DNA of 64,000 bases from Marinimicrobium alkaliphilum (GTDB taxonomy: Bacteria; Pseudomonadota; Gammaproteobacteria; Pseudomonadales; Cellvibrionaceae): positions 370,925 through 434,924 of the forward strand of contig NZ_QGMQ01000002.1 in NCBI RefSeq assembly GCF_003259155.1. The letters run 5' to 3'. Positions 1 to 64,000 of this stretch are shown here, in pieces; the stretch's first letter is position 1; each line of letters opens with the position of its first letter. A program made the position numbers and the translations under genes. Below the pieces are notes generated by a model, which saw nothing but the letters and a program-made list of their open reading frames with translations, ran no database searches and was not told the origin of the DNA.

Positions 1-413
1 GTCATTTCCACCGGGAAGGAGATCAGCAGGATCACGTAGGCAACCATTGCCGGGTTAAAGGGGTTGAAGCCCATGCCGCCGTAGAGTTGCTTGGCAAGCA
101 GTATTGCCGACACACTGCCGACCACCGCAATCCACCAAGGGGCGTAGGGCGGTAGCGCCAGCCCCAGAAGGACGGCAGTGACCAGGGCGCTGTAGTCGCC
201 CAGGTAAAAGCTCACGGGGCGGCCCCGCAGCCTGACGGCCAGCGCTTCACAGGCGAGCGCGGTAACACTGGCCAGTGCAACGTTGAGCAGGCTGCCCCAA
301 CCGAAGAACAGCGTCAGAGCCGCCAGTCCCGGAAGGGTCGCGTAGATCACCAGGCGCATCAGCTGGCCGGTGCTCAGGGCGCTATGTGTGTGGGGCGAAG
401 TTACCTTCAGCAT
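1..413 (-). CDS. rnfD: RnfD, electron transport complex subunit D (partial, N-terminal part)
   Basis: The minus-strand frame opens at ATG 411-413 and runs off the left edge, giving about 137 residues. They are hydrophobic, with several predicted membrane helices, a loop containing GDYSALVTA and the conserved stretch [12 protein letters not shown] typical of RnfD/NqrB proteins. RnfD is an inner-membrane subunit of the Rnf complex and carries a covalently bound FMN. The flavinylated threonine lies further downstream, outside the window. The start is 18 bases after the rnfC stop, so it is the fourth gene of rnfABCD; rnfG and rnfE would be expected beyond the edge. Identification is firm although the gene is incomplete here. 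Confidence 0.93.
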
Positions 414-431
414 GGTTTCAGTGCATCCGTC

Positions 432-2744
432 CTAGTCCGCCGAGGCGTTGGCTTGTTGTTCCAGAGTTTCGAGTTTGGAGCTCAGTTTTTCAACGCCGGT
501 GCGAAAGGCTTCGACATTGTCGTCGGCCTCCGCCTCAGCTTTGGCCAAACGCTCCCGGGCTTTTTCCAGGCGCGCCTTGACCGAGTCAATCTGGTTGCGG
601 AGCTTGTCGTCGGCGCTCATGGTGGCCATAGCAGCCGCCTTGGCCTTGGCTTTTTCGATGGCCAGGCCGGCAACATCTGCTTCGTGCCGGCCACTGGGGC
701 TGGGTTCTGCGACGGTACTGGGCGACAGCTCAGCGAGCTCAGTCTGGGTATCCTTGATTTTTTGCTGCAGTTTTTGCACCCCTTGCGCCAACGCGTCGGC
801 CTTCTCATCGCCGGCGGCACGCGCGGCTTCGGCTTTTTCTTCAGCTTTGGCCAATCGTTGCTGCAAAGAGTCGAGGTTCGCGCGGAGTTTCTCCGCGGGA
901 TCCATATCCATCTTGGCCTTGGCCTTGGCAATCGCTGCAGCGACCGGGTCGCTATCCGCGGGCGCCGGTGTTTCGGCGCTTTTCCCCTGCTCGGCGCGGA
1001 AGTCGCTCAGCTTTTGTTCGGCGTCATGCACTTTCAATTCCGCTTGCTTGATCCGCGCCTGTTGTTTTTCCCGTTGCTCGTCGGTGACCGACTGGCCGGG
1101 CTCGTTAGCTTCCAGCGGTTGCTGGGCTTTCTTCAGGCTTTCTTGTGCTGAAGCCAACAGGCGCTCCAGACGCGCCTGTTGCTCGGCCGGTGTTTTCTGT
1201 TTGGCCCCGGCTTTGGTCTGGGCGTCGCTGACGGGCGCGGGGACCGGGCCTGCTTCGACGCCTGCCTGCTTTTCGTTGGCAAGTTTTTTCTTGGCGGCCT
1301 CGGCGGCTTGCTTGCGGGCCAGGCGCTTGGCTTCCTTCTCGGCTTCGACTTTGGCGATACGCTCCTGCCGGAATTCGAAGCGCCGACGTGAACGGTCGGA
1401 TTTCTCCCGCTCCTTCTCGTGCAGGCGAATACTGCCTTTGGCCGCACGGTAGTACTGTACCAGCGGAATATGGCTGGGGCAGACAAAAGAGCAGGCGCCG
1501 CACTCAATACAGTCGAACAGGCTGTGCGCTTCGAGCTTCTCGTAGTCCTCGGCCTGAGCATACCAGTACAGCTGCTGTGGTAGCAGACTGGCGGGGCAGG
1601 CTTCGGCGCACAGGCCACAGCGAATGCAGGCCTGGGCGGGCAGGGGCGGCGGCAACTCTTTTTTACTGGGGGCGAGTATGCAGTTGGTGGTCTTGATCAA
1701 TGGCACCTGCGGATCGGGCAGGGTAAAGCCCATCATGGGGCCGCCCATCACCAGGCGCGAGGCTTTCTTGGCATCAAAGCCGTGTTCTTTGAGGATGAAG
1801 TCAATAGGGGTTCCCAAAAGCACGTCGATATTGCGCTGGCGCGTCAGCGCCTCGCCCACCACCGTGGTCACTCTCGAAACCAGCGGCTCGCCATAGCGCA
1901 CGGCGCGCCAGCTCGCGACAGCAGTACCGACGTTCTGGCACACCACGCCGATGCTCGCAGGAATCTGTCCACTGGGCACTTCGCGTCCGGTCAAAATCTG
2001 GATCAGTTGCTTTTCGCCCCCGGAGGGGTACTTGGTGGGGAATGAAACCACCTGAATTTCAGTGTCAGCCGCCGCACGTTGCAGGGCCTCAACGGCCCTG
2101 GGCTTGTTATCCTCGACACCGATGACCACCCGGCCGGGGTTATTGAGCAGGTAGGCGAGTAATTGCGTACCCGCGACAACTTCGTCGGCGCGGGTCTGCA
2201 TCAGCATGTCATCAGCGGTGATGTAGGGCTCGCACTCGGTGCCATTGAGAATCAGGGTGTCGATAATGTGATTGGCACGGGGGTTGAGCTTGACCGACGT
2301 GGGGAAGCCCGCGCCCCCGAGACCGGCTACACCGGCATCGCGAATTTTAGCCAGCAGTGTGGTGCGCTCGAGTTTGTGGTAGTCGTCGGTCGCAGTCAGC
2401 GTCACCCAGTCGTCTTTGCCGTCGGTGTCGATGGTGATACAGGGCGCACTCAAGCCTGAAGGGTGGGGAATGAGGTGATCGTCGATCGCGCTGATGGTAC
2501 CGGATGTGGGCGCGTGCACGTGCGCACTGAAAATGCCATCGGCTTCGGCGATCCGCTGGCCGCCGCGCACATGATCGCCTATGGCGACCACCGGTTTGGC
2601 CGGATTGCCGATGTGTTGATTGAGCGGCAAGATCAACTGCGGCGCAATAGGCAGCTTGGCCAGAGGCTCCTGCAGCGACTGGCTCTTGTTCTCGGGCGGA
2701 TGAACACCGCCGGGGATTTCCCAGACTTTGATCAAACTGGTCAT
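432..2744 (-). CDS. rnfC: RnfC, electron transport complex subunit C with long C-terminal coiled-coil extension
   Basis: 770 residues. The N-terminal half is the NADH/FMN-binding RnfC domain, with GGAGFPTSVKL around residues 143-153. Two 4Fe-4S cluster motifs follow near residues 374-430 (CIRCGLCAEACP and CIECGACSFVCP). From about residue 455 the protein becomes a charged Ala/Lys/Glu/Gln-rich predicted coiled coil that ends in two related units of roughly 70 residues (AIAKAKAKMD... and AIEKAKAKAA...). Long, variable RnfC tails are known in gammaproteobacteria. RnfC is the peripheral subunit that exchanges electrons with NADH. Its ATG overlaps the rnfB stop by one base (TGATG), which indicates translational coupling. 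Confidence 0.96.
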   Translation of the reverse strand: MTSLIKVWEIPGGVHPPENKSQSLQEPLAKLPIAPQLILPLNQHIGNPAKPVVAIGDHVRGGQRIAEADGIFSAHVHAPTSGTISAIDDHLIPHPSGLSAPCITIDTDGKDDWVTLTATDDYHKLERTTLLAKIRDAGVAGLGGAGFPTSVKLNPRANHIIDTLILNGTECEPYITADDMLMQTRADEVVAGTQLLAYLLNNPGRVVIGVEDNKPRAVEALQRAAADTEIQVVSFPTKYPSGGEKQLIQILTGREVPSGQIPASIGVVCQNVGTAVASWRAVRYGEPLVSRVTTVVGEALTRQRNIDVLLGTPIDFILKEHGFDAKKASRLVMGGPMMGFTLPDPQVPLIKTTNCILAPSKKELPPPLPAQACIRCGLCAEACPASLLPQQLYWYAQAEDYEKLEAHSLFDCIECGACSFVCPSHIPLVQYYRAAKGSIRLHEKEREKSDRSRRRFEFRQERIAKVEAEKEAKRLARKQAAEAAKKKLANEKQAGVEAGPVPAPVSDAQTKAGAKQKTPAEQQARLERLLASAQESLKKAQQPLEANEPGQSVTDEQREKQQARIKQAELKVHDAEQKLSDFRAEQGKSAETPAPADSDPVAAAIAKAKAKMDMDPAEKLRANLDSLQQRLAKAEEKAEAARAAGDEKADALAQGVQKLQQKIKDTQTELAELSPSTVAEPSPSGRHEADVAGLAIEKAKAKAAAMATMSADDKLRNQIDSVKARLEKARERLAKAEAEADDNVEAFRTGVEKLSSKLETLEQQANASAD

Positions 2745-3373
2745 CAGGCTGCTTGTTCGCCTCCTGGAGGGTTATCGCGGTCGGTGGCAATGAGTTCCAC
2801 GGCTTGTTTCTCACTGGGTGGGGGCATCTGCCACTTCCACTCCTGAAGCGTCGATTCCACAGGAATCATGTCGATGCAGTCCACCGGGCAGGGCTCAACG
2901 CAGAGATCACAGCCGGTACATTCTTCGGCGATCACTGTGTGCATTTGCTTGGCGGCACCGAGAATGGCATCCACCGGACAGGCCTGGATGCACTTGGTGC
3001 AGCCAATGCACTCATCTTCACGAATATACGCGACGGTTTTCACCGCAGACTCTTCGCCATGCTCTTCGTCAAGCGTAGGGGCTTCGACGTCCAGCAGGTC
3101 GGCGAGGGCATTGATGGTCGACTGGCCGCCCGGCGGGCACTTGTTGATGGCGTCGCCGTTGGCAATGGCCTGGGCATAGGGGCGGCAACCGGGGTAGCCG
3201 CATTGACCACACTGTGTTTGTGGCAGCAGTTCGTCGATTTGCTCGACCACAGGGTCGCCTTCGATGCGGAACCGTACGGCCGCAAAGCCCAAAATGCCGC
3301 CAAACACCAACGCCAGACCGCCGAGGGCGATCAGGGAGGCGATTAACGGGTTTTGTACAATCAATTCGAGCAT
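2744..3373 (-). CDS. rnfB: RnfB, electron transport complex ferredoxin subunit
   Basis: 209 residues. An N-terminal membrane anchor (residues 8-32) is followed by the Fe-S domain CGQCGYPGC near residues 55-63, then a ferredoxin domain with two 4Fe-4S motifs, [12 protein letters not shown] and [12 protein letters not shown]. RnfB passes electrons between ferredoxin and the membrane-bound Rnf core. The gene starts 13 bases after rnfA and its stop overlaps the rnfC start. Length and motif order match the RnfB/RsxB family. No oddities were seen. Confidence 0.97.
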
Positions 3374-3386
3374 AGGTTAATCCGTG

Positions 3387-3962
3387 TTACACCAGCCCGC
3401 CGAAGCCCATAAAGGCCAGTGACATCAAGCCGGCGGTGATCATGCCGATGGCGGCACCTTTGAAGGGTGTCGGTACATCGGCAATGGCCAGGCGTTCGCG
3501 CATGGCGGCAAAGAGTATCAGCACCAGGGCAAAGCCGAGGGCAGCACCAAAGCCGAAGATCAGTGCTTCAAAAAAGTTGTGTTGGCCCTGCACGTTGAGC
3601 ATGGCCACACCCAGTACGGCGCAGTTGGTGGTAATCAGGGGCAAGAAGATGCCGAGCACCCGGTACAGCAGCGGGCTGGTCTTCTCGATAAACATTTTGG
3701 AAAACTGCACGACCACGGCGATCACCAGAATAAAGGCGATGGTACGCATAAATTCGATGCCCAGGGGCGTGAGTATCCAGGTGTTGATCAGGTAGCTGCT
3801 GACCGAGGCCAGAGTGAGTACAAAGGTGGTGGCGCCAGCCATACCAATGGCGGTCTCCAGTTTGTTGGATACGCCCATAAAGGGGCACAGGCCAAGAAAC
3901 TGGACCAGCACGAAGTTGTTCACCAGTATGGTGCTCAACAGAATGATGAAAAATTCGGTCAT
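3387..3962 (-). CDS. rnfA: RnfA, electron transport complex membrane subunit A
   Basis: 191 residues, almost entirely hydrophobic, with about six predicted transmembrane helices and the family hallmarks [16 protein letters not shown] near the N terminus and TTNCAVLG in the middle. RnfA/RsxA pairs with RnfE in the membrane, where the two form a shared Fe-S centre; the conserved cysteines in those two motifs are its ligands in described Rnf complexes. This is the first gene of the minus-strand rnfABCD operon. The roughly 560 bases upstream hold its presumed promoter and then palindromic repeats. Confidence 0.97.
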
Positions 3963-4001
3963 TGCTACCTGGTTCTCACGTTAAGCGCCGTAGAGGCGCA
4001 C

Positions 4002-4031
4002 ATTATCGGCCATGGGGTCAGTACCCTTCAA
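4002..4031 (-). promoter_or_regulatory. Possible sigma70 promoter of the rnf operon
   Basis: On the minus strand, TTGAAG (4026-4031) and GATAAT (4002-4007) are separated by 18 bases and lie about 40 bases upstream of the rnfA ATG. A small GCGCC/GGCGC hairpin sits between the -10 and the gene. This is a match to consensus only; no start site is known. Confidence 0.35.
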
Positions 4032-4106
4032 TCTAAAACCCTATAATCCTTAGGCCGATTGTCTATATGGTTATGCCCGCTGTTTCTCTGTGGTGCTCCG
4101 TCATTC

Positions 4107-4212
4107 GGCGGCGCCGGGCAAGGGTTGGGCGACACGCTGTGAATACATCCCTGTACGCTTGAAGTCGGCATCCATGCCTCCTACAGTCGCCCAACCCTCA
4201 CCCGGCGCCGCC
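4107..4212 (+). repeat. Palindromic core element, copy A (forward)
   Basis: Left arm 4107-4133 and right arm 4186-4212 are complementary at 25 of 27 positions. They enclose a 52-base core (4134-4185) that begins ACGCTGTGAATACATCCCTG and contains a weaker inner hairpin, GGCAT/ATGCC. The core matches four other elements in this window, but the arms match nothing in them. The arms end in GAC and begin with GTC, as in every copy. It lies between the 3' end of metG and the rnf promoter. Confidence 0.85.
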
Positions 4213-4248
4213 TCGGGTTGGGTGCCGCGTCGAGAAAAACATCGGGCG

Positions 4249-4322
4249 GGTGGGGTGCCGCGATGCTCAAGTAGGTCGGATTAGCCAAAGGCGTAATCCG
4301 ACAATCTACGCCGCACCCCACC
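4249..4322 (+). repeat. REP-like palindrome with the GTCGGATTA/TAATCCGAC hairpin
   Basis: A perfect 9-bp stem (4275-4283 with 4294-4302) is nested inside a perfect 10-bp outer stem (4249-4258 with 4313-4322). The inner motif, GTAGGTCGGATTAGCC followed by GCGTAATCCGACA, resembles a short intergenic repeat seen in many proteobacteria. It sits between palindromic copies A and B. I found no second copy in this window. Confidence 0.6.
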
Positions 4323-4368
4323 GTTTGGCGTTCCTCCCCGCGGAAGCACTGCGATCGTTCAGCGCAAA

Positions 4369-4476
4369 GGCCCGGAAGGGGAAGGGGGTGAGCGACCGTC
4401 ACCCGCGGGACAGCGGGTGCCGAGCCCCCAGGGATGGGTTCACGGCGTGTCGCTCACCCCCTTCCCCTTCCGGGCC
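4369..4476 (-). repeat. Palindromic core element, copy B (reverse)
   Basis: Arms 4369-4396 and 4449-4476 are perfectly complementary over 28 bp. The 52-base core (4397-4448), read on the minus strand, begins ACGCCGTGAACCCATCCCTG, continues to GGGGGCTCGG, and then forms the inner stem CACCCGC/GCGGGTG. The whole element is bracketed by a further 11-bp inverted repeat, GTTTGGCGTTC at 4323-4333 and GAACGCCAAAC at 4508-4518. It lies just past the metG stop, so it could act as a 3'-end structure. Confidence 0.85.
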
Positions 4477-4526
4477 GCTCCCAAGCCGCGACAACGCGCC
4501 GACCAAAGAACGCCAAACAACCCCGA

Positions 4527-6536
4527 TCACATCACCCGCTGCCCAGCCTTCGCCCCCTCGTGAGGCTCCAGAATATGAATATCCTTACCCCCGGGCCCCG
4601 CCGCCAGGACCATGCCCTCGCTCATGCCGAACTTCATCTTGCGCGGCTTGAGGTTGGCCACCATGATCGTCAGCTTGCCTTCCAGGTCCTCAGGGTTATA
4701 CGCACTCTTGATACCCGCGAACACATTGCGGGTCTCGCCGCCCAGATCCAGGGTCAGGCGCAGCAGCTTGTCCGCACCCTCCACATGCTCGGCCTTGGCG
4801 ATCAGGGCTACGCGCAGGTCCACCTTGGCGAAATCCCCAAATTCGATTTCCTCGGCGATCGGCTCATCCGCGAGCGGGCCTGTGGCCTTGGGCGCGGCGT
4901 CTTCCTTACTGGCGTCAATCATGGCATCCACCTTGTCTTTCTCTACCCGCACCATCAGGGGCTTGAATTCGTTGATCGTGTCGCTGGCGCGAAAGCGCAG
5001 CGGCTCGGCCCAGTTCAGGCTTTCACCCAGAAAGGCTTCGGCTTTTTCGGCCAGGTGCGGCAACACCGGCTTGAGCCAGGTGATCAAGGCCCGGAACATA
5101 TTCAGGCCCTGGGTGCAGATGGCCTGTACCTCCGCTTCACTGCCTTCCTGTTTGGCCAGTTTCCAGGGCGCTTGGGCCGCGATATATTCATTGGCGGCGT
5201 CGGCCAGGGCCATGATTTCACGCATGGCTTTGCTGAACTCGCGCTGCTCGTAGTGCTCGGCGATGCGCTCGCTGGCATCGACGAACTGTTGCCACAGCGC
5301 CGGTTCGGCCACCTCGGCCGCCAGGGTGCCGCCCGCCTTGTTGATGAATTTGGCGGTACGGCTGGCGATATTGACGACTTTGCCCACCAGGTCACTGTTG
5401 ACCCGCTGGATAAAATCATCGAGATTCAAATCCAGGTCGTCCACAGCGCTGGTGAGCTTGGCGGCGAAGTAATAGCGCAAGTATTCGGGGTCCAGATGTT
5501 CCAGATAGGTCTTGCCATTGATAAAGGTGCCCCGGGACTTGGACATCTTTTTGCCGTTGACCGTCACAAAGCCGTGTACACAGACTTTGGTGGGCGTGCG
5601 CAGCTCGGCCGAGTGCAGCATGGCCGGCCAGAACAGGGCGTGGAAGTTGACGATGTCCTTGCCGATAAAGTGATAAACCTCGGCGTCGGAGTCCGGCTTC
5701 CAGTAGTCGAGCCAGTCTTCGCCTTTGGGGTCGAGCAGGTTCTTCAGGCTGGCAATATAGCCGATCGGCGCATCCAGCCAGACGTAGAAATACTTGCCCG
5801 GTTGCCCGGGAATTTCAAAACCGAAGTAGGGGGCATCTCGTGAGATGTCCCACTCCTGCAGATCGCTTTCCAGCCACTCCGCCACCTTGTTGGCGACTTC
5901 GTCCTGCAGGTGCCCGGCGCGGGTCCACTGTTTGAGGAAGTCGCTGAATTCGGGCAGCTTGAAGAAAAAGTGCTCGGACTCTTTGGGCACAGGGATCGCT
6001 CCCGAAAGTGCCGACACCGGGTCGATCAGCTCCATGGGCGAGTAGGTGGCACCACAGGCTTCGCAGTTGTCGCCGTACTGGTCCGGGGTTTTACATTTGG
6101 GGCAGGTGCCTTTGATGTAGCGGTCCGCCAGAAACAGGTTTTTTTCCGGGTCGAAGGCCTGGGTGATGCTGCGCCGGGCGATATGGCCGTTGGCGTCCAG
6201 GCGGTTGTAGATCATCTCGGCCAACTCGCGGTTTTCGGACGAGTGGGTGGTGTGATAGTTGTCGTGGGCCACCAGGAAGCCTTTGGAGACCGCTTGGTGA
6301 GCCGCTTTCATCTGCTCAATGTGGGCTTCCGGGGTGATGCCCAGCTCTTCCGCCTTGAGGGTGATGGCGGTGCCGTGGGCGTCATCGGCGCAGACGTAGA
6401 GGCAGTCATGCCCCCGCAGTTTCTGGAAGCGGACCCAGATGTCGGTCTGGATCTGTTCCATGATGTGGCCCAGGTGGAGATCGCCATTGGCGTAGGGCAG
6501 GGCGCTGGTGACCAGTATTTTGCGGGGTGTGTTCAT
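4527..6536 (-). CDS. metG: Methionyl-tRNA synthetase
   Basis: 669 residues from ATG 6534-6536, close to E. coli MetRS (677). A GTG 45 bases upstream is also open but lies against a TATAGT box, so the ATG is preferred. Visible elements are the class I HIGH-type motif HLGH in the N-terminal Rossmann fold, a zinc-binding knuckle with [24 protein letters not shown] as the KMSKS loop, the anticodon-binding helical region, and a C-terminal OB-fold tRNA-binding domain (from about residue 570). It charges tRNA-Met for initiation and elongation. It is divergent from mrp, a common gammaproteobacterial arrangement. Confidence 0.98.
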
Positions 6537-6723
6537 GGTGTGTGTGATTTGGTTGCCTGTGGGGTGGAAAATGAGGCGCACTATAGCAAATTTTGGTTGG
6601 GACTTCAGGGGGTTAGGGGTAAAAGTTGACTGTTTTGCTTGGTTTTTCGGCGGTGCCGGGTGTTAGTATTGTGTTTTCAAGGCGCCTGTCCCTCTGGAGG
6701 GGCAGTGGCGCGGCCAGATTAAC

Positions 6724-6832
6724 GCTGAGGACGGGTATCGCTTTTCAGGACACGCCGTAAACCCTTCCCTGGGGGCTCGACTGCCGCCGTCCGGGCGGCA
6801 GACGGTCCCGAAAAGCGATCCCCGTCCTCAGC
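6724..6832 (+). repeat. Palindromic core element, copy C (forward)
   Basis: Arms 6724-6751 and 6805-6832 are complementary at 26 of 28 positions. The core (6752-6804, 53 bases) reads ACGCCGTAAACCCTTCCCTG then GGGGGCTCGA, with an inner CTGCCGCC/GGCGGCAG stem. It occupies most of the 355-base gap between the divergent metG and mrp starts, so here the element lies in a 5'-5' region rather than behind a gene. The rest of the gap holds no recognisable feature apart from the mrp ribosome binding site. Confidence 0.85.
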
Positions 6833-6891
6833 TCGTGCCAAACCGGCGACCCTTTTTCCGTTTACCCCGTTCTGCAGGAGTGTCGAGTCTC

Positions 6892-7989
6892 ATGTCCCTG
6901 TCCGTTGAGCAAGTCCGTCAAGCCCTGGTCGATCTGCCCGAGCCAACCTTGGGTGTTCCTCTATCTGAGCTCGGGGTCACCCCCGAAGTGAGTGTCGAGG
7001 GGGGCAAGGTGAGTGTACGCCTGGTGCTGGGCTATGCCGCCGATGGCGTGGCAGAGGCCTTGGCGGGGGCGGTGAATGAGACGCTGGCCGGGATTGCGGG
7101 GGTGGCGGATGTAGCGGTAGAGATCGCCTGGGAGATTGCCGCCGGGGGCGCCGCCAATCAGGCCGGGCGGGTGCCGGGGGTGAAGAATATTATTGCGGTG
7201 GCGTCGGGTAAAGGCGGGGTGGGCAAGTCCACTACGGCGGTGAATCTGGCCCTGGCTTTATCGGCCGAAGGCGCGCGGGTGGGAATTCTGGACGCGGATA
7301 TTTACGGGCCCAGTATTCCCCAGATGCTGGGTATTGGCCATCAGCGGCCCCAGGTGGTGGGCGAGCAGGGCAGTCAGCAGATGATTCCGATTGAGGCACA
7401 CGGCATCCAGTCGATTTCTATGGGCTATCTGGCGAGTGAGAAGACCCCGATGGTGTGGCGCGGTCCAATGGCGAGTGGGGCGCTGCAGCAGCTGTTGACC
7501 CAGACCCGCTGGGACGAGGTGGATTATCTGGTGATCGACATGCCGCCGGGTACCGGGGATATTCAGTTGACCCTGTCCCAGAAGGTGCCGGTGACCGGGG
7601 CGGTGATCGTAACCACGCCTCAGGATATTGCGCTGCTGGATGCCCAAAAAGGGATTGAGATGTTTCGCAAGGTGTCGGTCCCGGTGCTGGGGGTGGTAGA
7701 AAATATGGCGGTGCATATCTGCTCAAACTGCGGTCACGAGGAGCACATCTTCGGGGCCGGCGGGGGCGAGCGCATCGCCCGGGACTACGCTACCCGGCTA
7801 CTGGGCTCGCTGCCGCTGGATTTGTCGATCCGTGTCACCACCGATGCCGGCAAGCCTTCGGTGGTGGCCGAGCCGGACGGTGCCATTGCCCTTCGCTATC
7901 GCGCCATCGCCCGTGAGCTGGGCGCTTCGTTGTGGCAACAGGGGCACAACGCAGCTGCGGCACCGGAGATCGTGATCAGCGATGATTGA
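6892..7989 (+). CDS. mrp: Mrp/ApbC family Fe-S cluster carrier ATPase
   Basis: 365 residues from ATG 6892, with AGGAG at 6876-6880; the upstream in-frame extension is not needed. An N-terminal MIP18/DUF59-like domain (about 1-90) precedes a deviant Walker A P-loop, GKGGVGKSTT. The switch region DADIYGPSIPQM and the metal-binding pair CSNCG near residue 280 follow. Mrp/ApbC proteins are dimeric ATPases that bind and transfer 4Fe-4S clusters in the cytoplasm. The location opposite metG and upstream of dcd is typical. Confidence 0.95.
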   Translation: MSLSVEQVRQALVDLPEPTLGVPLSELGVTPEVSVEGGKVSVRLVLGYAADGVAEALAGAVNETLAGIAGVADVAVEIAWEIAAGGAANQAGRVPGVKNIIAVASGKGGVGKSTTAVNLALALSAEGARVGILDADIYGPSIPQMLGIGHQRPQVVGEQGSQQMIPIEAHGIQSISMGYLASEKTPMVWRGPMASGALQQLLTQTRWDEVDYLVIDMPPGTGDIQLTLSQKVPVTGAVIVTTPQDIALLDAQKGIEMFRKVSVPVLGVVENMAVHICSNCGHEEHIFGAGGGERIARDYATRLLGSLPLDLSIRVTTDAGKPSVVAEPDGAIALRYRAIARELGASLWQQGHNAAAAPEIVISDD

Positions 7990-8064
7990 GGGGTATTTCG
8001 GTAGGTTTTTGCCCCAAAAAACGCTATTATGCCGCCCAAAGATGCCACAACCCGGGGAGATTCA

Positions 8065-8634
8065 ATGAGTATCAAGTCTGACAAATGGATGCGCCGGATG
8101 GCCGAAGAGCAGGGTATGATCGAGCCCTTCGAGCCCGGCCAGGTGCGTTACGATCAGAACCAGCAGCGCCTGATTTCTTACGGTACGTCCAGCTATGGTT
8201 ACGACGTGCGCTGTGCGGATGAATTCAAAATTTTCACCAACGTCCATTCGTCCATTGTTGATCCCAAAAACTTCGATGAAAACAGTTTCGTTGATGTCAA
8301 AGGTGACGTGTGTGTGATTCCACCCAACTCGTTTGCGTTGGCGCGCACCGTAGAGTACTTCCGGATTCCCCGCTCAGTGCTCACCATTTGCCTGGGGAAA
8401 TCCACCTATGCGCGTTGTGGGATTATTGTGAATGTCACACCGCTCGAACCTGAGTGGGAGGGTCATGTGACCCTGGAATTTTCCAACACCACCCCGTTGC
8501 CGGCCAAGATTTATGCTCACGAGGGGGTGGCCCAGATGTTATTTTTCGAGTCGGATGAAGTTTGTGAAACCTCTTATCGTGACCGCGGTGGCAAGTATCA
8601 GGGCCAGCGTGGTGTCACCTTGCCCCGGACCTGA
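8065..8634 (+). CDS. dcd: dCTP deaminase
   Basis: 189 residues from ATG 8065, preceded by GGGGAGA. The sequence [20 protein letters not shown], the [10 protein letters not shown] segment, [19 protein letters not shown] and VTLEFSN (with the catalytic glutamate) identify the trimeric dCTP deaminase/dUTPase-fold family in its roughly 188-residue Pseudomonas-like form. It converts dCTP to dUTP plus ammonia, feeding dTMP synthesis. It follows mrp by about 75 bases; a TATTAT box lies in that gap. Confidence 0.97.
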
Positions 8635-8641
8635 TCGTCGC

Positions 8642-9619
8642 TTGATCGCTAAACTGCGCCTTGCATTTCGTCGTCCCCTGCGCACTTTTAGTGTTGCGCT
8701 GGCGGGGGCGCTGTTGGCGGCGGGCGCCAGTGCGGCCACTTACACGCTCAACGATGGCTATGATGTGATCGGCGAGGTGCGCATTACTCAGGCGCGCTTC
8801 GAGGACACCCTTATGGACATCGCGCGGGCCTACAATATGGGCTATCGCGAGATGCGGCTCGCCAACCCCGGGGTTGATATCTGGTTGCCTGGCGAGGGGG
8901 AGCGGGTGCGCATCCCCTCGCAGTTTGTGCTGCCCGATGCGCCGCGTGATGGCATTATCATCAATCGGGCTGAAAAGCGCCTGTACTATTTTTACCGCGA
9001 TCCAGGCACCGGTGAGCACAAGGTCGATACCCATCCGATGGGGATTGGCCGGGTCGATCGTCAGACGCCGTTGGGCCAGAGCCGGGTTCGGGTCAAGCTC
9101 GAAGATCCCGCCTGGTACCCGACGGAGAATGTGCGCGCCGACTATGCCAGCCGGGGCATTGATTTGCCGCATATGGTGCCGCCGGGCCCGGAGAACCCGC
9201 TTGGGCGTTTTGCTCTGGTGTTGGATATTCCAGGCTATCTGATTCATGGTACTAACCGTCCGGATGGCGTCGGCATGCAGGTGAGTCAAGGCTGTATCCG
9301 CCTGTTTCCGGAGGATATTGAGTCGCTCGTGCGCAGGGTGCCGGTCAATACGCCCGTGTACCTGATTGATCAGCCGCTCAAGGTGGGCATTGCCGATGGT
9401 CAATTATTGATTGAGGTGCACCCGCAGGCTTACCCGGATGACAGCGTCGATCGGGTTGAGCTCAGTGAGCAACAAATGATCAATAAGATTTTTGCAGTGA
9501 TTCGCGAGCGCGGTGATGAACTTGAGGGTGAGGTGGATTGGGACAGGGTGACTGAGGTGTTCCGTAAGGCGGATGGTATGCCCGCTGTGGTGAGCAGGCC
9601 CCTGGTTGCCGAATCCTGA
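8642..9619 (+). CDS. YkuD-family L,D-transpeptidase with LysM-like N-terminal segment (ErfK/YbiS group)
   Basis: The frame is open from 8513, inside dcd. A TTG at 8642 gives 325 residues with a good Sec signal (about 31 residues, ending GASA before ATYT), so I prefer it, but the start is uncertain. A segment with TLMDIARAYNMGYREMRLAN and PGVDIWLPGEG resembles the LysM-like part of ErfK/YcfS proteins. The catalytic domain has HGTNRPDGVGMQVSQGCIRL, with the conserved His and catalytic Cys. Such enzymes form 3-3 peptidoglycan crosslinks or attach Lpp to meso-DAP. The convergent neighbour is an Lpp/OprI-type lipoprotein ending in Lys, which favours the Lpp-attaching role (inference). Confidence 0.9.
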   Translation: MIAKLRLAFRRPLRTFSVALAGALLAAGASAATYTLNDGYDVIGEVRITQARFEDTLMDIARAYNMGYREMRLANPGVDIWLPGEGERVRIPSQFVLPDAPRDGIIINRAEKRLYYFYRDPGTGEHKVDTHPMGIGRVDRQTPLGQSRVRVKLEDPAWYPTENVRADYASRGIDLPHMVPPGPENPLGRFALVLDIPGYLIHGTNRPDGVGMQVSQGCIRLFPEDIESLVRRVPVNTPVYLIDQPLKVGIADGQLLIEVHPQAYPDDSVDRVELSEQQMINKIFAVIRERGDELEGEVDWDRVTEVFRKADGMPAVVSRPLVAES

Positions 9620-9634
9620 GAGTCGGCAACCAGG
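9601..9634. terminator. Perfect 12-bp hairpin between convergent transpeptidase and lipoprotein genes
   Basis: CCTGGTTGCCGA (9601-9612) pairs with TCGGCAACCAGG (9623-9634). The loop includes the transpeptidase stop codon. No T-run follows on either strand, so it may be a 3'-end stabiliser or a bidirectional stop rather than a classical terminator. Confidence 0.5.
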
Positions 9635-9650
9635 CTGCAACAGGTAAGAC

Positions 9651-9923
9651 TTACTTCTGTTGCATGCGCTCCAGAGCGCGATCCAGCTTCTCGGTGTTGG
9701 CATCACAGCAGCGCTGAGCGGCATCGGCAGAGCGTTGAGCGGCGCGGGCTGCTTCTGCGGCTTGCTGAGCAGTGCGCTGCGCTTCCTCGGCAACTTCCAG
9801 TGCGCGTTGAGCGTCGCTTTGAGCTTCCTCAATGGCGGCGTTTGAGGCACAGCCAGTTGCCAGAGCAAAGCCCATAATCAGTGCTACAGCCTTGAGGCTC
9901 GCAAAGGTCTTTTGAATAGCCAT
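9651..9923 (-). CDS. Alanine-zipper outer-membrane lipoprotein (Lpp/OprI type)
   Basis: 90 residues. The signal peptide ends in LATGC (lipidated Cys at residue 25). An Ala-rich heptad helix follows (AAIEEAQSDAQRALEVAEEA and onward), ending in MQQK. In E. coli Lpp and P. aeruginosa OprI the terminal Lys is the residue linked to peptidoglycan, and this protein also ends in Lys. AAGGAG precedes the ATG. Two adjacent Cys (QRCCDA) near residue 68 are unusual. It is convergent with a YkuD L,D-transpeptidase, the enzyme class that makes that bond. It most likely tethers the outer membrane to the wall. Confidence 0.88.
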   Translation of the reverse strand: MAIQKTFASLKAVALIMGFALATGCASNAAIEEAQSDAQRALEVAEEAQRTAQQAAEAARAAQRSADAAQRCCDANTEKLDRALERMQQK

Positions 9924-9991
9924 ATTGACTCCTTGTTACACGGTATGTAGATAAAAGAGTTCGAGCTGTTGCCACAGCCCGCTCGACGATA

Positions 9992-10022
9992 ATAGTACGC
10001 TAATTTAAGTTGGTGTGTGCAA
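9992..10022 (-). promoter_or_regulatory. Possible promoter of the Lpp-like gene
   Basis: On the minus strand, TTGCAC (10017-10022) and TACTAT (9992-9997) are separated by 19 bases and end about 70 bases before the lipoprotein ATG. The spacing is slightly long. The gap 9924-10280 otherwise holds an AT-rich palindrome and no gene. Confidence 0.35.
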
Positions 10023-10040
10023 CTTCTTAGCGACTTACCT

Positions 10041-10083
10041 CACAGTTATAGCATAAATTTAGATTAAATTTGCATAAACTGTG
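10041..10083. promoter_or_regulatory. AT-rich imperfect palindrome, possible operator
   Basis: The segment starts CACAGTTATAGCATAAATTTA and ends TAAATTTGCATAAACTGTG, so the arms mirror each other apart from a 2-base bulge and one transposed pair. It lies between the divergent lipoprotein and M15 peptidase genes. No T-run or obvious terminator function. A dimeric-regulator site is a guess. Confidence 0.35.
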
Positions 10084-10280
10084 CCTTCGTTTGAGTTATA
10101 AGGGCACGAATGCTAAATTCCGTGAAAGACTTCTCAATAATGAAAAGAAGTTGCCGCTAACAACATACAGGCGATAGTGGCCGATTCTACGTCGGTCGGG
10201 AGCCGTTGCCGGGGCCGGTGAAAAAGCTGGATTTCGGGCAAAAATGGGAATTATTTCAGAGAGTTGGGTGAGAGTAACGC

Positions 10281-11300
10281 GTGAAACGTAGAGACGTACT
10301 GGCCGGTTTTGCCGCGGGGGTGGGGTTTACTCTGGGGAACGGCTACCTGTGGCAGCTGGCCGAGAATACCTACAACCGCGAACCGTTGAAGGTACAGCTG
10401 GATGCTGACGAGCCGATTGAGGACCTGTTTCTCGATGAGGAGATCATTGCGTCTTTCGAAGAAGGTATTTACGCTCCCAAAAGCGACCCTGTGGTGCTCG
10501 GTGAAAAGCTCCAGTCGGCTATCGATGCGGTAGTCAATGAGGTAAGCGATCCTGAGCCGGGCACATTGAAGGTGCTTAGCAGTGCCGATGATCTGCTCGA
10601 TCGGGTACGCTATTTCGAGCGCGAGTTTGAGGATGATCTTTACCTACCCGAGAGTGAGCGACCGCTGTTTCACTCGGTGTTTGAGCGTTTACGTCAAACG
10701 GAAAAGACCGTGGGTCACGGCAATTTCAATTTACTGAGTTTTGATGAGCTGTTTCTTTACGCTCGTAACTACGGCAATGTCGGCCAGTTCAGTCGGGCCG
10801 AGTTGGATCTGGTGGACAAGCTTTTCTTCACTGATGCGCGGGATTACGGTTTTTTTGGCCAAAAAGTAACCACCGAATTGACCGCCAAGATCAACCCAAA
10901 CGATACCTATAAAGTGCCTTACTCGGGCCACTTCCTGCTCAAGGGCGGTTCGCTTGATCATTATCGGCAGTTGGAAAGTGATATCGGCGATAGCCTTATC
11001 CTGACGTCGGGGGTGCGCGGCAACGTCAAGCAGATGCATCTGTTTATGGCCAAATGCCTGGAGTCGAACTACAACCTGTCTATGGCCTCGCGCTCATTGG
11101 CGCCACCGGGCTACTCGTACCATGGAATTGGGGACTTTGACGTGGGCCGAACGGGTCTGGGATACGCGAATTTTACCGAGGAGTTCGCCCACACGGATGA
11201 GTTTAAGCGTATGCAGGATTTGGGCTATATCCGGATCCGCTACACCGAGGACAATCGCTTTGGTGTGCGCTTTGAGCCCTGGCATATCAAGGTAGTTTAG
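10281..11300 (+). CDS. M15 (VanY-like) D-alanyl-D-alanine carboxypeptidase family protein, exported
   Basis: 339 residues, with an N-terminal MKRRDVLAGFAAGVGF twin-arginine-like or Sec signal. The C-terminal third has the LAS/M15 zinc metallopeptidase signature: SGVRGNVKQMHLF, then SYHGIGDFDVG (metal-binding His and Asp), then EPWHIKV (final catalytic Glu and metal-binding His). The central 200 residues are acidic and do not resemble a domain I know. M15 enzymes cleave peptidoglycan stem peptides, which fits the neighbouring transpeptidase and lipoprotein. The exact substrate is not determinable from sequence. Confidence 0.8.
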   Translation: MKRRDVLAGFAAGVGFTLGNGYLWQLAENTYNREPLKVQLDADEPIEDLFLDEEIIASFEEGIYAPKSDPVVLGEKLQSAIDAVVNEVSDPEPGTLKVLSSADDLLDRVRYFEREFEDDLYLPESERPLFHSVFERLRQTEKTVGHGNFNLLSFDELFLYARNYGNVGQFSRAELDLVDKLFFTDARDYGFFGQKVTTELTAKINPNDTYKVPYSGHFLLKGGSLDHYRQLESDIGDSLILTSGVRGNVKQMHLFMAKCLESNYNLSMASRSLAPPGYSYHGIGDFDVGRTGLGYANFTEEFAHTDEFKRMQDLGYIRIRYTEDNRFGVRFEPWHIKVV

Positions 11301-11304
11301 CCGA

Positions 11305-11324
11305 GGCACCCTGGAAGGGGTGCC
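11305..11324. terminator. Short hairpin between convergent M15 peptidase and slyD
   Basis: GGCACCC (11305-11311) pairs with GGGTGCC (11318-11324) just after the peptidase stop. There is no T-run, so terminator activity is uncertain. Confidence 0.35.
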
Positions 11325-11346
11325 CGGCCTAACCGCCAGAGCGAGA

Positions 11347-11829
11347 TCAGTGTTCTTCGCCGCCGGCGCCGTGAGCATGGCCGTGAGCCTGCTCGTCTTC
11401 ACTGGCTTCACGCACTTCAGTGACTTCCACATCGAAAGTCAGATCAATGCCTGCCAGCGGGTGGTTGGCATCGATGGTGACGTTCTCGCCCTCAACGCTG
11501 ACCACGGTCACAACCTGCATGCCCTGCTCGGTTTGAGCGTGGAACTGCATACCCGCTTCTACGTTGTCGACGCCGGAGAACATGGTGGCAGGCAGTTCCT
11601 GGATCAGCTGATCGTTGCGCTCGCCGTAGGCTTCGGCCGCCGGGATAGTCGCCTTGAACTTGTCGCCCGCGGTCTTGCCGGACATTTCCTTTTCCAGGCC
11701 GGGGATGATGTTGCTGGCGCCGTGCAGATAAGCCAGCGGCTCGCGGCCTTCGGAGCTGTCCAGAACCTTGCCTTCGCCGTCAGTCAGCGTGTAGTGGAAG
11801 CTGGCGACGCAATTGTTGCTGATGTTCAT
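11347..11829 (-). CDS. slyD: FKBP-type peptidyl-prolyl isomerase SlyD
   Basis: 160 residues. The sequence FHYTLTDGEGKVLDSSEGRE, the YLHGASNIIPGLEKEM element, the inserted flap (GERNDQLIQELP) and VTIDANHPLAG are diagnostic of SlyD. The C-terminal tail is His/Glu-rich (HGHAHGAGGEEH), shorter than in E. coli but still a plausible nickel-binding tail. SlyD is a cytoplasmic prolyl isomerase and chaperone, and helps deliver nickel to hydrogenases in E. coli. It is convergent with the M15 peptidase gene. Confidence 0.94.
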   Translation of the reverse strand: MNISNNCVASFHYTLTDGEGKVLDSSEGREPLAYLHGASNIIPGLEKEMSGKTAGDKFKATIPAAEAYGERNDQLIQELPATMFSGVDNVEAGMQFHAQTEQGMQVVTVVSVEGENVTIDANHPLAGIDLTFDVEVTEVREASEDEQAHGHAHGAGGEEH

Positions 11830-11913
11830 AACAAAATAACCTTTTGGGTTTTAGGTGAGTGAAAGCGGTCGTTTAGACTTCTTGTGGTTAGAGTCGGTGG
11901 TTGGGCATTGTCA

Positions 11914-12633
11914 CTAAAAGCGCCTGATCGCCTGGCCGTTCACATTGGCCTTGCTGATATTCAGGGTGTAGGACGTACCGCCCTCGTCCTGCTCCAGGCG
12001 GACCAGAAGCAGGTTGTGGTCTTTGGCCAACCAAAGGTTGGTGGTGCGGTCACTGCCCTCACGGCTGCGGCGCACCTTGATGGTGTCAACCTCGCCCAGG
12101 GTAGTGTCCAAGCGCTCTTCTCCAACGATGTCGAACTGATATTCGCGCAGATCGCCGCCGTCGGTAATCTGGTAAAAGAGCGTATCTTTTCCTTGCAGCA
12201 GGTCTTTCTGCAGTTGTACCTGAAAACTCAGTCGATCTTGCAGGCGCTGCTCGGTGTCAATCGGCCAGCTCTCGCCATTGCCGTCGCTGACCTCTGCCTC
12301 ATCCCAGTCAAAGCTGAGCTGGTGGTCGCGGCCGCGCCCCAGGCCCCGGCGCCGATAGCTGTAATTCAGTGGTTGTACTTCGCCCTCATCGCTCCAGGCA
12401 AAGTGCGTTTTTTCGTCGAGACTGGCGAGCCAGGTACTGGCGGAAAAATGCAGTTCCTGGGTGCCGTCGCTGTTGCTTTTGAGTTCATGGACGGCGGTAA
12501 TGGAGAAGCCCATGATCCGGGTACGGTATTCGTTTTTGAAGGTCTCTGGCATTTCAGCCGCGGTAGTTGTGCTCCAGCACAGCGCGGCCAACAGGCTTAT
12601 CAGAGGTAAAAAGATCCGTTGCGGTGTCGTCAT
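11914..12633 (-). CDS. DUF3108 domain-containing exported protein
   Basis: 239 residues. A signal peptide (MTTPQRIFLPLISLLAALCW, cleavage near TTAAEM) precedes a beta-rich domain, with EYRTRIMGFSITAVHEL and later FDIVGEERLDTTLGEVDTIKV, matching the DUF3108 pattern. The family is periplasmic and of unknown function, often next to purN as here (10 bases between the purN stop and this start). It is probably the last gene of a purM-purN-DUF3108 operon. Confidence 0.82.
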   Translation of the reverse strand: MTTPQRIFLPLISLLAALCWSTTTAAEMPETFKNEYRTRIMGFSITAVHELKSNSDGTQELHFSASTWLASLDEKTHFAWSDEGEVQPLNYSYRRRGLGRGRDHQLSFDWDEAEVSDGNGESWPIDTEQRLQDRLSFQVQLQKDLLQGKDTLFYQITDGGDLREYQFDIVGEERLDTTLGEVDTIKVRRSREGSDRTTNLWLAKDHNLLLVRLEQDEGGTSYTLNISKANVNGQAIRRF

Positions 12634-12643
12634 AAAGACTCTC

Positions 12644-13312
12644 TCAGTCGGCTTCGGTCTCGATTAGATACCCGGATGCGGGTAAAGGTTCGCCATCCAG
12701 TAGCGATTGACCATTGTGCATCCTCAGCCGGCCTTGCGCAAACCACTGTATCGCCAGTGGATAAATACGATGCTCCTGGCGTTGAACGCGGCTTGCCAGG
12801 GCGGCGGCATCATCGCCCGGGCGCACGGCCAGCCTGGCCTGCACTGCCGGTGGTCCGCCGTCGAGTTCGGCTGTGACAAAGTGCACGGTAACCCCGTGCT
12901 CGCGGTCGCCGGCGTCCAGCACACGCTGGTGGGTATTGAGCCCCTGATACTTGGGCAGCAGCGAGGGATGAATATTGAGCATGCGCCCCGCATAGTGATT
13001 GGCGAAGGTTGGCGTCAAAATCCTCATAAAGCCCGCCAGCACCACCAGGTCCGGCGAAAACTCATCGATCTGGGCCATGAGCGCCCGATCGAAGGCCTCG
13101 CGTCCGTCAAACTCTGTATGATCGAGCACCCGTGCCGGAATACCCGCCTGTTTCGCTCGCTCCAGGCCTTTGACCCCGGGCCGATTGCTCACGACTGCCG
13201 CAATCTGTGCCGGAATCTGGCCGGAGCGGGTGGCGTCGATAATGGCTTGCAGGTTGCTGCCGCTACCGGAGATCAGTACGACCAGCCGTACCGGCTGGGA
13301 GTCATCACTCAT
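12644..13312 (-). CDS. purN: Phosphoribosylglycinamide formyltransferase
   Basis: 222 residues, with [14 protein letters not shown] at the N terminus (phosphate-binding loop) and [12 protein letters not shown] containing the catalytic Asn-His pair. [15 protein letters not shown] carries the remaining conserved His and Asp. It transfers a formyl group from 10-formyl-tetrahydrofolate to GAR in purine synthesis. The start overlaps the purM stop by four bases (ATGA), so the two genes are translationally coupled. Confidence 0.97.
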
Positions 13313-14364
13313 TGGCTCAAGCCCTTGAGTTCAACCCGCTCGTCGCCGTCCTGGCAGGATTCGATGGTGCCGACGACGAAGGCGTTTTCGCCGGCCTCGC
13401 GCAGCAGTGCCAATGCGGCGTCAACCCGTCCAGCGGGAACTGCGATCACCATGCCCACGCCGCAGTTGAAGGTGCGGTACATTTCTCGTGCCTGGACATT
13501 GCCGCTGCGCTGCAGCCACTGGAACACCGGAGGCAGTGTCCAGGTAGTCGTGTCAATCACCGCTTTGCAGTGCTCGGGGAGCACCCGGGGAATATTCTCG
13601 AGCAGGCCGCCACCCGTGATGTGCGAGAGTGCGTGAACCGGCTCTTGTGCAATCAGCTTGAGCAGTGCTTTGACATAGATACGGGTGGGCGCCATCAGGG
13701 CTTCTGCCAACGTCGTGTCGCCGCAGCCCTGGTTCAGATCGGCATTACTTACCTCAATGATCTTGCGGATCAGGGAGTAGCCGTTGGAGTGGGGGCCGCT
13801 GGCGGCCAGCCCGATCAGGGCGTCGCCCGCCTGGACTTTGCTGCCGTCGATAATGCCGGACTTTTCCACCACGCCGACGCAGAACCCGGCCAGGTCATAG
13901 TCGTCGCCCTCGTACATACCGGGCATTTCGGCGGTTTCGCCGCCGACCAGGGCGCAGCCGGCCTGTTCGCAGCCGGTACCAATGCCAGTGACGACATCCG
14001 CCGCCACATCCACGTTGAGCTTGCCGGTGGCGTAGTAATCGAGGAAAAACAGCGGCTCAGCACCGGCGACCACCAGATCATTGACACACATGGCCACCAG
14101 GTCGATACCGATGGTGTCGTGCTTGCCCAAGGTCATCGCCAGGCGCAGTTTGGTGCCCACGCCGTCGGTGCCAGACACCAGCACCGGCTCCTTGTAGCCT
14201 TTGGGCAGCTCACACAGGGCGCCAAATCCACCCAGGCCGCCCATGACCTCGGGGCGCTGGGTGCGCTTGGCAACGCCCTTGATACGCTGCACCAGGGCTT
14301 CGCCTGCGTCGATGTCGACACCGGCATCTTTATAGCTCAAAGAAGTGGGCTGTTGTTCGCTCAT
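13309..14364 (-). CDS. purM: Phosphoribosylformylglycinamidine cyclo-ligase (AIR synthetase)
   Basis: 351 residues. [20 protein letters not shown] at the N terminus, [15 protein letters not shown] (nucleotide-binding), [20 protein letters not shown] and [14 protein letters not shown] are hallmark PurM segments. It closes the imidazole ring of AIR using ATP. It is first in a purM-purN-DUF3108 operon and divergent from the DUF2066 gene. The antisense strand is also open over the whole gene, which explains a long spurious frame that continues into the DUF2066 protein. Confidence 0.97.
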
Positions 14365-14553
14365 AAGGGCTCACTCGTGGGTCGCCAGCGTCAGGCTGGA
14401 CGAGGGTTGGCAGAAAAAGCGCGTATTCTACCAGCTTCTGTTGCCAAGTTGCAGGAGCGCGCTGACAAAAGAGTGAACGGCGACGGGTTTCAGCCGGTCT
14501 ATTGCCTGCTACAATGCGCCTCTGGCAGGGCCTGTCACCGATTGGAGAGACGA

Positions 14554-15642
14554 TTGAAACGCTTATTAACCTTGATATTGTTCATGTGTGCCCCTCTGGT
14601 TGCGTCCGGACAACCGCTGGATCTGTACCAGGCCGATGTGTTGGTGCTGGATCAGAGTGAGGCGGAGCGGGTGCGGGGCGCGCGCGCGAGCCTGGCGGAC
14701 GTCATGTTGCGTCTCTCCGGCCATCCCCGGGTGCTCGAGCACGAGGATGTGCGCGCTGCTATTGCCCGGGCCGAAAGTTATATGCACGAATTCAGCTACA
14801 GCGGCACCGACGAGCGTTTGGAGCGCGACGGGGAAGAGCATCCCGCCCGCAGGCTCTCTATACGCTTCGCGCCGAGCGCCCTGGAGGAGATCCTGCGCAC
14901 CGCCGGACTGCCCTTATGGCCGGCAAACCGACCGGTCGTGCTGGTCTGGATGGTCGAGGCCGAAGCCGGTGAGCGCCAGTTCGTCAATGATACCGAGTAC
15001 TGGCGGACTCTGCGCTCGCAGGCCCGGGTGCGGGGCTTGCCGCTGGTGTCGCCGTTGCTGGATCTGGAAGACCGGTTGGCGCTGTCTGCCGACGAGCTTT
15101 GGCGTCTCGACCAGGCGGCGATTCGCAATGCCGCACGCCGCTATCAGGCCGATGCGGTACTGGTGGGGCGCTATACCCGCAGCAGCGCCGGCGTTGTGCG
15201 CTCGGAGTGGGATCTCTTTCACGGTCTGAGTCGTCACGGCTACGATATTCGGGCTGAAGCGGTTGTTGACGTGCTCAGCGACAGTGTCGATCAGGTGGCT
15301 AATTACTTTGCGGAACAGTACGCCATTATTCCTCAAGAGGAAGGCCCCGACGCGCTGATTGTCCAAGTGTCGGCGGTCGGCAGCTTTGCTGCCTATAAAA
15401 GTTTGCAGCGCTACGTTGAGAGTTTACCCGTGGTGCGCCGCGCGGAGTTGGTGAGCCTGCGCGATGATGCCCTGACGCTGCGTCTGTATACCGAGGGTGG
15501 TGTCGACCGCTTGATTAGCCAGTTTGCCCGGGATGACCGGCTCCGGGAGCCGCGCGTGTCCGGTACCTTGCGTCTGCCCGAGAACCGTTACCTGCCGCAG
15601 GGCAGCCAGGCCAACCCGTTGAGCTATATCTGGTCGGAGTAA
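14554..15642 (+). CDS. DUF2066 domain-containing exported protein
   Basis: TTG at 14554, seven bases after GGAGAG, gives 362 residues with a clean signal peptide (KRLLTLILFMCAPLVASG, then QPLDLYQ). The body contains ADVMLRLSGHP, RFAPSALEEILRTAGLPLWP, RPVVLVWMVEAEAG and ADAVLVGRYTRSSAGVVRSE, the pattern of the DUF2066 family that sits upstream of hda in pseudomonads. Function unknown; a periplasmic location is likely. The gene is four bases ahead of hda. The frame is open for another 1.2 kb upstream but only as the complement of purM. Confidence 0.85.
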   Translation: MKRLLTLILFMCAPLVASGQPLDLYQADVLVLDQSEAERVRGARASLADVMLRLSGHPRVLEHEDVRAAIARAESYMHEFSYSGTDERLERDGEEHPARRLSIRFAPSALEEILRTAGLPLWPANRPVVLVWMVEAEAGERQFVNDTEYWRTLRSQARVRGLPLVSPLLDLEDRLALSADELWRLDQAAIRNAARRYQADAVLVGRYTRSSAGVVRSEWDLFHGLSRHGYDIRAEAVVDVLSDSVDQVANYFAEQYAIIPQEEGPDALIVQVSAVGSFAAYKSLQRYVESLPVVRRAELVSLRDDALTLRLYTEGGVDRLISQFARDDRLREPRVSGTLRLPENRYLPQGSQANPLSYIWSE

Positions 15643-15646
15643 TGCC

Positions 15647-16375
15647 ATGACCCAAACCGGTAAGCCCTGTGCGCCGCGCCAGTTGTCATTAGGGGTCAGC
15701 CTCAACGACGATGCCACCTTCGACAATTTCTATGCCCCGGACGACTCGGCCAATGCCCAGGTGCTGGCGTTGTTGCGCGAGCAGGTCAACGGGGGCGCGG
15801 AATGGTTTGTTTACCTGTGGGGGGCCTCCGGTGTTGGGCTCACGCATTTGCTTCAGGCCGGTTGCCATCGCGCACAGGCGGCGGGCCTGAGTGTTCAGTA
15901 CTTACCGCTGGCAGAATTGGTGGGCTTTGCGCCGAGCGATTTACTCGACGGCCTGGAGCAGGTCGACTATGTGTGTATCGATGCCTTGCAGGCCGTTGCT
16001 GGGCGGCCGGACTGGGATGAAGCGCTGTTCCACTTTTACAACCGGATGCGCGATGCCGGTGGCCGACTCCTGGTGGCCGCTGTGCAGGGGCCACAGGAAC
16101 TGCCGGTGGGGTTAGCGGATTTGCGCTCACGCCTCCAGTGGGGGGTCACCTGTCAGGTGCAGCCATTGACCGATGAGCAGAAGTGCGCGGCGTTGATGCG
16201 CCGAGCGCATGCGCGCGGACTGGAGTTGAGTGAAGAGGTGGCGCACTACATTATCCAGCGGGTGCCCCGGGACATGAACGAGTTGTTCTGTTATTTACAG
16301 CGCCTCGACCACGCCTCGCTCGCCGAGCAGCGCCGGCTTACCATTCCTTTCGTCAAAAAAGCCCTCAACCTTTAA
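15647..16375 (+). CDS. hda: Hda, DnaA regulatory inactivator
   Basis: 242 residues. Residues 12-18 are QLSLGVS, the expected site of the beta-clamp-binding motif. The AAA+ core has a degenerate Walker A (WGASGVGLTH), DYVCIDALQAVAG as Walker B region, and DLRSRLQWGVTCQVQPLTDEQK as sensor/arginine region. Hda bound to the DNA-loaded clamp stimulates ATP hydrolysis by DnaA and so prevents re-initiation. The gene overlaps the end of the convergent glycosyltransferase by 11 bases. Confidence 0.94.
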   Translation: MTQTGKPCAPRQLSLGVSLNDDATFDNFYAPDDSANAQVLALLREQVNGGAEWFVYLWGASGVGLTHLLQAGCHRAQAAGLSVQYLPLAELVGFAPSDLLDGLEQVDYVCIDALQAVAGRPDWDEALFHFYNRMRDAGGRLLVAAVQGPQELPVGLADLRSRLQWGVTCQVQPLTDEQKCAALMRRAHARGLELSEEVAHYIIQRVPRDMNELFCYLQRLDHASLAEQRRLTIPFVKKALNL

Positions 16376-17339
16376 CCCCGGTTTGGGGAGGCTCCTCGTC
16401 GACACTGGCGCTGCCTCGGTGGTGTTTCTCCACCAGGTACAGGGGGCGACGCTTGGTCTCTGAAAACATTCGCCCCAGGTATTCACCCAGCACACCGAGA
16501 AACAGCAGCTGCATCCCTCCGAGAAACAGGACCACGGTCATCAGTGATGGATAACCCGGGACCGGATCGCCGTAGATCAGGGTTTTGGCAACGATAAAGC
16601 TGCCCGTAATGATGGCAGAAAAGGCGATAAGCAATCCCAGGTAAGAAGCGATCTTCAACGGCAGGGTGGTAAATGAGGTGATGCCATCCAGGGCGAAATT
16701 CCACAGATTCCAATAATTGAAAGTGGACGTGCCCTCAAAGCGCGCATCGCGCTGATAGGGCAGGGCAATCTGGCGGTAGCCGACCCAGGCGAACAGTCCC
16801 TTCATAAACCGGTTGCTCTCTGGCAGCTGGCGCAACGCTGTGACCGCCCGGCGACTGAGTAATCGAAAGTCCCCCGTGTCGCGCGGAATATTGACCCGGC
16901 TGACGCGTTTGATCACCTTATAGAAATATTTCGCGGTGAGTTTTTTCACCGCGCTTTCACCGCGTCGCTCGGTGCGCTGTCCGTAGATATTGTCGTAGCC
17001 TTCGCGCCAGAGTTCGATCATTTTGGGAATCAGTTCCGGCGGGTCCTGCAGGTCGGCATCAATAATCACCACCGCATCGGCGTCCACCAGATCCAGTCCG
17101 GCGGACATGGCCGCTTCCTTGCCAAAATTCCGGCTCAGGTTGATGTAGGACACCTGGGGATCCTGTTGTGCCAGAGCCCGGATAATGCTCAGAGAGTTGT
17201 CCGAGCTGCCATCGTTAACAAACAACATCTCACAGCGGACATCCAGGGTTTTAAACAGCTCGGACAGGCGTCGGTGGGTTTCGCCCAGACAACCTTCTTC
17301 GTTATATACCGGTACCAATACCGTGATTTTGTCGGTCAT
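16365..17339 (-). CDS. Polyprenyl-phosphate glycosyltransferase, GT2 (GtrB/DPM1-like)
   Basis: 324 residues. The GT2 fold has VLVPVYNEEG, FVNDGSSDNS, LSRNFGKEAAMSAGLD and VIIDADLQDPPE, with D-x-D metal ligands. Two C-terminal membrane helices (about 225-300) place it in the GtrB/YfdH/ArnC group, which loads a sugar onto undecaprenyl phosphate at the cytoplasmic face. A GtrA-like flippase candidate follows directly upstream in transcription order (17406-17804), forming a typical sugar transfer pair. No GtrC-type effector is beside it. Confidence 0.9.
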   Translation of the reverse strand: MTDKITVLVPVYNEEGCLGETHRRLSELFKTLDVRCEMLFVNDGSSDNSLSIIRALAQQDPQVSYINLSRNFGKEAAMSAGLDLVDADAVVIIDADLQDPPELIPKMIELWREGYDNIYGQRTERRGESAVKKLTAKYFYKVIKRVSRVNIPRDTGDFRLLSRRAVTALRQLPESNRFMKGLFAWVGYRQIALPYQRDARFEGTSTFNYWNLWNFALDGITSFTTLPLKIASYLGLLIAFSAIITGSFIVAKTLIYGDPVPGYPSLMTVVLFLGGMQLLFLGVLGEYLGRMFSETKRRPLYLVEKHHRGSASVDEEPPQTGVKG

Positions 17340-17405
17340 GATCGTCAGTCCGTTTGTCTCTGTTCGAAACGTTTTATTGTGGCCAGGCAGGTGTTCCAGG
17401 CTGAG

Positions 17406-17804
17406 CTATACCTTGCGATAAATCCAGTGCTTGTGCAACAGGTAGTTGACCACCAGGGTGATCATGGTTGCCCCGACCTGAGCCAGCAAGTACCAGGGCA
17501 GGACCAGCAATAACAACCAGAAACTCAGGGTATTGAGGCCGAGGCCGAGGGCGACCACCAGCACGAACTTGCTCAGGGTATCCCGATGGCGCTGGCGTGA
17601 GGCAAAGGTGAAGTAGTAGTTGAGCAGGTAGTTGACCGCCGCGCCGATGGCATAGGCGCTGGCCGAGGCAGCTACGGCGGGCAACAACCGGCTCTCAACA
17701 AACAGGATAAGGCTGACGTACTGAGCGCCGGTAGCAACGCCACCCACCAGTACAAAACGCACCCACTGAGGGGCCAGGCGGTGTTGAATACCCATTTCCG
17801 GCAC
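17406..17804 (-). CDS. GtrA-like membrane protein
   Basis: 132 residues with four predicted transmembrane helices and the GtrA pattern: FVLVGGVATGAQYVSLILFV at the N terminus, GAAVNYLLNYYFTFASRQRH in the middle and VVNYLLHKHWIYRK at the end. GtrA proteins are thought to flip lipid-linked sugars. It lies three bases after sppA and 66 bases before the GT2 gene, all on the minus strand. Confidence 0.9.
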   Translation of the reverse strand: MPEMGIQHRLAPQWVRFVLVGGVATGAQYVSLILFVESRLLPAVAASASAYAIGAAVNYLLNYYFTFASRQRHRDTLSKFVLVVALGLGLNTLSFWLLLLVLPWYLLAQVGATMITLVVNYLLHKHWIYRKV

Positions 17805-17807
17805 CGG

Positions 17808-19676
17808 TCAGGGCGCCGTGCAGTTCAGGCAGCGGGCGTAGGTTGCGCGCGGATCATTGAATTCGCGCAGCATTAACAGCGGCTCGAGGCCGGCGTCCAG
17901 TCCGCTGCGCCACTCCGGTGGCGCCAGGTTCAGGAGCCATCGCTCGGGTAGCAGCGCGCCGACGCTGGAGCCGCTGAGGCGGCTGAGCAGCATTTCGCGC
18001 GCCGACATCGGACGGCTTACCGGCTCAACGCTGTAGTGCTCCAGCCCGGCGTGTTCAGCGGCTGCAGCAATCACCTCGTTGAGGTCACCGAGCCGATCTA
18101 CAAGACCCAGCTCCAGCGCGCTGGCGCCAGTCCACACTTGCCCCTGCGCGACTTCATGGACCGCCTCAGGCGTGGTGCCCCGAGCCTCGGCAACCAGAAC
18201 CAAAAAGCGCTGATAGATATCATCGACGCCGAGCTGAATGATGTCACGCATTTGCGGCGACAGGGGGCGATCCAGACGTGTCGCACCGGCGAGTGCCGTG
18301 CTGCCTACACCGTCGGTGTAGATGCCCAGGTGTTCGAGACTGTCCTCAAAGGTGGGGATGGCACCAAAGACGCCGATGGACCCGGTCAGGGTTGTGGGTG
18401 TGGCCCAGATCTCATCGGCACCGGCGGCAATCCAGTAGCCGCCGGACGCAGCCATACTGCCCATGGAGACCAATACCGGAATGCCGCTGGCGCGTAAAGT
18501 TTCTACCTCTGCCCGGATGACTTCCGAGGCAAAGGCGCTGCCCCCGGGGCTGTCAACGCGGATGACCAGGGCCTTGATGTTCGGATTTTCGGCGACTGAT
18601 CGCAGTTGCTCGGCCATAGTGGCGCTGCCGATCTGGCCGTCGCCCTGGTAACCGTCCATGATCCGGCCCGAGGCCACCAGCACCCCGATCTGATCGCTGT
18701 GGCGTGGGATAAAGGGTTGGATGTCAGCCAGGTAACGGCGGTGATTGATGCCGCGGTAACGATGCGCATCGCCGGACGTGGCGCCAAAGAGCGGAATCAA
18801 CTGGTCGTGGATATCCCGGTGGTCGCTCAGGCCATCCACCAGACCGCTTTCAAGCGCAAGCCGCGCCGAGCTACCACCGCTGGCGCGGAGCTTCTGATCC
18901 AGGTTGTTGATGTAGTCATCGATGGCACCGGTGGGCAGGTTACGAAGGCTTTCAACCCGGGAGGTATAGACGCCCCAGAGCTCGTTCAGCCACTGACTGG
19001 TGTTGGCCCGGGCCTCGTCAGACATGTCGTCGCGACTGAAAGGCTCGATCGCACTCTTATAGGCGCCGGACTGAAAGGTGTGGAAGTTGATGTGCAGCTT
19101 ATCCAGCGCCGACTTGAAGTAGCTGCTGTAGGCCCCGTACCCGGTCAGCAATACCATGCCCATATCGTGCAAGTAAATTTCATCGGCGTAGCTCGCCAGA
19201 TAATACTGTTGTTGCGAGAAGTTGGTGCCCACGGCCACCACCGGCTTGCCCGATTCGCGAAACGCCACCAGAGCCCGGCCGACTTCCTCGAGTTTGCTGA
19301 TGCCGCCGCCCGCGAGGCCGTCCAGTTCCATCACCAGACCCGTGACGCGCTCGTCTTCGGCGGCGTAGTGCAAGGTATCGACCAGGTCGCTGACCTGGGT
19401 TTCCGGCGGTGGACTGCCGTCGTCAAACAGGAGTTCCATCGGGGTTGGCTGGCGCCGCTGGTCTACCAGCATGCCGCTTGGGGCTAGCGTCAGGGCGAAG
19501 CTATCCGGCAGCGGTTCTGGGGCTCGAGGCATAAGCACCAGAACGACAAACAGGATAAGTGCAATAAACAGCAGGTTTGCCAGGGCGATACGGAGCCAGG
19601 TGATGGTCCGTCCAATGGCACCAAATAAACGGCGTATCGGGCCGCGCTGGCGTTGCTTGGGGGTGTGGTCGTACAC
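17808..19676 (-). CDS. sppA: Signal peptide peptidase SppA, 67-kDa type
   Basis: 622 residues, similar to E. coli SppA (618). An N-terminal membrane segment (about 30-50) and two tandem ClpP-like S49 domains are present. The catalytic lysine is expected in SGAYKSAIEPFSRDD of the first domain and the catalytic serine in SMGSMAASGGYWIAAGADEI of the second. It degrades cleaved signal peptides in the inner membrane and faces the periplasm. The C-terminal tail ends with ARCLNCTAP. Both catalytic motifs look intact. Confidence 0.95.
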   Translation of the reverse strand: MYDHTPKQRQRGPIRRLFGAIGRTITWLRIALANLLFIALILFVVLVLMPRAPEPLPDSFALTLAPSGMLVDQRRQPTPMELLFDDGSPPPETQVSDLVDTLHYAAEDERVTGLVMELDGLAGGGISKLEEVGRALVAFRESGKPVVAVGTNFSQQQYYLASYADEIYLHDMGMVLLTGYGAYSSYFKSALDKLHINFHTFQSGAYKSAIEPFSRDDMSDEARANTSQWLNELWGVYTSRVESLRNLPTGAIDDYINNLDQKLRASGGSSARLALESGLVDGLSDHRDIHDQLIPLFGATSGDAHRYRGINHRRYLADIQPFIPRHSDQIGVLVASGRIMDGYQGDGQIGSATMAEQLRSVAENPNIKALVIRVDSPGGSAFASEVIRAEVETLRASGIPVLVSMGSMAASGGYWIAAGADEIWATPTTLTGSIGVFGAIPTFEDSLEHLGIYTDGVGSTALAGATRLDRPLSPQMRDIIQLGVDDIYQRFLVLVAEARGTTPEAVHEVAQGQVWTGASALELGLVDRLGDLNEVIAAAAEHAGLEHYSVEPVSRPMSAREMLLSRLSGSSVGALLPERWLLNLAPPEWRSGLDAGLEPLLMLREFNDPRATYARCLNCTAP

Positions 19677-19692
19677 GGCAGTGTTCCTTCAA

Positions 19693-22069
<2,377 letters not shown>

Positions 22070-22073
<4 letters not shown>

Positions 22074-22414
22074 CGCCAGAACGCCCACCAGGGGCGTTTT
22101 TGCAGATAGTGCGCCAAGTGCGCTTCGCGGTCTTCATTTGAGGTGAAAAACAGGTAGTCCTGCTTGGGTCTTGGGCCCGAGCGTTTGCCTGGGGTGACCG
22201 CCTCGATGCTGAGCTTGGGTAGGCCGAGCTTGCGGTCGGCGTTAAAGCTCTGGTTCCAGTGCATCAGTATGTCGCGCTTGGCGAGGGCCACGGCCATGGC
22301 CTCGTTTTCGGCTTTGATAATACGACAGGCGATAAAGCCGGTCACTGGCTCGGGGCTGCCGTAGTTGTCAAAGAAAAAGCCCTCGCCCGCTATCACGATT
22401 CGGTAGTATGTCAT
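22070..22414 (-). CDS. Uncharacterised small cytoplasmic protein
   Basis: 114 residues, no signal peptide. It begins MTYYRIVIAGEGFFFDNYG, has a central segment FIACRIIKAENEAMAVALAK and ends with the aromatic tail RPWWAFWR. I do not recognise the family. The reading frame is intact, and the coding strand has gammaproteobacterial codon usage like its neighbours. The stop overlaps the yihY stop region by four bases. It is monocistronic by position. Confidence 0.7.
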
Positions 22415-22442
22415 GGGTAAACTGTCAGTCTCTCACCGCTGT

Positions 22443-22471
22443 GCGCCGTCGCCCGGGTTGGGCGGCGGCGC
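22443..22471 (-). terminator. GC-rich hairpin after the DUF1704 gene
   Basis: GCGCCGTCGCCC (22443-22454) pairs with GGGCGGCGGCGC (22460-22471) with one mismatch and a 5-base loop. It lies 8 bases after the DUF1704 stop. No good T-run. Confidence 0.4.
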
Positions 22472-22478
22472 TATTGTA

Positions 22479-23828
22479 TCAGTCTAATTCGGTGTCGGCT
22501 TGCCCTGTATAGAGAGGGTCGGTGTGGGGCAGCTGCTGGAACAGCTTGTTAAAGTGCTGCTGAATGCGTGCCTGGTTCATAAAGCCCATGCCGCTGGAGA
22601 AGCCAAACCAGACGTAGAGGCCGTTCAGGTCCCGGAACATGCTGGGAATATAGCGCGGTGCAGCGATGACGCCCTCCAGGTAGCGCTCGTACAGTACCGG
22701 GAGGTCGTCCAGTGTCACCTTGCCCACAAACAGCATCGGAATAATCTCCGGCACCCCTGATTGGATGGCGCTGCGGATGAAGTTGACGTTCTCCACAAAG
22801 CCTTTGACGTAGGAAATATCCTTGGTGAACACCGATCCGGGGCCTGTCCCATTGGCCAGCATGCCGCCCCGAAAGACCCGCTGCGTGACCCGATAACTGT
22901 CGTGCTCAGTCACACCTTTGTCGAGAAAGTGGCGATAGACCTCGCAAAAATCCGCTCCCTGTTCCGCCAGATCCACCGCAACCACCCGGTCGCTCACGCG
23001 TCGGGCACGCTGGGGGAAACTGCTGAAGGTCAGGGTTTCCATCAGCACCGCCATGCCTTCCTGAATGGCGGTGATGCGCGGCGACCCGACGCTCAGCCAG
23101 GTCGCCCAAGGCTGCTGGCGACCGTTGAGCGTGGTGCCGATATGCACCCAGCCCTCGTGCACTTCCAGCACCTGCAGGTCCAGCTCAGAGAAGTGCGCCC
23201 GTCGGTTGATCTTGAAGCAATCGCCGCCGGCGGCGGCATCGGAGACAATATCGTCGCTGATTTCTACCCGCACTGCGCCCGGGGTGAAGTACTTGTCCAT
23301 GCGTTCGCGCAGGAGTTCTACCGCTCGCGGGGCGTCAATATCGCTGGCGTAGGGCCGGTTCAGATGCTCGACCGCCGGCAGGGAGAAGACGTCGCACAGG
23401 CGCTCACCCAACTGGCGCAGGGTCTTGCGATCGCCGCGAATATGATCGCTGGCAGAGCCGTAGAGCTCACGGCTATAGCGTCCAAATTCGGGACCGCCCC
23501 GGTGCCGCAGCAGCTCGATGACCACCTGGTACTGCTCAGTGGTGGATTGCAGGATACGCCCGAGGGCATCACCCCGGCCCAGTTGCCGGGGAATATCCCG
23601 TTTCAGCTCAGCCAAGTCGCGCGCCAGGGCGTCCGGATCAAACCCCAGCTTCTGTTGCTGATAATAGTCTTTGGGCAGGGCCGGCAGGGCCTTGCCGCCC
23701 TTGGCCCTGAACTCTGATTCCAGCCCCGACGGCCATTTGATGGCATCGAGAATCCGGATCGGTCGTTGCAGGTTCACCAACCGGGAGGAGAGGGTTTTGA
23801 GTGTTTCGAGAGGGTTGGTTGAAGGCAT
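22479..23828 (-). CDS. DUF1704 / QEGLA-motif zinc peptidase-like protein (MATCAP-related)
   Basis: 449 residues. The zincin-like motif HEGWVH (near residue 230), followed by QEGMAVLMETLTF (the QEGLA motif), DFCEVYRHFLDKG and DISYVKGFVENVNFIRSAI, places it in the DUF1704 family. The family is named in bacteria after flavohaemoglobin-expression modulators and is related to the eukaryotic tubulin tyrosine carboxypeptidase MATCAP. It is presumably a cytoplasmic carboxypeptidase; the substrate is unknown. It follows the CDP-alcohol phosphatidyltransferase gene by 13 bases, so the two are probably co-transcribed. Confidence 0.85.
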   Translation of the reverse strand: MPSTNPLETLKTLSSRLVNLQRPIRILDAIKWPSGLESEFRAKGGKALPALPKDYYQQQKLGFDPDALARDLAELKRDIPRQLGRGDALGRILQSTTEQYQVVIELLRHRGGPEFGRYSRELYGSASDHIRGDRKTLRQLGERLCDVFSLPAVEHLNRPYASDIDAPRAVELLRERMDKYFTPGAVRVEISDDIVSDAAAGGDCFKINRRAHFSELDLQVLEVHEGWVHIGTTLNGRQQPWATWLSVGSPRITAIQEGMAVLMETLTFSSFPQRARRVSDRVVAVDLAEQGADFCEVYRHFLDKGVTEHDSYRVTQRVFRGGMLANGTGPGSVFTKDISYVKGFVENVNFIRSAIQSGVPEIIPMLFVGKVTLDDLPVLYERYLEGVIAAPRYIPSMFRDLNGLYVWFGFSSGMGFMNQARIQQHFNKLFQQLPHTDPLYTGQADTELD

Positions 23829-23841
23829 GGGGTCTCCTGAA

Positions 23842-24414
23842 TCAGGGGGACTGGCGGCGCAGCAGCAGGTGCCAGACCGATTTGATATCGGCTCGGCGCT
23901 CGCGCAGGTACAAGGTAATGCAGGATTGCTCCAGGGCCGCCAGGATAATCAGTACACAGGCCAATCGGAAGGGCCAGTGAGGTCCGCCGGAGAACATGAT
24001 TATACACCCCAGCGCCAATGCCACCGCCGCCACCTTGGTCATCCAGGTGTGATAACTGGCCAGCCCTCCAAACTTGAATAACCCCAAAATCATCGCTGCG
24101 CTCATGCTGCCGAAGGCTGTCATTACATAGACGCGTTCCTCGGCCATTTCCCGGGGCCAGAGTAGGTGGGCGGCGATCGCCAGAGCGAGATAAAGTGCGA
24201 TATCGCCCCAGCTGTCCAGCTGCGCGCCGAATTCGCTGCAGACGTTGAAACGGCGCGCCAGCGCGCCGTCGAGCGCATCGGTAATAAAGGCCACGAGCAG
24301 CAGAGACAGGAAAGCGGCCTGCCAGCCGTACCAGGCCAGCCACACTAAAACCGGGGTCATGGCCAGACGCAGCAGACTCAGGGCGTTGGGTAAATAAGAG
24401 GCTATAGGGCTCAT
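23842..24414 (-). CDS. CDP-alcohol phosphatidyltransferase family protein
   Basis: 190 residues with about five or six membrane helices. The catalytic motif DG-x2-AR-x8-G-x3-D-x3-D is complete as DGALARRFNVCSEFGAQLD followed by SWGD. These enzymes exchange CMP from CDP-diacylglycerol, or a related CDP-lipid, for an alcohol acceptor. The acceptor is not predictable here; the sequence is not clearly PgsA or PssA. It sits between a nuclease-fold protein (7 bases) and the DUF1704 peptidase (13 bases) in one minus-strand operon. Confidence 0.87.
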   Translation of the reverse strand: MSPIASYLPNALSLLRLAMTPVLVWLAWYGWQAAFLSLLLVAFITDALDGALARRFNVCSEFGAQLDSWGDIALYLALAIAAHLLWPREMAEERVYVMTAFGSMSAAMILGLFKFGGLASYHTWMTKVAAVALALGCIIMFSGGPHWPFRLACVLIILAALEQSCITLYLRERRADIKSVWHLLLRRQSP

Positions 24415-24421
24415 CGCGGGG

Positions 24422-25174
24422 TCATTTCATCCTGAAAACCGCCAGCAGTGGCGTGTGGTCCGAGAGGTTGCGCCAGGGTTTGTGTGTCAAACACTCGCAC
24501 TCCACTGGCTCCAGACCCCGATAATAGACCCGGTCTACCGGTAACAGCGGGAATAGGGCCGGAAAGGTGCGGGCATAGCGGCCGCAGGTTTCCTGAAAAA
24601 CTTCAGTCAGCTTCAGATCATTGGATAAATGGCGTTCGGCGTCGCCGGTCCAGTCATTAAAGTCCCCGGCCACGATCAAAGGCTCGTCCATGGGCACATG
24701 GTCGGCGATATGGCGGCTGAGAATGCCCATCTGGCGTTGGCGGTGGTGGGTAAAGAGGTCCAGATGGATGCACACCAGATGGAGGCGTTGCCCCTCAATG
24801 GTGACCACACCGTGGAGCAGGCTGCGGCTGGCCTTGCGCATATGAGAGACGTTGATATTGTCCCAACGGGCAAAGGGGTATTTGCTCAGGATGGCGTTGC
24901 CGTGGTGGCCGTGGTCGTAGATGGCGTTCTTGCCATAGGCGTAGTGGGGCCAGAGCTCATCGGCCAGGAACTCGAACTGGCTCTCCAGGGGCCAGCCCTT
25001 GATACGCTGCTCCTTGCGGGTATTCCGTCCCTGGATTTCCTGCAAAAACGCCAAATCCACATTGGCGCCGCGCAGCTGCTCGCGCATCTGGTGCAGCATA
25101 AAGCGCAGATTGCCCGCCGCAAAGCCTTTGTGGATGTTGTAAGTCAGCATTCGTATCAGCATAAGCGGAAACAT
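24422..25174 (-). CDS. Endonuclease/exonuclease/phosphatase (EEP) family protein
   Basis: 250 residues if ATG 25174 is used; ATGs at 25162 and 25150 are alternatives and no strong ribosome site decides. RMLTYNIHKGF at the start (metal-binding Asn), FLQEIQG (Glu), the HGHHGNAILSKYP segment, GDFNDWTG (Asp/Asn) and SDHTPLLAVF (catalytic Asp-His) are the full EEP active site. The family includes DNases, phosphodiesterases and lipid phosphatases. The neighbouring CDP-alcohol phosphatidyltransferase hints at a lipid role, but this is inference. Confidence 0.87.
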   Translation of the reverse strand: MFPLMLIRMLTYNIHKGFAAGNLRFMLHQMREQLRGANVDLAFLQEIQGRNTRKEQRIKGWPLESQFEFLADELWPHYAYGKNAIYDHGHHGNAILSKYPFARWDNINVSHMRKASRSLLHGVVTIEGQRLHLVCIHLDLFTHHRQRQMGILSRHIADHVPMDEPLIVAGDFNDWTGDAERHLSNDLKLTEVFQETCGRYARTFPALFPLLPVDRVYYRGLEPVECECLTHKPWRNLSDHTPLLAVFRMK

Positions 25175-25294
25175 ACACCAGCCATCCGGGAAAATCTCCC
25201 CTTTATTTTCGGGCAAATGACCCTATTTAGTCCGGGATTCCGGGCGCGGGCGCCGCGCCGCAGGTGCGGCTTTCTCGCAACCCCGCTCCTGAGG

Positions 25295-25300
25295 TATAAT
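25295..25300 (+). promoter_or_regulatory. Probable -10 box for the FmdB-aspS unit
   Basis: A perfect TATAAT lies 85 bases before the zinc-ribbon gene. The -35 region has only a weak TTTCTC about 17 bases upstream. Confidence 0.4.
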
Positions 25301-25384
25301 CCCCGCCTTTTGGTTGGAGGGCTAAGGCCCGTCAACCGGGCCCGGGTGTGACCCATTGGCAATCAGTGTTTTGAGGATTCTGTG

Positions 25385-25669
25385 ATGCCCATATATGAAT
25401 ATCAGTGTAGCGCCTGTGGCCACCAGCACGAGGCCCTTCAAAAGTTGAGTGACGAGCCCTTGGTGGACTGCCCCGCGTGCAGTGCGCCAGCGCTCACCAA
25501 ACTGATCTCTGCGGCGGGCTTTCGCCTCAAGGGCGGTGGCTGGTACGAGACCGACTTTAAAGGCGGTGACAAGAAAAAGAACCTGTTTGGCGCTCAGGAG
25601 AAAAAGCCCGAAACCAAGACTGTTGGCGGCCATACCCACAAGGGTGGTGGCAGCTGCTCGGCCTGCTGA
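25385..25669 (+). CDS. FmdB-type zinc-ribbon protein
   Basis: 94 residues from ATG 25385 (GTG at 25382 is also open). MPIYEYQCSACGHQHEALQK with CPACSAPAL gives the CxxC...CxxC zinc ribbon of the FmdB family. The C terminus is Gly/His/Ser-rich and ends GGGSCSAC, as in many members. Function poorly known; the gene is conserved just upstream of aspS in gammaproteobacteria (44 bases here). Confidence 0.9.
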   Translation: MPIYEYQCSACGHQHEALQKLSDEPLVDCPACSAPALTKLISAAGFRLKGGGWYETDFKGGDKKKNLFGAQEKKPETKTVGGHTHKGGGSCSAC

Positions 25670-25713
25670 AGCAGGCCCAACCCTATAGACCGAACGATTG
25701 ACGGGAAAACACT

Positions 25714-27498
25714 ATGCGCAGTGATTACTGCGGCGCCTTGCGCGCCGACCACATCGACCAGGAAGTAACCCTTTGCGGCTGGGTTGACCGCCGCCGGGAT
25801 CATGGCGGGGTGATTTTTATCGACCTGCGTGATCGCGAGGGTATTGTGCAGGTGGTGTTCGATCCGGACGGCAAGGACAACTTTGCCCTGGCCGACAAAG
25901 TGCGGGGCGAATATGTGTTGCAGGTCACCGGTCGGGTGCGCGCCCGGGATGCAGCCACCGTCAATCCCAATATGGCTACCGGCGCGATTGAAGTCTACGG
26001 CACCGGCCTGCAGATTCTGAACGAGGCGGAAACCATCCCCTTTCCCCTGGACGAACACTCCAAAGTGGGCGAGGACGTGCGCCTCAAGTACCGCTATCTG
26101 GACCTGCGCCGCAGCGAGATGCAGCACAACCTGCGGTTCCGCTCCAAGGTGACCAACGCGGTGCGCAACTACCTGGACGATAACGGCTTCCTGGATATCG
26201 AAACCCCGATTCTGACCCGCGCCACGCCCGAGGGCGCGCGCGACTACCTGGTGCCCTCGCGCACACACGATGGCAAGTTCTTTGCGCTGCCGCAGTCGCC
26301 CCAGCTGTTCAAGCAGCTGCTGATGGTGTCCGGTTTTGATCGCTACTACCAGATTGCCAAGTGCTTCCGCGACGAAGACCTGCGCGCTGATCGCCAGCCG
26401 GAATTCACCCAGATCGACATCGAAACCGCCTTTATGGATCAGGACGGCATCATGGCGGTCACCGAAGGCATGGTGCGCTCGGTCTTCAAAAGTGCCATGG
26501 ACGTGGAGTTCGGCGACTTTCCGCGCATGAGTTACGCTGAGGCCATCGCCAAATACGGTTCCGACAAGCCCGATCTGCGCATCCCGCTGGAACTGGTGGA
26601 CGTCAAGGACCTGATGACCGAAGTGGATTTCAAAGTCTTCTCCGGCCCGGCCAAGGATCCCAAAGGCCGCGTGACCGCCCTGAAGGTCCCGGGTGGCAAC
26701 GAGAAACTGACCCGCAAACAGATCGACGACTACACCAAGTTCGTGGGCATCTACGGAGCCAAGGGCCTGGCCTATATCAAGGTCAACGACAAGAGCGATC
26801 TGGAAGAAGGCCTGCAGTCCCCGATTGTGAAATTCCTGCCCACCGAGGTGCGCGCCGCGATCCTCGATCGCCTGGACGCCCAAAACGGCGACCTGATCTT
26901 CTTCGGGGCAGACAAGCACCGGGTCGTCACCGAAGCCTTGGGCGCACTGCGCTGCAAACTGGGGGAAGACCTCGATCTCTACACCGCCGAGTGGGCGCCC
27001 TTGTGGGTGGTGGACTTCCCCATGTTCGAAGATGATGAACAGGGTGGCTGGGCCGCCTTGCACCACCCATTCACCGCGCCCAACTGCTCGCCGGACGCCC
27101 TCGAAGCCAACCCGGGCGAAGCCCTGTCCAAGGCCTACGATATGGTGCTCAACGGCACCGAGCTGGGTGGCGGCTCGATCCGTATCCACAACCAGGCGAT
27201 GCAGCAGGCGGTATTCCGGCTGTTGGGTATCGAGGCCGAGGAGCAACGGGAGAAGTTCGGCTTCCTGCTCGACGCCCTCAAGTACGGCGCACCGCCCCAC
27301 GGTGGTCTGGCCTTCGGCCTGGATCGCTTGATCATGCTGATGACCGGCGCCAGCTCGATCCGCGACGTGATCGCCTTCCCGAAAACCCAGACGGCGGCCT
27401 GTGTCATGACTGATGCACCGGGAGCGGTGGATGAGGTGCAGCTGCGCGACCTCAACATCCGCCTCCGGAAGAAGGAAAAGCCGGCCGCTGCTGAGTAG
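25714..27498 (+). CDS. aspS: Aspartyl-tRNA synthetase
   Basis: 594 residues. An N-terminal OB-fold anticodon-binding domain ([20 protein letters not shown]), class II motif 2 region ([20 protein letters not shown]), the bacterial GAD insertion domain (about 290-420) and class II motif 3 ([14 protein letters not shown]) are all present. It charges tRNA-Asp; whether it also accepts tRNA-Asn depends on asparaginyl enzymes outside the window. It is followed by a 463-base gap holding two palindromic elements and then yebC. Confidence 0.98.
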
Positions 27499-27539
27499 CC
27501 CGATTCGACAGCGGTAAGGCGTGTCGGGAGTGGCCCGCC

Positions 27540-27649
27540 GCGCGGGGCCGGGGTAAACCTTTCGGGACACGCAGCAAGTACATCCTTGTATGCTCGAGAG
27601 CCGCATCCCTGCGGCTCACGGTCCCGAAAGGTTTACCCCGGCTCCGCGC
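27540..27649 (+). repeat. Palindromic core element, copy D (forward)
   Basis: Arms 27540-27568 and 27621-27649 are complementary at 28 of 29 positions. The 52-base core (27569-27620) is ACGCAGCAAGTACATCCTTG then TATGCTCGAG, followed by a perfect inner stem AGCCGCA/TGCGGCT. The inner hairpin half is identical to that of copy E. It lies 41 bases after the aspS stop. Confidence 0.85.
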
Positions 27650-27792
27650 TCACGCCTCCACGTAGTAGAGACTTTGTGAAAGTGGTTACTTGAAAGTGAG
27701 CGGGCCGGCTTAGGGGGGGGGAGGAAAAGGTTGCCCCCCATCACACCACACAACTGCAGACGTTTTGTGGGTTGGTCACGACAACGTGAGGA

Positions 27793-27906
27793 GGCTGGCT
27801 TAGGGGGAGAAGGGTTTCAAGACCGTGAGCCGCAGGGATGCGGCTCTCGAGCGTACAGGGAAGTATTCACAGCGAGTCTTGAAACCCTTCTCCCCCTAAG
27901 TCGGCC
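27793..27906 (-). repeat. Palindromic core element, copy E (reverse)
   Basis: Arms 27793-27823 and 27876-27906 are complementary at 29 of 31 positions. Read on the minus strand, the core (27824-27875) is TCGCTGTGAATACTTCCCTG then TACGCTCGAG, followed by the AGCCGCA/TGCGGCT inner stem. It lies 55 bases before yebC. A related arm-like stretch GGCCGGCTTAGGGGG occurs at 27704-27718, before a 9-G run, in the spacer between D and E. The rest of the 27499-27961 gap shows no gene. Confidence 0.85.
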
Positions 27907-27961
27907 GGACCCCAAAAACACGAGCAAAAATTCAGCAGACCCAACAATACGGAGGCCCGAG

Positions 27962-28708
27962 ATGGCAGGTCATAGTAAATGGGCGAACATCAAACACCGT
28001 AAAGCCGCGCAAGACGCTAAGCGGGGCAAGATCTTCACCAAAATGATTCGCGAACTCACCGTCGCGGCCAAATCCAGCCCCAACCCGGAAGACAACCCGC
28101 GCCTGCGTACCGCCGTCGACAAAGCCCTGGGCGCGAACATGAAACGCGACACCATCGACAAAGCCATCGCCCGCGGCGCGGGCGCCGCCGATGCGGACAA
28201 CTATGAAGAGGTCACCTACGAAGGCTACGGCAATGCCGGCGTTGCCGTCTTGGTCGAATGCATGACCGACAACAAAAACCGCACCGTCTCCGAAGTCCGT
28301 CACGCCTTCAGCAAACGCGGCGGCAACCTGGGCACCGACGGCTCGGTTGCCTACCTGTTCAGCCGTATCGGCCAGATCAGCTACCCGGCGGGCACCGACG
28401 AAAACCGGCTGATGGAGGCGGCCCTGGAAGCGGGCGCCGAAGACGTGGTGACCAACAGCGATGGCAGCTACGACGTTCAGACCGCGTTTGAAGACTACTT
28501 CGTGGTCAAAGATGGGTTGATTGCGGCCGGTTTCGAGCCGGAGAACGCCGAAATCACGATGAAACCCTCGACTCTCATCGAACTCGACAAGGCCGGTGCC
28601 GAAAACCTGCTCGCCCTGGTGGACATGCTCGAAGACCTGGACGACGTCCAGAATGTGTACACCAACGCCGATATTCCCGATGCAGTGATGGAAGAGCTCA
28701 ACAGCTGA
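27962..28708 (+). CDS. yebC: YebC/PmpR family protein
   Basis: 248 residues from ATG 27962, with GGAGG six bases upstream. [40 protein letters not shown] and [20 protein letters not shown] are diagnostic. YebC-family proteins have been described as transcription regulators (PmpR) and, more recently, as translation factors acting at difficult peptide sequences. It heads the yebC-ruvC-ruvA-ruvB string, a usual arrangement. Confidence 0.97.
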
Positions 28709-28775
28709 TGTCCTCTGCCCCCTGTGCAGCACCGTCAGGCGGCGCTACACTGGCTGCTCATACAGGACATTGACC

Positions 28776-29294
28776 ATGAAGCGAATATTGGGCATCGATC
28801 CGGGCTCACGTAAAACCGGGTTTGGCATCATTGACGTCAGCGGTGCCAGCACCCGCTACGTCACCAGTGGCGTGATCCGGGTGCCCGAGGGCAGTCTACC
28901 GGAGCGGCTCAAAGTGATTTTTGACGCCATTACCCAAATCTGCCTGCAGCACAGCCCTGACCAGGTGGCGGTGGAGCAGGTATTTATGGCCAAAAACGCC
29001 AGCTCGGCCCTCAAGCTGGGTCAGGCCCGGGGGGCGGCCATCACTGCCGCGGTCAATCAGTCCCTGCCAGTGGCCGAGTACGAGGCACGCAAGGTCAAGC
29101 AGTCGGTGGTGGGTACCGGGGCGGCGGACAAGCTCCAGGTGCAGCATATGGTCAAGGTGCTCCTGCGCTTGCCGGCCACGCCCCAGGAGGATGCGGCCGA
29201 CGCCTTGGCGGTGGCTCTTTGCCACGCCAACACTCAGGAGCAACTGATCGGCCTCGCCGGTCGCGGCCAGTTTCGGCGCGGACGCATGGTGTAA
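28776..29294 (+). CDS. ruvC: RuvC Holliday-junction resolvase
   Basis: 172 residues from ATG 28776 (TTG 28770 is two codons upstream). Catalytic acidic residues are visible in [10 protein letters not shown] (Asp), VAVEQVFM (Glu) and [12 protein letters not shown] (two Asp). RuvC cuts Holliday junctions symmetrically in complex with RuvAB. It precedes ruvA by 95 bases. Confidence 0.97.
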
Positions 29295-29389
29295 CGCGAC
29301 TGTGCACGCCGTCCGTGCGTCAGCATCGGCAATCCTGTATATTTCGTCACACACCCATAGCCATTCACGACCCGCCAAGACGGACTCCC

Positions 29390-30010
29390 ATGATCGGACG
29401 CCTGCACGGAACACTACTGGAAAAACAGCCGCCTTACTTGCTGATTGACGTCAACGGCGTCGGCTACGAAGTGCAGGCGCCCATGACCACCTTCTATCAG
29501 TTGCCCGCATTGGGCGAGACCGCCACCCTCTACACTCACCTGGCGGTGAGCGAGACCGCCCAACAGTTGTTCGGCTTCGCCCAGGAGCGCGACCGGCGCC
29601 TGTTTCGCACCCTGATCAAGGTCAGCGGTGTCGGCCCCAAACTGGCGGTGGCCATTCTTTCGGGCATGGAAACCGATGATATCGTGCGCTGCGTGCGCGA
29701 TGACGACGTCAAGGCTCTGGTACGGGTGCCGGGCGTGGGCAAGAAGACTGCCGAGCGGCTGATGATTGAGCTCGGTGACCGGCTCAAACAATGGGAACTG
29801 CCGCGCCACGATCTGCTGACCCCGGATGTGGCACCGGCGCCCGGCAACCAGGACAAGGACAATCAGGCTGAGGCCGAGAGCGCCCTGATTGCCTTGGGCT
29901 ACAAGCCCACCGAGGCCGCTAAAATGATCGCGGCCGCTGTCCGTCAGGACCCGGTGGCAGGCAGCGAGACGCTGATCCGCCTGGCCCTGCGCAGCATGGT
30001 TTCGGGCTGA
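29390..30010 (+). CDS. ruvA: RuvA Holliday-junction-binding protein
   Basis: 206 residues from ATG 29390. MIGRLHGTLLEKQPPYLLID opens the OB-fold domain. Two helix-hairpin-helix motifs follow (VSGVGPKLAVAILSG and VPGVGKKTAERLMIEL), and the C-terminal RuvB-binding domain contains ALIALGYKPTEAAKMI. RuvA tetramers clamp the junction and load RuvB. The longer upstream open frame covers the ruvC end and is discarded. Confidence 0.97.
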   Translation: MIGRLHGTLLEKQPPYLLIDVNGVGYEVQAPMTTFYQLPALGETATLYTHLAVSETAQQLFGFAQERDRRLFRTLIKVSGVGPKLAVAILSGMETDDIVRCVRDDDVKALVRVPGVGKKTAERLMIELGDRLKQWELPRHDLLTPDVAPAPGNQDKDNQAEAESALIALGYKPTEAAKMIAAAVRQDPVAGSETLIRLALRSMVSG

Positions 30011-30050
30011 GTCCGAACAACGATAACCGCCGTGAGCGAGCACCACTGCC

Positions 30051-31073
30051 ATGATTGAAACTGACCGTCTGATTGCCGCCGCCCCCCAGGAGCGAGAAGA
30101 ACAATTTGATCGGGCCATTCGCCCGAAAACCCTGGCTGAGTACGTCGGGCAGCCTACCGTGCGCGAGCAAATGGAGATTTTTATCGGCGCGGCCCGGCAG
30201 CGGGGCGATTCTCTCGATCATACCCTGGTGTTTGGCCCACCCGGATTGGGCAAAACCACCCTTGCCAATATCATCGCCGCCGAAATGAGGGTGTCGCTCA
30301 AAAGCACCTCCGGGCCGGTGCTGGAAAAGGCGGGCGACCTGGCCGCCATGATGACCAACCTCGAGGCCGGCGACGTGCTCTTTATCGACGAGATTCACCG
30401 GTTGAGCCCGGTGGTCGAAGAGATCCTCTATCCGGCGATGGAGGACTTTCAGCTCGACATCATGATCGGCGAGGGCCCGGCGGCGCGCTCCATCAAACTG
30501 GACTTGCCGCCCTTCACCCTGGTGGGCGCCACCACCCGCGCCGGGCTCCTGACCTCGCCATTGCGTGATCGCTTCGGTATCGTTCAGCGCCTGGAGTTTT
30601 ATAACATTGCTGACCTGAGCCATATCGTGGCCCGCTCGGCGAGCCTGCTCGGGGTGGAGATGGAGTCCGGCGGCGCCGAGGAGGTGGCCCGGCGCTCGCG
30701 CGGCACGCCCCGGATTGCCAACCGTCTGCTGCGCCGTGTGCGCGATTACGCCGAAGTCAAAAGTGACGGCCGGATCACCACCGACATCGCCGACCGGGCC
30801 CTGAATATGCTCAATGTCGACGAGCGCGGTTTCGATCATATGGACCGACGGCTGCTGCTGACCCTGATGGAAAATTTTGGCGGGGGCCCGGTGGGTATTG
30901 AGAGCCTCTCGGCGGCGATCAGCGAAGAGCGCGGGACGATTGAGGATGTGATTGAGCCTTACCTGATCCAGCAGGGCTTCCTTGCGCGCACCCCGCGTGG
31001 ACGCGTGGTTACTGACCATGCCTACGTACACTTTGGCCTGCCCGTGCCGGGCAGTGCCACGCCCGACAACTGA
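30051..31073 (+). CDS. ruvB: RuvB Holliday-junction branch-migration ATPase
   Basis: 340 residues. AAA+ ATPase with Walker [10 protein letters not shown], Walker [10 protein letters not shown], sensor region [20 protein letters not shown] including the arginine finger, and a winged-helix DNA-binding C terminus ([13 protein letters not shown]). It is the motor of branch migration. It starts 40 bases after ruvA. Confidence 0.98.
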
Positions 31074-31097
31074 TTGTCATCAAACGGGAACCGCTGT

Positions 31098-31520
31098 ATG
31101 GCATTTTCGATCCCCGTGCGCGTTTACATTGAGGACACCGACGCGGGCGGTATTGTCTATTACGTCAATTACCTCAAGTATATGGAGCGGGCGCGGACAG
31201 AACTTCTGCGGGCTTTGGGGTATGATAAGCCCGCGATTTTGGAGGGTGGTCAACTGCTGGTGGTGCACTCGGCCCAGATCAGTTACCGGCGTCCCGCGCG
31301 GCTCGACGACGCACTTGGCGTAACCGCCGATGTCGCCCGGCTGGCGCGCACTTACGTAGAATTCGAGCAGCGTGTGTGGCGAGGGAACGATTTGTTATGC
31401 GAGGGTCTAATCCGCGTTGCCTGTGTCAGCGGAGAGCGGATGAAACCCAGCGCCATGCCCAAAGATTTGCACGAAAATGTGGCGCGTTGGTGCGAACAGC
31501 ACCAGGAACAGACCGACTGA
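31098..31520 (+). CDS. ybgC: Tol-Pal-associated acyl-CoA thioesterase YbgC
   Basis: 140 residues from ATG 31098 (TTG 31074 is an alternative directly after the ruvB stop). Hot-dog fold with YIEDTDAGGIVYYVNYLKYM containing the catalytic Asp, then RARTELLRALGYD. YbgC hydrolyses short or medium acyl-CoA and interacts with phospholipid synthesis enzymes in E. coli. It is the first gene of the tol-pal cluster. Confidence 0.95.
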   Translation: MAFSIPVRVYIEDTDAGGIVYYVNYLKYMERARTELLRALGYDKPAILEGGQLLVVHSAQISYRRPARLDDALGVTADVARLARTYVEFEQRVWRGNDLLCEGLIRVACVSGERMKPSAMPKDLHENVARWCEQHQEQTD

Positions 31521-31578
31521 CAAAAATTTACATGATTTAACGCCCGGGACCGGGCCAACTGACGAGAAGCTTACTGAT

Positions 31579-32271
31579 ATGTCTGACGTTCAGCATTCCA
31601 TGTCGATTTGGGGATTGATCGCCGATGCCGGCGTACTGGTGCAACTGGTGATGCTGTCACTGTTGCTCGCCTCGGTGTTTTCCTGGGTGGTGATTGTCCA
31701 GCGGGGTATCTATCAAACGCGGGCCCGGTCGCAGTTCCTCGCCTTCGAGAAGCAATTTTGGTCCGGCGTCGACCTGGGCAACCTCTACCGCCAGGGCAAT
31801 GGTCGGGTGATTGATGGGGCGGAGACTATCTTTCGTGCAGGCTTCAAGGAATTCACTCGCCTGCGACAGCAATCCGGTGCCGACTCGGATGCGGTCATGG
31901 ACGGTAGCCAGCGGGCTATGCGCGTGGCTTTGGCGCGGGAAGAGGAAAAGCTGGAGTCCGGCCTCCCGTTTCTGGCCAGTGTCGGGTCGGTCAGCCCCTA
32001 TGTGGGTTTGTTTGGTACCGTCTGGGGGATCATGAATGCGTTTCGTGGCCTTGCCAGTGTGCACCAGCCGACCTTGGCGGTGGTTGCCCCGGGTATCGCC
32101 GAGGCCCTGATTGCTACGGCCATGGGCCTGTTCGCCGCGATCCCCGCAGTGCTTGCTTTCAACCGCTACTCATCCCGTGCCGAGTCGTTGCTAGGTAACT
32201 ATCAGACCTTTGCGGAAGAGTTTTCCTCGATTTTGCACCGCCAGGTGCATCACAAAAACGTGTCCTCATAG
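31579..32271 (+). CDS. tolQ: TolQ, Tol-Pal motor subunit
   Basis: 230 residues from ATG 31579. Three membrane helices, the first at residues 18-38. The segment FLASVGSVSPYVGLFGTVWG and the last helix with ALIATAMGLFAAIPAVLAFN are ExbB/TolQ/MotA signatures. TolQ pentamers with TolR form the proton channel driving TolA. The longer upstream frame overlaps ybgC and lacks support. Confidence 0.97.
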   Translation: MSDVQHSMSIWGLIADAGVLVQLVMLSLLLASVFSWVVIVQRGIYQTRARSQFLAFEKQFWSGVDLGNLYRQGNGRVIDGAETIFRAGFKEFTRLRQQSGADSDAVMDGSQRAMRVALAREEEKLESGLPFLASVGSVSPYVGLFGTVWGIMNAFRGLASVHQPTLAVVAPGIAEALIATAMGLFAAIPAVLAFNRYSSRAESLLGNYQTFAEEFSSILHRQVHHKNVSS

Positions 32272-32289
32272 GCAAAAGGGTAGCGGTTT

Positions 32290-32724
32290 ATGGCGGAGTT
32301 CAGGCCCAGAGGCAAGAAAAAACGCTTTATGTCAGACATCAATGTGGTTCCCTATATTGATGTCATGCTGGTGCTGTTGATTGTGTTTATGGTGACCGCA
32401 CCCATGCTGATGCAGGGTGTGCGCGTCGATCTGCCGCAATCGGCGGCCGAGGCTATCGAAACCAATGAAGACGAAGAGCCGATTATTGTGTCAGTACGTG
32501 CTGATGGCACTTACTATCTGAATGTCGGTGGCGATCAGGAAGAGGAAAAGCCCCTGGCGGACATTACTGAAATGGTCAGCCGGGTGCTGCGTCAACAGCC
32601 TCAGACCCAGGTGCTGGTGTGGGGCGATCGCAATGTCAGCTACGGTGTGGTGGTAAGCCTGATGAGTGAACTCCAGGGCGCCGGTGCTCCCGCCGTAGGC
32701 TTGATCACGGAGCCGCCACAGTAA
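32290..32724 (+). CDS. tolR: TolR, Tol-Pal motor subunit
   Basis: 144 residues. A single membrane helix, PYIDVMLVLLIVFMVTAPML, contains the proton-carrying Asp. The periplasmic domain has RVDLPQSAAEAI and VLVWGDRNVSYGVVVSLMSEL. It partners TolQ. It starts 18 bases after tolQ and ends 2 bases before tolA. Confidence 0.97.
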   Translation: MAEFRPRGKKKRFMSDINVVPYIDVMLVLLIVFMVTAPMLMQGVRVDLPQSAAEAIETNEDEEPIIVSVRADGTYYLNVGGDQEEEKPLADITEMVSRVLRQQPQTQVLVWGDRNVSYGVVVSLMSELQGAGAPAVGLITEPPQ

Positions 32725-32726
32725 CC

Positions 32727-33554
32727 ATGGGCTGGATAAGAGCGAACTGGCTATCGGCGAACAGCTATACACTGCCTGTGGTGGTGAGCTTGGTGATGCA
32801 CAGCTTTTTGGTCGTAGTGATGGCCTGGGGCTGGGAGCCTTCGACACCGGAAATACGTCAGGTGCAGACGCCCCGCTATATTCAGGCCACATTGGTGGAA
32901 ATGAGTGCCAGCGCGCCTGAGCCGGCCCAGCAGGAACAGAGTAACGTCATTGATATGCGTGAGCGGCAACGGGAGCGGGAGCGCCAGGAAGCGGAGCGTC
33001 AACGCCAGCAGGAGGCCGAACGTCAGCGCCAGCAGCAGCGTGAACGGGAACAGCGTGAGCGCGAGCAACGAGAACGCGAAGCCCGTGAGCGGCGGGAGCG
33101 GGAGGCTCAGGCCCAAGCCCAGCGCGAGCGCGAAGAACGGGAGCGTCAGGAGCGTGAACGTCAGGCCCGCGAGGCCCGGGAGCGTGAGGCTCGGCAACGC
33201 CTCGACGACGCTATGGCGCGCGAGGAAGAGTTTCTTGATGCCCAGCGCGCCCAGACGCTGGCGCAGAGCTATGTCGGCCAGATTGCGGCGCGTATTGAAC
33301 AAAACTGGAGTCGCCCGCCCTCGGCCCGGCGCGATATGGAAGTGGAATTGTTGATCCAACTGGTACCCACCGGGCGGGTTGTCAATGTTACGGTGACCCG
33401 CAGCAGTGGGGATGCGGCTTTTGACCGGTCCGCCGAGCAGGCGGTCAACCGTGTAGAGCGATTTACCGAGGTGCAGGATATGCCCACCGATCTATTCGAG
33501 CGTCAATTTCGCCAGCTGCGGCTGGTATTCAAACCAGAGGACTTACGCTTGTGA
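32727..33554 (+). CDS. tolA: TolA, periplasm-spanning Tol-Pal effector
   Basis: 275 residues. An N-terminal membrane helix (about 13-35) precedes a long, extremely charged helix (about residues 75-170) built from repeated RQR, EREQR and EAER units, richer in Arg/Glu/Gln than the Ala/Lys-rich E. coli helix. The C-terminal TolA domain follows, with [20 protein letters not shown] and [18 protein letters not shown]. It connects TolQR to TolB/Pal across the periplasm. Its stop overlaps the tolB GTG start. Confidence 0.94.
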
Positions 33555-34855
33555 GACATATGCTTGTCAGACAGTTTGTTGTGGTCGCACTGCTGCTGTG
33601 GGGGGCGAGCGCCCAGGCGCAGTTGACCATTGAAATCACCCGTGGGGTTGATAACCCGACCCCCATCGCGATCGTGCCCATGGGCTGGAACGGTCCGGCT
33701 CTGGACGAAGATATCAGTGCGATTATCTCCGCCAACCTGTTGCGCAGTGGTCTGTTCGACCCGCTGTCGCGAAATGATATGCTCTCCTTTCCCACCAGCG
33801 GCTCAGACGTGCACTTTCGCGACTGGCGAGTACTGGGCACGGAATACCTGTTGGTGGGTAATATCGAGCAGCGCGGCGATCGCTATCATGTCAGTTTTGA
33901 GCTGTTTGACGTGCTTGGGCAGAGCCGATTGATGGCCCGTCAAACCATTGATGGTAGCGCTGGCCAGCTGCGCGATATCGCCCACACCATCAGTGATCGC
34001 ATTTACGAGACCCTGACTGGCGTACGCGGTGCGTTCGCCACCGAGATCGTTTTCGTCGAGGCATTTCACGAAGAAGGCACGGCCGAGCCAAGCTTGTACC
34101 GTTTGATGCTCGCTGATGCCGACGGCGCACGGCCGCGTATGTTGCTGGAGTCGAGCGAGCCGATTCTTTCACCGGCGTGGTCGCCGGACGGGGAGCGCAT
34201 CGCCTATGTGTCCTTCGAAACCAGTCGACCGGCCATTTTTGTGCAGGACCTGGCCACTGGCGAGCGGCAGCAGATTACCGACTTCCAGGGCCTCAACGGT
34301 GCCCCAGCCTGGTCGCCGGATGGCACCAAGCTCGCCATGGTGCTGTCCCGTGACGGAAATCCGGAGATTTACACCATTGATGTGCGCACGCGCGAGCTGA
34401 CCCGGATCACCAACCATTTTGCAATTGATACCGAACCCAGCTGGACGCCGGACGGAAAAGGGATTATTTTTACCTCAAATCGCGGCGGCCGTCCCCAGAT
34501 TTATCAGGTGACGCTTGCCAACGGGCGGGTTGAGCGCTTAACCTTCGAAGGTAACTTCAACGCCAGCGCGCGTCTGACTGCGGATGGCAAGCATATGGTC
34601 ATGGTGCACCAGCGTGGCGGCGTGTTCCACATTGCCGTGCAGGACCTGGAAACCGGGGTCGTACGCATTTTGTCGGAGACCGACTGGGATGAATCCCCAA
34701 CCATCGCCCCCAATGGTGCCATGCTGATGTACGCGACTCGACAGAACGGTAAGGGTATTCTGGCGGCGGTGTCACTCGATGCCGGAACCCGTTTCCGCCT
34801 GCCGTCCGAGCAGGGCGATGTCAGGGAACCGGCCTGGTCGCCGTATTTTGATTAG
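33551..34855 (+). CDS. tolB: TolB, periplasmic beta-propeller of the Tol-Pal system
   Basis: 434 residues from GTG 33551 (overlap GTGA with tolA); ATG 33560 is an alternative. The signal peptide ends near GASAQAQ. An N-terminal D1 domain with [18 protein letters not shown] is followed by a six-bladed propeller with repeated [34 protein letters not shown] and [17 protein letters not shown]. TolB binds Pal and is released by TolA. Confidence 0.97.
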
Positions 34856-34860
34856 TAGTA

Positions 34861-34893
34861 AGCCGGGGGCCGAAAAGCGCCCGGCCAAGGTTT
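34861..34893 (+). terminator. Possible attenuator hairpin between tolB and pal
   Basis: GCCGGGGGC pairs with GCGCCCGGC with one mismatch, around a CGAAAA loop. Five bases later there is a TTTTT run. The hairpin-to-T distance is not ideal, so partial termination to tune pal expression is only a possibility. Confidence 0.3.
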
Positions 34894-34947
34894 TTCTACT
34901 GAGTGCAACACAACAAACACAGTCCAACACATTATTGGAGTCGACAC

Positions 34948-35463
34948 ATGATGATTAAATTAATAAAACAGGGTTTGAGTCTGGCCGTGGTTCTGGCCTT
35001 TTTGGCGGGTTGTTCCAGCACCGATACCGTTGACGAAGATGCGGCGGCAGCGGCGGAAGCTGAGCGCAGCGGCGTGACTACCGGTACCAGTGGTCGTGAA
35101 GGTATGGGCAGTCGCAGTGACCGCGACGAGGAAGCCGAAAGTCTGGAACGCATCGTGTACTTTGACTTCGACCAAGCCGTACTCAAGCCGCAAACCCGTG
35201 CGCTGTTGCTGGCGCATGCCGAGCGTCTGCGCAATAACCCGGTGAATGTCCGTCTGGAAGGCCACACTGATGAGCGCGGTACCCGCGAATACAACATGGC
35301 CCTTGGCGAGCGTCGTGCCAACGCTGTGCGTGACTTCCTGGTACTGCAGGGTGTGCCGCGCAACTCCATCGAAGTGGTCAGCTATGGTGAAGAGCGCCCG
35401 CTGGCCTCAGGCAGCAACGAACGTGCTTGGGGACAAAACCGTCGCGTTGAAATCAAATACTAA
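34948..35463 (+). CDS. pal: Pal, peptidoglycan-associated lipoprotein
   Basis: 171 residues from ATG 34948, with TTGGAG at 34935-34940. The lipobox FLAGC gives lipidation at Cys22. A Ser/Gly/acidic linker precedes the OmpA-like domain with RIVYFDFDQAVLKPQTRALL and LEGHTDERGTREYNMALGER, the DAP-binding motif. Pal anchors the outer membrane to peptidoglycan and is relocated by TolB/TolA. Confidence 0.97.
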   Translation: MMIKLIKQGLSLAVVLAFLAGCSSTDTVDEDAAAAAEAERSGVTTGTSGREGMGSRSDRDEEAESLERIVYFDFDQAVLKPQTRALLLAHAERLRNNPVNVRLEGHTDERGTREYNMALGERRANAVRDFLVLQGVPRNSIEVVSYGEERPLASGSNERAWGQNRRVEIKY

Positions 35464-35478
35464 ACCACAGGTTTGATC

Positions 35479-36234
35479 ATGGTTAAATATCTGCTTGCAG
35501 CGGCCGTTCTGGCCGCTGCGCCTGTACTTCAGGCCCAGGTGGAAGTTCGCGAATCCACGCCTCAGGGTGTGCGTGCCTCTTCGGGCGCGCAATCCGGGCA
35601 GCCGCAGTCAGGTCAAGGCAGCGGTGCAGGCGAAGCATCCTCCATGCTGTCGGAACTCTATTTTCAGCTGCAAACGCTGCAGCAGGAAGTGCTTGAGTTG
35701 CGCGGTCAGGTTGAAGAGCAGGCACACGAAATCCAGCGTCTCAAACAGCAGCGCATGGATGACTACATGGACCTGGACCGACGCCTGAGTGAGCTTAGCG
35801 GTGGCGGAGCGCTGCCCGGTGGCAGTGTGGGGGCGGGTCGCGCCGGTGGTGGCAGTCTCGACAGTGATGCCGAGGCGGAAGTTTACCGCGCTGCCTATGA
35901 CCGCCTGCGTCAACGGGACCTCGACGGTGCCGCAGAGGCGTTCAAGTCACATCTTGAGCGCTTTCCGGATGGTGACTTTACCGGCAACAGCTACTACTGG
36001 CTGGGTGAAATCTATCTTCTGAAAGACGAGCTGGGTGATGCCCGCGATTGGTTCAGCCGGTTATTGGAAGACTTTCCGGATGACCGCAAGGTGCCCGACG
36101 CCAAGTATAAGCTGGCACGGGTGTATCATTTGCAAGGGGATGACAATCAAGCCCGACGCCTGATGCAGGAAGTTGCCGATAGTGGCAGTGACGCGGCGCG
36201 TCTTGCGCAGCAGTACCTGCAGGAAAATTTTTAG
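35479..36234 (+). CDS. cpoB: CpoB (YbgF), Tol-Pal accessory periplasmic protein
   Basis: 251 residues from ATG 35479. Signal peptide to AAPVLQAQ. An N-terminal trimerising coiled coil (about 50-105, LYFQLQTLQQEVLELRGQVE) leads to a Gly-rich linker and C-terminal tetratricopeptide-like repeats (YRAAYDRLRQRDLDGAAEAF, GNSYYWLGEIYLLKDELGDA). CpoB coordinates PBP1B with Tol-Pal during constriction in E. coli. Last gene of the operon; a strong terminator follows. Confidence 0.95.
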   Translation: MVKYLLAAAVLAAAPVLQAQVEVRESTPQGVRASSGAQSGQPQSGQGSGAGEASSMLSELYFQLQTLQQEVLELRGQVEEQAHEIQRLKQQRMDDYMDLDRRLSELSGGGALPGGSVGAGRAGGGSLDSDAEAEVYRAAYDRLRQRDLDGAAEAFKSHLERFPDGDFTGNSYYWLGEIYLLKDELGDARDWFSRLLEDFPDDRKVPDAKYKLARVYHLQGDDNQARRLMQEVADSGSDAARLAQQYLQENF

Positions 36235-36257
36235 CCCGGCGTTAATGGGCTTAAAAC

Positions 36258-36290
36258 AAAAAAATCCCGGCAGTCGCCGGGATTTTTTGT
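36258..36290 (+). terminator. Rho-independent terminator of the tol-pal operon
   Basis: AATCCCGGC (36263-36271) pairs with GCCGGGATT (36276-36284), with a 4-base loop, preceded by an A-run and followed by TTTT. Because of the A-run it may also terminate the convergent ppnN transcript. Confidence 0.9.
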
Positions 36291-36312
36291 TTCTGCCTTC
36301 GGGTGTCCGGCT

Positions 36313-37740
36313 TCAATCCTTGACGATGCGATAACAGGGTACATACTCCTTGCCGGGGAATTTCATCCGGTTCTGTGCGACAAAGGCATTCAGCAGATCG
36401 TCCAGCGAGGCCATCATGGTCGAATCGCCCCGCAGCTCGAAGTGCCCGTGAGCCTCGATCGCTCGTATGCCTTCCTCTTTTACATTGCCCGCCACGATTC
36501 CCGAAAATGCCCGGCGCAAGTTGGCGGCGAGCAGGTGTGTTGCCTGATCGCGATGCAGTGGTAGGGCGTGCATATTCTCGTGAGTAGGGTTAAAGGGCTG
36601 CTGAAAGTCTGGCTCAATGTGTAGCTGCCAATTGAAATAATAGGCATCGTCGGTATCGCGCCGGTGTTGGCGGACTTTCTTCATGGTTTCGCTCATGATT
36701 GAGGCGACCCGGGCCGGATCGTCAATCGCGATAGTGTAGAGCTTTTGTGCTTCGGGGCCGAGGGTATCGGCAATGAAGGCATCGATCTGTTCGAAATAGT
36801 CGGCTGAGCCGGAGGGTCCGGTAAATACCACCGGCAGAGGGATGTCGCGATTACTCGGGTGCAGGAGAACGCCGAGGATGTACAGAATTTCCTCCGCCGT
36901 GCCTACGCCCCCGGGAAAGATCACAATGCCGTGGCCGACACGCACGAACGCCTCCAGGCGTTTTTCGATGTCGGGCATGATCGCCAGTTCGTTGACAATT
37001 GGGTTGGGCGATTCAGCCGCAATGATGCCCGGCTCGGAAATGCCTAGATAACGTCCTCGCGTGATACGCTGTTTGGCGTGGCCTACGGCGGCACCCTTCA
37101 TGGGGCCCTTCATGGCGCCGGGGCCACAGCCGGTGCAGATATCCAGTCCTCGCAGACCCATTTGGTAGCCCACTTCCTTGGAGTAGTCGTATTCGACCTG
37201 GGATATCGAGTGACCGCCCCAGCACACCACCAGACTCGGTTCGGTGCCCGGACGCAGAATGCGGGCGTTGCGGAGCATATGGAAGACCGCATCGGTGATG
37301 CCATCGGTGGTGCTCAGGTCGAAGCGCGGGTTGTCGTGAATCTCGTCATTGGCGTAAACCACATCGCGCAGTACCGCGAACAGGTGTTCGTTGATACCGC
37401 GGATCATTTTGCCGTCGACAAAAGCGCTGGCCGGGGCGCCGGTCAGTTGTAGCTTGATGCCCCGTTCTTTCTGAAGAATTTTGATGTCGAAATCTTTGAA
37501 GCGCTCCAGCAACTCCTTGCCGTCATCAATATAGTTCCCGGCGTTCATCACTGCCAGCGCACAGCCTCGCAGCATCGGGTAAAGCCTCCCGGTGGCCACA
37601 TCGAGCAGCCGGCCGATTTCTTCGCGCGTGAGCAGGTTGAGTTGCCCGACCGGGGATACGGTGGTGTCGATCGTCTCATAGGGTTCACAGCCATAGTGGC
37701 CACGCAGATGGGGGGGGATGGTTTGTAGCTTTTGATTCAT
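36313..37740 (-). CDS. ppnN: Nucleotide 5'-monophosphate nucleosidase PpnN (YgdH)
   Basis: 475 residues from ATG 37740 (24 additional upstream codons are open but unsupported). The central Lysine-decarboxylase-like (LOG) fold has CTGCGPGAMKGPMKGAAVGH and FPGGVGTAEEILYILG, the nucleotide-binding PGGxGTxxE motif. Flanking domains match PpnN: N-terminal RGHYGCEPYETIDTTVSP and C-terminal PCYRIVKD. The enzyme hydrolyses purine and pyrimidine nucleoside monophosphates to base and ribose 5-phosphate, and is activated by ppGpp in E. coli. Confidence 0.93.
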   Translation of the reverse strand: MNQKLQTIPPHLRGHYGCEPYETIDTTVSPVGQLNLLTREEIGRLLDVATGRLYPMLRGCALAVMNAGNYIDDGKELLERFKDFDIKILQKERGIKLQLTGAPASAFVDGKMIRGINEHLFAVLRDVVYANDEIHDNPRFDLSTTDGITDAVFHMLRNARILRPGTEPSLVVCWGGHSISQVEYDYSKEVGYQMGLRGLDICTGCGPGAMKGPMKGAAVGHAKQRITRGRYLGISEPGIIAAESPNPIVNELAIMPDIEKRLEAFVRVGHGIVIFPGGVGTAEEILYILGVLLHPSNRDIPLPVVFTGPSGSADYFEQIDAFIADTLGPEAQKLYTIAIDDPARVASIMSETMKKVRQHRRDTDDAYYFNWQLHIEPDFQQPFNPTHENMHALPLHRDQATHLLAANLRRAFSGIVAGNVKEEGIRAIEAHGHFELRGDSTMMASLDDLLNAFVAQNRMKFPGKEYVPCYRIVKD

Positions 37741-37879
37741 AGGACCTCGCACTTCTACGGTTGACGGGGGCAGACGCCATTTTGGGGGCTCGCGCGTCGG
37801 GGGAACCTCCAAGGGTGTGTTACCCTTCGGTTTTGTTATCCAAGTATAGTCGAGTCACGTGCTCGAGGCGGGAGAGCTT

Positions 37880-38551
37880 ATGAAATATTTACCTTGTGTA
37901 GAGATGGAAGCCGGCGCTGCCGGTGCGGTTGATAGTGCTGTGATCTGGTTACACGGCCTTGGGGCTGACGGCCACGATTTTGCACCGTTGGTGCCGCAGT
38001 TGCGCTTGCCCGAAGGCGTTCGCACCCGCTTTGTCTTTCCCCATGCGCCCAAGATGCCGGTGACCATCAACGGCGGTTATGTGATGCCCGCCTGGTACGA
38101 TATTCTGGAAATGAGCATCGATCGTCGGGTTGACGTTGCGCAACTGAGCGCCTCTTCTGAGGCTGTTCAGGGGCTGATTCAGCGGGAGCTGGACGCGGGG
38201 GTGCGCAGCGAGCGTATTGTCCTCGCCGGTTTTTCCCAGGGGGGCGCAGTGGCCTACGAGGCCGGTCTGAGTTTTGACAAGCCGCTGGCGGGATTGCTGA
38301 TCCTGTCCAGTTACCTCGCCACGCGCGACAGTATTGCGCTGCACGCGGCCAATCGGAAAACTCCCATCCTGATTGAGCACGGCACCCGCGATCCGGTGGT
38401 GCCGGAAGCGCTGGGGGCTGCGGCCTATGAATGGTTGCGAGAGAAGGGTTATGCCGTGCGCTATCAGACTTACCCCATGGAGCACGGGGTATGCCCACAG
38501 CAAGTGGGCGCCATCAGCGAGTGGTTACAAGAGCGCCTGAAGAAAGGTTAG
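37880..38551 (+). CDS. Alpha/beta-hydrolase carboxylesterase (phospholipase/carboxylesterase family)
   Basis: 223 residues from ATG 37880, after GGGAGAG. The oxyanion region has WLHGLGADGHDFAPLVPQL, the nucleophile elbow is GFSQGG, the acid is in HGTRDPVVP and the His in YPMEHGVCPQ. This is the PF02230 family (EstB of Pseudomonas, related to acyl-protein thioesterases). It is cytoplasmic by absence of a signal and probably acts on short-chain esters. It is divergent from ppnN and convergent with napC. Confidence 0.92.
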   Translation: MKYLPCVEMEAGAAGAVDSAVIWLHGLGADGHDFAPLVPQLRLPEGVRTRFVFPHAPKMPVTINGGYVMPAWYDILEMSIDRRVDVAQLSASSEAVQGLIQRELDAGVRSERIVLAGFSQGGAVAYEAGLSFDKPLAGLLILSSYLATRDSIALHAANRKTPILIEHGTRDPVVPEALGAAAYEWLREKGYAVRYQTYPMEHGVCPQQVGAISEWLQERLKKG

Positions 38552-38569
38552 GCGGCGTTTTGCCACCGA

Positions 38570-39217
38570 TCACTCGGTGGCAAAACGCTGTTGCATGTAG
38601 CGGTCAAGGTGCGGCGTGTCTACCTCGTGCAGGCCCATGGGGACACCGGACATATCCGGCAAGTGGTGGGCGATACCTTTGTGACAGTCGATGCAGGTTT
38701 TTTCACCACTGGCCAGATAGGTGGAGTGCATGGCGCGCGCCCGGGGTGCTTGTAGGGTAAAGTCCATGGATTCAAACTCGTGGCAGTTACGGCATTCGAG
38801 TGAATCATTCGCTTTAAGGCGGCGCCATTCCCGCTCGGCCAGTTCCCGGCGTTTCGCCTCATACTTTTCATGGGTATTGATGGTGCCAAAGATCCAGCCC
38901 CACACTTCCTTTGAAGCCTCCATTTTGCGTGCAATTTTGAAGGTCCAGTCGTGCGGCACATGGCAGTCCGCACACTCGGCCCGCACGCCGGAGCGATTGG
39001 TGTAGTGGATGGTGGAAATCAGCTCCTGGTAGGGTTTGGACTGCATCTCGTGGCAACTGATACAGAACTCCTGGGTATTGGTCACCTCCAGGGCGGTGTT
39101 GAACCCGCCCCAGAACATGATACCCATGATAAAGCCACCCATACTCAGCACACCCATGCTGATGTAGGAAGCCGGGCGGTTAAAAACCTGCCAGTAGGTT
39201 TTCAGGAATTTCAGCAT
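38570..39217 (-). CDS. napC: NapC/NirT tetrahaem cytochrome c
   Basis: 215 residues. One N-terminal membrane anchor (about 20-45) and four CxxCH haem sites: CISCH, CADCH, CRNCH and CIDCH. NapC transfers electrons from the quinol pool to NapAB in the periplasm. It is the last gene of napEDABC, 11 bases after napB. Confidence 0.97.
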
Positions 39218-39228
39218 AGGTGACCTCG

Positions 39229-39690
39229 TTAATTGTCCTGGCTTTCCCGAAAGACGGCGTCGATACCCTTAAAGCGGTTGTCGCTGGCTGCGCGGGTGTC
39301 GTGTTGGGGTACGTGGCACTGGGTGCAGAAGTAGCGTCGCGGCGATACTGCGCCGAGCGCCTGACCTTCGCGGTTCCAGTAGTGGGTAATGCTCACCATG
39401 GGCGCACCGGTCTGGACGCTCTGGCTGCGGCTGTGGCACACCAGGCATTGGTTGAAGTTCTTATCCACCTGGTACTCCCGAATCGGGTGCGGGATCATCG
39501 GGGGTTGCTCCGGGTAATTGCGCGTCGCGCGGTGAATGCCCGCGCGCTCCCCTGCCAGTGGTGGTGCCGGGTTGTCCTGTAAAATGGTGCCGCCGCGGCG
39601 CAAGCCGTCCGGTGCTGGCGGATCGACCAGCTCATTGGCAACGAGCGCGGCCGGTAGTGCGAGCAAGAGTGGAATCAACAGTTTTTTCAC
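39229..39690 (-). CDS. napB: NapB, dihaem cytochrome subunit of periplasmic nitrate reductase
   Basis: 153 residues with a signal peptide ([17 protein letters not shown]) and two CxxCH sites, CLVCH and CTQCH. The segment [20 protein letters not shown] is a family hallmark. It receives electrons from NapC and passes them to NapA. It starts 10 bases after napA. Confidence 0.97.
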
Positions 39691-39700
39691 GCCAGCCTCC

Positions 39701-42205
39701 TTATGCCAAGCTGATCAGTTCGAGTTTAACGGCACACTTTTTGTAATCAGTCTGCAGTGAGATAGGATCGGTAGCATCCAGTATCAACTTGTTCACCAGG
39801 CGATTGGCGTCAAAGAAGGGGATGTACACCAGGCCCTTGGGTGGTTTTACCCGACCCCGGGTTTCTACCCGAGCGCGCATGGTGCCGCGCCGGCTGGTGA
39901 TGCGAATCTCGCTGCCGCGCCGGAAGCCTTGGGCCCGTGCGTCGTCGTGATGCATATATACCAATGCGTGAGGCACCGCCAGATTCAGTTCCTCCACCCG
40001 TTGAGTCATGGTGCCGGTGTGCCAGTGCTCCAGAACCCGGCCAGTGCTGAGCCAGTAGGGAAACTCTTCGTCGGGCACCTCCGCCGGTGGCTCGTAGGGC
40101 AGCGCAAAAATGATCGCCTTGTTGTCCGGCTTGCCGTAAAACTGGACGCCGGAGCCCTTCTCGACATAGGGGTCGTAGCCCTCGCGGAAGCGCCAGAGGG
40201 TTTCCTTGCCGTCCACCACCGGCCAGCGCAGGCCGCGCACCTGGTGATAGGTTTCAAAGGGCGCCAGGTCGTGGGCCTTACCTCGACCGAACTGGGCATA
40301 CTCTTCAAACAGGCCCTTGTGCACGTAAAAGCCGAAGTGGTGGGATTCATCGTTACGGTAATCCTTATTCACCTCGGACAGCGGGAAGCGATCCACCTGA
40401 CCGTTGGCAAACAGAATGTCGAACAGGGTTTTGTCCCGGAAGTCCGGGGCTTTTGCCAGCAGCTCTTCGGGCCAGACATCTTTTACACCAATGCGGCGCG
40501 ACAGCTCCATCATCTGCCACAGGTCAGAGCGGGCATCGCCCGGTGGCGATACCAGTTGATGCCAGAATTGGGTGCGCCGTTCGGCATTGCCATAGGCGCC
40601 TTCTTTTTCCACCCACATGGCGGCGGGCAGAATCAGATCGGCGGCCTGGGCCGAGACGGTCGGGTAGACGTCAGACACCACCACAAAGGCTTTCGGGTTG
40701 CGCCAGCCGGGCATGATTTCCTGCATGATATTGGGGCCGGCCTGGACGTTGTTGTTGACCTGGGTCCAGTAAAAGCGCAGCACCCCATCTTTGAGTTTGC
40801 GGCTTTGCTCGACCGCAGAGAATCCGACTTTTGAGGGCACGGCGCCCTCGGGCAGCTTCCAGACTTTTTCCGCAAAGGCCCGATGCTCGGCATTGGTCAC
40901 CAGCATATCGGCGGGCAGGCGGTGGGCAAAGGTGCCCACTTCCCGGGCTGAGCCACAGGCCGAGGGTTGCCCGGTGAGAGAGAAGGGGCTGTTGCCCGGC
41001 TCGCTGATTTTACCGGTCAGCAAATGCAGGTTGTAGACCATGTTGTTGGCCCACACACCGCGGGTGTGTTGGTTAAAGCCCATGGTCCAGAAGGACATGA
41101 CCTTTTTGTTCGGGTTGGCATAAATCTCCGCCAGGTGGCGCAGACGCTGAGCCGGTACACCGGTTTCGCGTTCGGCGCGCTCGACGGTGTAGGGGCGCAC
41201 AAACGCGGCGAACTCCTCAAAGCTGATATCGCTCCAGGTGTTGGCCTTGCCGGCACCGGTAGCACGCTGCTGGCGCGGGTCTTCCGGGCGCAGGCCATAG
41301 CCGATGTCATCCTGGCCTTTGGCGAAGCGGGTGTATTTGTTGACGAAGTCCTCGTTGACCTTGCCTTCCTGAATGATGTAGTTGGCAATGTAGTTGAGGA
41401 TGATCAGGTCGGTGTGCGGTTTGAAGATCATGGGCACATCGGCGAGTTCGAAACTGCGGGTTTCGTAGGGCGACATGGCCACCACTTCGACGTGGTCGAA
41501 GGACAGGCGGCGGTCGGCCACGCGGCTCCAGAGCATGGGATGCATTTCGGCCATGTTGGCGCCCCAGAGAACGAAGGCGTCGGCGTGCTCGATGTCGTCA
41601 TAGCATCCCATGGGTTCGTCGATGCCAAAGGTGCGCATAAAGCCCGCAACCGCCGAGGCCATGCAGTGACGGGCGTTGGGGTCGAGGTTGTTGCTCAGCA
41701 GCCCGGCTTTGAACAGTTTGCTGGCGGCGTAGGCCTCCCAGATGGTCCACTGGCCGGAGCCGAACATGGCGACGCTCTCCGGGCCGTCCTCCCGGATGGC
41801 TTCCTTGATCTTGTCGGCCATCAGATCGAGCGCGTGATCCCAGCTGACCTCGGTAAACTGGCCCTGCTTGTCGTACTTGCCGTCCTTCATCCGCAACAAG
41901 GGTTTGTGCAGACGGTCCGGGCCGTACATGATCTTTGACAGGAAATAGCCTTTGACGCAGTTCAGGCCCCGGTTGACCTCGCTTTGAACGTCGCCGTGAG
42001 TGGCGACCACATGGTCGTTCTTGGTGGCAACCATCACACCACAGCCCACGCCACAAAAACGGCAGGGGGCCTTGTCCCACTTCAGGGAGGCCAGCTCCCG
42101 GTTGGTGACAACGTTAGTGGCACTGGCGGGTAAGGGCAGACCGACGGCGGCAGCGGCGGCGGCGGCAGCGTTAGCCTTGGCAAAATCGCGGCGGGTGAGT
42201 TTCAT
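39701..42205 (-). CDS. napA: NapA, catalytic subunit of periplasmic nitrate reductase
   Basis: 834 residues from ATG 42205, with GAGGAG upstream; the TTG nine bases earlier overlaps napD and is rejected. Twin-arginine signal [20 protein letters not shown]. The 4Fe-4S site has [17 protein letters not shown] plus CVKGY, and bis-MGD binding regions include [16 protein letters not shown], whose Cys is the expected molybdenum ligand. It reduces nitrate to nitrite in the periplasm. The folded holoenzyme is exported by Tat, and NapD guards the signal. Confidence 0.98.
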
Positions 42206-42210
42206 GGTGC

Positions 42211-42495
42211 TCAAAGCTCCTCATCGAGTATTTCGTGGTAAACCAGCGCGGCGCTGATAACACCGGGTCGCTCGCCGGTTTGGTCGATGGCGTCGAGAAT
42301 GGCCTGGGGGTCGGCACACTCCATAACAACCACCAACTTGCCTGCGGGGTCCTGTGCGTGAATTTCGGTGGCTGGACGGGCCAGCAACCAGGTTTTGGTG
42401 TCTTCAAAGGCCTCTGGCCGGACATGCACCACATAGCTGGCGACGTGCATGGAATGCGGGTCAATCTCGGCCGTGGCGATACGCGTGGGCATCAT
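42211..42495 (-). CDS. napD: NapD, chaperone for the NapA signal peptide
   Basis: 94 residues. [20 protein letters not shown] and [20 protein letters not shown] form the ferredoxin-like NapD fold. It is cytoplasmic, binds the NapA Tat signal and controls its maturation. It ends 6 bases before napA. Two successive Met codons make the exact start ambiguous by one residue. Confidence 0.94.
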
Positions 42496-42523
42496 GGCGG
42501 TAGTCTCCTAATTGTGTGGCCGA

Positions 42524-42700
42524 CTATACGCCGGGCGGGCCCATGACGAGCTGGTACATCCAGATGCTGAAGCCCATGCCAGCGACCAGGAAAAAGGTCA
42601 ACAGCGGAAAAAGGAGAACGATGATAAAGAGAAACAGCCGCCACTCGCGGCGTTTCTGTAGTTGTTGTTCCGGGGTCAGGGAATTGCTCTCACTGGCCAC
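42524..42700 (-). CDS. napE: NapE, small membrane protein of the nap operon
   Basis: 58 residues from GTG 42700, with GGGAGG at 42707-42712. N-terminal SESNSLTPEQQLQKRREWRL is followed by one hydrophobic helix (FLFIIVLLFPLLTFFLVAG) and the ending YQLVMGPPGV, which matches NapE. Role not well defined. It is the first gene of napEDABC, and no napF, napG or napH gene follows. It was read directly from the minus strand. Confidence 0.9.
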   Translation of the reverse strand: MASESNSLTPEQQLQKRREWRLFLFIIVLLFPLLTFFLVAGMGFSIWMYQLVMGPPGV

Positions 42701-42736
42701 ACGTACCTCCCGTACTCATCGTGGTTTTGAGTTCTT

Positions 42737-42778
42737 ATGGTAATGATGCGATCGACGTCATCGTTTGATATGTATCAA
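42737..42778 (-). promoter_or_regulatory. FNR/ANR-dependent class II promoter of napEDABC
   Basis: A perfect FNR-type box, TTGAT-ATGT-ATCAA, lies at 42765-42778. Exactly 22 bases downstream on the minus strand is the -10-like TACCAT (42737-42742). This is the geometry of an FNR site centred at -41.5. The promoter is about 37 bases ahead of the napE GTG. Confidence 0.8.
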
Positions 42779-42903
42779 GCGTAGATTCGATACGTGGGTA
42801 AGGCTAGTGGACCATCGGGGGTACCGCCAAGGGGGTAGGGCGGATTTTTGATGCGGATCAAATAGTCAGAGAATTTCGGCAGGAAGGTCGAGATGCGCGA
42901 CGT

Positions 42904-42928
42904 GGGCTGGCATGAATAATGCCAGCCC
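42904..42928. terminator. Hairpin after the HiPIP gene
   Basis: GGGCTGGCAT (42904-42913) pairs perfectly with ATGCCAGCCC (42919-42928) around a 5-base loop. It lies between the HiPIP stop and the nap promoter, on the transcript of the HiPIP gene. No T-run. Confidence 0.5.
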
Positions 42929-42939
42929 GGGGCGCCTGG

Positions 42940-43224
42940 TTAGCGGGGAGCCCAGACGCTGCACCAGCCTTTGGCGGCAACACTTTTGCCCGGGAAGAGG
43001 TTACAACCCACCCAGTCTTCCGAAAGGTCGCCTGAGGCGTGGATGCAGTTGTCGCAATACTGGCCTTCGACTTCGCTGGTTTCAATGTACTGAAGGGCCT
43101 GCGCCTGAGGGTCATCGGTGGCGAGACGGGGCTTATCGGCCGCCGCGTAACCCACTGGGATATTCACCAGCGGAATCAGTCCGGCGGTGGCTGTGGACAG
43201 TTTGAGAAAATCTCTGCGTTTCAT
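42940..43224 (-). CDS. High-potential iron-sulfur protein (HiPIP)
   Basis: 94 residues. The Tat signal MKRRDFLKLSTATAGLIPLV is followed by a domain of about 60 residues with the four cluster cysteines in CDNC, GCNLFPGKS and GWCSVWAP, the HiPIP spacing. These periplasmic 4Fe-4S proteins donate electrons, often to reaction centres, oxidases or nitrogen-oxide reductases. Its position next to nap suggests service in anaerobic respiration, but it has its own promoter. Confidence 0.93.
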   Translation of the reverse strand: MKRRDFLKLSTATAGLIPLVNIPVGYAAADKPRLATDDPQAQALQYIETSEVEGQYCDNCIHASGDLSEDWVGCNLFPGKSVAAKGWCSVWAPR

Positions 43225-43268
43225 GGCTAACTCCTCACGGGTTATAGGTCGGGTTGCTTGGTTTCATA

Positions 43269-43274
43269 ATTATA
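43269..43274 (-). promoter_or_regulatory. Probable -10 box of the HiPIP gene
   Basis: TATAAT on the minus strand lies 44 bases before the HiPIP ATG. No convincing -35 hexamer is seen. The region 43286-43395 upstream is AT-rich and holds no gene. Confidence 0.4.
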
Positions 43275-43395
43275 CGTTGAGCTTAACCCTTGGATGCCTA
43301 AAACGTCAAAAAACTGTCGTAATAAGAATCTTTATTATTTAGATTTATGGCTGAAATGTATGGTTGAGAGAGACCCACTGTCTAGCCGGTATTTT

Positions 43396-43785
43396 CTATC
43401 CAAGCTCAATAATCTGACTGCGAAAATCCAGAGACTTGAAGTCTTCCTGGATGTCTTCACCGAATTCCAGAATTGTTTCATCGTCCTCGTCATAGAACCA
43501 GTTTAGCGTGATGTGATTTCCGTCGGCGGCAGAGTTGTTAAGAGCTTCAAAAAAGCTGAACAGTAGTTTAGTACTGGAACTGTTAAAGTAACCCAAAGAA
43601 ATGTTTACCGTGATTGCGGAGCCTCCGCATTCGGCGAGGTAGGCGCGGGTGGCATCAATGATGGGCTGGTAGAACGCTGACGCGTTTTCCGGATAGGATT
43701 CACCTTTGATGGCCAGGCTGTGCGCGGAAAAGTCAAACTCAACCTCAGGTGTGGTGGGTGAGGCAGGTATGCGGAGGTGATTCAT
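43396..43785 (-). CDS. siaC: SiaC-family regulatory phosphoprotein (DUF1987)
   Basis: 129 residues. MNHLRIPASPTTPEVEFDFS, GESYPENASAFYQPI, NISLGYFNSSSTKLLF and WFYDEDDETILEFGEDI match SiaC. The Ser/Thr-rich loop FNSSSTK contains the residue phosphorylated in P. aeruginosa SiaC. In that organism unphosphorylated SiaC activates the diguanylate cyclase SiaD. Here it is the third gene of a three-gene minus-strand operon (phosphatase, kinase, target), and no siaD follows; the next gene downstream is the HiPIP, 171 bases away. Confidence 0.88.
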   Translation of the reverse strand: MNHLRIPASPTTPEVEFDFSAHSLAIKGESYPENASAFYQPIIDATRAYLAECGGSAITVNISLGYFNSSSTKLLFSFFEALNNSAADGNHITLNWFYDEDDETILEFGEDIQEDFKSLDFRSQIIELG

Positions 43786-43801
43786 GTTGACTCCTTGGAT
43801 A

Positions 43802-44365
43802 TCAAATGATGGCTTTTACACAAAAGAGTATTGATGTCGGGTCATCGGGGGCCGGGGTAAAGTAAAAATCGAGTGGGGCGCTGGCGTCACGGGCAATGGT
43901 CAGAAACCCCAATCCCGCGCCTTTGCTGTTGGTATCCGGATTCTGTTCCTGCCGCAGTGCTGCACGGTAAGCCTGCTTGATGTCTGTGAGTGTCATGTCG
44001 CGCAAGGGCAATAGCCGTTCGCGAAGACGCTCGATATCGCTGTGTTTTATGGGATTGGTTGATAACAGGGTATAGCCGTCTTCACTCAAATGAATGCACA
44101 GCGATCCTCGCCGGATTTCACCGTCAGTGATTTCGCTGGGTGTCAGTGAATCTGCCGAGTAGTGAACAATGTTTTGAGACATTTCAACAAAAGACGAGAA
44201 TATTTTCTTCCGTTGGGTATTCGAAATGTCGGAGCCGGCCAGACGGCTGCGTATGGTTTCAGCCATTGCGGCAATCACATTTTGAGAAAAGTAACCGGAA
44301 TAGTAGAACAGCACATTGGCTTCTTGTGCGCTGGCTTTGAAGTCGGACAGGACGTCAAGGGACAT
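43802..44365 (-). CDS. siaB: SiaB-family protein kinase
   Basis: 187 residues. VLFYYSGYFSQNVIAAMAET, FVEMSQNIVHYSADSL (the GHKL N-box region with E and N) and NSKGAGLGFLTIARDASAPL (Gly-rich nucleotide lid) match the SiaB/DUF6272 kinase family, an anti-sigma-factor-kinase relative that phosphorylates SiaC. It lies between the SiaA-like and SiaC genes, with gaps of 9 and 16 bases. Confidence 0.85.
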   Translation of the reverse strand: MSLDVLSDFKASAQEANVLFYYSGYFSQNVIAAMAETIRSRLAGSDISNTQRKKIFSSFVEMSQNIVHYSADSLTPSEITDGEIRRGSLCIHLSEDGYTLLSTNPIKHSDIERLRERLLPLRDMTLTDIKQAYRAALRQEQNPDTNSKGAGLGFLTIARDASAPLDFYFTPAPDDPTSILFCVKAII

Positions 44366-44374
44366 GGTGGATCC

Positions 44375-45613
44375 TCAAACGTGGATTCGAAAGCAAAAGA
44401 ATGTCAGGTCATCACGGCGCAGCTCTTCACCCTGCCAGAGTGACAGCTGATCAAGCAGTGATTTGCTGAGTGCAGCAGGTGTCGCCTGGCGCTGGTTCTG
44501 GAGCAGTGTTCGTATTGGACGTTTTCCGAAGGCGATGTTCTTGCGGTCACCGATTTGGTCGATAAGACCATCGGTTGTGACCAGTACTAGCGTCTCTGGT
44601 GGGAGGAAAAGCCGTTGATTATGCCATTTAAAATTGTCAGGTGTGTCGACATGGCCGACGCCCATTCTGTCGCCTTTGAAGTGCAATACCTCCTCGGAAT
44701 CCGGTGAGAGTGAAAACAGCGCGGCTTTTGCGCCTGCGACAGTGAGCGCTTGACTACGTCTGTCAAACCACATAAACGTCGCATCAAAACCGTCATCAGA
44801 TTCAGGGGTTATGCCGTTTGTCGAGCATTGGCCGAGTTGCGACTTGATGCTCTGGTTGACCTCTGCCAGTAAGGCGGCAGGGTCCTCAGGGCCGAGCTTC
44901 TCCAGTGCCTGTCCAAGGCAAGAAGATGCAATCAATGTCATGAATGCGCCGGGGACCCCGTGGCCGGTACAATCGGCAATGGCCGCAAACCAGCCCTCGG
45001 CACGATTGACGAAGTGGTAAAAATCACCGCCGACGGTATCTCTGGGTTGCCACTCCAAGTGAGCAGTGGGCAGGCTTTCGCTAAGGGCCTGATCCGATGT
45101 CCGAAGCATGGCGCGCTGTATGACACTGGCATAGTCAATGCTGTGCATGATCTGGCGGTTTTTTTCAGCTTGTAGCTCGGCCACCAGATTCATGAGGTCC
45201 ATCCCCGAGCCCAGGCCCAGATAAGTGTTGTCATCGGTAATAATGAAACCGTCAGACAGGGCCTTTTCACCGCTGGCAACTGCCTGGAAGGTCAACGCTT
45301 CAATTGACAGGCCTTGATCGACGATCAGGGGTTCGGCGTCCATAAAAAGCGTGCAGTTCTTTCGACCGTACACTTCTTTGTGGAAGGGCTTGGCAACCTG
45401 TGTAAGAAAGCGGTCCCGATTTATCAGGCCAACCGGAAGGCCATTATCTACGACAGGCAGGCTGGTGACTTTGGCGTGTTGGTCGAAGAGGGCCTGAACA
45501 TCCTGGTTGGTCAGATCGGGAGACACCTGGAGCTGATGAGCACACAGGTCCCGTGCGGAGACCTGCGTGGGGCGGGGCATAGTCGTGCGTGATGCATCGA
45601 AAGCGATGGTCAT
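44375..45613 (-). CDS. CBS-domain PP2C (SpoIIE) phosphatase, SiaA-like
   Basis: 412 residues. Residues 20-150 look like two CBS motifs (VTSLPVVDNGLPVGLINRDR and the later DGFIITDDNTYLGLGSGMDL). Then comes the SpoIIE/PP2C domain with ERP-type start LEWQPRDTVGGDFYHF, IADCTGHGVPGAFMTLIAS and LVLVTTDGLIDQIGDRKNI, retaining metal-binding Asp residues. In P. aeruginosa SiaA is a membrane protein with a HAMP region; here no membrane segment is seen and CBS domains replace it, so the input is probably a cytosolic ligand (inference). It should dephosphorylate the SiaC protein. Confidence 0.85.
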   Translation of the reverse strand: MTIAFDASRTTMPRPTQVSARDLCAHQLQVSPDLTNQDVQALFDQHAKVTSLPVVDNGLPVGLINRDRFLTQVAKPFHKEVYGRKNCTLFMDAEPLIVDQGLSIEALTFQAVASGEKALSDGFIITDDNTYLGLGSGMDLMNLVAELQAEKNRQIMHSIDYASVIQRAMLRTSDQALSESLPTAHLEWQPRDTVGGDFYHFVNRAEGWFAAIADCTGHGVPGAFMTLIASSCLGQALEKLGPEDPAALLAEVNQSIKSQLGQCSTNGITPESDDGFDATFMWFDRRSQALTVAGAKAALFSLSPDSEEVLHFKGDRMGVGHVDTPDNFKWHNQRLFLPPETLVLVTTDGLIDQIGDRKNIAFGKRPIRTLLQNQRQATPAALSKSLLDQLSLWQGEELRRDDLTFFCFRIHV

Positions 45614-45680
45614 AATGGCTTCCCATTGGTGTAGATTTTGGTGCCATTATCGGGGCTGCCTATGACCGCTTTATGACAGG

Positions 45681-45929
45681 TTAACCGCCAGTGACCGGTG
45701 GAAAAAAAGCGACTTCATCGCCCGGGTTTACCGGTGCCGTGCGATCCACCAGGCTGTGGTTGACCGCGCACAGGAGCGAAGGCGAAGACAGAGCCGACAT
45801 CCAGCCGCTGTCCCGCTGCCGCAAGTGCGTGAGGACCTCCGTGACGGTGGTGGGTTCGGTGATATCCAGTATCAGCTGATCGGTATCCAGCTGTTCGCGC
45901 AGACTGGCAAAAAAACAGACGGTAATCAT
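45681..45929 (-). CDS. moaD: MoaD, molybdopterin synthase sulfur-carrier subunit
   Basis: 82 residues with a ubiquitin-like fold and the obligatory C-terminal Gly-Gly (FFPPVTGG). VCFFASLREQLDTDQLIL and GDEVAFFPPV are typical. The terminal Gly is thiocarboxylated and donates sulfur to make molybdopterin with MoaE. moaE does not follow here. It is five bases after moaB. Confidence 0.92.
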   Translation of the reverse strand: MITVCFFASLREQLDTDQLILDITEPTTVTEVLTHLRQRDSGWMSALSSPSLLCAVNHSLVDRTAPVNPGDEVAFFPPVTGG

Positions 45930-45934
45930 GGGTG

Positions 45935-46474
45935 TTAGCCTCGGGTCTCGCAGGCGTTACTGCGCGTCAGATGCGGTACAAAGTTGCACGGGCCCTGGCG
46001 GGAATCGAGCTGGCGCGAAAGGATCTTCTGCCAGCCCGTACGGCAGGCACCGGTAGAGCCGGGCAGGCAGGCGATCAGGGTGCGGTTGGCGAGCCCGGCG
46101 AGGGCGCGGGACTGTACCGTGGAGGTGCCGATCTCGTCGTAGGACAGCTGGCGGAACAGCTCGCCGAAGCCTTCCACTTCTTTATCCAGCAAGGGCTTGA
46201 TGGCCTCGGGGGTTGAGTCTCGCTCGGTAAAACCGGTGCCACCGGTGATGATCACAACCTGGACCTCGGGGTCGGCAATCCAGGCCGATACCTGAGCGCG
46301 GATCTGATAGATATCGTCTTTGACCAGCGCCCGTGCCGCCAGTTCGTGGTTTTCTCCAGTGAGCGCCTCGGCAAGATAGCCGCCCGAGGTGTCGTTATCA
46401 AAGGTGCGGGTGTCGGAGACGGTCAATACCGCAATATTCAAGGGGACTAAGGTGTCGGTCGTGTGCTGACCCAT
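45935..46474 (-). CDS. moaB: MoaB, molybdenum cofactor biosynthesis protein B
   Basis: 179 residues. [40 protein letters not shown] and [20 protein letters not shown] match MoaB/MogA. MogA-like proteins adenylylate molybdopterin; MoaB is its paralogue with the same fold, and in organisms without mog it may perform this step. It lies between moaA (52 bases) and moaD. Confidence 0.95.
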
Positions 46475-46526
46475 AGGGAAACTCCAAACAGGGAAAAGAT
46501 TCGTCGGTGATCCATCTGCCGGGTGC

Positions 46527-47504
46527 CTATCCGCCGATCATGGCAAGTTGCCGGGTGGCGCCGGGGTTGCCCTGGTGCAGACCGTGAGTGGCGGACTTAC
46601 CTGCGACAGCCTCCTGCAAAAAAGCCATGACTGGTTCCGGTTCGTCCGCCTGCAGCAGGTGGCGCAGGCTTTGATGGGCATCGGCAAACAGGCACAAAAA
46701 CAGTTTGCCGTCGCTGGATACCCGCAGGCGGTTGCAGCTGGCACAGAAGTCCTTGCTGTAGGGCATGATCATGCCGATGCTGCCGGCGTAGCCCGGGTGC
46801 CAGAACTCGCGCGCGGGCCCGGCGTGACGGCTGCGTATTTTTTCCTGCCACCCCTGGGCCGTGAGCCGGGCGATGACGGTGTCACCGTCGACGTGGTGGC
46901 GCTCAAAGAAGGCCTGATTGTCGCCGGTCTGCATCAACTCGATCATACGCAGGGTTATGCGCCGGTCGCGCACAAAGGCGATAAAGTCGTCCAGAGCATC
47001 GTCGTTATATTCGCGCATCAGGACGCTGTTGATTTTGATGCTTTCGATCCCGAGCTCATCTGCCAGCGCCAGGCCGTCGAGGATTTTGGTGAGCTTGTCG
47101 TGACCGGTAATCATCTCAAAGCGCGCCGCGTCCAGACTGTCGACGCTGACGTTGAGCGCATCCAGGCCCGCCGCTTTCCACGCCGGCAGGTCCTGACTCA
47201 GGCGGTAGCCGTTGGTGGTCAGGGCGACGGTCTCGATGCCGGGGGTGGCTTTGCACAGGCGGATGATGTCGGGCAGGTCTTTGCGCAGCGAAGGCTCGCC
47301 CCCGGTTATACGCACCTTACGGGTACCCAAACGCGCGAAGGCCGCCACCAGACGGCGGATTTCATCCAGCGTCAGATCCTGAGCGCGGGCGTCGGGGCCA
47401 CAATCGGTGCCATCGGGCAGGCAGTAATTGCAACGGAAGTTGCACACTTCCGTGACAGACAGGCGCAGGTAGGTAAACCGGCGCTGGTAGGAATCGGTCA
47501 GCAT
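46527..47504 (-). CDS. moaA: MoaA, GTP 3',8-cyclase
   Basis: 325 residues from ATG 47504; the GTG three codons upstream is unlikely. The radical-SAM motif is CNFRCNYC near the N terminus, and the second cluster is bound by CASCNRLRVSSDGKLFLCLF. It ends MIGG, fitting the conserved GG tail that MoaA inserts into its active site. It performs the first step of molybdenum cofactor synthesis. The leader before the gene looks like a riboswitch. Confidence 0.97.
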   Translation of the reverse strand: MLTDSYQRRFTYLRLSVTEVCNFRCNYCLPDGTDCGPDARAQDLTLDEIRRLVAAFARLGTRKVRITGGEPSLRKDLPDIIRLCKATPGIETVALTTNGYRLSQDLPAWKAAGLDALNVSVDSLDAARFEMITGHDKLTKILDGLALADELGIESIKINSVLMREYNDDALDDFIAFVRDRRITLRMIELMQTGDNQAFFERHHVDGDTVIARLTAQGWQEKIRSRHAGPAREFWHPGYAGSIGMIMPYSKDFCASCNRLRVSSDGKLFLCLFADAHQSLRHLLQADEPEPVMAFLQEAVAGKSATHGLHQGNPGATRQLAMIGG

Positions 47505-47640
47505 ATGGAACACCTTTCCAAGTGTGGGAGGCCTGCCCGTTTCCCGGCAGACCCTGGCAAACGCACCCTTGTGGGGCTGGTTCGCGGCCCGCGCACCTTT
47601 CCGGCGCAGGCCGGGGCAGGTACAGGGGCTCGGTGTGTTT
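47505..47640 (-). ncRNA. Probable Moco/Tuco riboswitch in the moaA leader
   Basis: The transcript between the promoter at 47662-47689 and moaA is about 135 bases and strongly folded. It contains CCGGCCTGCGCCGGAAAGG, then a stem GGTCTGCC/GGGCAGGCC around GGAAAC, then CCTCCC. The 5' AACACACC and 3' GGTGTT can close a long-range stem that sits against the GGAAAGG ribosome site of moaA. Position and conserved pieces resemble the Moco RNA motif known upstream of moaA in many gammaproteobacteria; I could not run a covariance model. Confidence 0.68.
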
Positions 47641-47661
47641 TAAAATGGGTCACTCACTGCC

Positions 47662-47689
47662 AGTATAGATCACTCTCGACACTGAACAA
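47662..47689 (-). promoter_or_regulatory. Promoter of the moaA-moaB-moaD unit
   Basis: On the minus strand, TTGTTC (47684-47689) and TATACT (47662-47667) are 16 bases apart, and the riboswitch-like leader starts about 20 bases later. Confidence 0.6.
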
Positions 47690-47764
47690 GCGGTAATGAC
47701 GCCATGGTTGCACAGTAATAGCAGTCAAACTTTGTGCCAGATCAACCGCAGGGCGTTTGGGTCG

Positions 47765-48991
47765 CTATTGAATGAAGCGGTCAAAGGGCACGACGGTCAC
47801 GGTTTCGCCCGCCTCAACCCGGCCGCGCTCGGCCTCCAGCACCACGTAGCAGTTGGCATCGAGAAATGACGTCATGACGCCCGAGCCCTGCGGTCCATTG
47901 CTGGTGACCCGGTTGTCGCCGGCGCTGCTTTCCAGGCGCGCGCGCTGAAAGTCCTGGCGCCCGGGGCGTTTTTTGTAGGTGCCTGCGGCGATGGCAGTGA
48001 CGCTCAACGGCGCGGGCAGCTGCTCGCCCGCCAGGGTACGCAGCACCGGCAGGGCCAGTTGGTGCAGGGTCACCAGGGCCGACACCGGGTTGCCGGGCAG
48101 GCCAAAAAAGACGCTGTTCTGCAGGTGTCCGAAGGCAAAGGGCTTGCCCGGTTTGATGGCCACCTTCCAGAAGTTGATATGGCCCAATTGCCCGAGAATA
48201 TCCTTGACGTAATCGGCGTCGCCCACGGATACGCCACCGCTGGAAATCACCGCATCGGCGCGGGCGTCAGCGCTTTCAAGGGCCGCGCGAATGGCGTCGG
48301 GCTCGTCGGGAATCAGCCCCAGGTCCAGAACGTCCACATTGAGTCGCCGCAGCAGCGCGCCAATGGCGTAGCGGTTGCTGTCGTAGATCTGGCCATCACC
48401 CAGAGGTTGTCCGGGAGGTACGAGCTCGTCGCCGGTCGACAGGATGGCTACGGTCAGCGGCCGGTAGACCGCGACCTGGGCAATGCCCACCGAGGCCAGC
48501 AGGCCGATCTCCACCGGCCCCAAGCGCTGGCCGCGGGCCAGCAGGGTATCGCCCTGGGTGATGTCTTCCCCCCGGCGGCGAATATTGGCGCCGGACTCGA
48601 CGCTCTGGGTCAGGGTGAGGGTGTCGCCTTCGCGCTGGGTGTTTTCCTGCATCTGCACCGCGTCGGCGCCGGCCGGGAGCGGGGCGCCGGTCATAATGCG
48701 CACGCATTCGCCGGGTTTGAGCGTGCCGGTAAAGGGGTGGCCAGCGAGGGCCTCGCCGATCACTGTCAGCGGCTGACTGGCGTCGCTGCTACGCAGTGCG
48801 TAGCCATCCATGGCGGAGTTGTCGTGCCCCGGCACGGCGATGGGCGCGACTACGGCCTGGGCGAGCACCCGATCAAGGGCGTCGCTCAACGGCAGTACCT
48901 GTTCAGGCGGCGCTTGTCGTTCTACCGCCTTCAGCATGCGGGTAATGGCTTCGTCGACCGGTAACAGTGTCGGTTCGTCACAGCAACCCAT
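47765..48991 (-). CDS. moeA: MoeA, molybdopterin molybdenumtransferase
   Basis: 408 residues. VAPIAVPGHDNSAMDGYALR, GECVRIMTGAPLPAGADAVQ, VAILSTGDELVPPGQPLGDG and FFGLPGNPVSALVTLHQLAL are all MoeA motifs. It inserts molybdate into adenylylated molybdopterin. The start is one base past the narL stop, so narL and moeA are co-transcribed and share the FNR-type promoter ahead of narL. Confidence 0.97.
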   Translation of the reverse strand: MGCCDEPTLLPVDEAITRMLKAVERQAPPEQVLPLSDALDRVLAQAVVAPIAVPGHDNSAMDGYALRSSDASQPLTVIGEALAGHPFTGTLKPGECVRIMTGAPLPAGADAVQMQENTQREGDTLTLTQSVESGANIRRRGEDITQGDTLLARGQRLGPVEIGLLASVGIAQVAVYRPLTVAILSTGDELVPPGQPLGDGQIYDSNRYAIGALLRRLNVDVLDLGLIPDEPDAIRAALESADARADAVISSGGVSVGDADYVKDILGQLGHINFWKVAIKPGKPFAFGHLQNSVFFGLPGNPVSALVTLHQLALPVLRTLAGEQLPAPLSVTAIAAGTYKKRPGRQDFQRARLESSAGDNRVTSNGPQGSGVMTSFLDANCYVVLEAERGRVEAGETVTVVPFDRFIQ

Positions 48992-48992
48992 A

Positions 48993-49652
48993 TCAGCTCG
49001 CTTTGTCGTGATTGATCATCCAGACCGCCGCTTCCACCCGGGACCGCAGCCCGAGTTTTTTCAGCAGGTGTTTGACGTGTACTTTAACAGTGCCGTCGGA
49101 AATATCCAGCTCGCGCGCAATCAGTTTGTTGCTCAGACCTTTGGCGATCAGCTTGAGGATTTCCCGCTCGCGTCCGGTCAGTCCGTCGAGTTGGGCGGAA
49201 TTCTGGCGCGGGCGTTGGTCAGGCTGGCGGATGGCATTGGCGAGCACGCGGGTGACCGATTCGCTCAGTACCATTTTGCCGGACAGGGCCTTTTCGATCT
49301 GCTCAAGTAATTCCTCCGGCTCCATGTCCTTGAGCAGGTAGCCGTCGGCGCCCCGGGCAATGGCTTCGAGCACATCGTCATCCGAGTCGGATACGGTCAG
49401 CATCACAATGCGCGAGTTGACACCCTGATCGCGCAGGCGCTTGAGGGTTTCCATGCCGTCCATGCCCTGCATGTTCAAGTCGAGCAGGATCAGGTCCGGG
49501 TCGAGTTCGGTGCCGAGTTTGAGGGCTTCGTCGCCGGAACCGGCTTGAGCCACGATACGCAGGTCGTCGGACAGGTCGATCAACTGTTGCAGGCCTTTGC
49601 GCAGCAGGGGGTGGTCGTCGACCAGCATGATGCTGGCAGGTTGACTGGTCAT
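48993..49652 (-). CDS. narL: NarL-type nitrate/nitrite response regulator
   Basis: 219 residues from ATG 49652 (GGAG upstream); an ATG at 49676 is an alternative. The receiver domain has SIMLVDDHPLLRKGL (acidic pair), LILLDLNMQGMDGM (phosphorylated Asp) and VMLTVSDSDDD. The LuxR-type HTH has GLTGREREILKLIAKGLSNK and EAAVWMINHDK at the end. It binds NarL heptamers in nitrate-controlled promoters. It pairs with narX 90 bases upstream. Confidence 0.95.
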   Translation of the reverse strand: MTSQPASIMLVDDHPLLRKGLQQLIDLSDDLRIVAQAGSGDEALKLGTELDPDLILLDLNMQGMDGMETLKRLRDQGVNSRIVMLTVSDSDDDVLEAIARGADGYLLKDMEPEELLEQIEKALSGKMVLSESVTRVLANAIRQPDQRPRQNSAQLDGLTGREREILKLIAKGLSNKLIARELDISDGTVKVHVKHLLKKLGLRSRVEAAVWMINHDKAS

Positions 49653-49688
49653 TGGCAGATCTCCACGGGTAGCCATTGTCTCACTGCC

Positions 49689-49730
49689 ATACTAGGGCCT
49701 GGCGCCCGGTGTCATATTGACCTGCATCAA
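49689..49730 (-). promoter_or_regulatory. FNR/ANR-type promoter between narX and narL
   Basis: On the minus strand, TTGAT-GCAG-GTCAA (49717-49730, one mismatch to consensus) is followed after exactly 22 bases by TAGTAT (49689-49694). The spacing equals that at the nap promoter, indicating a second class II FNR-type promoter, for narL-moeA. Confidence 0.68.
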
Positions 49731-49742
49731 GTGACGTCCCTA

Positions 49743-51407
49743 TTAAGGGGTAGATGAGCCTTCCCCGCGATGGAGATAGCGCGGCACAAAGGCGAAATAA
49801 ACCCGGGTACCTGTGGGCACCCGATTGCTCAGGTGTAACTCGCCGCCCAGACTGTGGGCGCGTTCGCGCATGATGGTCAGGCCATAGTGGTTGGGTTTTT
49901 CCGGGGCATTGGCAATGCCGATACCGTCATCTTCAATCCGGACCTGGATCTGTTTGTCGTCGCTCTGGTGCAAGCGAATCGCCACCTGTTGGCCCTCGCT
50001 GTGATGAATGGCGTTCTGGGTGGCCTCGCGCACAATCTGAAGCAGATGGATTTCTTCATTCGGTGTAAGGGGCAGGTGGGTGATGCTGCACGCCAGGGTG
50101 ATATGCATATCGGTCTGGGCGCTCAGTTGGTCCACGCTGGTCTGCAAGGCATTGATCAGGCCGGGCTCATCCACCTTGAGGCGGAAGGTGGTCAGGAGTT
50201 CGCGCAACTGCCGGTAGGCTGAGCCCAGACCTTCGTGCAGTTCGGCCGAGACACTTTCCAGGGTGGCCTTGTCGTCTTTGGCCAGGGCCCGGTTCAGGCG
50301 CGTGACCTGAATTTTCAGGTAGGACAGGGCCTGGGCCAGGGAATCGTGGAGCTCCCGCGCGATTACCGTGCGCTCGTGGATCAGCGACAGCCGCCGGGCG
50401 TTGTCTTCCTGCTGTTGCAGGCTCAGGGCCACGGCGAGCTGATCGGCCACTGACTGAATCAGCTGACGCTGCCAGGTGTCCAGCGCCTGGTCGTCCCGCA
50501 GGCGGCACACCAGCACACCGTAGTGGTGCTGCTCGTACACCAGCGGGAAGCTGTGGCGCACCACTGCGCCGTCTTCGTCCAGGGTACTGCCGCTGTAACC
50601 GGTCACCAGCTCACCCTTCAGGCAGCTGTAGCATTGCTGGGAGACGCAGGGCTGGTGCACAGAGTGGGACGGTGTGACCTGGAGATAGGGTGTATCGCCC
50701 GCGGACGTCATCAGGCACAGTTCCAGGTCCTCGGTGTTGGCCAGCTCGGACAGGCGCGTGACGATATGCCCGTAGTCCAGCCCCTCGGGCGGGTGTTTGA
50801 TGATGGTGTTGGCCGTTTCATACAGAAACTGCAGGGCGGTGTTGCTGCGTTGCAGCTCCCGGGTAAGGTCGGTCAGGGGCTGGGCCACTTTGGTCTTCAG
50901 CCAGTAGATGGCGATCGCCGTCAGGCTCAGCATCAGTATAAGCGCGCCAATCTGCATACGGCGCAGAGTGCGGGCATTGTCCTGGGCGTGGTTCTGGATG
51001 GCGAGCACCAGGGCCTCAAGGGTGTCGACATAACGGTCCAGCGTGGCGGTGTCGATCTGGCCGGCCATCAGCGCCGGGTCGAGTGCCTGCCAGTGGCGCT
51101 CGGCGGCGCCGTAAGCCTCGGCCAGGGCCGGGTCGCGCGCACGCAGCTCGTGCAGGAGCGGGTGCGCCCAGGTGTTGGCCAGGCGCTCCCGGGTCTGGGA
51201 GACGGCCGGCTCGGGTACCGGCGTCTGATGCAGGAGCATGGCCAGCTTGTAACTGTTCATCCGCAGCGACCCGGCCAGATTGATGGCCTGGGCATCGCTG
51301 TCGGCCCGGTCGGCAATCCAGTAGGAGGTCAGCATGGTGGCCGCGGCGAGGGTGATGATCCCCGCCAGGGCCATGCTGATGCGCAGAACAATGGACGACT
51401 GGCGCAT
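49743..51407 (-). CDS. narX: NarX-type nitrate/nitrite sensor histidine kinase
   Basis: 554 residues from ATG 51407. Membrane helix 1 (about 7-27) is followed by the nitrate-binding P-box segment AQAINLAGSLRMNSYKLAML and a second helix (about 165-185). The central module has a Cys cluster (CVSQQCYSCLKG), then come HisKA_3 with TVIARELHDSLAQALSYLK (phosphorylated His) and an HATPase domain with IEDDGIGI and HYGLTIMRERAHSLGG. It senses periplasmic nitrate and nitrite and phosphorylates NarL. The open frame upstream of 51407 only mirrors metY. Confidence 0.95.
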   Translation of the reverse strand: MRQSSIVLRISMALAGIITLAAATMLTSYWIADRADSDAQAINLAGSLRMNSYKLAMLLHQTPVPEPAVSQTRERLANTWAHPLLHELRARDPALAEAYGAAERHWQALDPALMAGQIDTATLDRYVDTLEALVLAIQNHAQDNARTLRRMQIGALILMLSLTAIAIYWLKTKVAQPLTDLTRELQRSNTALQFLYETANTIIKHPPEGLDYGHIVTRLSELANTEDLELCLMTSAGDTPYLQVTPSHSVHQPCVSQQCYSCLKGELVTGYSGSTLDEDGAVVRHSFPLVYEQHHYGVLVCRLRDDQALDTWQRQLIQSVADQLAVALSLQQQEDNARRLSLIHERTVIARELHDSLAQALSYLKIQVTRLNRALAKDDKATLESVSAELHEGLGSAYRQLRELLTTFRLKVDEPGLINALQTSVDQLSAQTDMHITLACSITHLPLTPNEEIHLLQIVREATQNAIHHSEGQQVAIRLHQSDDKQIQVRIEDDGIGIANAPEKPNHYGLTIMRERAHSLGGELHLSNRVPTGTRVYFAFVPRYLHRGEGSSTP

Positions 51408-51426
51408 ATCGCTTTTCAAACTGTCC

Positions 51427-52698
51427 TCAGACCTTGGCCAAGGCCTGATCGATGTCGGCGATGATGTCGTCCACGTGCTCGATGCCGATGGACAGGCGCA
51501 CCAGATCTTCGGGCACCCCGGCACTGGCCAGCTCTTCGGGGTTGAGCTGACGGTGGGTGGTGGTGGCCGGGTGGCACGCCAGGGACTTGGCGTCACCGAT
51601 GTTCACCAAACGCAGAATCATTTGCAGCGCATCGATAAAGGTCGTTCCCCCCGCCTTACCGCCCTGGATACCAAAGCTGAGAATACCCGAGGCCTGCCCG
51701 CCGGTGATCTTCTGACACAGACTCTGGTAGGGGCTGTCGGGCAGAGCGGCGTAGTTGACCCAGGTGACCTTGGGGTGGGCCTGAAGGTGTTGGGCCACTT
51801 TCAGGGCATTCTCGCAATGGCGCTCCATGCGCAGGCCCAGGGTTTCCAGGCCCTGCATGATCAGGAAGGCGCTGTGGGGTGACAGTGCCGAGCCGGTATT
51901 GCGCAGGGGCACTACCCGGCAGCGACCGATATAGGCGGCCTCCCCCAGGGCTTCGGTGTACACCACATTGTGGTAGGAGGGGTCCGGCTCGTTGAGCATG
52001 GGGTAACGGGCCTTCTGGGCGGTCCAGTCGAACTTGCCCGAGTCGACAATGATGCCGCCCACGGTCGTGCCATGGCCGCCAATGTACTTGGTCAATGAAT
52101 GCACCACGATATCCGCGCCAAACTCAAAGGGCCGACACAGAAAGGGCGTGGCCACGGTGTTGTCCACAATCAGGGGGACGCCGTGTTTGTGCGCTATCTG
52201 GGCGAGCTTTTCCAGGTCGACAATATTGCCCGCCGGGTTGCCGATGGACTCGCAGAACAGGGCCTTGGTTCTAGCGTCGATCAGGCTTTCGAGCTTGGCG
52301 TAGTCGTCAAAGGAGGCCATACGCACATCAATGCCCAGGCGCGGCAGGCTATGGGCGAACAGGTTATAGGTGCCACCGTACAACTGGCTGGTGCTGACGA
52401 TATTGTCGCCGGAGTCGGTAATACACTGGATGGCGTAGGTGATCGCCGCCATGCCCGAGGCCACGGCAAGCGCACCGATACCACCCTCCATTGCCGCCAC
52501 CCGGGCTTCCAGTACGGCATTGGTGGGATTCATGATCCGGCTGTAAATATTGCCTTCGACCTTCAGATCAAACAGGTCCGCCCCGTGCTGGGTGTCGTCG
52601 AAGGTGAAAGAGGTCGTCTGGTAAATGGGCGTCGTTGCCGCCTTGGTGGTGGCTTCGGATTCGTAGCCGCAGTGCAGGGCAAGGGATTCCAGTTTCAT
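51427..52698 (-). CDS. metY: O-acetylhomoserine sulfhydrylase (aminocarboxypropyltransferase)
   Basis: 423 residues. LALHCGYESEATTKAATTPI, YSRIMNPTNAVLEARVAAME and SLTKYIGGHGTTVGGIIVDS (PLP lysine) match the MetY class of the Cys/Met-metabolism PLP family. It makes homocysteine directly from O-acetylhomoserine and sulfide. It lies 19 bases ahead of narX on the same strand, but the functional link is unclear; it is probably simply adjacent. Confidence 0.93.
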   Translation of the reverse strand: MKLESLALHCGYESEATTKAATTPIYQTTSFTFDDTQHGADLFDLKVEGNIYSRIMNPTNAVLEARVAAMEGGIGALAVASGMAAITYAIQCITDSGDNIVSTSQLYGGTYNLFAHSLPRLGIDVRMASFDDYAKLESLIDARTKALFCESIGNPAGNIVDLEKLAQIAHKHGVPLIVDNTVATPFLCRPFEFGADIVVHSLTKYIGGHGTTVGGIIVDSGKFDWTAQKARYPMLNEPDPSYHNVVYTEALGEAAYIGRCRVVPLRNTGSALSPHSAFLIMQGLETLGLRMERHCENALKVAQHLQAHPKVTWVNYAALPDSPYQSLCQKITGGQASGILSFGIQGGKAGGTTFIDALQMILRLVNIGDAKSLACHPATTTHRQLNPEELASAGVPEDLVRLSIGIEHVDDIIADIDQALAKV

Positions 52699-52795
52699 GG
52701 TCTTGGGTCCTTTCGTCGCTCGTGTTTATTGAGTGCACCAATCTAGCACACTTTTGTCGTGCTGCTCAGTGGCCGGTTAGAAGCCGCCCCCGGGT

Positions 52796-52846
52796 TTGAC
52801 CCACGTCAAGGCAGGAGACGGTTGTGGGGATTAAGCTGCATATAAT
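52796..52846 (+). promoter_or_regulatory. FNR/ANR-like box and -10 upstream of hemN
   Basis: TTGAC-CCAC-GTCAA (52796-52809) has two changes from the FNR consensus but keeps perfect dyad symmetry. A perfect TATAAT is at 52841-52846, 31 bases after the box, so the box would be centred near -50 rather than -41.5. At the -41.5 geometry the -10 would be the weaker TAAGCT. Confidence 0.55.
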
Positions 52847-52892
52847 CCTACTCCCTTTAGAGTAGCCCCACAGCGACCGAGCCGAGCCCGCC

Positions 52893-54284
52893 ATGTCTTT
52901 ATATAGTCAGCCCCTAAACTGGAACCCTGAGGTGATCGCCCGCTACGACCTGTCGGGCCCGCGCTATACCTCCTACCCGACGGCGCCCCAATTCAGTGAA
53001 GTGTTCAACGACGAAGACTATTCCCGCGCCGCCCGTCAGAGCAATCGCAGTGGCCGACCGCTGTCGCTCTATTTTCATATTCCCTTCTGCGAGACTCTGT
53101 GCTTTTACTGCGGCTGCAATAAAATTGTGACCCACAATAAAAGCCGGGCACAGCCCTATCTGGAGCGTGTGGCCAAAGAAATGGCGTTTCAGGCCGAGCT
53201 GTTTGATACCCGCCGACCGGTGACTCAACTGCACTGGGGCGGCGGCACGCCCACCTATATCACCGATGAGGAAATGACCTGGCTGATGCAGGCCACACGC
53301 CGGCACTTCCAGCTCCTTGATGACGATACCGGTGAATACGCGCTCGAGATTCATCCGGGCCAGGTCAGTACCCGGACCATGGGCCACCTGCGGGATCTCG
53401 GTTTTAACCGGGTCAGTATGGGGGTGCAGGACTTTGATCTGGATGTGCAGAAGGCCGTCAATCGCTACAACAGCTTGGCCGAAGTGGGCGAGCTGGTGCA
53501 TGCAGTGCGCGATCAGGGCTATCGCTCCATTAGCATGGATCTGATTTACGGGCTGCCGCTGCAGACCCGCGCCAGTGTCAGCGATACCCTGGATAAAGTC
53601 ATCGACCTGGGGCCGGATCGACTGTCCCTGTTCAACTACGCCCACCTGCCGCACCTGTTCAAAAGTCAGCGCCTGATTCGCGAGGAGGATCTGCCGTCGC
53701 CCGAGGCCAAACTCGAGATTCTGCAGATGGCCATCGAGCGGCTGCAACAGGCGGGTTATGTGTACGTGGGCATGGATCACTTTGCCAAACCGGAAGACTC
53801 CCTGGTCAAGGCCCAGGAGGCAGGTAAACTGCAACGCAACTTCCAGGGCTATGCCACCCACGGCGATACTGACCTGCTTGCCTTTGGGGTATCCGCCATC
53901 AGCCAGTTTGGCGGCGTGTATGTGCAGAATGCCAAGCGCGTGGAACACTACCAGGACCTGGTGGACGCCGGGCAGCGGCCGTTTATCAAGGGCTTTGCCC
54001 TGAGCAGCGAAGACCACCTGCGCCAGCACGTGATCAATCACCTGATCTGCCATTTTCAACTCAGCTTTGGCGACCTGCACGAGCAGTTCAATATCGATGC
54101 GCGCACTTACTTCGCCCATGAACTGGCACAGTTGCAGCCCATGGTGGACGACGGCCTGGTCAGTATTGATAGTACCGGGATCACCGTGCGCAATGCCGGG
54201 CGCCTGCTGATCCGGCGCATCTGCATGGTGTTTGATGAGTATCTGAACAATGGCAATCAGATTCGTTATTCGAAGGTGATTTGA
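52893..54284 (+). CDS. hemN: Oxygen-independent coproporphyrinogen III oxidase
   Basis: 463 residues. The radical-SAM motif is CETLCFYCGCN (CxxxCxxC plus a fourth Cys), LHWGGGTPTYITDEEM follows, and the sequence YDLSGPRYTSYPTAPQF is the HemN N terminus. SMDLIYGLPLQTRASVSDTL and YVGMDHFAKPEDSL are further hallmarks. It decarboxylates coproporphyrinogen III without oxygen for haem synthesis. The FNR-like box upstream and the nap/nar context agree with anaerobic expression. Confidence 0.97.
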   Translation: MSLYSQPLNWNPEVIARYDLSGPRYTSYPTAPQFSEVFNDEDYSRAARQSNRSGRPLSLYFHIPFCETLCFYCGCNKIVTHNKSRAQPYLERVAKEMAFQAELFDTRRPVTQLHWGGGTPTYITDEEMTWLMQATRRHFQLLDDDTGEYALEIHPGQVSTRTMGHLRDLGFNRVSMGVQDFDLDVQKAVNRYNSLAEVGELVHAVRDQGYRSISMDLIYGLPLQTRASVSDTLDKVIDLGPDRLSLFNYAHLPHLFKSQRLIREEDLPSPEAKLEILQMAIERLQQAGYVYVGMDHFAKPEDSLVKAQEAGKLQRNFQGYATHGDTDLLAFGVSAISQFGGVYVQNAKRVEHYQDLVDAGQRPFIKGFALSSEDHLRQHVINHLICHFQLSFGDLHEQFNIDARTYFAHELAQLQPMVDDGLVSIDSTGITVRNAGRLLIRRICMVFDEYLNNGNQIRYSKVI

Positions 54285-54451
54285 GGGTTTTGGCGCTTGG
54301 TTTCATTGGTAGCCGGAAGCGCTGAAAAAGAATGGCAAGATGGAGTATCAGTGATATTATCAAGGCCTATAAATAACACTGAATAGCAGATGGTGGCACC
54401 GAGTCTCCCGTAGCAGGAGCGGGCCCATGTTCTGCGACAAGGAGTCATGTC

Positions 54452-56635
54452 ATGAATATCAGGCCCCAGATTCTACCCTTCGTTCTCTCCGCAGTCCTCT
54501 TGGTCGGCTGCGGTAGCAGCTCCACCGGCAGCCCGGAAACGCCCCCAACGGGTAGTGCAGATTCCCAGTCGGCCCTCGTGGAACTGCATTTCCCCTGGCG
54601 TAATTCGGGACTCGCGTCGGAGAGTATTCACTTTCGCGGTGAAGTTTCCGGTATGCGCGACGGCTATAAACTGCTGATTGATGGAAACGTTGTCACCGCA
54701 CTGACACGGCAAAGCGTTGCCAGCCGCACCCATTCCTCTGGCGACGAAAGGCTACCCAGTGGGGTTGTCTCTCAGTCGACGTATCGGTTTGAGTGGACCC
54801 TGAGTGACGTCGCGCCCGACGTTGGACAGTACCGGCTTCAGGTGGTGGATCGGGAAGGGAATCCCGTATCCTCTGAAACGGTTGTCAATATTGGGCAAAC
54901 AGCCATACCCTCTATATTCGATTTTGATCCTGTCAATCGCCGGTTGATCGGTTTTTCCGGTACGGACTTGATAGTGCTGGCAATTGAAACCGGTGAGTTT
55001 TATCGCAAAGCTACTCTGGACGGGCTTCCCCTTGAAAGCTGTCACAAGCGCGATACCGACGAAGTCTACGTCATCGAAACAGGCTTTGATCCCGGCGATC
55101 CAGACGAAGCGATTTATACCTTTCGCCGTGTGGGTCTGTCGAGCGATACAGAGCCGCACATCTTTTTTACACATCCTCGGGGAGACTTGAATCGTTGGCA
55201 TGTCGCCGCCTTGTGTCACCCGACCAGAAATTCCCTTTATGTCGTAAGTAGCGATAACTTTTTTACCGATCAGAAGCCGACTTACTCTGTTGTCTATGAG
55301 CTGGACTTGGATGCTCTTGAGGGCTCTGTATGGCGTGAGCTTTATCGCGGCGAACCTTGGGGGGAAGGGGGAATAAGATTTGCCGATGCGATTTTGGGCG
55401 AGGATCATATTTACCTTTACACCTACGGCGGGGACGGCGTTGTCGGAGTGTCCTATTCCGATGGCACGCTGACCAGCTTTGTGCCCGGTTATGAGAACTC
55501 CCCAACGCATTTGGCGCAGGGGTCTGGTGCTGATACTTTCTATGCCGTCAATTTCAGTGGCGTTGATATCCTGGAGCGCAACAGTAGCCAGTCACGCCGG
55601 ATCAGCAATAGCACAGAAGCCCAGGGAGATTTTGCTTTTTCTCAGGTCATATCGGCTGCTTTCGATGCCGAAGAGAACCGCTTGCTGGTCGGTGATGAAG
55701 GTTTGAATATGATCATGGGTATTGATCTTGAGACCGGGCACCGAGAAGCCGTATTTGCGCCGGGTATCGGTTCAGGGCCACGCATTGTACTGCCCACAGC
55801 GGTTGCTTTTGACGCGTCCTTTGAGACAGCATTCATTCTCGATGGGGGTGGAAATACGGGCGAGAAAATTCTTCATATTGACATGAACACCGGAAACCGA
55901 AGAATACTGGCAGACCTCAAAATCGATGGTTTCAATCGAGGTACGGACGGACTGGCATTGGACGAATCCGCAGGGTGGCTTTACGCCGTTCGGGGTGACT
56001 CGATCCTGAAGGTCGATATTGAAACGGGTTCAGTTGAGACAATAAAATCCGCATTCCATGGGATTGGCGGAAGCTATGGGAATATCTCCGCATTGGCGCT
56101 GGATAGAGATGAGCAGCGGCTGTACTTCAGTAGTCCGTTGCACCCAGAGTCGGGAGAGGAAGAGGGCGGCGCTATCTATGCTATCGATTTGAGCAGTGAT
56201 GATTATCATCATACACTGATTTCCAAGGCCGGATTGCAAGGTACCGGCCCCGGGTTTCAAACACTCAACGGACTGGTTTTGCCATCCGGAGGTGACACCC
56301 TGTATACCGTTGACCAGTACAACGGTAATCTATATCGGGTTGATATCGTCACCGGTAACCGCAGCAAGTTGCAAACCAGTTGCGCCGGTCAGGGACTAGG
56401 AGAAAATGAAACGACTCAAAGCCTGTCCTTGAGCAGTGATGAAAAAGCATTGCTGCTGACCTGGGACGGCGTGACGATGATTGACCGGGAATCAGGGCGA
56501 TGCCTTGACCATTATCACGATATGATGACTCGGGGTTACACCCCCGCACCGGGGACCAGTTTTTTTAGCAGAGAGCAAGGTCGTTTGATGTTGGTTGACC
56601 CCGGAACGCTTCACAAGGTCATTGTTTCTCAATAG
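54452..56635 (+). CDS. Uncharacterised lipoprotein with predicted beta-propeller
   Basis: 727 residues from ATG 54452, with AAGGAG nine bases upstream. The signal peptide ends in the lipobox LLVGC (Cys20), followed by a Ser/Gly/Thr-rich linker. From about residue 150 the protein shows repeated strands like FDFDPVNRRLIGFSGTDLIV, ALDRDEQRLYFSSPL and LPSGGDTLYTVDQYNGNLYR, the NHL/YVTN-like pattern of a six- or seven-bladed propeller. I do not recognise a specific family. It sits between hemN and mtfA, monocistronic by position, and may be a cell-surface binding protein. Confidence 0.75.
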   Translation: MNIRPQILPFVLSAVLLVGCGSSSTGSPETPPTGSADSQSALVELHFPWRNSGLASESIHFRGEVSGMRDGYKLLIDGNVVTALTRQSVASRTHSSGDERLPSGVVSQSTYRFEWTLSDVAPDVGQYRLQVVDREGNPVSSETVVNIGQTAIPSIFDFDPVNRRLIGFSGTDLIVLAIETGEFYRKATLDGLPLESCHKRDTDEVYVIETGFDPGDPDEAIYTFRRVGLSSDTEPHIFFTHPRGDLNRWHVAALCHPTRNSLYVVSSDNFFTDQKPTYSVVYELDLDALEGSVWRELYRGEPWGEGGIRFADAILGEDHIYLYTYGGDGVVGVSYSDGTLTSFVPGYENSPTHLAQGSGADTFYAVNFSGVDILERNSSQSRRISNSTEAQGDFAFSQVISAAFDAEENRLLVGDEGLNMIMGIDLETGHREAVFAPGIGSGPRIVLPTAVAFDASFETAFILDGGGNTGEKILHIDMNTGNRRILADLKIDGFNRGTDGLALDESAGWLYAVRGDSILKVDIETGSVETIKSAFHGIGGSYGNISALALDRDEQRLYFSSPLHPESGEEEGGAIYAIDLSSDDYHHTLISKAGLQGTGPGFQTLNGLVLPSGGDTLYTVDQYNGNLYRVDIVTGNRSKLQTSCAGQGLGENETTQSLSLSSDEKALLLTWDGVTMIDRESGRCLDHYHDMMTRGYTPAPGTSFFSREQGRLMLVDPGTLHKVIVSQ

Positions 56636-56651
56636 TCCAAAGGAGGTTTCG

Positions 56652-57479
56652 GTGCTTGCGTTGTACGCGGTTTTTTTGCTGGCGCTGGCTATCATTCTCG
56701 TAATTGCCTTGCCACCTTTAGTACGTCTGATGCGCAGGCAACGCCTGAATGAGCAACCACTCCCGCCGGGCTGGGAACGAATTCTGCGTGAGCACTGGAG
56801 ACTCTATCCACGGCTTCCGGTCAACGTGCGTGTGCAGATCCATCAGCGGCTAAAATTGCTAATGAGTGAAACCCGCTTCTACGGCTGCGCCGGGCTGACT
56901 GTTACCGACGACATGAAGCTGCTGATCCTCGCCCAGGCGAGCCTCGTCTACCAGCATGCCAGCCTCGACGCCCCCCCTGCGGTTCTGCTCTATCCCAGCG
57001 CCTACGTCCGCGACGACGAGCAGGTTGACGAAGCGGGCGTGGTGACCCGCGATCGCCATGTCATGCTGGGGGAATCCTGGGAGCAGGGCAGAGTGATACT
57101 GTCCTGGGACGAAATCGAGCACGACCTGACGTCCCTCGACGGCCATAACCTGGTGCTGCACGAATACGCCCATCAAGTGGATGGCGAAAGCGGTGATATG
57201 GACGGCGCGCCGCTGTTTCTTGATCCGGACGCTCGACGGCAGTGGCAGGCGGTAATGAGCGACGCCTATGAGCATTTGGTCGCCAGCGTTGAGAGAGGTA
57301 CTGAACCGGCGATTGACCCCTATGCAGCCACCGCCCCCGAAGAATTCTTCGCGGTGACAACGGAATACTTTTTCACGGCACCGATGACGCTTTACTCAAC
57401 CTATCCGGCGGTTTATGAGCAGTTGCGCCAGTACTATGGGGAAGAAACCCGAGAGTGGTTCACACGTTGTCCAGCGTAA
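56652..57479 (+). CDS. mtfA: MtfA-type zinc peptidase (copy 1, altered C terminus)
   Basis: 275 residues from GTG 56652, directly after AAAGGAGG. An N-terminal hydrophobic segment (about 2-24) is followed by the M90 domain: FYGCAGLTVTDDMKLLILAQ, VLHEYAHQVDGESG (HExxH) and EEFFAVTTEYFF (third zinc ligand region). E. coli MtfA is a 265-residue aminopeptidase that titrates the repressor Mlc. The last five residues (TRCPA) come from the sequence that was joined at 57461, whereas the second copy at 60202-60545 ends YSEFP. This copy may still be functional. Confidence 0.88.
   Translation: MLALYAVFLLALAIILVIALPPLVRLMRRQRLNEQPLPPGWERILREHWRLYPRLPVNVRVQIHQRLKLLMSETRFYGCAGLTVTDDMKLLILAQASLVYQHASLDAPPAVLLYPSAYVRDDEQVDEAGVVTRDRHVMLGESWEQGRVILSWDEIEHDLTSLDGHNLVLHEYAHQVDGESGDMDGAPLFLDPDARRQWQAVMSDAYEHLVASVERGTEPAIDPYAATAPEEFFAVTTEYFFTAPMTLYSTYPAVYEQLRQYYGEETREWFTRCPA
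57136..57460 (+). repeat. Direct repeat, left copy (3' part of mtfA)
   Basis: These 325 bases recur at 60202-60526 in the same orientation with 9 differences counted by eye (about 97 percent identity). The two copies flank 2.74 kb of Rhs-tip and immunity-like genes. Confidence 0.93.
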
Positions 57480-57729
57480 TGCGGATGCTGGAGAGTATTT
57501 GGGGTCGTCGGTTGAGGTGGGAAACTCTGGGTTTGTTGTAGTGCGAAAACGTGACGGATCCGTGGGGAGTGCAGGCAAGGGAAGAGATGAGATATTTGAG
57601 CACGAGATGTCACATGTAGTTGATTCTATGCGGGGTGTCTCTGGCGGAGATATGATTGTTGAGGCAAGCGGGCGATCAGCTCCTGATACCGCTCCAAACG
57701 CTGGAGGCGAGGGCGGTGAATCGGACTAA
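57461..57729 (+). pseudogene. Displaced polymorphic-toxin tip with HEMSH zincin motif (fragment)
   Basis: Starting exactly at the end of the mtfA repeat, a frame unlike that of mtfA encodes about 89 residues, from SHVVQRNADAGEYLGSS onward to the stop at 57727-57729. FEHEMSHVVDSMRG contains an HExxH motif of zinc peptidases. There is no start codon of its own and no Rhs core before it, so it looks like the truncated C-terminal end of a toxin. A secreted immunity-like gene follows 48 bases later. The toxin assignment rests on motif and context only. Confidence 0.6.
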
Positions 57730-57777
57730 TGAATGTCGGCGAAGAAGGAATTACGAGTATAAGAGGATATCCTATTG

Positions 57778-58401
57778 ATGAAAATTATACATACATGTTT
57801 CCTTATAATGCTTTCAATTCCTCTGTCGGTTAATGCTGAAGATGAGGGAAGGCATTGCTGTGTCATTGATTGTGACGCTAATTCTAATCCTCCCGTTGAC
57901 CAAGTGCTGGAGAACAGCAGTTACGTCGGTGTTTATGAAATTATTGGCAGGAAACCCGCTTTGGAGCTTGACGGGAAGAGTACGCGCGCTAGAGAGCATA
58001 TTAGAGACCGATTGGATGACTATGAAGGGGCAGGAGGCTTGCTGGTTGATGAGATGGTCGATGTTGAGCTAAGTCTAGTTGATAGGGTTAAGGGGGAGCC
58101 CCCTAGCTCCCTTTGGTTGAGAGGAAAATTGGTTTTTCGCCTGCTGCTGAACCAAGGGGTGTGGGAGGAAAGAGGCTATGAGCCTGCTGGCTTAATGCGG
58201 TCTATTACGTCGGAGAGTGCTTACCGGAAGATTTTGGATGATGGTACATGTACTTACCGTCCACATTTTTTTAGTCTTCCTGACAGGGGTTCGGGTTACT
58301 ACGTTGTGTTCAGTCAACCGAGTTGGTTTAGTTACCAATGGATAGATACATTGAATGATGAGTGGCTTGAGCGGTTGAAATTGGCAGTCGATAAAAAGTA
58401 A
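57778..58401 (+). CDS. Secreted immunity-like protein 1
   Basis: 207 residues from ATG 57778 (AGAGGA at 57762-57767). A clear signal peptide, KIIHTCFLIMLSIPLSVNA, is followed by EDEGRHCCVIDCDANSNPP with three Cys. The mature part is acidic, with AREHIRDRLDDYEGAGGLLV and SGYYVVFSQPSW. No family recognised. Placement right behind a zincin toxin tip and ahead of an Rhs fragment is the usual place of an immunity gene; a periplasmic location would fit a toxin neutralised there. AT-richer than the surrounding chromosome. Confidence 0.6.
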   Translation: MKIIHTCFLIMLSIPLSVNAEDEGRHCCVIDCDANSNPPVDQVLENSSYVGVYEIIGRKPALELDGKSTRAREHIRDRLDDYEGAGGLLVDEMVDVELSLVDRVKGEPPSSLWLRGKLVFRLLLNQGVWEERGYEPAGLMRSITSESAYRKILDDGTCTYRPHFFSLPDRGSGYYVVFSQPSWFSYQWIDTLNDEWLERLKLAVDKK

Positions 58402-58438
58402 GTGGTCCTTGGCCGCCTTGACAGCAAGTGGTGATGAT

Positions 58439-59402
58439 TGAAGTGGGTATATTCCACGCCAGTACCTCAAAAACCATTTGTCATTCCCTATGGTGCACAG
58501 AACCGCCTGACCAGTCTGTACAGTACTGGCCAGTCGACCACTCGGTTCGTCTATGATGGTACAGATCTGATTGCCGAAACCAACACGAGTGGAACTGTGC
58601 TTCGGCGCCCCCCCCCCCCCCCCCCCTGTATGTCAATGCCTATGATGAGTATGGCGTTCCTGCTGAAAGTAATCAGGGGCGCTTCCAATATACCGGCCAG
58701 GTCTGGCTGCCGGAGGTGGGGCTGTACTATTACAAGGCCCGGATGTACGATCCCTATATAGGGCGTTTCTTGCAAACCGATCCGATTGGGTATGAAGATC
58801 AGATAAATCTTTATGCGTATGTTGGTAACGACCCAATGAACTTTACGGACCCGACCGGCTTGTACCGGCGTGGAGACGGATGGTCCGACGAGGAGTGGGT
58901 CGAGTTTGAGAGTCACCGGGATCAAATAGCCAACGATTTTTCAAGTGCCGCGTCTGCATTGGGGAACTTGGCTGATGAGCTTGCTGCAGGCGGGGATCTG
59001 AGTGCGGCGGCGCAAGCAGTGCAAAGCGTGGTTAGTGACGTCATGGGAACAGAACTTTCCGCTGGTGATCCTAAAACGATAGCCGAAAATTTCAGTAAGG
59101 CCGCGTCAGCTATGAATGATTCGAGTTATGTCGCCCACAGGGGTGGCTTTAGCGCAGGTTAGTACGGTCACGGCGACATCGGTGGAAAGTCGATAACTAT
59201 AGATCCTACAGACTTATCTATGCGGGTCAGCTATGGTAATGGGGTCGCTCATGAAGTGTTACATAATATGGGCTACAAGGATCAAGTGCATGGCATGGGC
59301 ACCCCGTATATGGGGACGAACGCATTTAGAAGTCTTCCGAGCAGTATGCGGCATAAAAATCCAGACCACTTAATCTTAATGCGAAATAGGATTAATAGAT
59401 AA
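58439..59402 (+). pseudogene. Rhs C-terminal core and HEVLH zincin toxin tip, disrupted
   Basis: The first part (frame of 58438) reads YGAQNRLTSLYSTGQSTTRF and DGTDLIAETNTSGTVLRR, typical late Rhs core. A run of 19 C then replaces the expected 40 or so residues and shifts the frame. The core resumes in another frame with NAYDEYGVPAESNQGRFQYT, LYYYKARMYDPYIGRFLQTD and the DPTG boundary at about 58850-58862. The tip follows; a TAG at 59160-59162 interrupts it in frame, then VAHEVLHNMGYKDQVHGMG gives an HExxH motif before the stop at 59400-59402. As written it cannot make an intact toxin. Confidence 0.82.
58608..58626 (+). repeat. 19-base cytosine homopolymer inside the Rhs gene
   Basis: An uninterrupted run of 19 C lies between the LRR and YVNAYDEYG parts of the Rhs core. 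One more C or two fewer would join the frames. It could be a slippage-prone tract, a deletion scar, or an assembly artefact. Confidence 0.9.
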
Positions 59403-60016
59403 TGATTATCAGATTTTTATTCGCTCTACTTATTAGCGCCTTCTCAGTTAGCGTTGTGATTGGAAATGAGTTAACTAAAGACGATCTCGATGAGATGTTG
59501 GGAGAGAATAGACCTGTTCCTGACGTAGACTTTACATTTTCCATTTTTGATAATCCGAAAAATCGTTTTTTTGAGGTCGTTCTAGAATCAAAAGTGGACG
59601 ATAATCTTTGCTTTAGAGTAGAAATGTGGCCTAATACGGGACTGAATGGTTCTTTAGGACCAATAGGCGCTATACATTTTGCGTCGGAAAACGTTTATGT
59701 CGAGCAAGGTGATCGTATCTTTCCGATTGAGCAAACTCATACTGGAACCTGTCGCGGAAAGAACTTTAAAGATACCAACCTGTGTCATGTTGGAATTCAA
59801 CCAGGCGGAAAAGTATCGGCGATAATACCATATGAGCGCTTTGAGCCAGGTTTTGTCGAAAGCGCTCCTAAGAATCTCATGTACTTCCCTTCAGTTCCGG
59901 GTATACATCCTTACTACTGCGATCTTCGAAGTAACTTCAGTCCGAATCAGTGGAAGGAATTAATGGACTATTTCGAATATCAGTTTGACCCGGACCATCC
60001 AGACAGAGAAAACTAG
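59402..60016 (+). CDS. Secreted immunity-like protein 2
   Basis: 204 residues. The ATG overlaps the toxin-tip stop by one base (TAATG), so the two would be translated together. Signal peptide IIRFLFALLISAFSVSVVIG, then NELTKDDLDEMLGENRPVPD. The mature part has four Cys (NLCFRVEMWP, GTCRGKNF, NLCHVGIQ, YYCDLRSN), likely two disulfides. No family recognised and no similarity by eye to secreted protein 1. Tight coupling to an HExxH tip is the main evidence for immunity. Markedly AT-rich. Confidence 0.65.
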   Translation: MIIRFLFALLISAFSVSVVIGNELTKDDLDEMLGENRPVPDVDFTFSIFDNPKNRFFEVVLESKVDDNLCFRVEMWPNTGLNGSLGPIGAIHFASENVYVEQGDRIFPIEQTHTGTCRGKNFKDTNLCHVGIQPGGKVSAIIPYERFEPGFVESAPKNLMYFPSVPGIHPYYCDLRSNFSPNQWKELMDYFEYQFDPDHPDREN

Positions 60017-60019
60017 CGG

Positions 60020-60118
60020 GCTATCCAAGATATTAGGCAAGATATTAGGGACACCCAATGTTCGGGAACGATCAAGAAAGGGGACAGATCTATTTCTTTG
60101 GAATGGGTTGGAAGTGCT
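60020..60118 (+). repeat. Relic resembling the GGGGACAG repeat that accompanies REP-type transposases
   Basis: The sequence around 60049-60100 contains GGGACACCCAATGTTCGGG and then AAAGGGGACAGATCTATTTC. From memory this resembles short repeats found beside IS200-like (Y1) transposase genes in many proteobacteria. No transposase frame remains. Confidence 0.4.
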
Positions 60119-60142
60119 AAACCCCCGACTTACCCAAGAAAA

Positions 60143-60167
60143 GCAGGGGCGCGCGAAGCGCCCCTGC
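60143..60167. terminator. Perfect 10-bp hairpin after the relic
   Basis: GCAGGGGCGC (60143-60152) pairs with GCGCCCCTGC (60158-60167) with a 5-base loop. It lies between secreted protein 2 and the duplicated mtfA fragment. No long T-run follows. Confidence 0.5.
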
Positions 60168-60201
60168 AAAGAGTAATAGTGGAGACCTAAAGTTTAGACA
60201 A

Positions 60202-60545
60202 TCGACGGCCACAACCTGGTGCTGCACGAATACGCCCATCAAGTGGATGGCGAAAGCGGTGATATGGACGGCGCGCCGCTGTTTTTCGATCCGGACGCTC
60301 GACGGCAGTGGCAGGCGGTAATGAGCGACGCCTATGAGCATTTGGTCGACAGCGTTGAGAGAGGTACTGAGCCGGCGATTGACCCCTATGCAGCCACCGC
60401 ACCCGAAGAGTTCTTTGCGGTGACAACGGAATACTTTTTCACGGCACCGATGACGCTTTACTCAACCTATCCGGCGGTTTATGAGCAGTTGCGCCAGTAC
60501 TATAGGGAAGAAACCCGAGAGTGGTTTTACAGTGAATTTCCCTAG
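60202..60545 (+). pseudogene. mtfA 3' fragment (right copy of the direct repeat)
   Basis: About 115 codons of the MtfA C terminus without the N-terminal half. HEYAHQVDGESGDMDGAPLF and EEFFAVTTEYFFTAPMTLYS are retained, and it ends WFYSEFP, the probable original C terminus. The ATG-like start of the open frame is only the CTG/ATG-rich interior and no ribosome site precedes it. Recombination with the left copy would rebuild a complete mtfA. Confidence 0.88.
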
Positions 60546-60746
60546 CTACACTCTAATGGAAGGAAAGAAAACAATAGATGATTCGCTCCCCATCCAGTTT
60601 TTCTCGTCGCAAAAAACACCAAAATAGGGTTGTGTGGAAGCAATTCCCAGTCGAGAAAATATGTAACTGAAAGGCTATAAGATGATGGTAAATTGGCCTC
60701 TGCATAATTGTACCTATTCAAAATGAAACTGATCAGTGGGGGCGGT

Positions 60747-61037
60747 ATGGTGGTTAAAAAACTGTGGCTCTCTATTCTGTTTGTACATTTTCTGATTGCT
60801 GTATGGAGCTTCTTCTTTAATGAGTTAGGGGTTTGGGGGTTTGTGCTAGGGTGTTTTGTTGCGTATGGATCCCTTTCCCAAATGGTGGCCTACCTGAACA
60901 GAGATGTTATGTTTGGCTTGGGTGGGGGCAGCCTTGAGTCAGGTGATAGCCCATCTTTAAGATTTATCTTTTTCTGTATTGCGGTAGTTCTTTACATCAT
61001 CGTCATGGCGATGTTTATCTGGCCTGGACAGGGCTGA
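60747..61037 (+). CDS. Small membrane protein in the Rhs island
   Basis: 96 residues from ATG 60747 (ATGs at 60708 and 60723 are alternatives). Two or three predicted membrane helices: LWLSILFVHFLIAVWSFFF, VWGFVLGCFVAYGSLSQMVA and FIFFCIAVVLYIIVMAMFIW. No family recognised. It lies between the mtfA fragment and another Rhs remnant, so it might be an orphan membrane-type immunity protein. This is inferred from position only. AT-rich. Confidence 0.5.
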   Translation: MVVKKLWLSILFVHFLIAVWSFFFNELGVWGFVLGCFVAYGSLSQMVAYLNRDVMFGLGGGSLESGDSPSLRFIFFCIAVVLYIIVMAMFIWPGQG

Positions 61038-61063
61038 GGATGGCCTAACTATTATTTATCGGT

Positions 61064-61285
61064 ATGGAATGTTGGTTTGAGAATGGTTTGTGTCGCTATG
61101 TGAAGCCGAGCTTCAAGTATACTAAGTCTGGATTTACCGCAGTTTTATTTGCTTTTATGGGGTATCTTATTGGTAGGCTGGGATACCCAAATATTGGTTC
61201 TGTAATAGCCTTTGTCAGAATTTTGGTTAAGAGTTGTACGGTAGTTTTAGGGCAATTATCATTCTTTAGGTCAATAAGAAACTAG
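61064..61285 (+). CDS. Short doubtful reading frame
   Basis: 73 codons with one hydrophobic stretch (FTAVLFAFMGYLIGRLGYPN). No ribosome site, family or homologue is recognisable. It lies in a degraded AT-rich stretch and may be a remnant rather than a gene. Confidence 0.25.
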   Translation: MECWFENGLCRYVKPSFKYTKSGFTAVLFAFMGYLIGRLGYPNIGSVIAFVRILVKSCTVVLGQLSFFRSIRN

Positions 61286-61329
61286 AATATTCAGGCACAG
61301 TACAAAGAGAATGAAGCGTGTAGCCAATT

Positions 61330-61500
61330 ATGCAGCTGCTGATCCTTTTGCAAACCAGTCCCATTGACTACGAGGATGGGATGAATTGGTATGCGTATGT
61401 GAAAAATGATCCCGTGAACTTTGTTGATCCGACCGGGAACTGGCAGGTCGATTTAAGTGGTCGTAACAATCCACAGTTGCTTCAGCAGGCAAGAGTGATC
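61330..61500 (+). pseudogene. Rhs core remnant ending in DPTG
   Basis: The frame reads LLQTSPIDYEDGMNWYAYVK and NDPVNFVDPTGNWQVDLSG, which is the last part of an Rhs core (FLQTDPIGYEDGMNWYAYV-type) and its DPxG boundary. What follows after about 61460 is not recognisable as a tip. No upstream core is present. It is the second Rhs boundary sequence in the region, similar to but distinct from that at 58770-58862. Confidence 0.75.
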
Positions 61501-61606
61501 CCTACCAGCAAGGCTGCCCGCGGAATCAACTTCAAAACCTGCCATTGCTGCACGACGCGCAGCAATGGTCGAGCGCAGACTAGAAATGGTCCAGCTTCGG
61601 CGCAAC

Positions 61607-61620
61607 ATGTTAATTAACAT
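61607..61620. promoter_or_regulatory. Perfect 14-bp palindrome, possible operator of the GntP gene
   Basis: ATGTTAATTAACAT is perfectly symmetric and ends 84 bases before the permease ATG. It resembles, apart from the centre, the ATGTTAC...GTAACAT operators bound by LacI-type gluconate repressors. The rest of 61500-61704 shows only a weak promoter-like GTATACC region. Confidence 0.35.
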
Positions 61621-61704
61621 CTCGCCCGGTCCCGCCCCCTTAAATTCCTCCCCAAAACCCGCTAGTATACCCGCGATAATGATAACGCTAACTTGGAGCG
61701 CTTT

Positions 61705-63057
61705 ATGTCTGCCAGTTTTCTGATTCTGCTCGCATTGTTGAGTATTGCGGCCCTGGTGCTGCTGATTGTGGTGTGCAAAGTTCATGCGTTCGTGGCCCTG
61801 TTGCTGGTCAGTGTCGGGGTGGCGATTGCCGGGGGCGTGCCACTGGTGGAGATCCCGGCCTTGGTGCAGGAGGGAATGGGGCGCACGCTGGGGTATATCG
61901 CAGTGGTGATCGGTATTGGCACCATGATTGGCGAGATTCTGCGGGTGTCCGGCGGTGCCCGGCAGATTGCCAATACCCTCGTGCGTCGGGTTGGGGAGCC
62001 GCGCGCGCCCTGGGGCTTGACGGTGATCGGGTTGATTGTGGCGATTCCGGTGTTTTTCGAAGTCGCGCTGATTCTGCTGATTCCTCTGGTTTACGACCTG
62101 GTGCGCCGCACCGGTCGCTCCATGCTGTACTACGGTATTCCGCTGGTGGCGGGTATTGCGGTCGCGCATTCGTTTATCCCGCCCACGCCGGGGCCGGTCA
62201 CGGTGGCGGCACTGATCGGCGCGGATCTGGGCTGGGTGATTGTGTTCGGTCTGCTGGCCGGGATACCGGCGGCGATTATCGGCGGGGTCTATTTTGGCCG
62301 CTATATCGGCACGCGCATTCATACCGGGGTGCCTCACCATGTGCCGGCGGATGAGCCCGTGTCTGAGGACGGCGTCGAGCGCAAGGTGCCGGGCGTGGGT
62401 GTGGTGCTGGCGATCATTTCTCTGCCGTTGGTGCTGATTCTGCTCAACACGGCGGGCAATGTCTGGCTGGCTGAGGGCAGTGATCTGCGTCAGTGGTTGA
62501 GCTTTATTGGCCATCCGTTTACGGCATTGATGGCGGCGCTGCTGTTGTCGTTCTATTTTCTGGGGACGCGCCTGGGTTTTACCCGCAACGAGATGCAGCA
62601 GGTGGCGACCCGCTCCATGGAGCCGGTGGGGATGATCATTCTGCTGACCGGCGCCGGTGGGGTCTTTGGTCGGGTGCTGGTGGAAACCGGTGTGGGCGAT
62701 GCGCTGGCCGATATGATGACCACCACCAACTTGCCCATCGTACTGTTCGCCTTCCTGATTGCGGCGGGTATTCGGGTGTTGCAAGGGTCGGCCACCGTGT
62801 CCATGGTGACCGCCGCCAGCCTGGTCGCGCCGTTATTGGCTATGGGGGATTACTCGGCGCCCCTGACCGGTGCGGTAGTGATCGCCATTGCCTCGGGCGC
62901 AACAGTGCTCTCGCACTTTAACGATACCGGCTTCTGGCTGGTGAAGCAGTTTATGGGCTTGACCGAGCGTCAGACGCTCTTGTCCTGGACGATTATGGAA
63001 ACCATCATCGGCCTTGTTGGTTTAAGCGTTATTCTTGTTGTCAGCCTCTTCCTTTAA
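61705..63057 (+). CDS. GntP family gluconate:H+ symporter-like permease
   Basis: 450 residues from ATG 61705, with GGAG upstream. About 12 membrane helices. GRTLGYIAVVIGIGTMIGEI, HSFIPPTPGPVTVAALIGAD and LSHFNDTGFWLVKQFMGLTE are strong GntP signatures. It probably imports gluconate or a related sugar acid (2-keto-gluconate or idonate). No kinase or dehydratase gene is adjacent. A terminator follows. Confidence 0.93.
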   Translation: MSASFLILLALLSIAALVLLIVVCKVHAFVALLLVSVGVAIAGGVPLVEIPALVQEGMGRTLGYIAVVIGIGTMIGEILRVSGGARQIANTLVRRVGEPRAPWGLTVIGLIVAIPVFFEVALILLIPLVYDLVRRTGRSMLYYGIPLVAGIAVAHSFIPPTPGPVTVAALIGADLGWVIVFGLLAGIPAAIIGGVYFGRYIGTRIHTGVPHHVPADEPVSEDGVERKVPGVGVVLAIISLPLVLILLNTAGNVWLAEGSDLRQWLSFIGHPFTALMAALLLSFYFLGTRLGFTRNEMQQVATRSMEPVGMIILLTGAGGVFGRVLVETGVGDALADMMTTTNLPIVLFAFLIAAGIRVLQGSATVSMVTAASLVAPLLAMGDYSAPLTGAVVIAIASGATVLSHFNDTGFWLVKQFMGLTERQTLLSWTIMETIIGLVGLSVILVVSLFL

Positions 63058-63080
63058 CGTTCATTGTGAACGTGACGGAT

Positions 63081-63113
63081 AAAAAAAGCCCGCGTCAGAA
63101 CGCGGGCTTTTTT
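63081..63113 (+). terminator. Rho-independent terminator of the GntP gene
   Basis: AAAGCCCGCG (63085-63094) pairs with CGCGGGCTTT (63101-63110), flanked by an A-run and a T-run, so it can stop transcripts from both sides (GntP and SirB2). Confidence 0.92.
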
Positions 63114-63130
63114 GGATGTGCAGTGTCGAC

Positions 63131-63499
63131 TCAAAAATAGGGCTTGAGAAACGCCAATACCATGATCGTGATAAAAGTCGACAACGCCAGGAGGGCAAAA
63201 ATCATGCGCTTTCCAAAACTGCCGGACTTCATCGCCGCGATACCGAACCCGATGTAGACCACAATCAGGATCAACTTGCCCATCAGCCAGGGGTGATCGC
63301 CGGGGGAGAAGCGCATCATGCCGGCGAGGGTAAAGCCGGTGACCAGCAACAGGGTGTCGATCACATGGGGGGCGATCCTGATCGGCTTGGTATGTACGAA
63401 GCCCGCACCCGCTTCGCGCGCCCCAAAGCGCACCAGAAAGAACACAATTGAAATCAGCGCGAGAGTGACGTGCAGGTGTTTTAAAGCAACAATATCCAT
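63131..63499 (-). CDS. SirB2 family membrane protein
   Basis: 122 residues from ATG 63499. Four membrane helices with ALKHLHVTLALISIVFFLVR, PHVIDTLLLVTGFTLAGMM and WLMGKLILIVVYIGFGIAAM, matching the SirB2 family of inner-membrane proteins of unknown function. It ends the nsrR-sirB2 pair (6 bases apart). Confidence 0.88.
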   Translation of the reverse strand: MDIVALKHLHVTLALISIVFFLVRFGAREAGAGFVHTKPIRIAPHVIDTLLLVTGFTLAGMMRFSPGDHPWLMGKLILIVVYIGFGIAAMKSGSFGKRMIFALLALSTFITIMVLAFLKPYF

Positions 63500-63505
63500 C
63501 AATGA

Positions 63506-63943
63506 TCAGCCTATGTTCAGTAATCGAGTCATGACCCGGGCCTTGCCGCCGGGGAGAATGTCCGCCAGTGTATACTGATCAAGCACGGCAAAAAAGCTTT
63601 CCAGAGCCTCTCCCAACACCCGCTTGAGTTGGCAGGCGGAGGTAATCACACAGCCGTCGCCTTCGCCGAAGCATTCCACCAGGGCAAAATCCTGCTCGGT
63701 ATCCCGCACCAACGCGCCGATATTGATCGCCTCAGCGGCCCCGGCGAGCCGCAGCCCGCCATTCTTGCCGCGAATGGCCTGCAGGTAACCCTTGTTATTG
63801 AGCTCCTGGACCACCTTCATCAGGTGATTTTTGGAGATGCCGTAACTGTCGGCAATTTCACGAATGGTGCTCAGCTCATCGTCCTTGAGGGCCAGATACA
63901 TGAGCACACGCAGTGAATAGTCGGTGTAACGGGTGATGTGCAT
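63506..63943 (-). CDS. nsrR: Rrf2-family regulator, NsrR-like
   Basis: 145 residues from ATG 63943. The winged helix MHITRYTDYSLRVLMYLALK, REIADSYGISKNHLMKVVQE and RGKNGGLRLAG are typical of NsrR. The three cluster cysteines are in LVECFGEGDGCVITSACQLK. NsrR binds a 4Fe-4S cluster and represses nitric-oxide detoxification genes until NO destroys it. This fits the denitrification-related genes elsewhere in the window. The 57 bases beyond hold nothing recognisable. Confidence 0.92.
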   Translation of the reverse strand: MHITRYTDYSLRVLMYLALKDDELSTIREIADSYGISKNHLMKVVQELNNKGYLQAIRGKNGGLRLAGAAEAINIGALVRDTEQDFALVECFGEGDGCVITSACQLKRVLGEALESFFAVLDQYTLADILPGGKARVMTRLLNIG

Positions 63944-64000
63944 AAACAATTCCTGGGTCTAGCCGGGCCGGCCATCGGCGCGCGGCTGTGTCAGTACCGG

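Follow-up and report, generated by a model that had tools for sequence, protein, structure and literature searches.

A CBS-type SiaABC module without a recognisable SiaD in Marinimicrobium alkaliphilum

In Pseudomonas aeruginosa, SiaC is the activator of one diguanylate cyclase. On what could SiaC act where the siaABC gene order is kept and no cyclase gene follows? Such a locus lies on the minus strand, at 43396-45613, of the 64,000-nucleotide stretch of the Marinimicrobium alkaliphilum genome analyzed here (the window). A preliminary description had read it as phosphatase, kinase, and SiaC in the order of siaABC, placed between moaD and a HiPIP gene, with CBS-like domains replacing the membrane/HAMP sensor and no diguanylate cyclase after SiaC; our analysis bears out each of these points. 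Three intact ORFs encode a 412-aa phosphatase of a soluble SiaA class, combining a CBS pair with a SpoIIE-type PP2C domain (44375..45613; Pfam/NCBIfam, structural model, and match to 6k4e); a 187-aa SiaB-family protein kinase (43802..44365; Pfam/NCBIfam); and the 129-aa switch protein SiaC (DUF1987/PF09345; 43396..43785; Pfam). Only 9 bp separate phosphatase and kinase, and 16 bp separate kinase and SiaC. The phosphatase ORF begins 67 bp past the stop of moaD, which lies on the same strand and encodes a ThiS-family (MoaD-like) protein, and the next gene after SiaC, 171 bp beyond its end, is that of the HiPIP. Inspection of the locus found no GGDEF ORF adjoining the three sia genes.

The phosphatase matches PF07228 (SpoIIE) with 73.5 bits. 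Its PP2C catalytic domain (44378..45073), recognized by its motifs and fold, finds its best structural match in SiaA-PP2C (6k4e; Z 31.3, 245 residues, rmsd 2.0, 38% identity). The motifs VGGD197, D214CTGHG, D348G349, and D401D402 are invariant in 43 sequences and would correspond to the metal-site residues of SiaA (PMC7647112). Ahead of this domain lies a tandem CBS-like region (about residues 18-140; 45194..45562), to which several lines of evidence point. PF00571 covers residues 26-71 only and, at 21.1 bits, narrowly misses its cut-off of 24; among three relatives scanned, two exceed the cut-off (L150, 26.6; L196, 29.3) and L117 stays below it (21.4). The profile of the phosphatase family matches a site-2 protease chain (5g5r; E 0.0014, profile positions 18-63), which we take to be the CBS part of that protease. 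An AlphaFold2 model built from the 43-sequence alignment (mean pLDDT 86.1, pTM 0.72; single-sequence model, only pLDDT 33) places two CBS-like units, a repeated helix-strand-strand-helix, at the N terminus, followed by a long helix at residues 137-180 that links the CBS pair to PP2C (45074..45205; block pLDDT 76-91). The fold matches listed were all PP2C chains, which hardly probed the CBS part, so the CBS assignment rests on sequence and on the secondary structure of the model. With this qualification, the domain check leaves the earlier reading of the N terminus standing.

Adenine-nucleotide CBS sensors usually carry the ribose-binding motif [S/T]-x-x-D. The motif is absent from CBS1, which has N65..R68 at that place; CBS2 has S136..D139 in the window protein, but 34 of 42 relatives have Gln in place of this key Asp. 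These residues neither favor nor disfavor an adenine nucleotide, one of the inputs that the preliminary description had suggested. The N-terminal region matches ORFs in 53 of 369 genomes of the class, its own included (E 0.001 or better). Twenty of the matching regions were sampled, mainly by ORF length near that of the window protein and with one from the host genome, and the PP2C query matched only one of them, L117. This CBS region was present in five of six ORFs scanned with Pfam: three EAL-CBS-GGDEF proteins (in two of which CBS scored below the Pfam cut-off), one CBS-GGDEF hybrid histidine kinase, and one CBS histidine kinase. The host itself encodes an EAL-CBS-GGDEF protein (L136:6987-8780) whose CBS part is related to the phosphatase N terminus. 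Since the same CBS region occurs on EAL-CBS-GGDEF proteins and histidine kinases, the CBS pair is evidently a common, exchangeable sensor. According to the argument made in PMC12143880, sensors reach PP2C phosphatases by way of dimeric helical linkers and can be swapped with the sensors of GGDEF enzymes; a linker mechanism of this kind would fit the CBS pair, the helix at 137-180, and the occurrence of the same CBS pair on GGDEF proteins.

The preliminary description had taken the CBS form itself as a sign of an unusual output and had proposed a survey of CBS-PP2C with DUF1987. Scanning named genomes with the CBS-PP2C alignment revealed at least 483 stretches encoding relatives, of which we kept the best 80 (L150-L229). 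These best 80 of at least 483 are 52-58% identical to the window phosphatase, from residue 1-35 to residue 408-412, and come mostly from Burkholderiales and Pseudomonas. SiaB, SiaC, and a GGDEF ORF follow CBS-PP2C in that order in 77 of the 80 loci, and a GGDEF ORF follows SiaC in 79. A GGDEF ORF thus normally accompanies CBS-PP2C, and the survey gives no support to the CBS form as a sign of an unusual output. One locus in this set, L205, lies on a contig that ends about 0.7 kb past SiaC, with no GGDEF ORF called; in another, L195, the GGDEF query matches only a 94-aa ORF, and this locus is counted among the 77 and left out of the stalk alignment. Two Acidovorax operons (L199 and L207) seemingly contain CBS-PP2C, SiaC, and GGDEF genes without SiaB between phosphatase and SiaC, as judged with phmmer. 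The distant L117, from another order of the same class, has the same order of CBS-PP2C, SiaB, SiaC, and GGDEF. As judged from these alignments, CBS-PP2C is a widespread SiaA class, ordinary within a large Sia branch. Our literature search found no study of the CBS-type operon, nor of the stalk described below on class III cyclases or GAF-HD proteins. Closer to the host, SiaC is present in 21 of 293 genomes of the order, and the 20 other loci all have a long PP2C ORF of 661-807 aa and none has CBS-PP2C; within the family, the window's genome is the only one of 144 with SiaC. The real peculiarity of the locus is thus its missing output, rather than the CBS-PP2C form.

Are the kinase and SiaC still equipped for switching? 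The kinase matches PF19788/DUF6272 with 125.6 bits and the NCBIfam profile of SiaB-family kinases (NF038262) with 184.4 bits (cut-off, 85), and its E61 aligns with Glu61 of P. aeruginosa SiaB, the residue predicted to be catalytic there. SiaC is the only match to PF09345 in the whole genome (142.1 bits; cut-off, 24.5). Its Ser69 (codon at 43579..43581) aligns with the phospho-acceptor Thr68 of P. aeruginosa SiaC, and Ser also occupies this position in L117 and in 78 of 78 CBS-type relatives, a set comprising the 80 loci less L198 and one excluded by length. We took 14 columns from PMC8457831 to represent the SiaC docking face. The window SiaC has the commonest residue of the 78 CBS-type SiaCs in 12 of these columns, the other two being E at 79 (shared by 31 of 78) and D at 110 (2 of 78). 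Judged by these residues, the docking face is close to the class consensus and largely kept.

We then asked what such a docking face would meet. CBS-type SiaD proteins open with a helical stalk, DLFxxExxAL ... YERLxRETRRLIxRSDRAE, whose S-D-R core recurs within ISDRYQ in the order's canonical SiaDs. According to passages of PMC8457831, SiaC is contacted around T68 by the segment I81 to Q86 in the SiaD of P. aeruginosa, with which the S-D-R core, as read from the SiaDs of the order, agrees. The CBS-type stalk likely carries a single SiaC-docking motif.

The host genome contains 45 GGDEF matches, some of them partial, and 46 matches to the SiaD profile NF038266, all below its cut-off of 290 (best, 184.9). 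Profile searches for the stalk were negative throughout: the best E value in the host genome was 0.26 with the CBS-type profile (53 of 53 candidates scored), and nothing was found at E<=10 with either the canonical two-motif profile (13 of 13 candidates) or the all-class profile (43 of 43 candidates). A SiaD elsewhere in the genome, the finding that the preliminary description had said would count against it, did not appear in the form of a protein with a recognizable SiaC-docking stalk. As controls outside the respective profiles, the canonical profile found SiaD in five of five canonical-SiaA genomes (G005, G026, G094, G122, and G170), and the all-class profile found a stalk in four of four genomes (G820, G026, G1058, and G848); the CBS-type positives G611, G222, and G039 are members of that profile itself, which misses canonical stalks (G005 and G122). 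The profiles could miss a fast-evolving stalk. A 98-position N-terminal profile, run on the host loci of the 45 GGDEF matches plus the window, gave seven weak matches, mostly at the junction preceding the GGDEF domain (best, 18.7 bits), none with an RSDR core. Four weak host matches to the CBS-type profile were also dismissed by eye: probably a spurious ORF, a GGDEF protein without the motif, and two others, presumably a small acidic protein and a gyrase/topoisomerase-like protein.

To place this result, we surveyed the stalk across 398 genomes of the phylum, scoring at most 14 candidates per genome. SiaC was found in 67 genomes, the stalk in 53, and both in 51 (Fisher p 1.6e-47, without kinship correction). 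Of 77 stalk matches, 48 lie within 500 bp of SiaC; the other 29 are farther away or on another contig, mostly in draft genomes. Two genomes (G848 and G975) have the stalk only, and 16 have SiaC only. Six of the latter have a canonical two-motif stalk (G020, G026, G094, G122, G170, and G197, with the sequences of G020 and G197 being part of the profile used), a canonical SiaD adjoins SiaC in G271, and matches in G841, G902, and G935 are partial or weak. This leaves G000, G829, G921, G948, G970, and G1019; neither kind of stalk was found with the canonical and all-class profiles in G000, G829, G921, and G970. SiaC matches strongly in G829, G921, and G970, which may hold further orphan SiaCs.

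The stalk is carried by more than one kind of protein. We classified 30 stalk ORFs, chosen among the best scoring of the 77, so the shares are not representative: 19 are GAF-HD proteins, 10 are GGDEF proteins, and 1 is a class III cyclase, with Pfam bearing out individual members. GAF-HD proteins of about 690 aa that carry the fused stalk are encoded in many phylum genomes (L289-L307, e.g., L290), often beside SiaC or in the same genome, and these are likely a further class of SiaC output. Class III (adenylate/guanylate) cyclase domains carry the fused stalk in L075, L076, L077, L078, and L288. Since those of L075-L078 adjoin SiaB and SiaC, SiaC control of such a cyclase is suggested.

We next consider where the host module came from and whether its neighborhood points to a function. 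GC content is 0.487 for SiaC, 0.502 for SiaB, and 0.546 for PP2C, against 0.554-0.661 for the 12 neighboring genes measured, with the phosphatase only just below napC; GC3 is 0.55-0.60 in the sia genes and 0.66-0.80 in the neighbors. The low GC and the absence of the module from the 143 other family genomes suggest horizontal gain. This reading is drawn from GC and patchy presence: in a tree of the PP2C part, the window phosphatase falls in a clade with 80 others (support, 100/99) whose base is unresolved. Regarding the neighborhood, the preliminary description had placed the module in a nitrate-respiration district; our comparisons do not sustain a link of the module to nitrate respiration. 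Among ORFs called within flanks of up to 7 kb, nap, moa, moeA, HiPIP, and esterase had no match at E 1e-8 near any of the 80 relatives, in a search that could miss very short proteins. Perfect FNR-type boxes (TTGAT-N4-ATCAA) lie at 42765-42778 and 42848-42861, between HiPIP and napD, and none lies at the sia genes; with up to two mismatches allowed, the whole window has 42 such matches, against 16.7 expected from shuffles. By their position, these boxes appear to serve the nap side rather than the sia genes. Promoter and terminator scans gave results at chance level. Because the context is absent from the 80 relatives and the boxes lie away from sia, nitrate respiration is probably not the module's concern and the neighborhood is probably incidental, and read-through from the nar-moa genes could affect sia expression. 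In 12 family relatives with a HiPIP gene, no sia, moa, or nap gene was found in the 3.3 kb covered, and an esterase gene lies close to HiPIP in four of them (L240, L241, L242, and L244). Unlike in these four, the window (at 37859-43224) has nap genes between esterase and HiPIP, and the nap-sia-moa-nar block looks as if it had been inserted there.

Our preferred explanation, to which we give a probability of about one half, is that the host acquired horizontally an intact, cytoplasmic, CBS-gated SiaABC switch, that SiaD was lost or left behind, and that SiaC acts on a target that the profiles miss. Passages of PMC8457831 and PMC7647112 state that SiaB phosphorylates SiaC, thereby blocking docking, and that SiaA sets the unphosphorylated state. 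By analogy, the CBS pair of the window phosphatase would sense a ligand or state and pass the signal through the helix at 137-180 to PP2C, probably by setting the PP2C dimer. The SiaB kinase would phosphorylate SiaC at Ser69, the CBS-PP2C phosphatase would remove the phosphate, and dephosphorylated SiaC would dock on the helical stalk of an enzyme of nucleotide second messengers. In the relatives, the docking enzyme would be the GGDEF SiaD encoded just after SiaC, which has one SiaC-docking motif. In the host, SiaC would work through a target outside the current stalk profiles, most likely a diverged helical linker on one of its many GGDEF proteins.

The same absence of a stalk with three profiles would also be expected if the module, having arrived with or without siaD, had lost its output and were now drifting without function. 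Of the columns conserved to 95% or more, the window proteins deviate at 16 of 153, 6 of 57, and 4 of 43, ranking first in all three sets, a pattern that also fits relaxed constraint; the end branch of the phosphatase is long (0.83), and the module is missing from the rest of the sampled family. Yet the operon is tightly spaced, its three ORFs are intact, and overall divergence is merely somewhat above that of the next relatives. Since the ORFs and active-site motifs are preserved along with most of the docking face, and since stalk proteins in other genomes can lie at a distance from SiaC, we favor, on this indirect evidence, a live, unrecognized target over decay; functionless drift is in our judgment unlikely. 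Those distant stalk proteins (29 of 77), together with a draft assembly of 34 contigs, would also suit a normal stalk-bearing SiaD situated outside the contigs, either in a gap of the assembly or on another replicon. We regard this as very unlikely given a stated completeness of 100% with contamination of 0 and a GGDEF ORF directly after SiaC in nearly all of the best 80 of at least 483 relatives, where the host has HiPIP.

A different departure would be that SiaC has turned to a target without a stalk, for example a regulator or enzyme of the surrounding anaerobic nitrate-respiration genes. The position of sia close behind moaD, within a nar-moa-nap district, and the lack of any stalk protein found in the host would agree with this, as would the statement in PMC7647112 that, among solved folds, an anti-sigma-factor antagonist came closest to SiaC. 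However, the nitrate context recurs in none of the 80 relatives, no FNR-type box accompanies the sia genes, and the SiaC interface differs little in its residues from that of stalk-linked SiaCs, and we consider such a shift improbable. A broader proposal, that SiaC works through one portable stalk present on at least three types of nucleotide-signaling enzyme (GGDEF proteins, class III cyclases, and GAF-HD proteins) and that the host SiaC, in an intact but stalk-free switch, has moved to a new, undescribed kind of target, is at present doubtful as a whole. Beyond this locus and its missing output, the portable stalk offers a lead of wider scope.

The survey reveals a large branch of the Sia system with soluble sensors; the stalk, in turn, appears to let SiaC reach differing second-messenger enzymes. 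If docking is true, SiaC would serve as a general adaptor in cyclic-nucleotide turnover, and its targets could be predicted across many genomes by searching for the stalk; among the exceptions is the window genome, which could expose targets missed by the stalk rule.

How does the module compare with known systems? It resembles SiaABCD of P. aeruginosa in its PP2C phosphatase, SiaB kinase, and SiaC, in their gene order, in the PP2C fold (6k4e), and in SiaC and SiaB homology (6kko). In contrast, the P. aeruginosa phosphatase has a membrane sensor where the 412-aa window protein has a CBS pair, its SiaC has the acceptor Thr68 in place of Ser, and its SiaD with a docking stalk has no counterpart found in the window genome; the NCBIfam cut-offs for P. 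aeruginosa equivalogs are not reached (SiaA, 199.1/700; SiaB, 77.2/225; SiaC, 86.4/150). The CBS-type operons of Duganella, Janthinobacterium, Cupriavidus, Acidovorax, Comamonas, Pseudomonas, and others (L150-L229) share gene order, Ser acceptor, a near-identical SiaC interface, and a phosphatase alike over nearly its whole length, but in them SiaC adjoins a GGDEF SiaD whose stalk has a single motif, and no stalk protein was found in the window genome. A CBS pair of the same kind is also present, with other output domains, in EAL-CBS-GGDEF proteins and CBS histidine kinases, and the ones examined lie outside SiaBC operons. Finally, passages of PMC8457831 describe HptB-HptR-HsbA acting on HsbD and BgrSTUWV acting on BgrR as partner switches that control diguanylate cyclases. 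Likened by description alone, these systems also set a phosphorylation-controlled switch protein on a GGDEF enzyme, although their switch proteins are STAS proteins and not SiaC.
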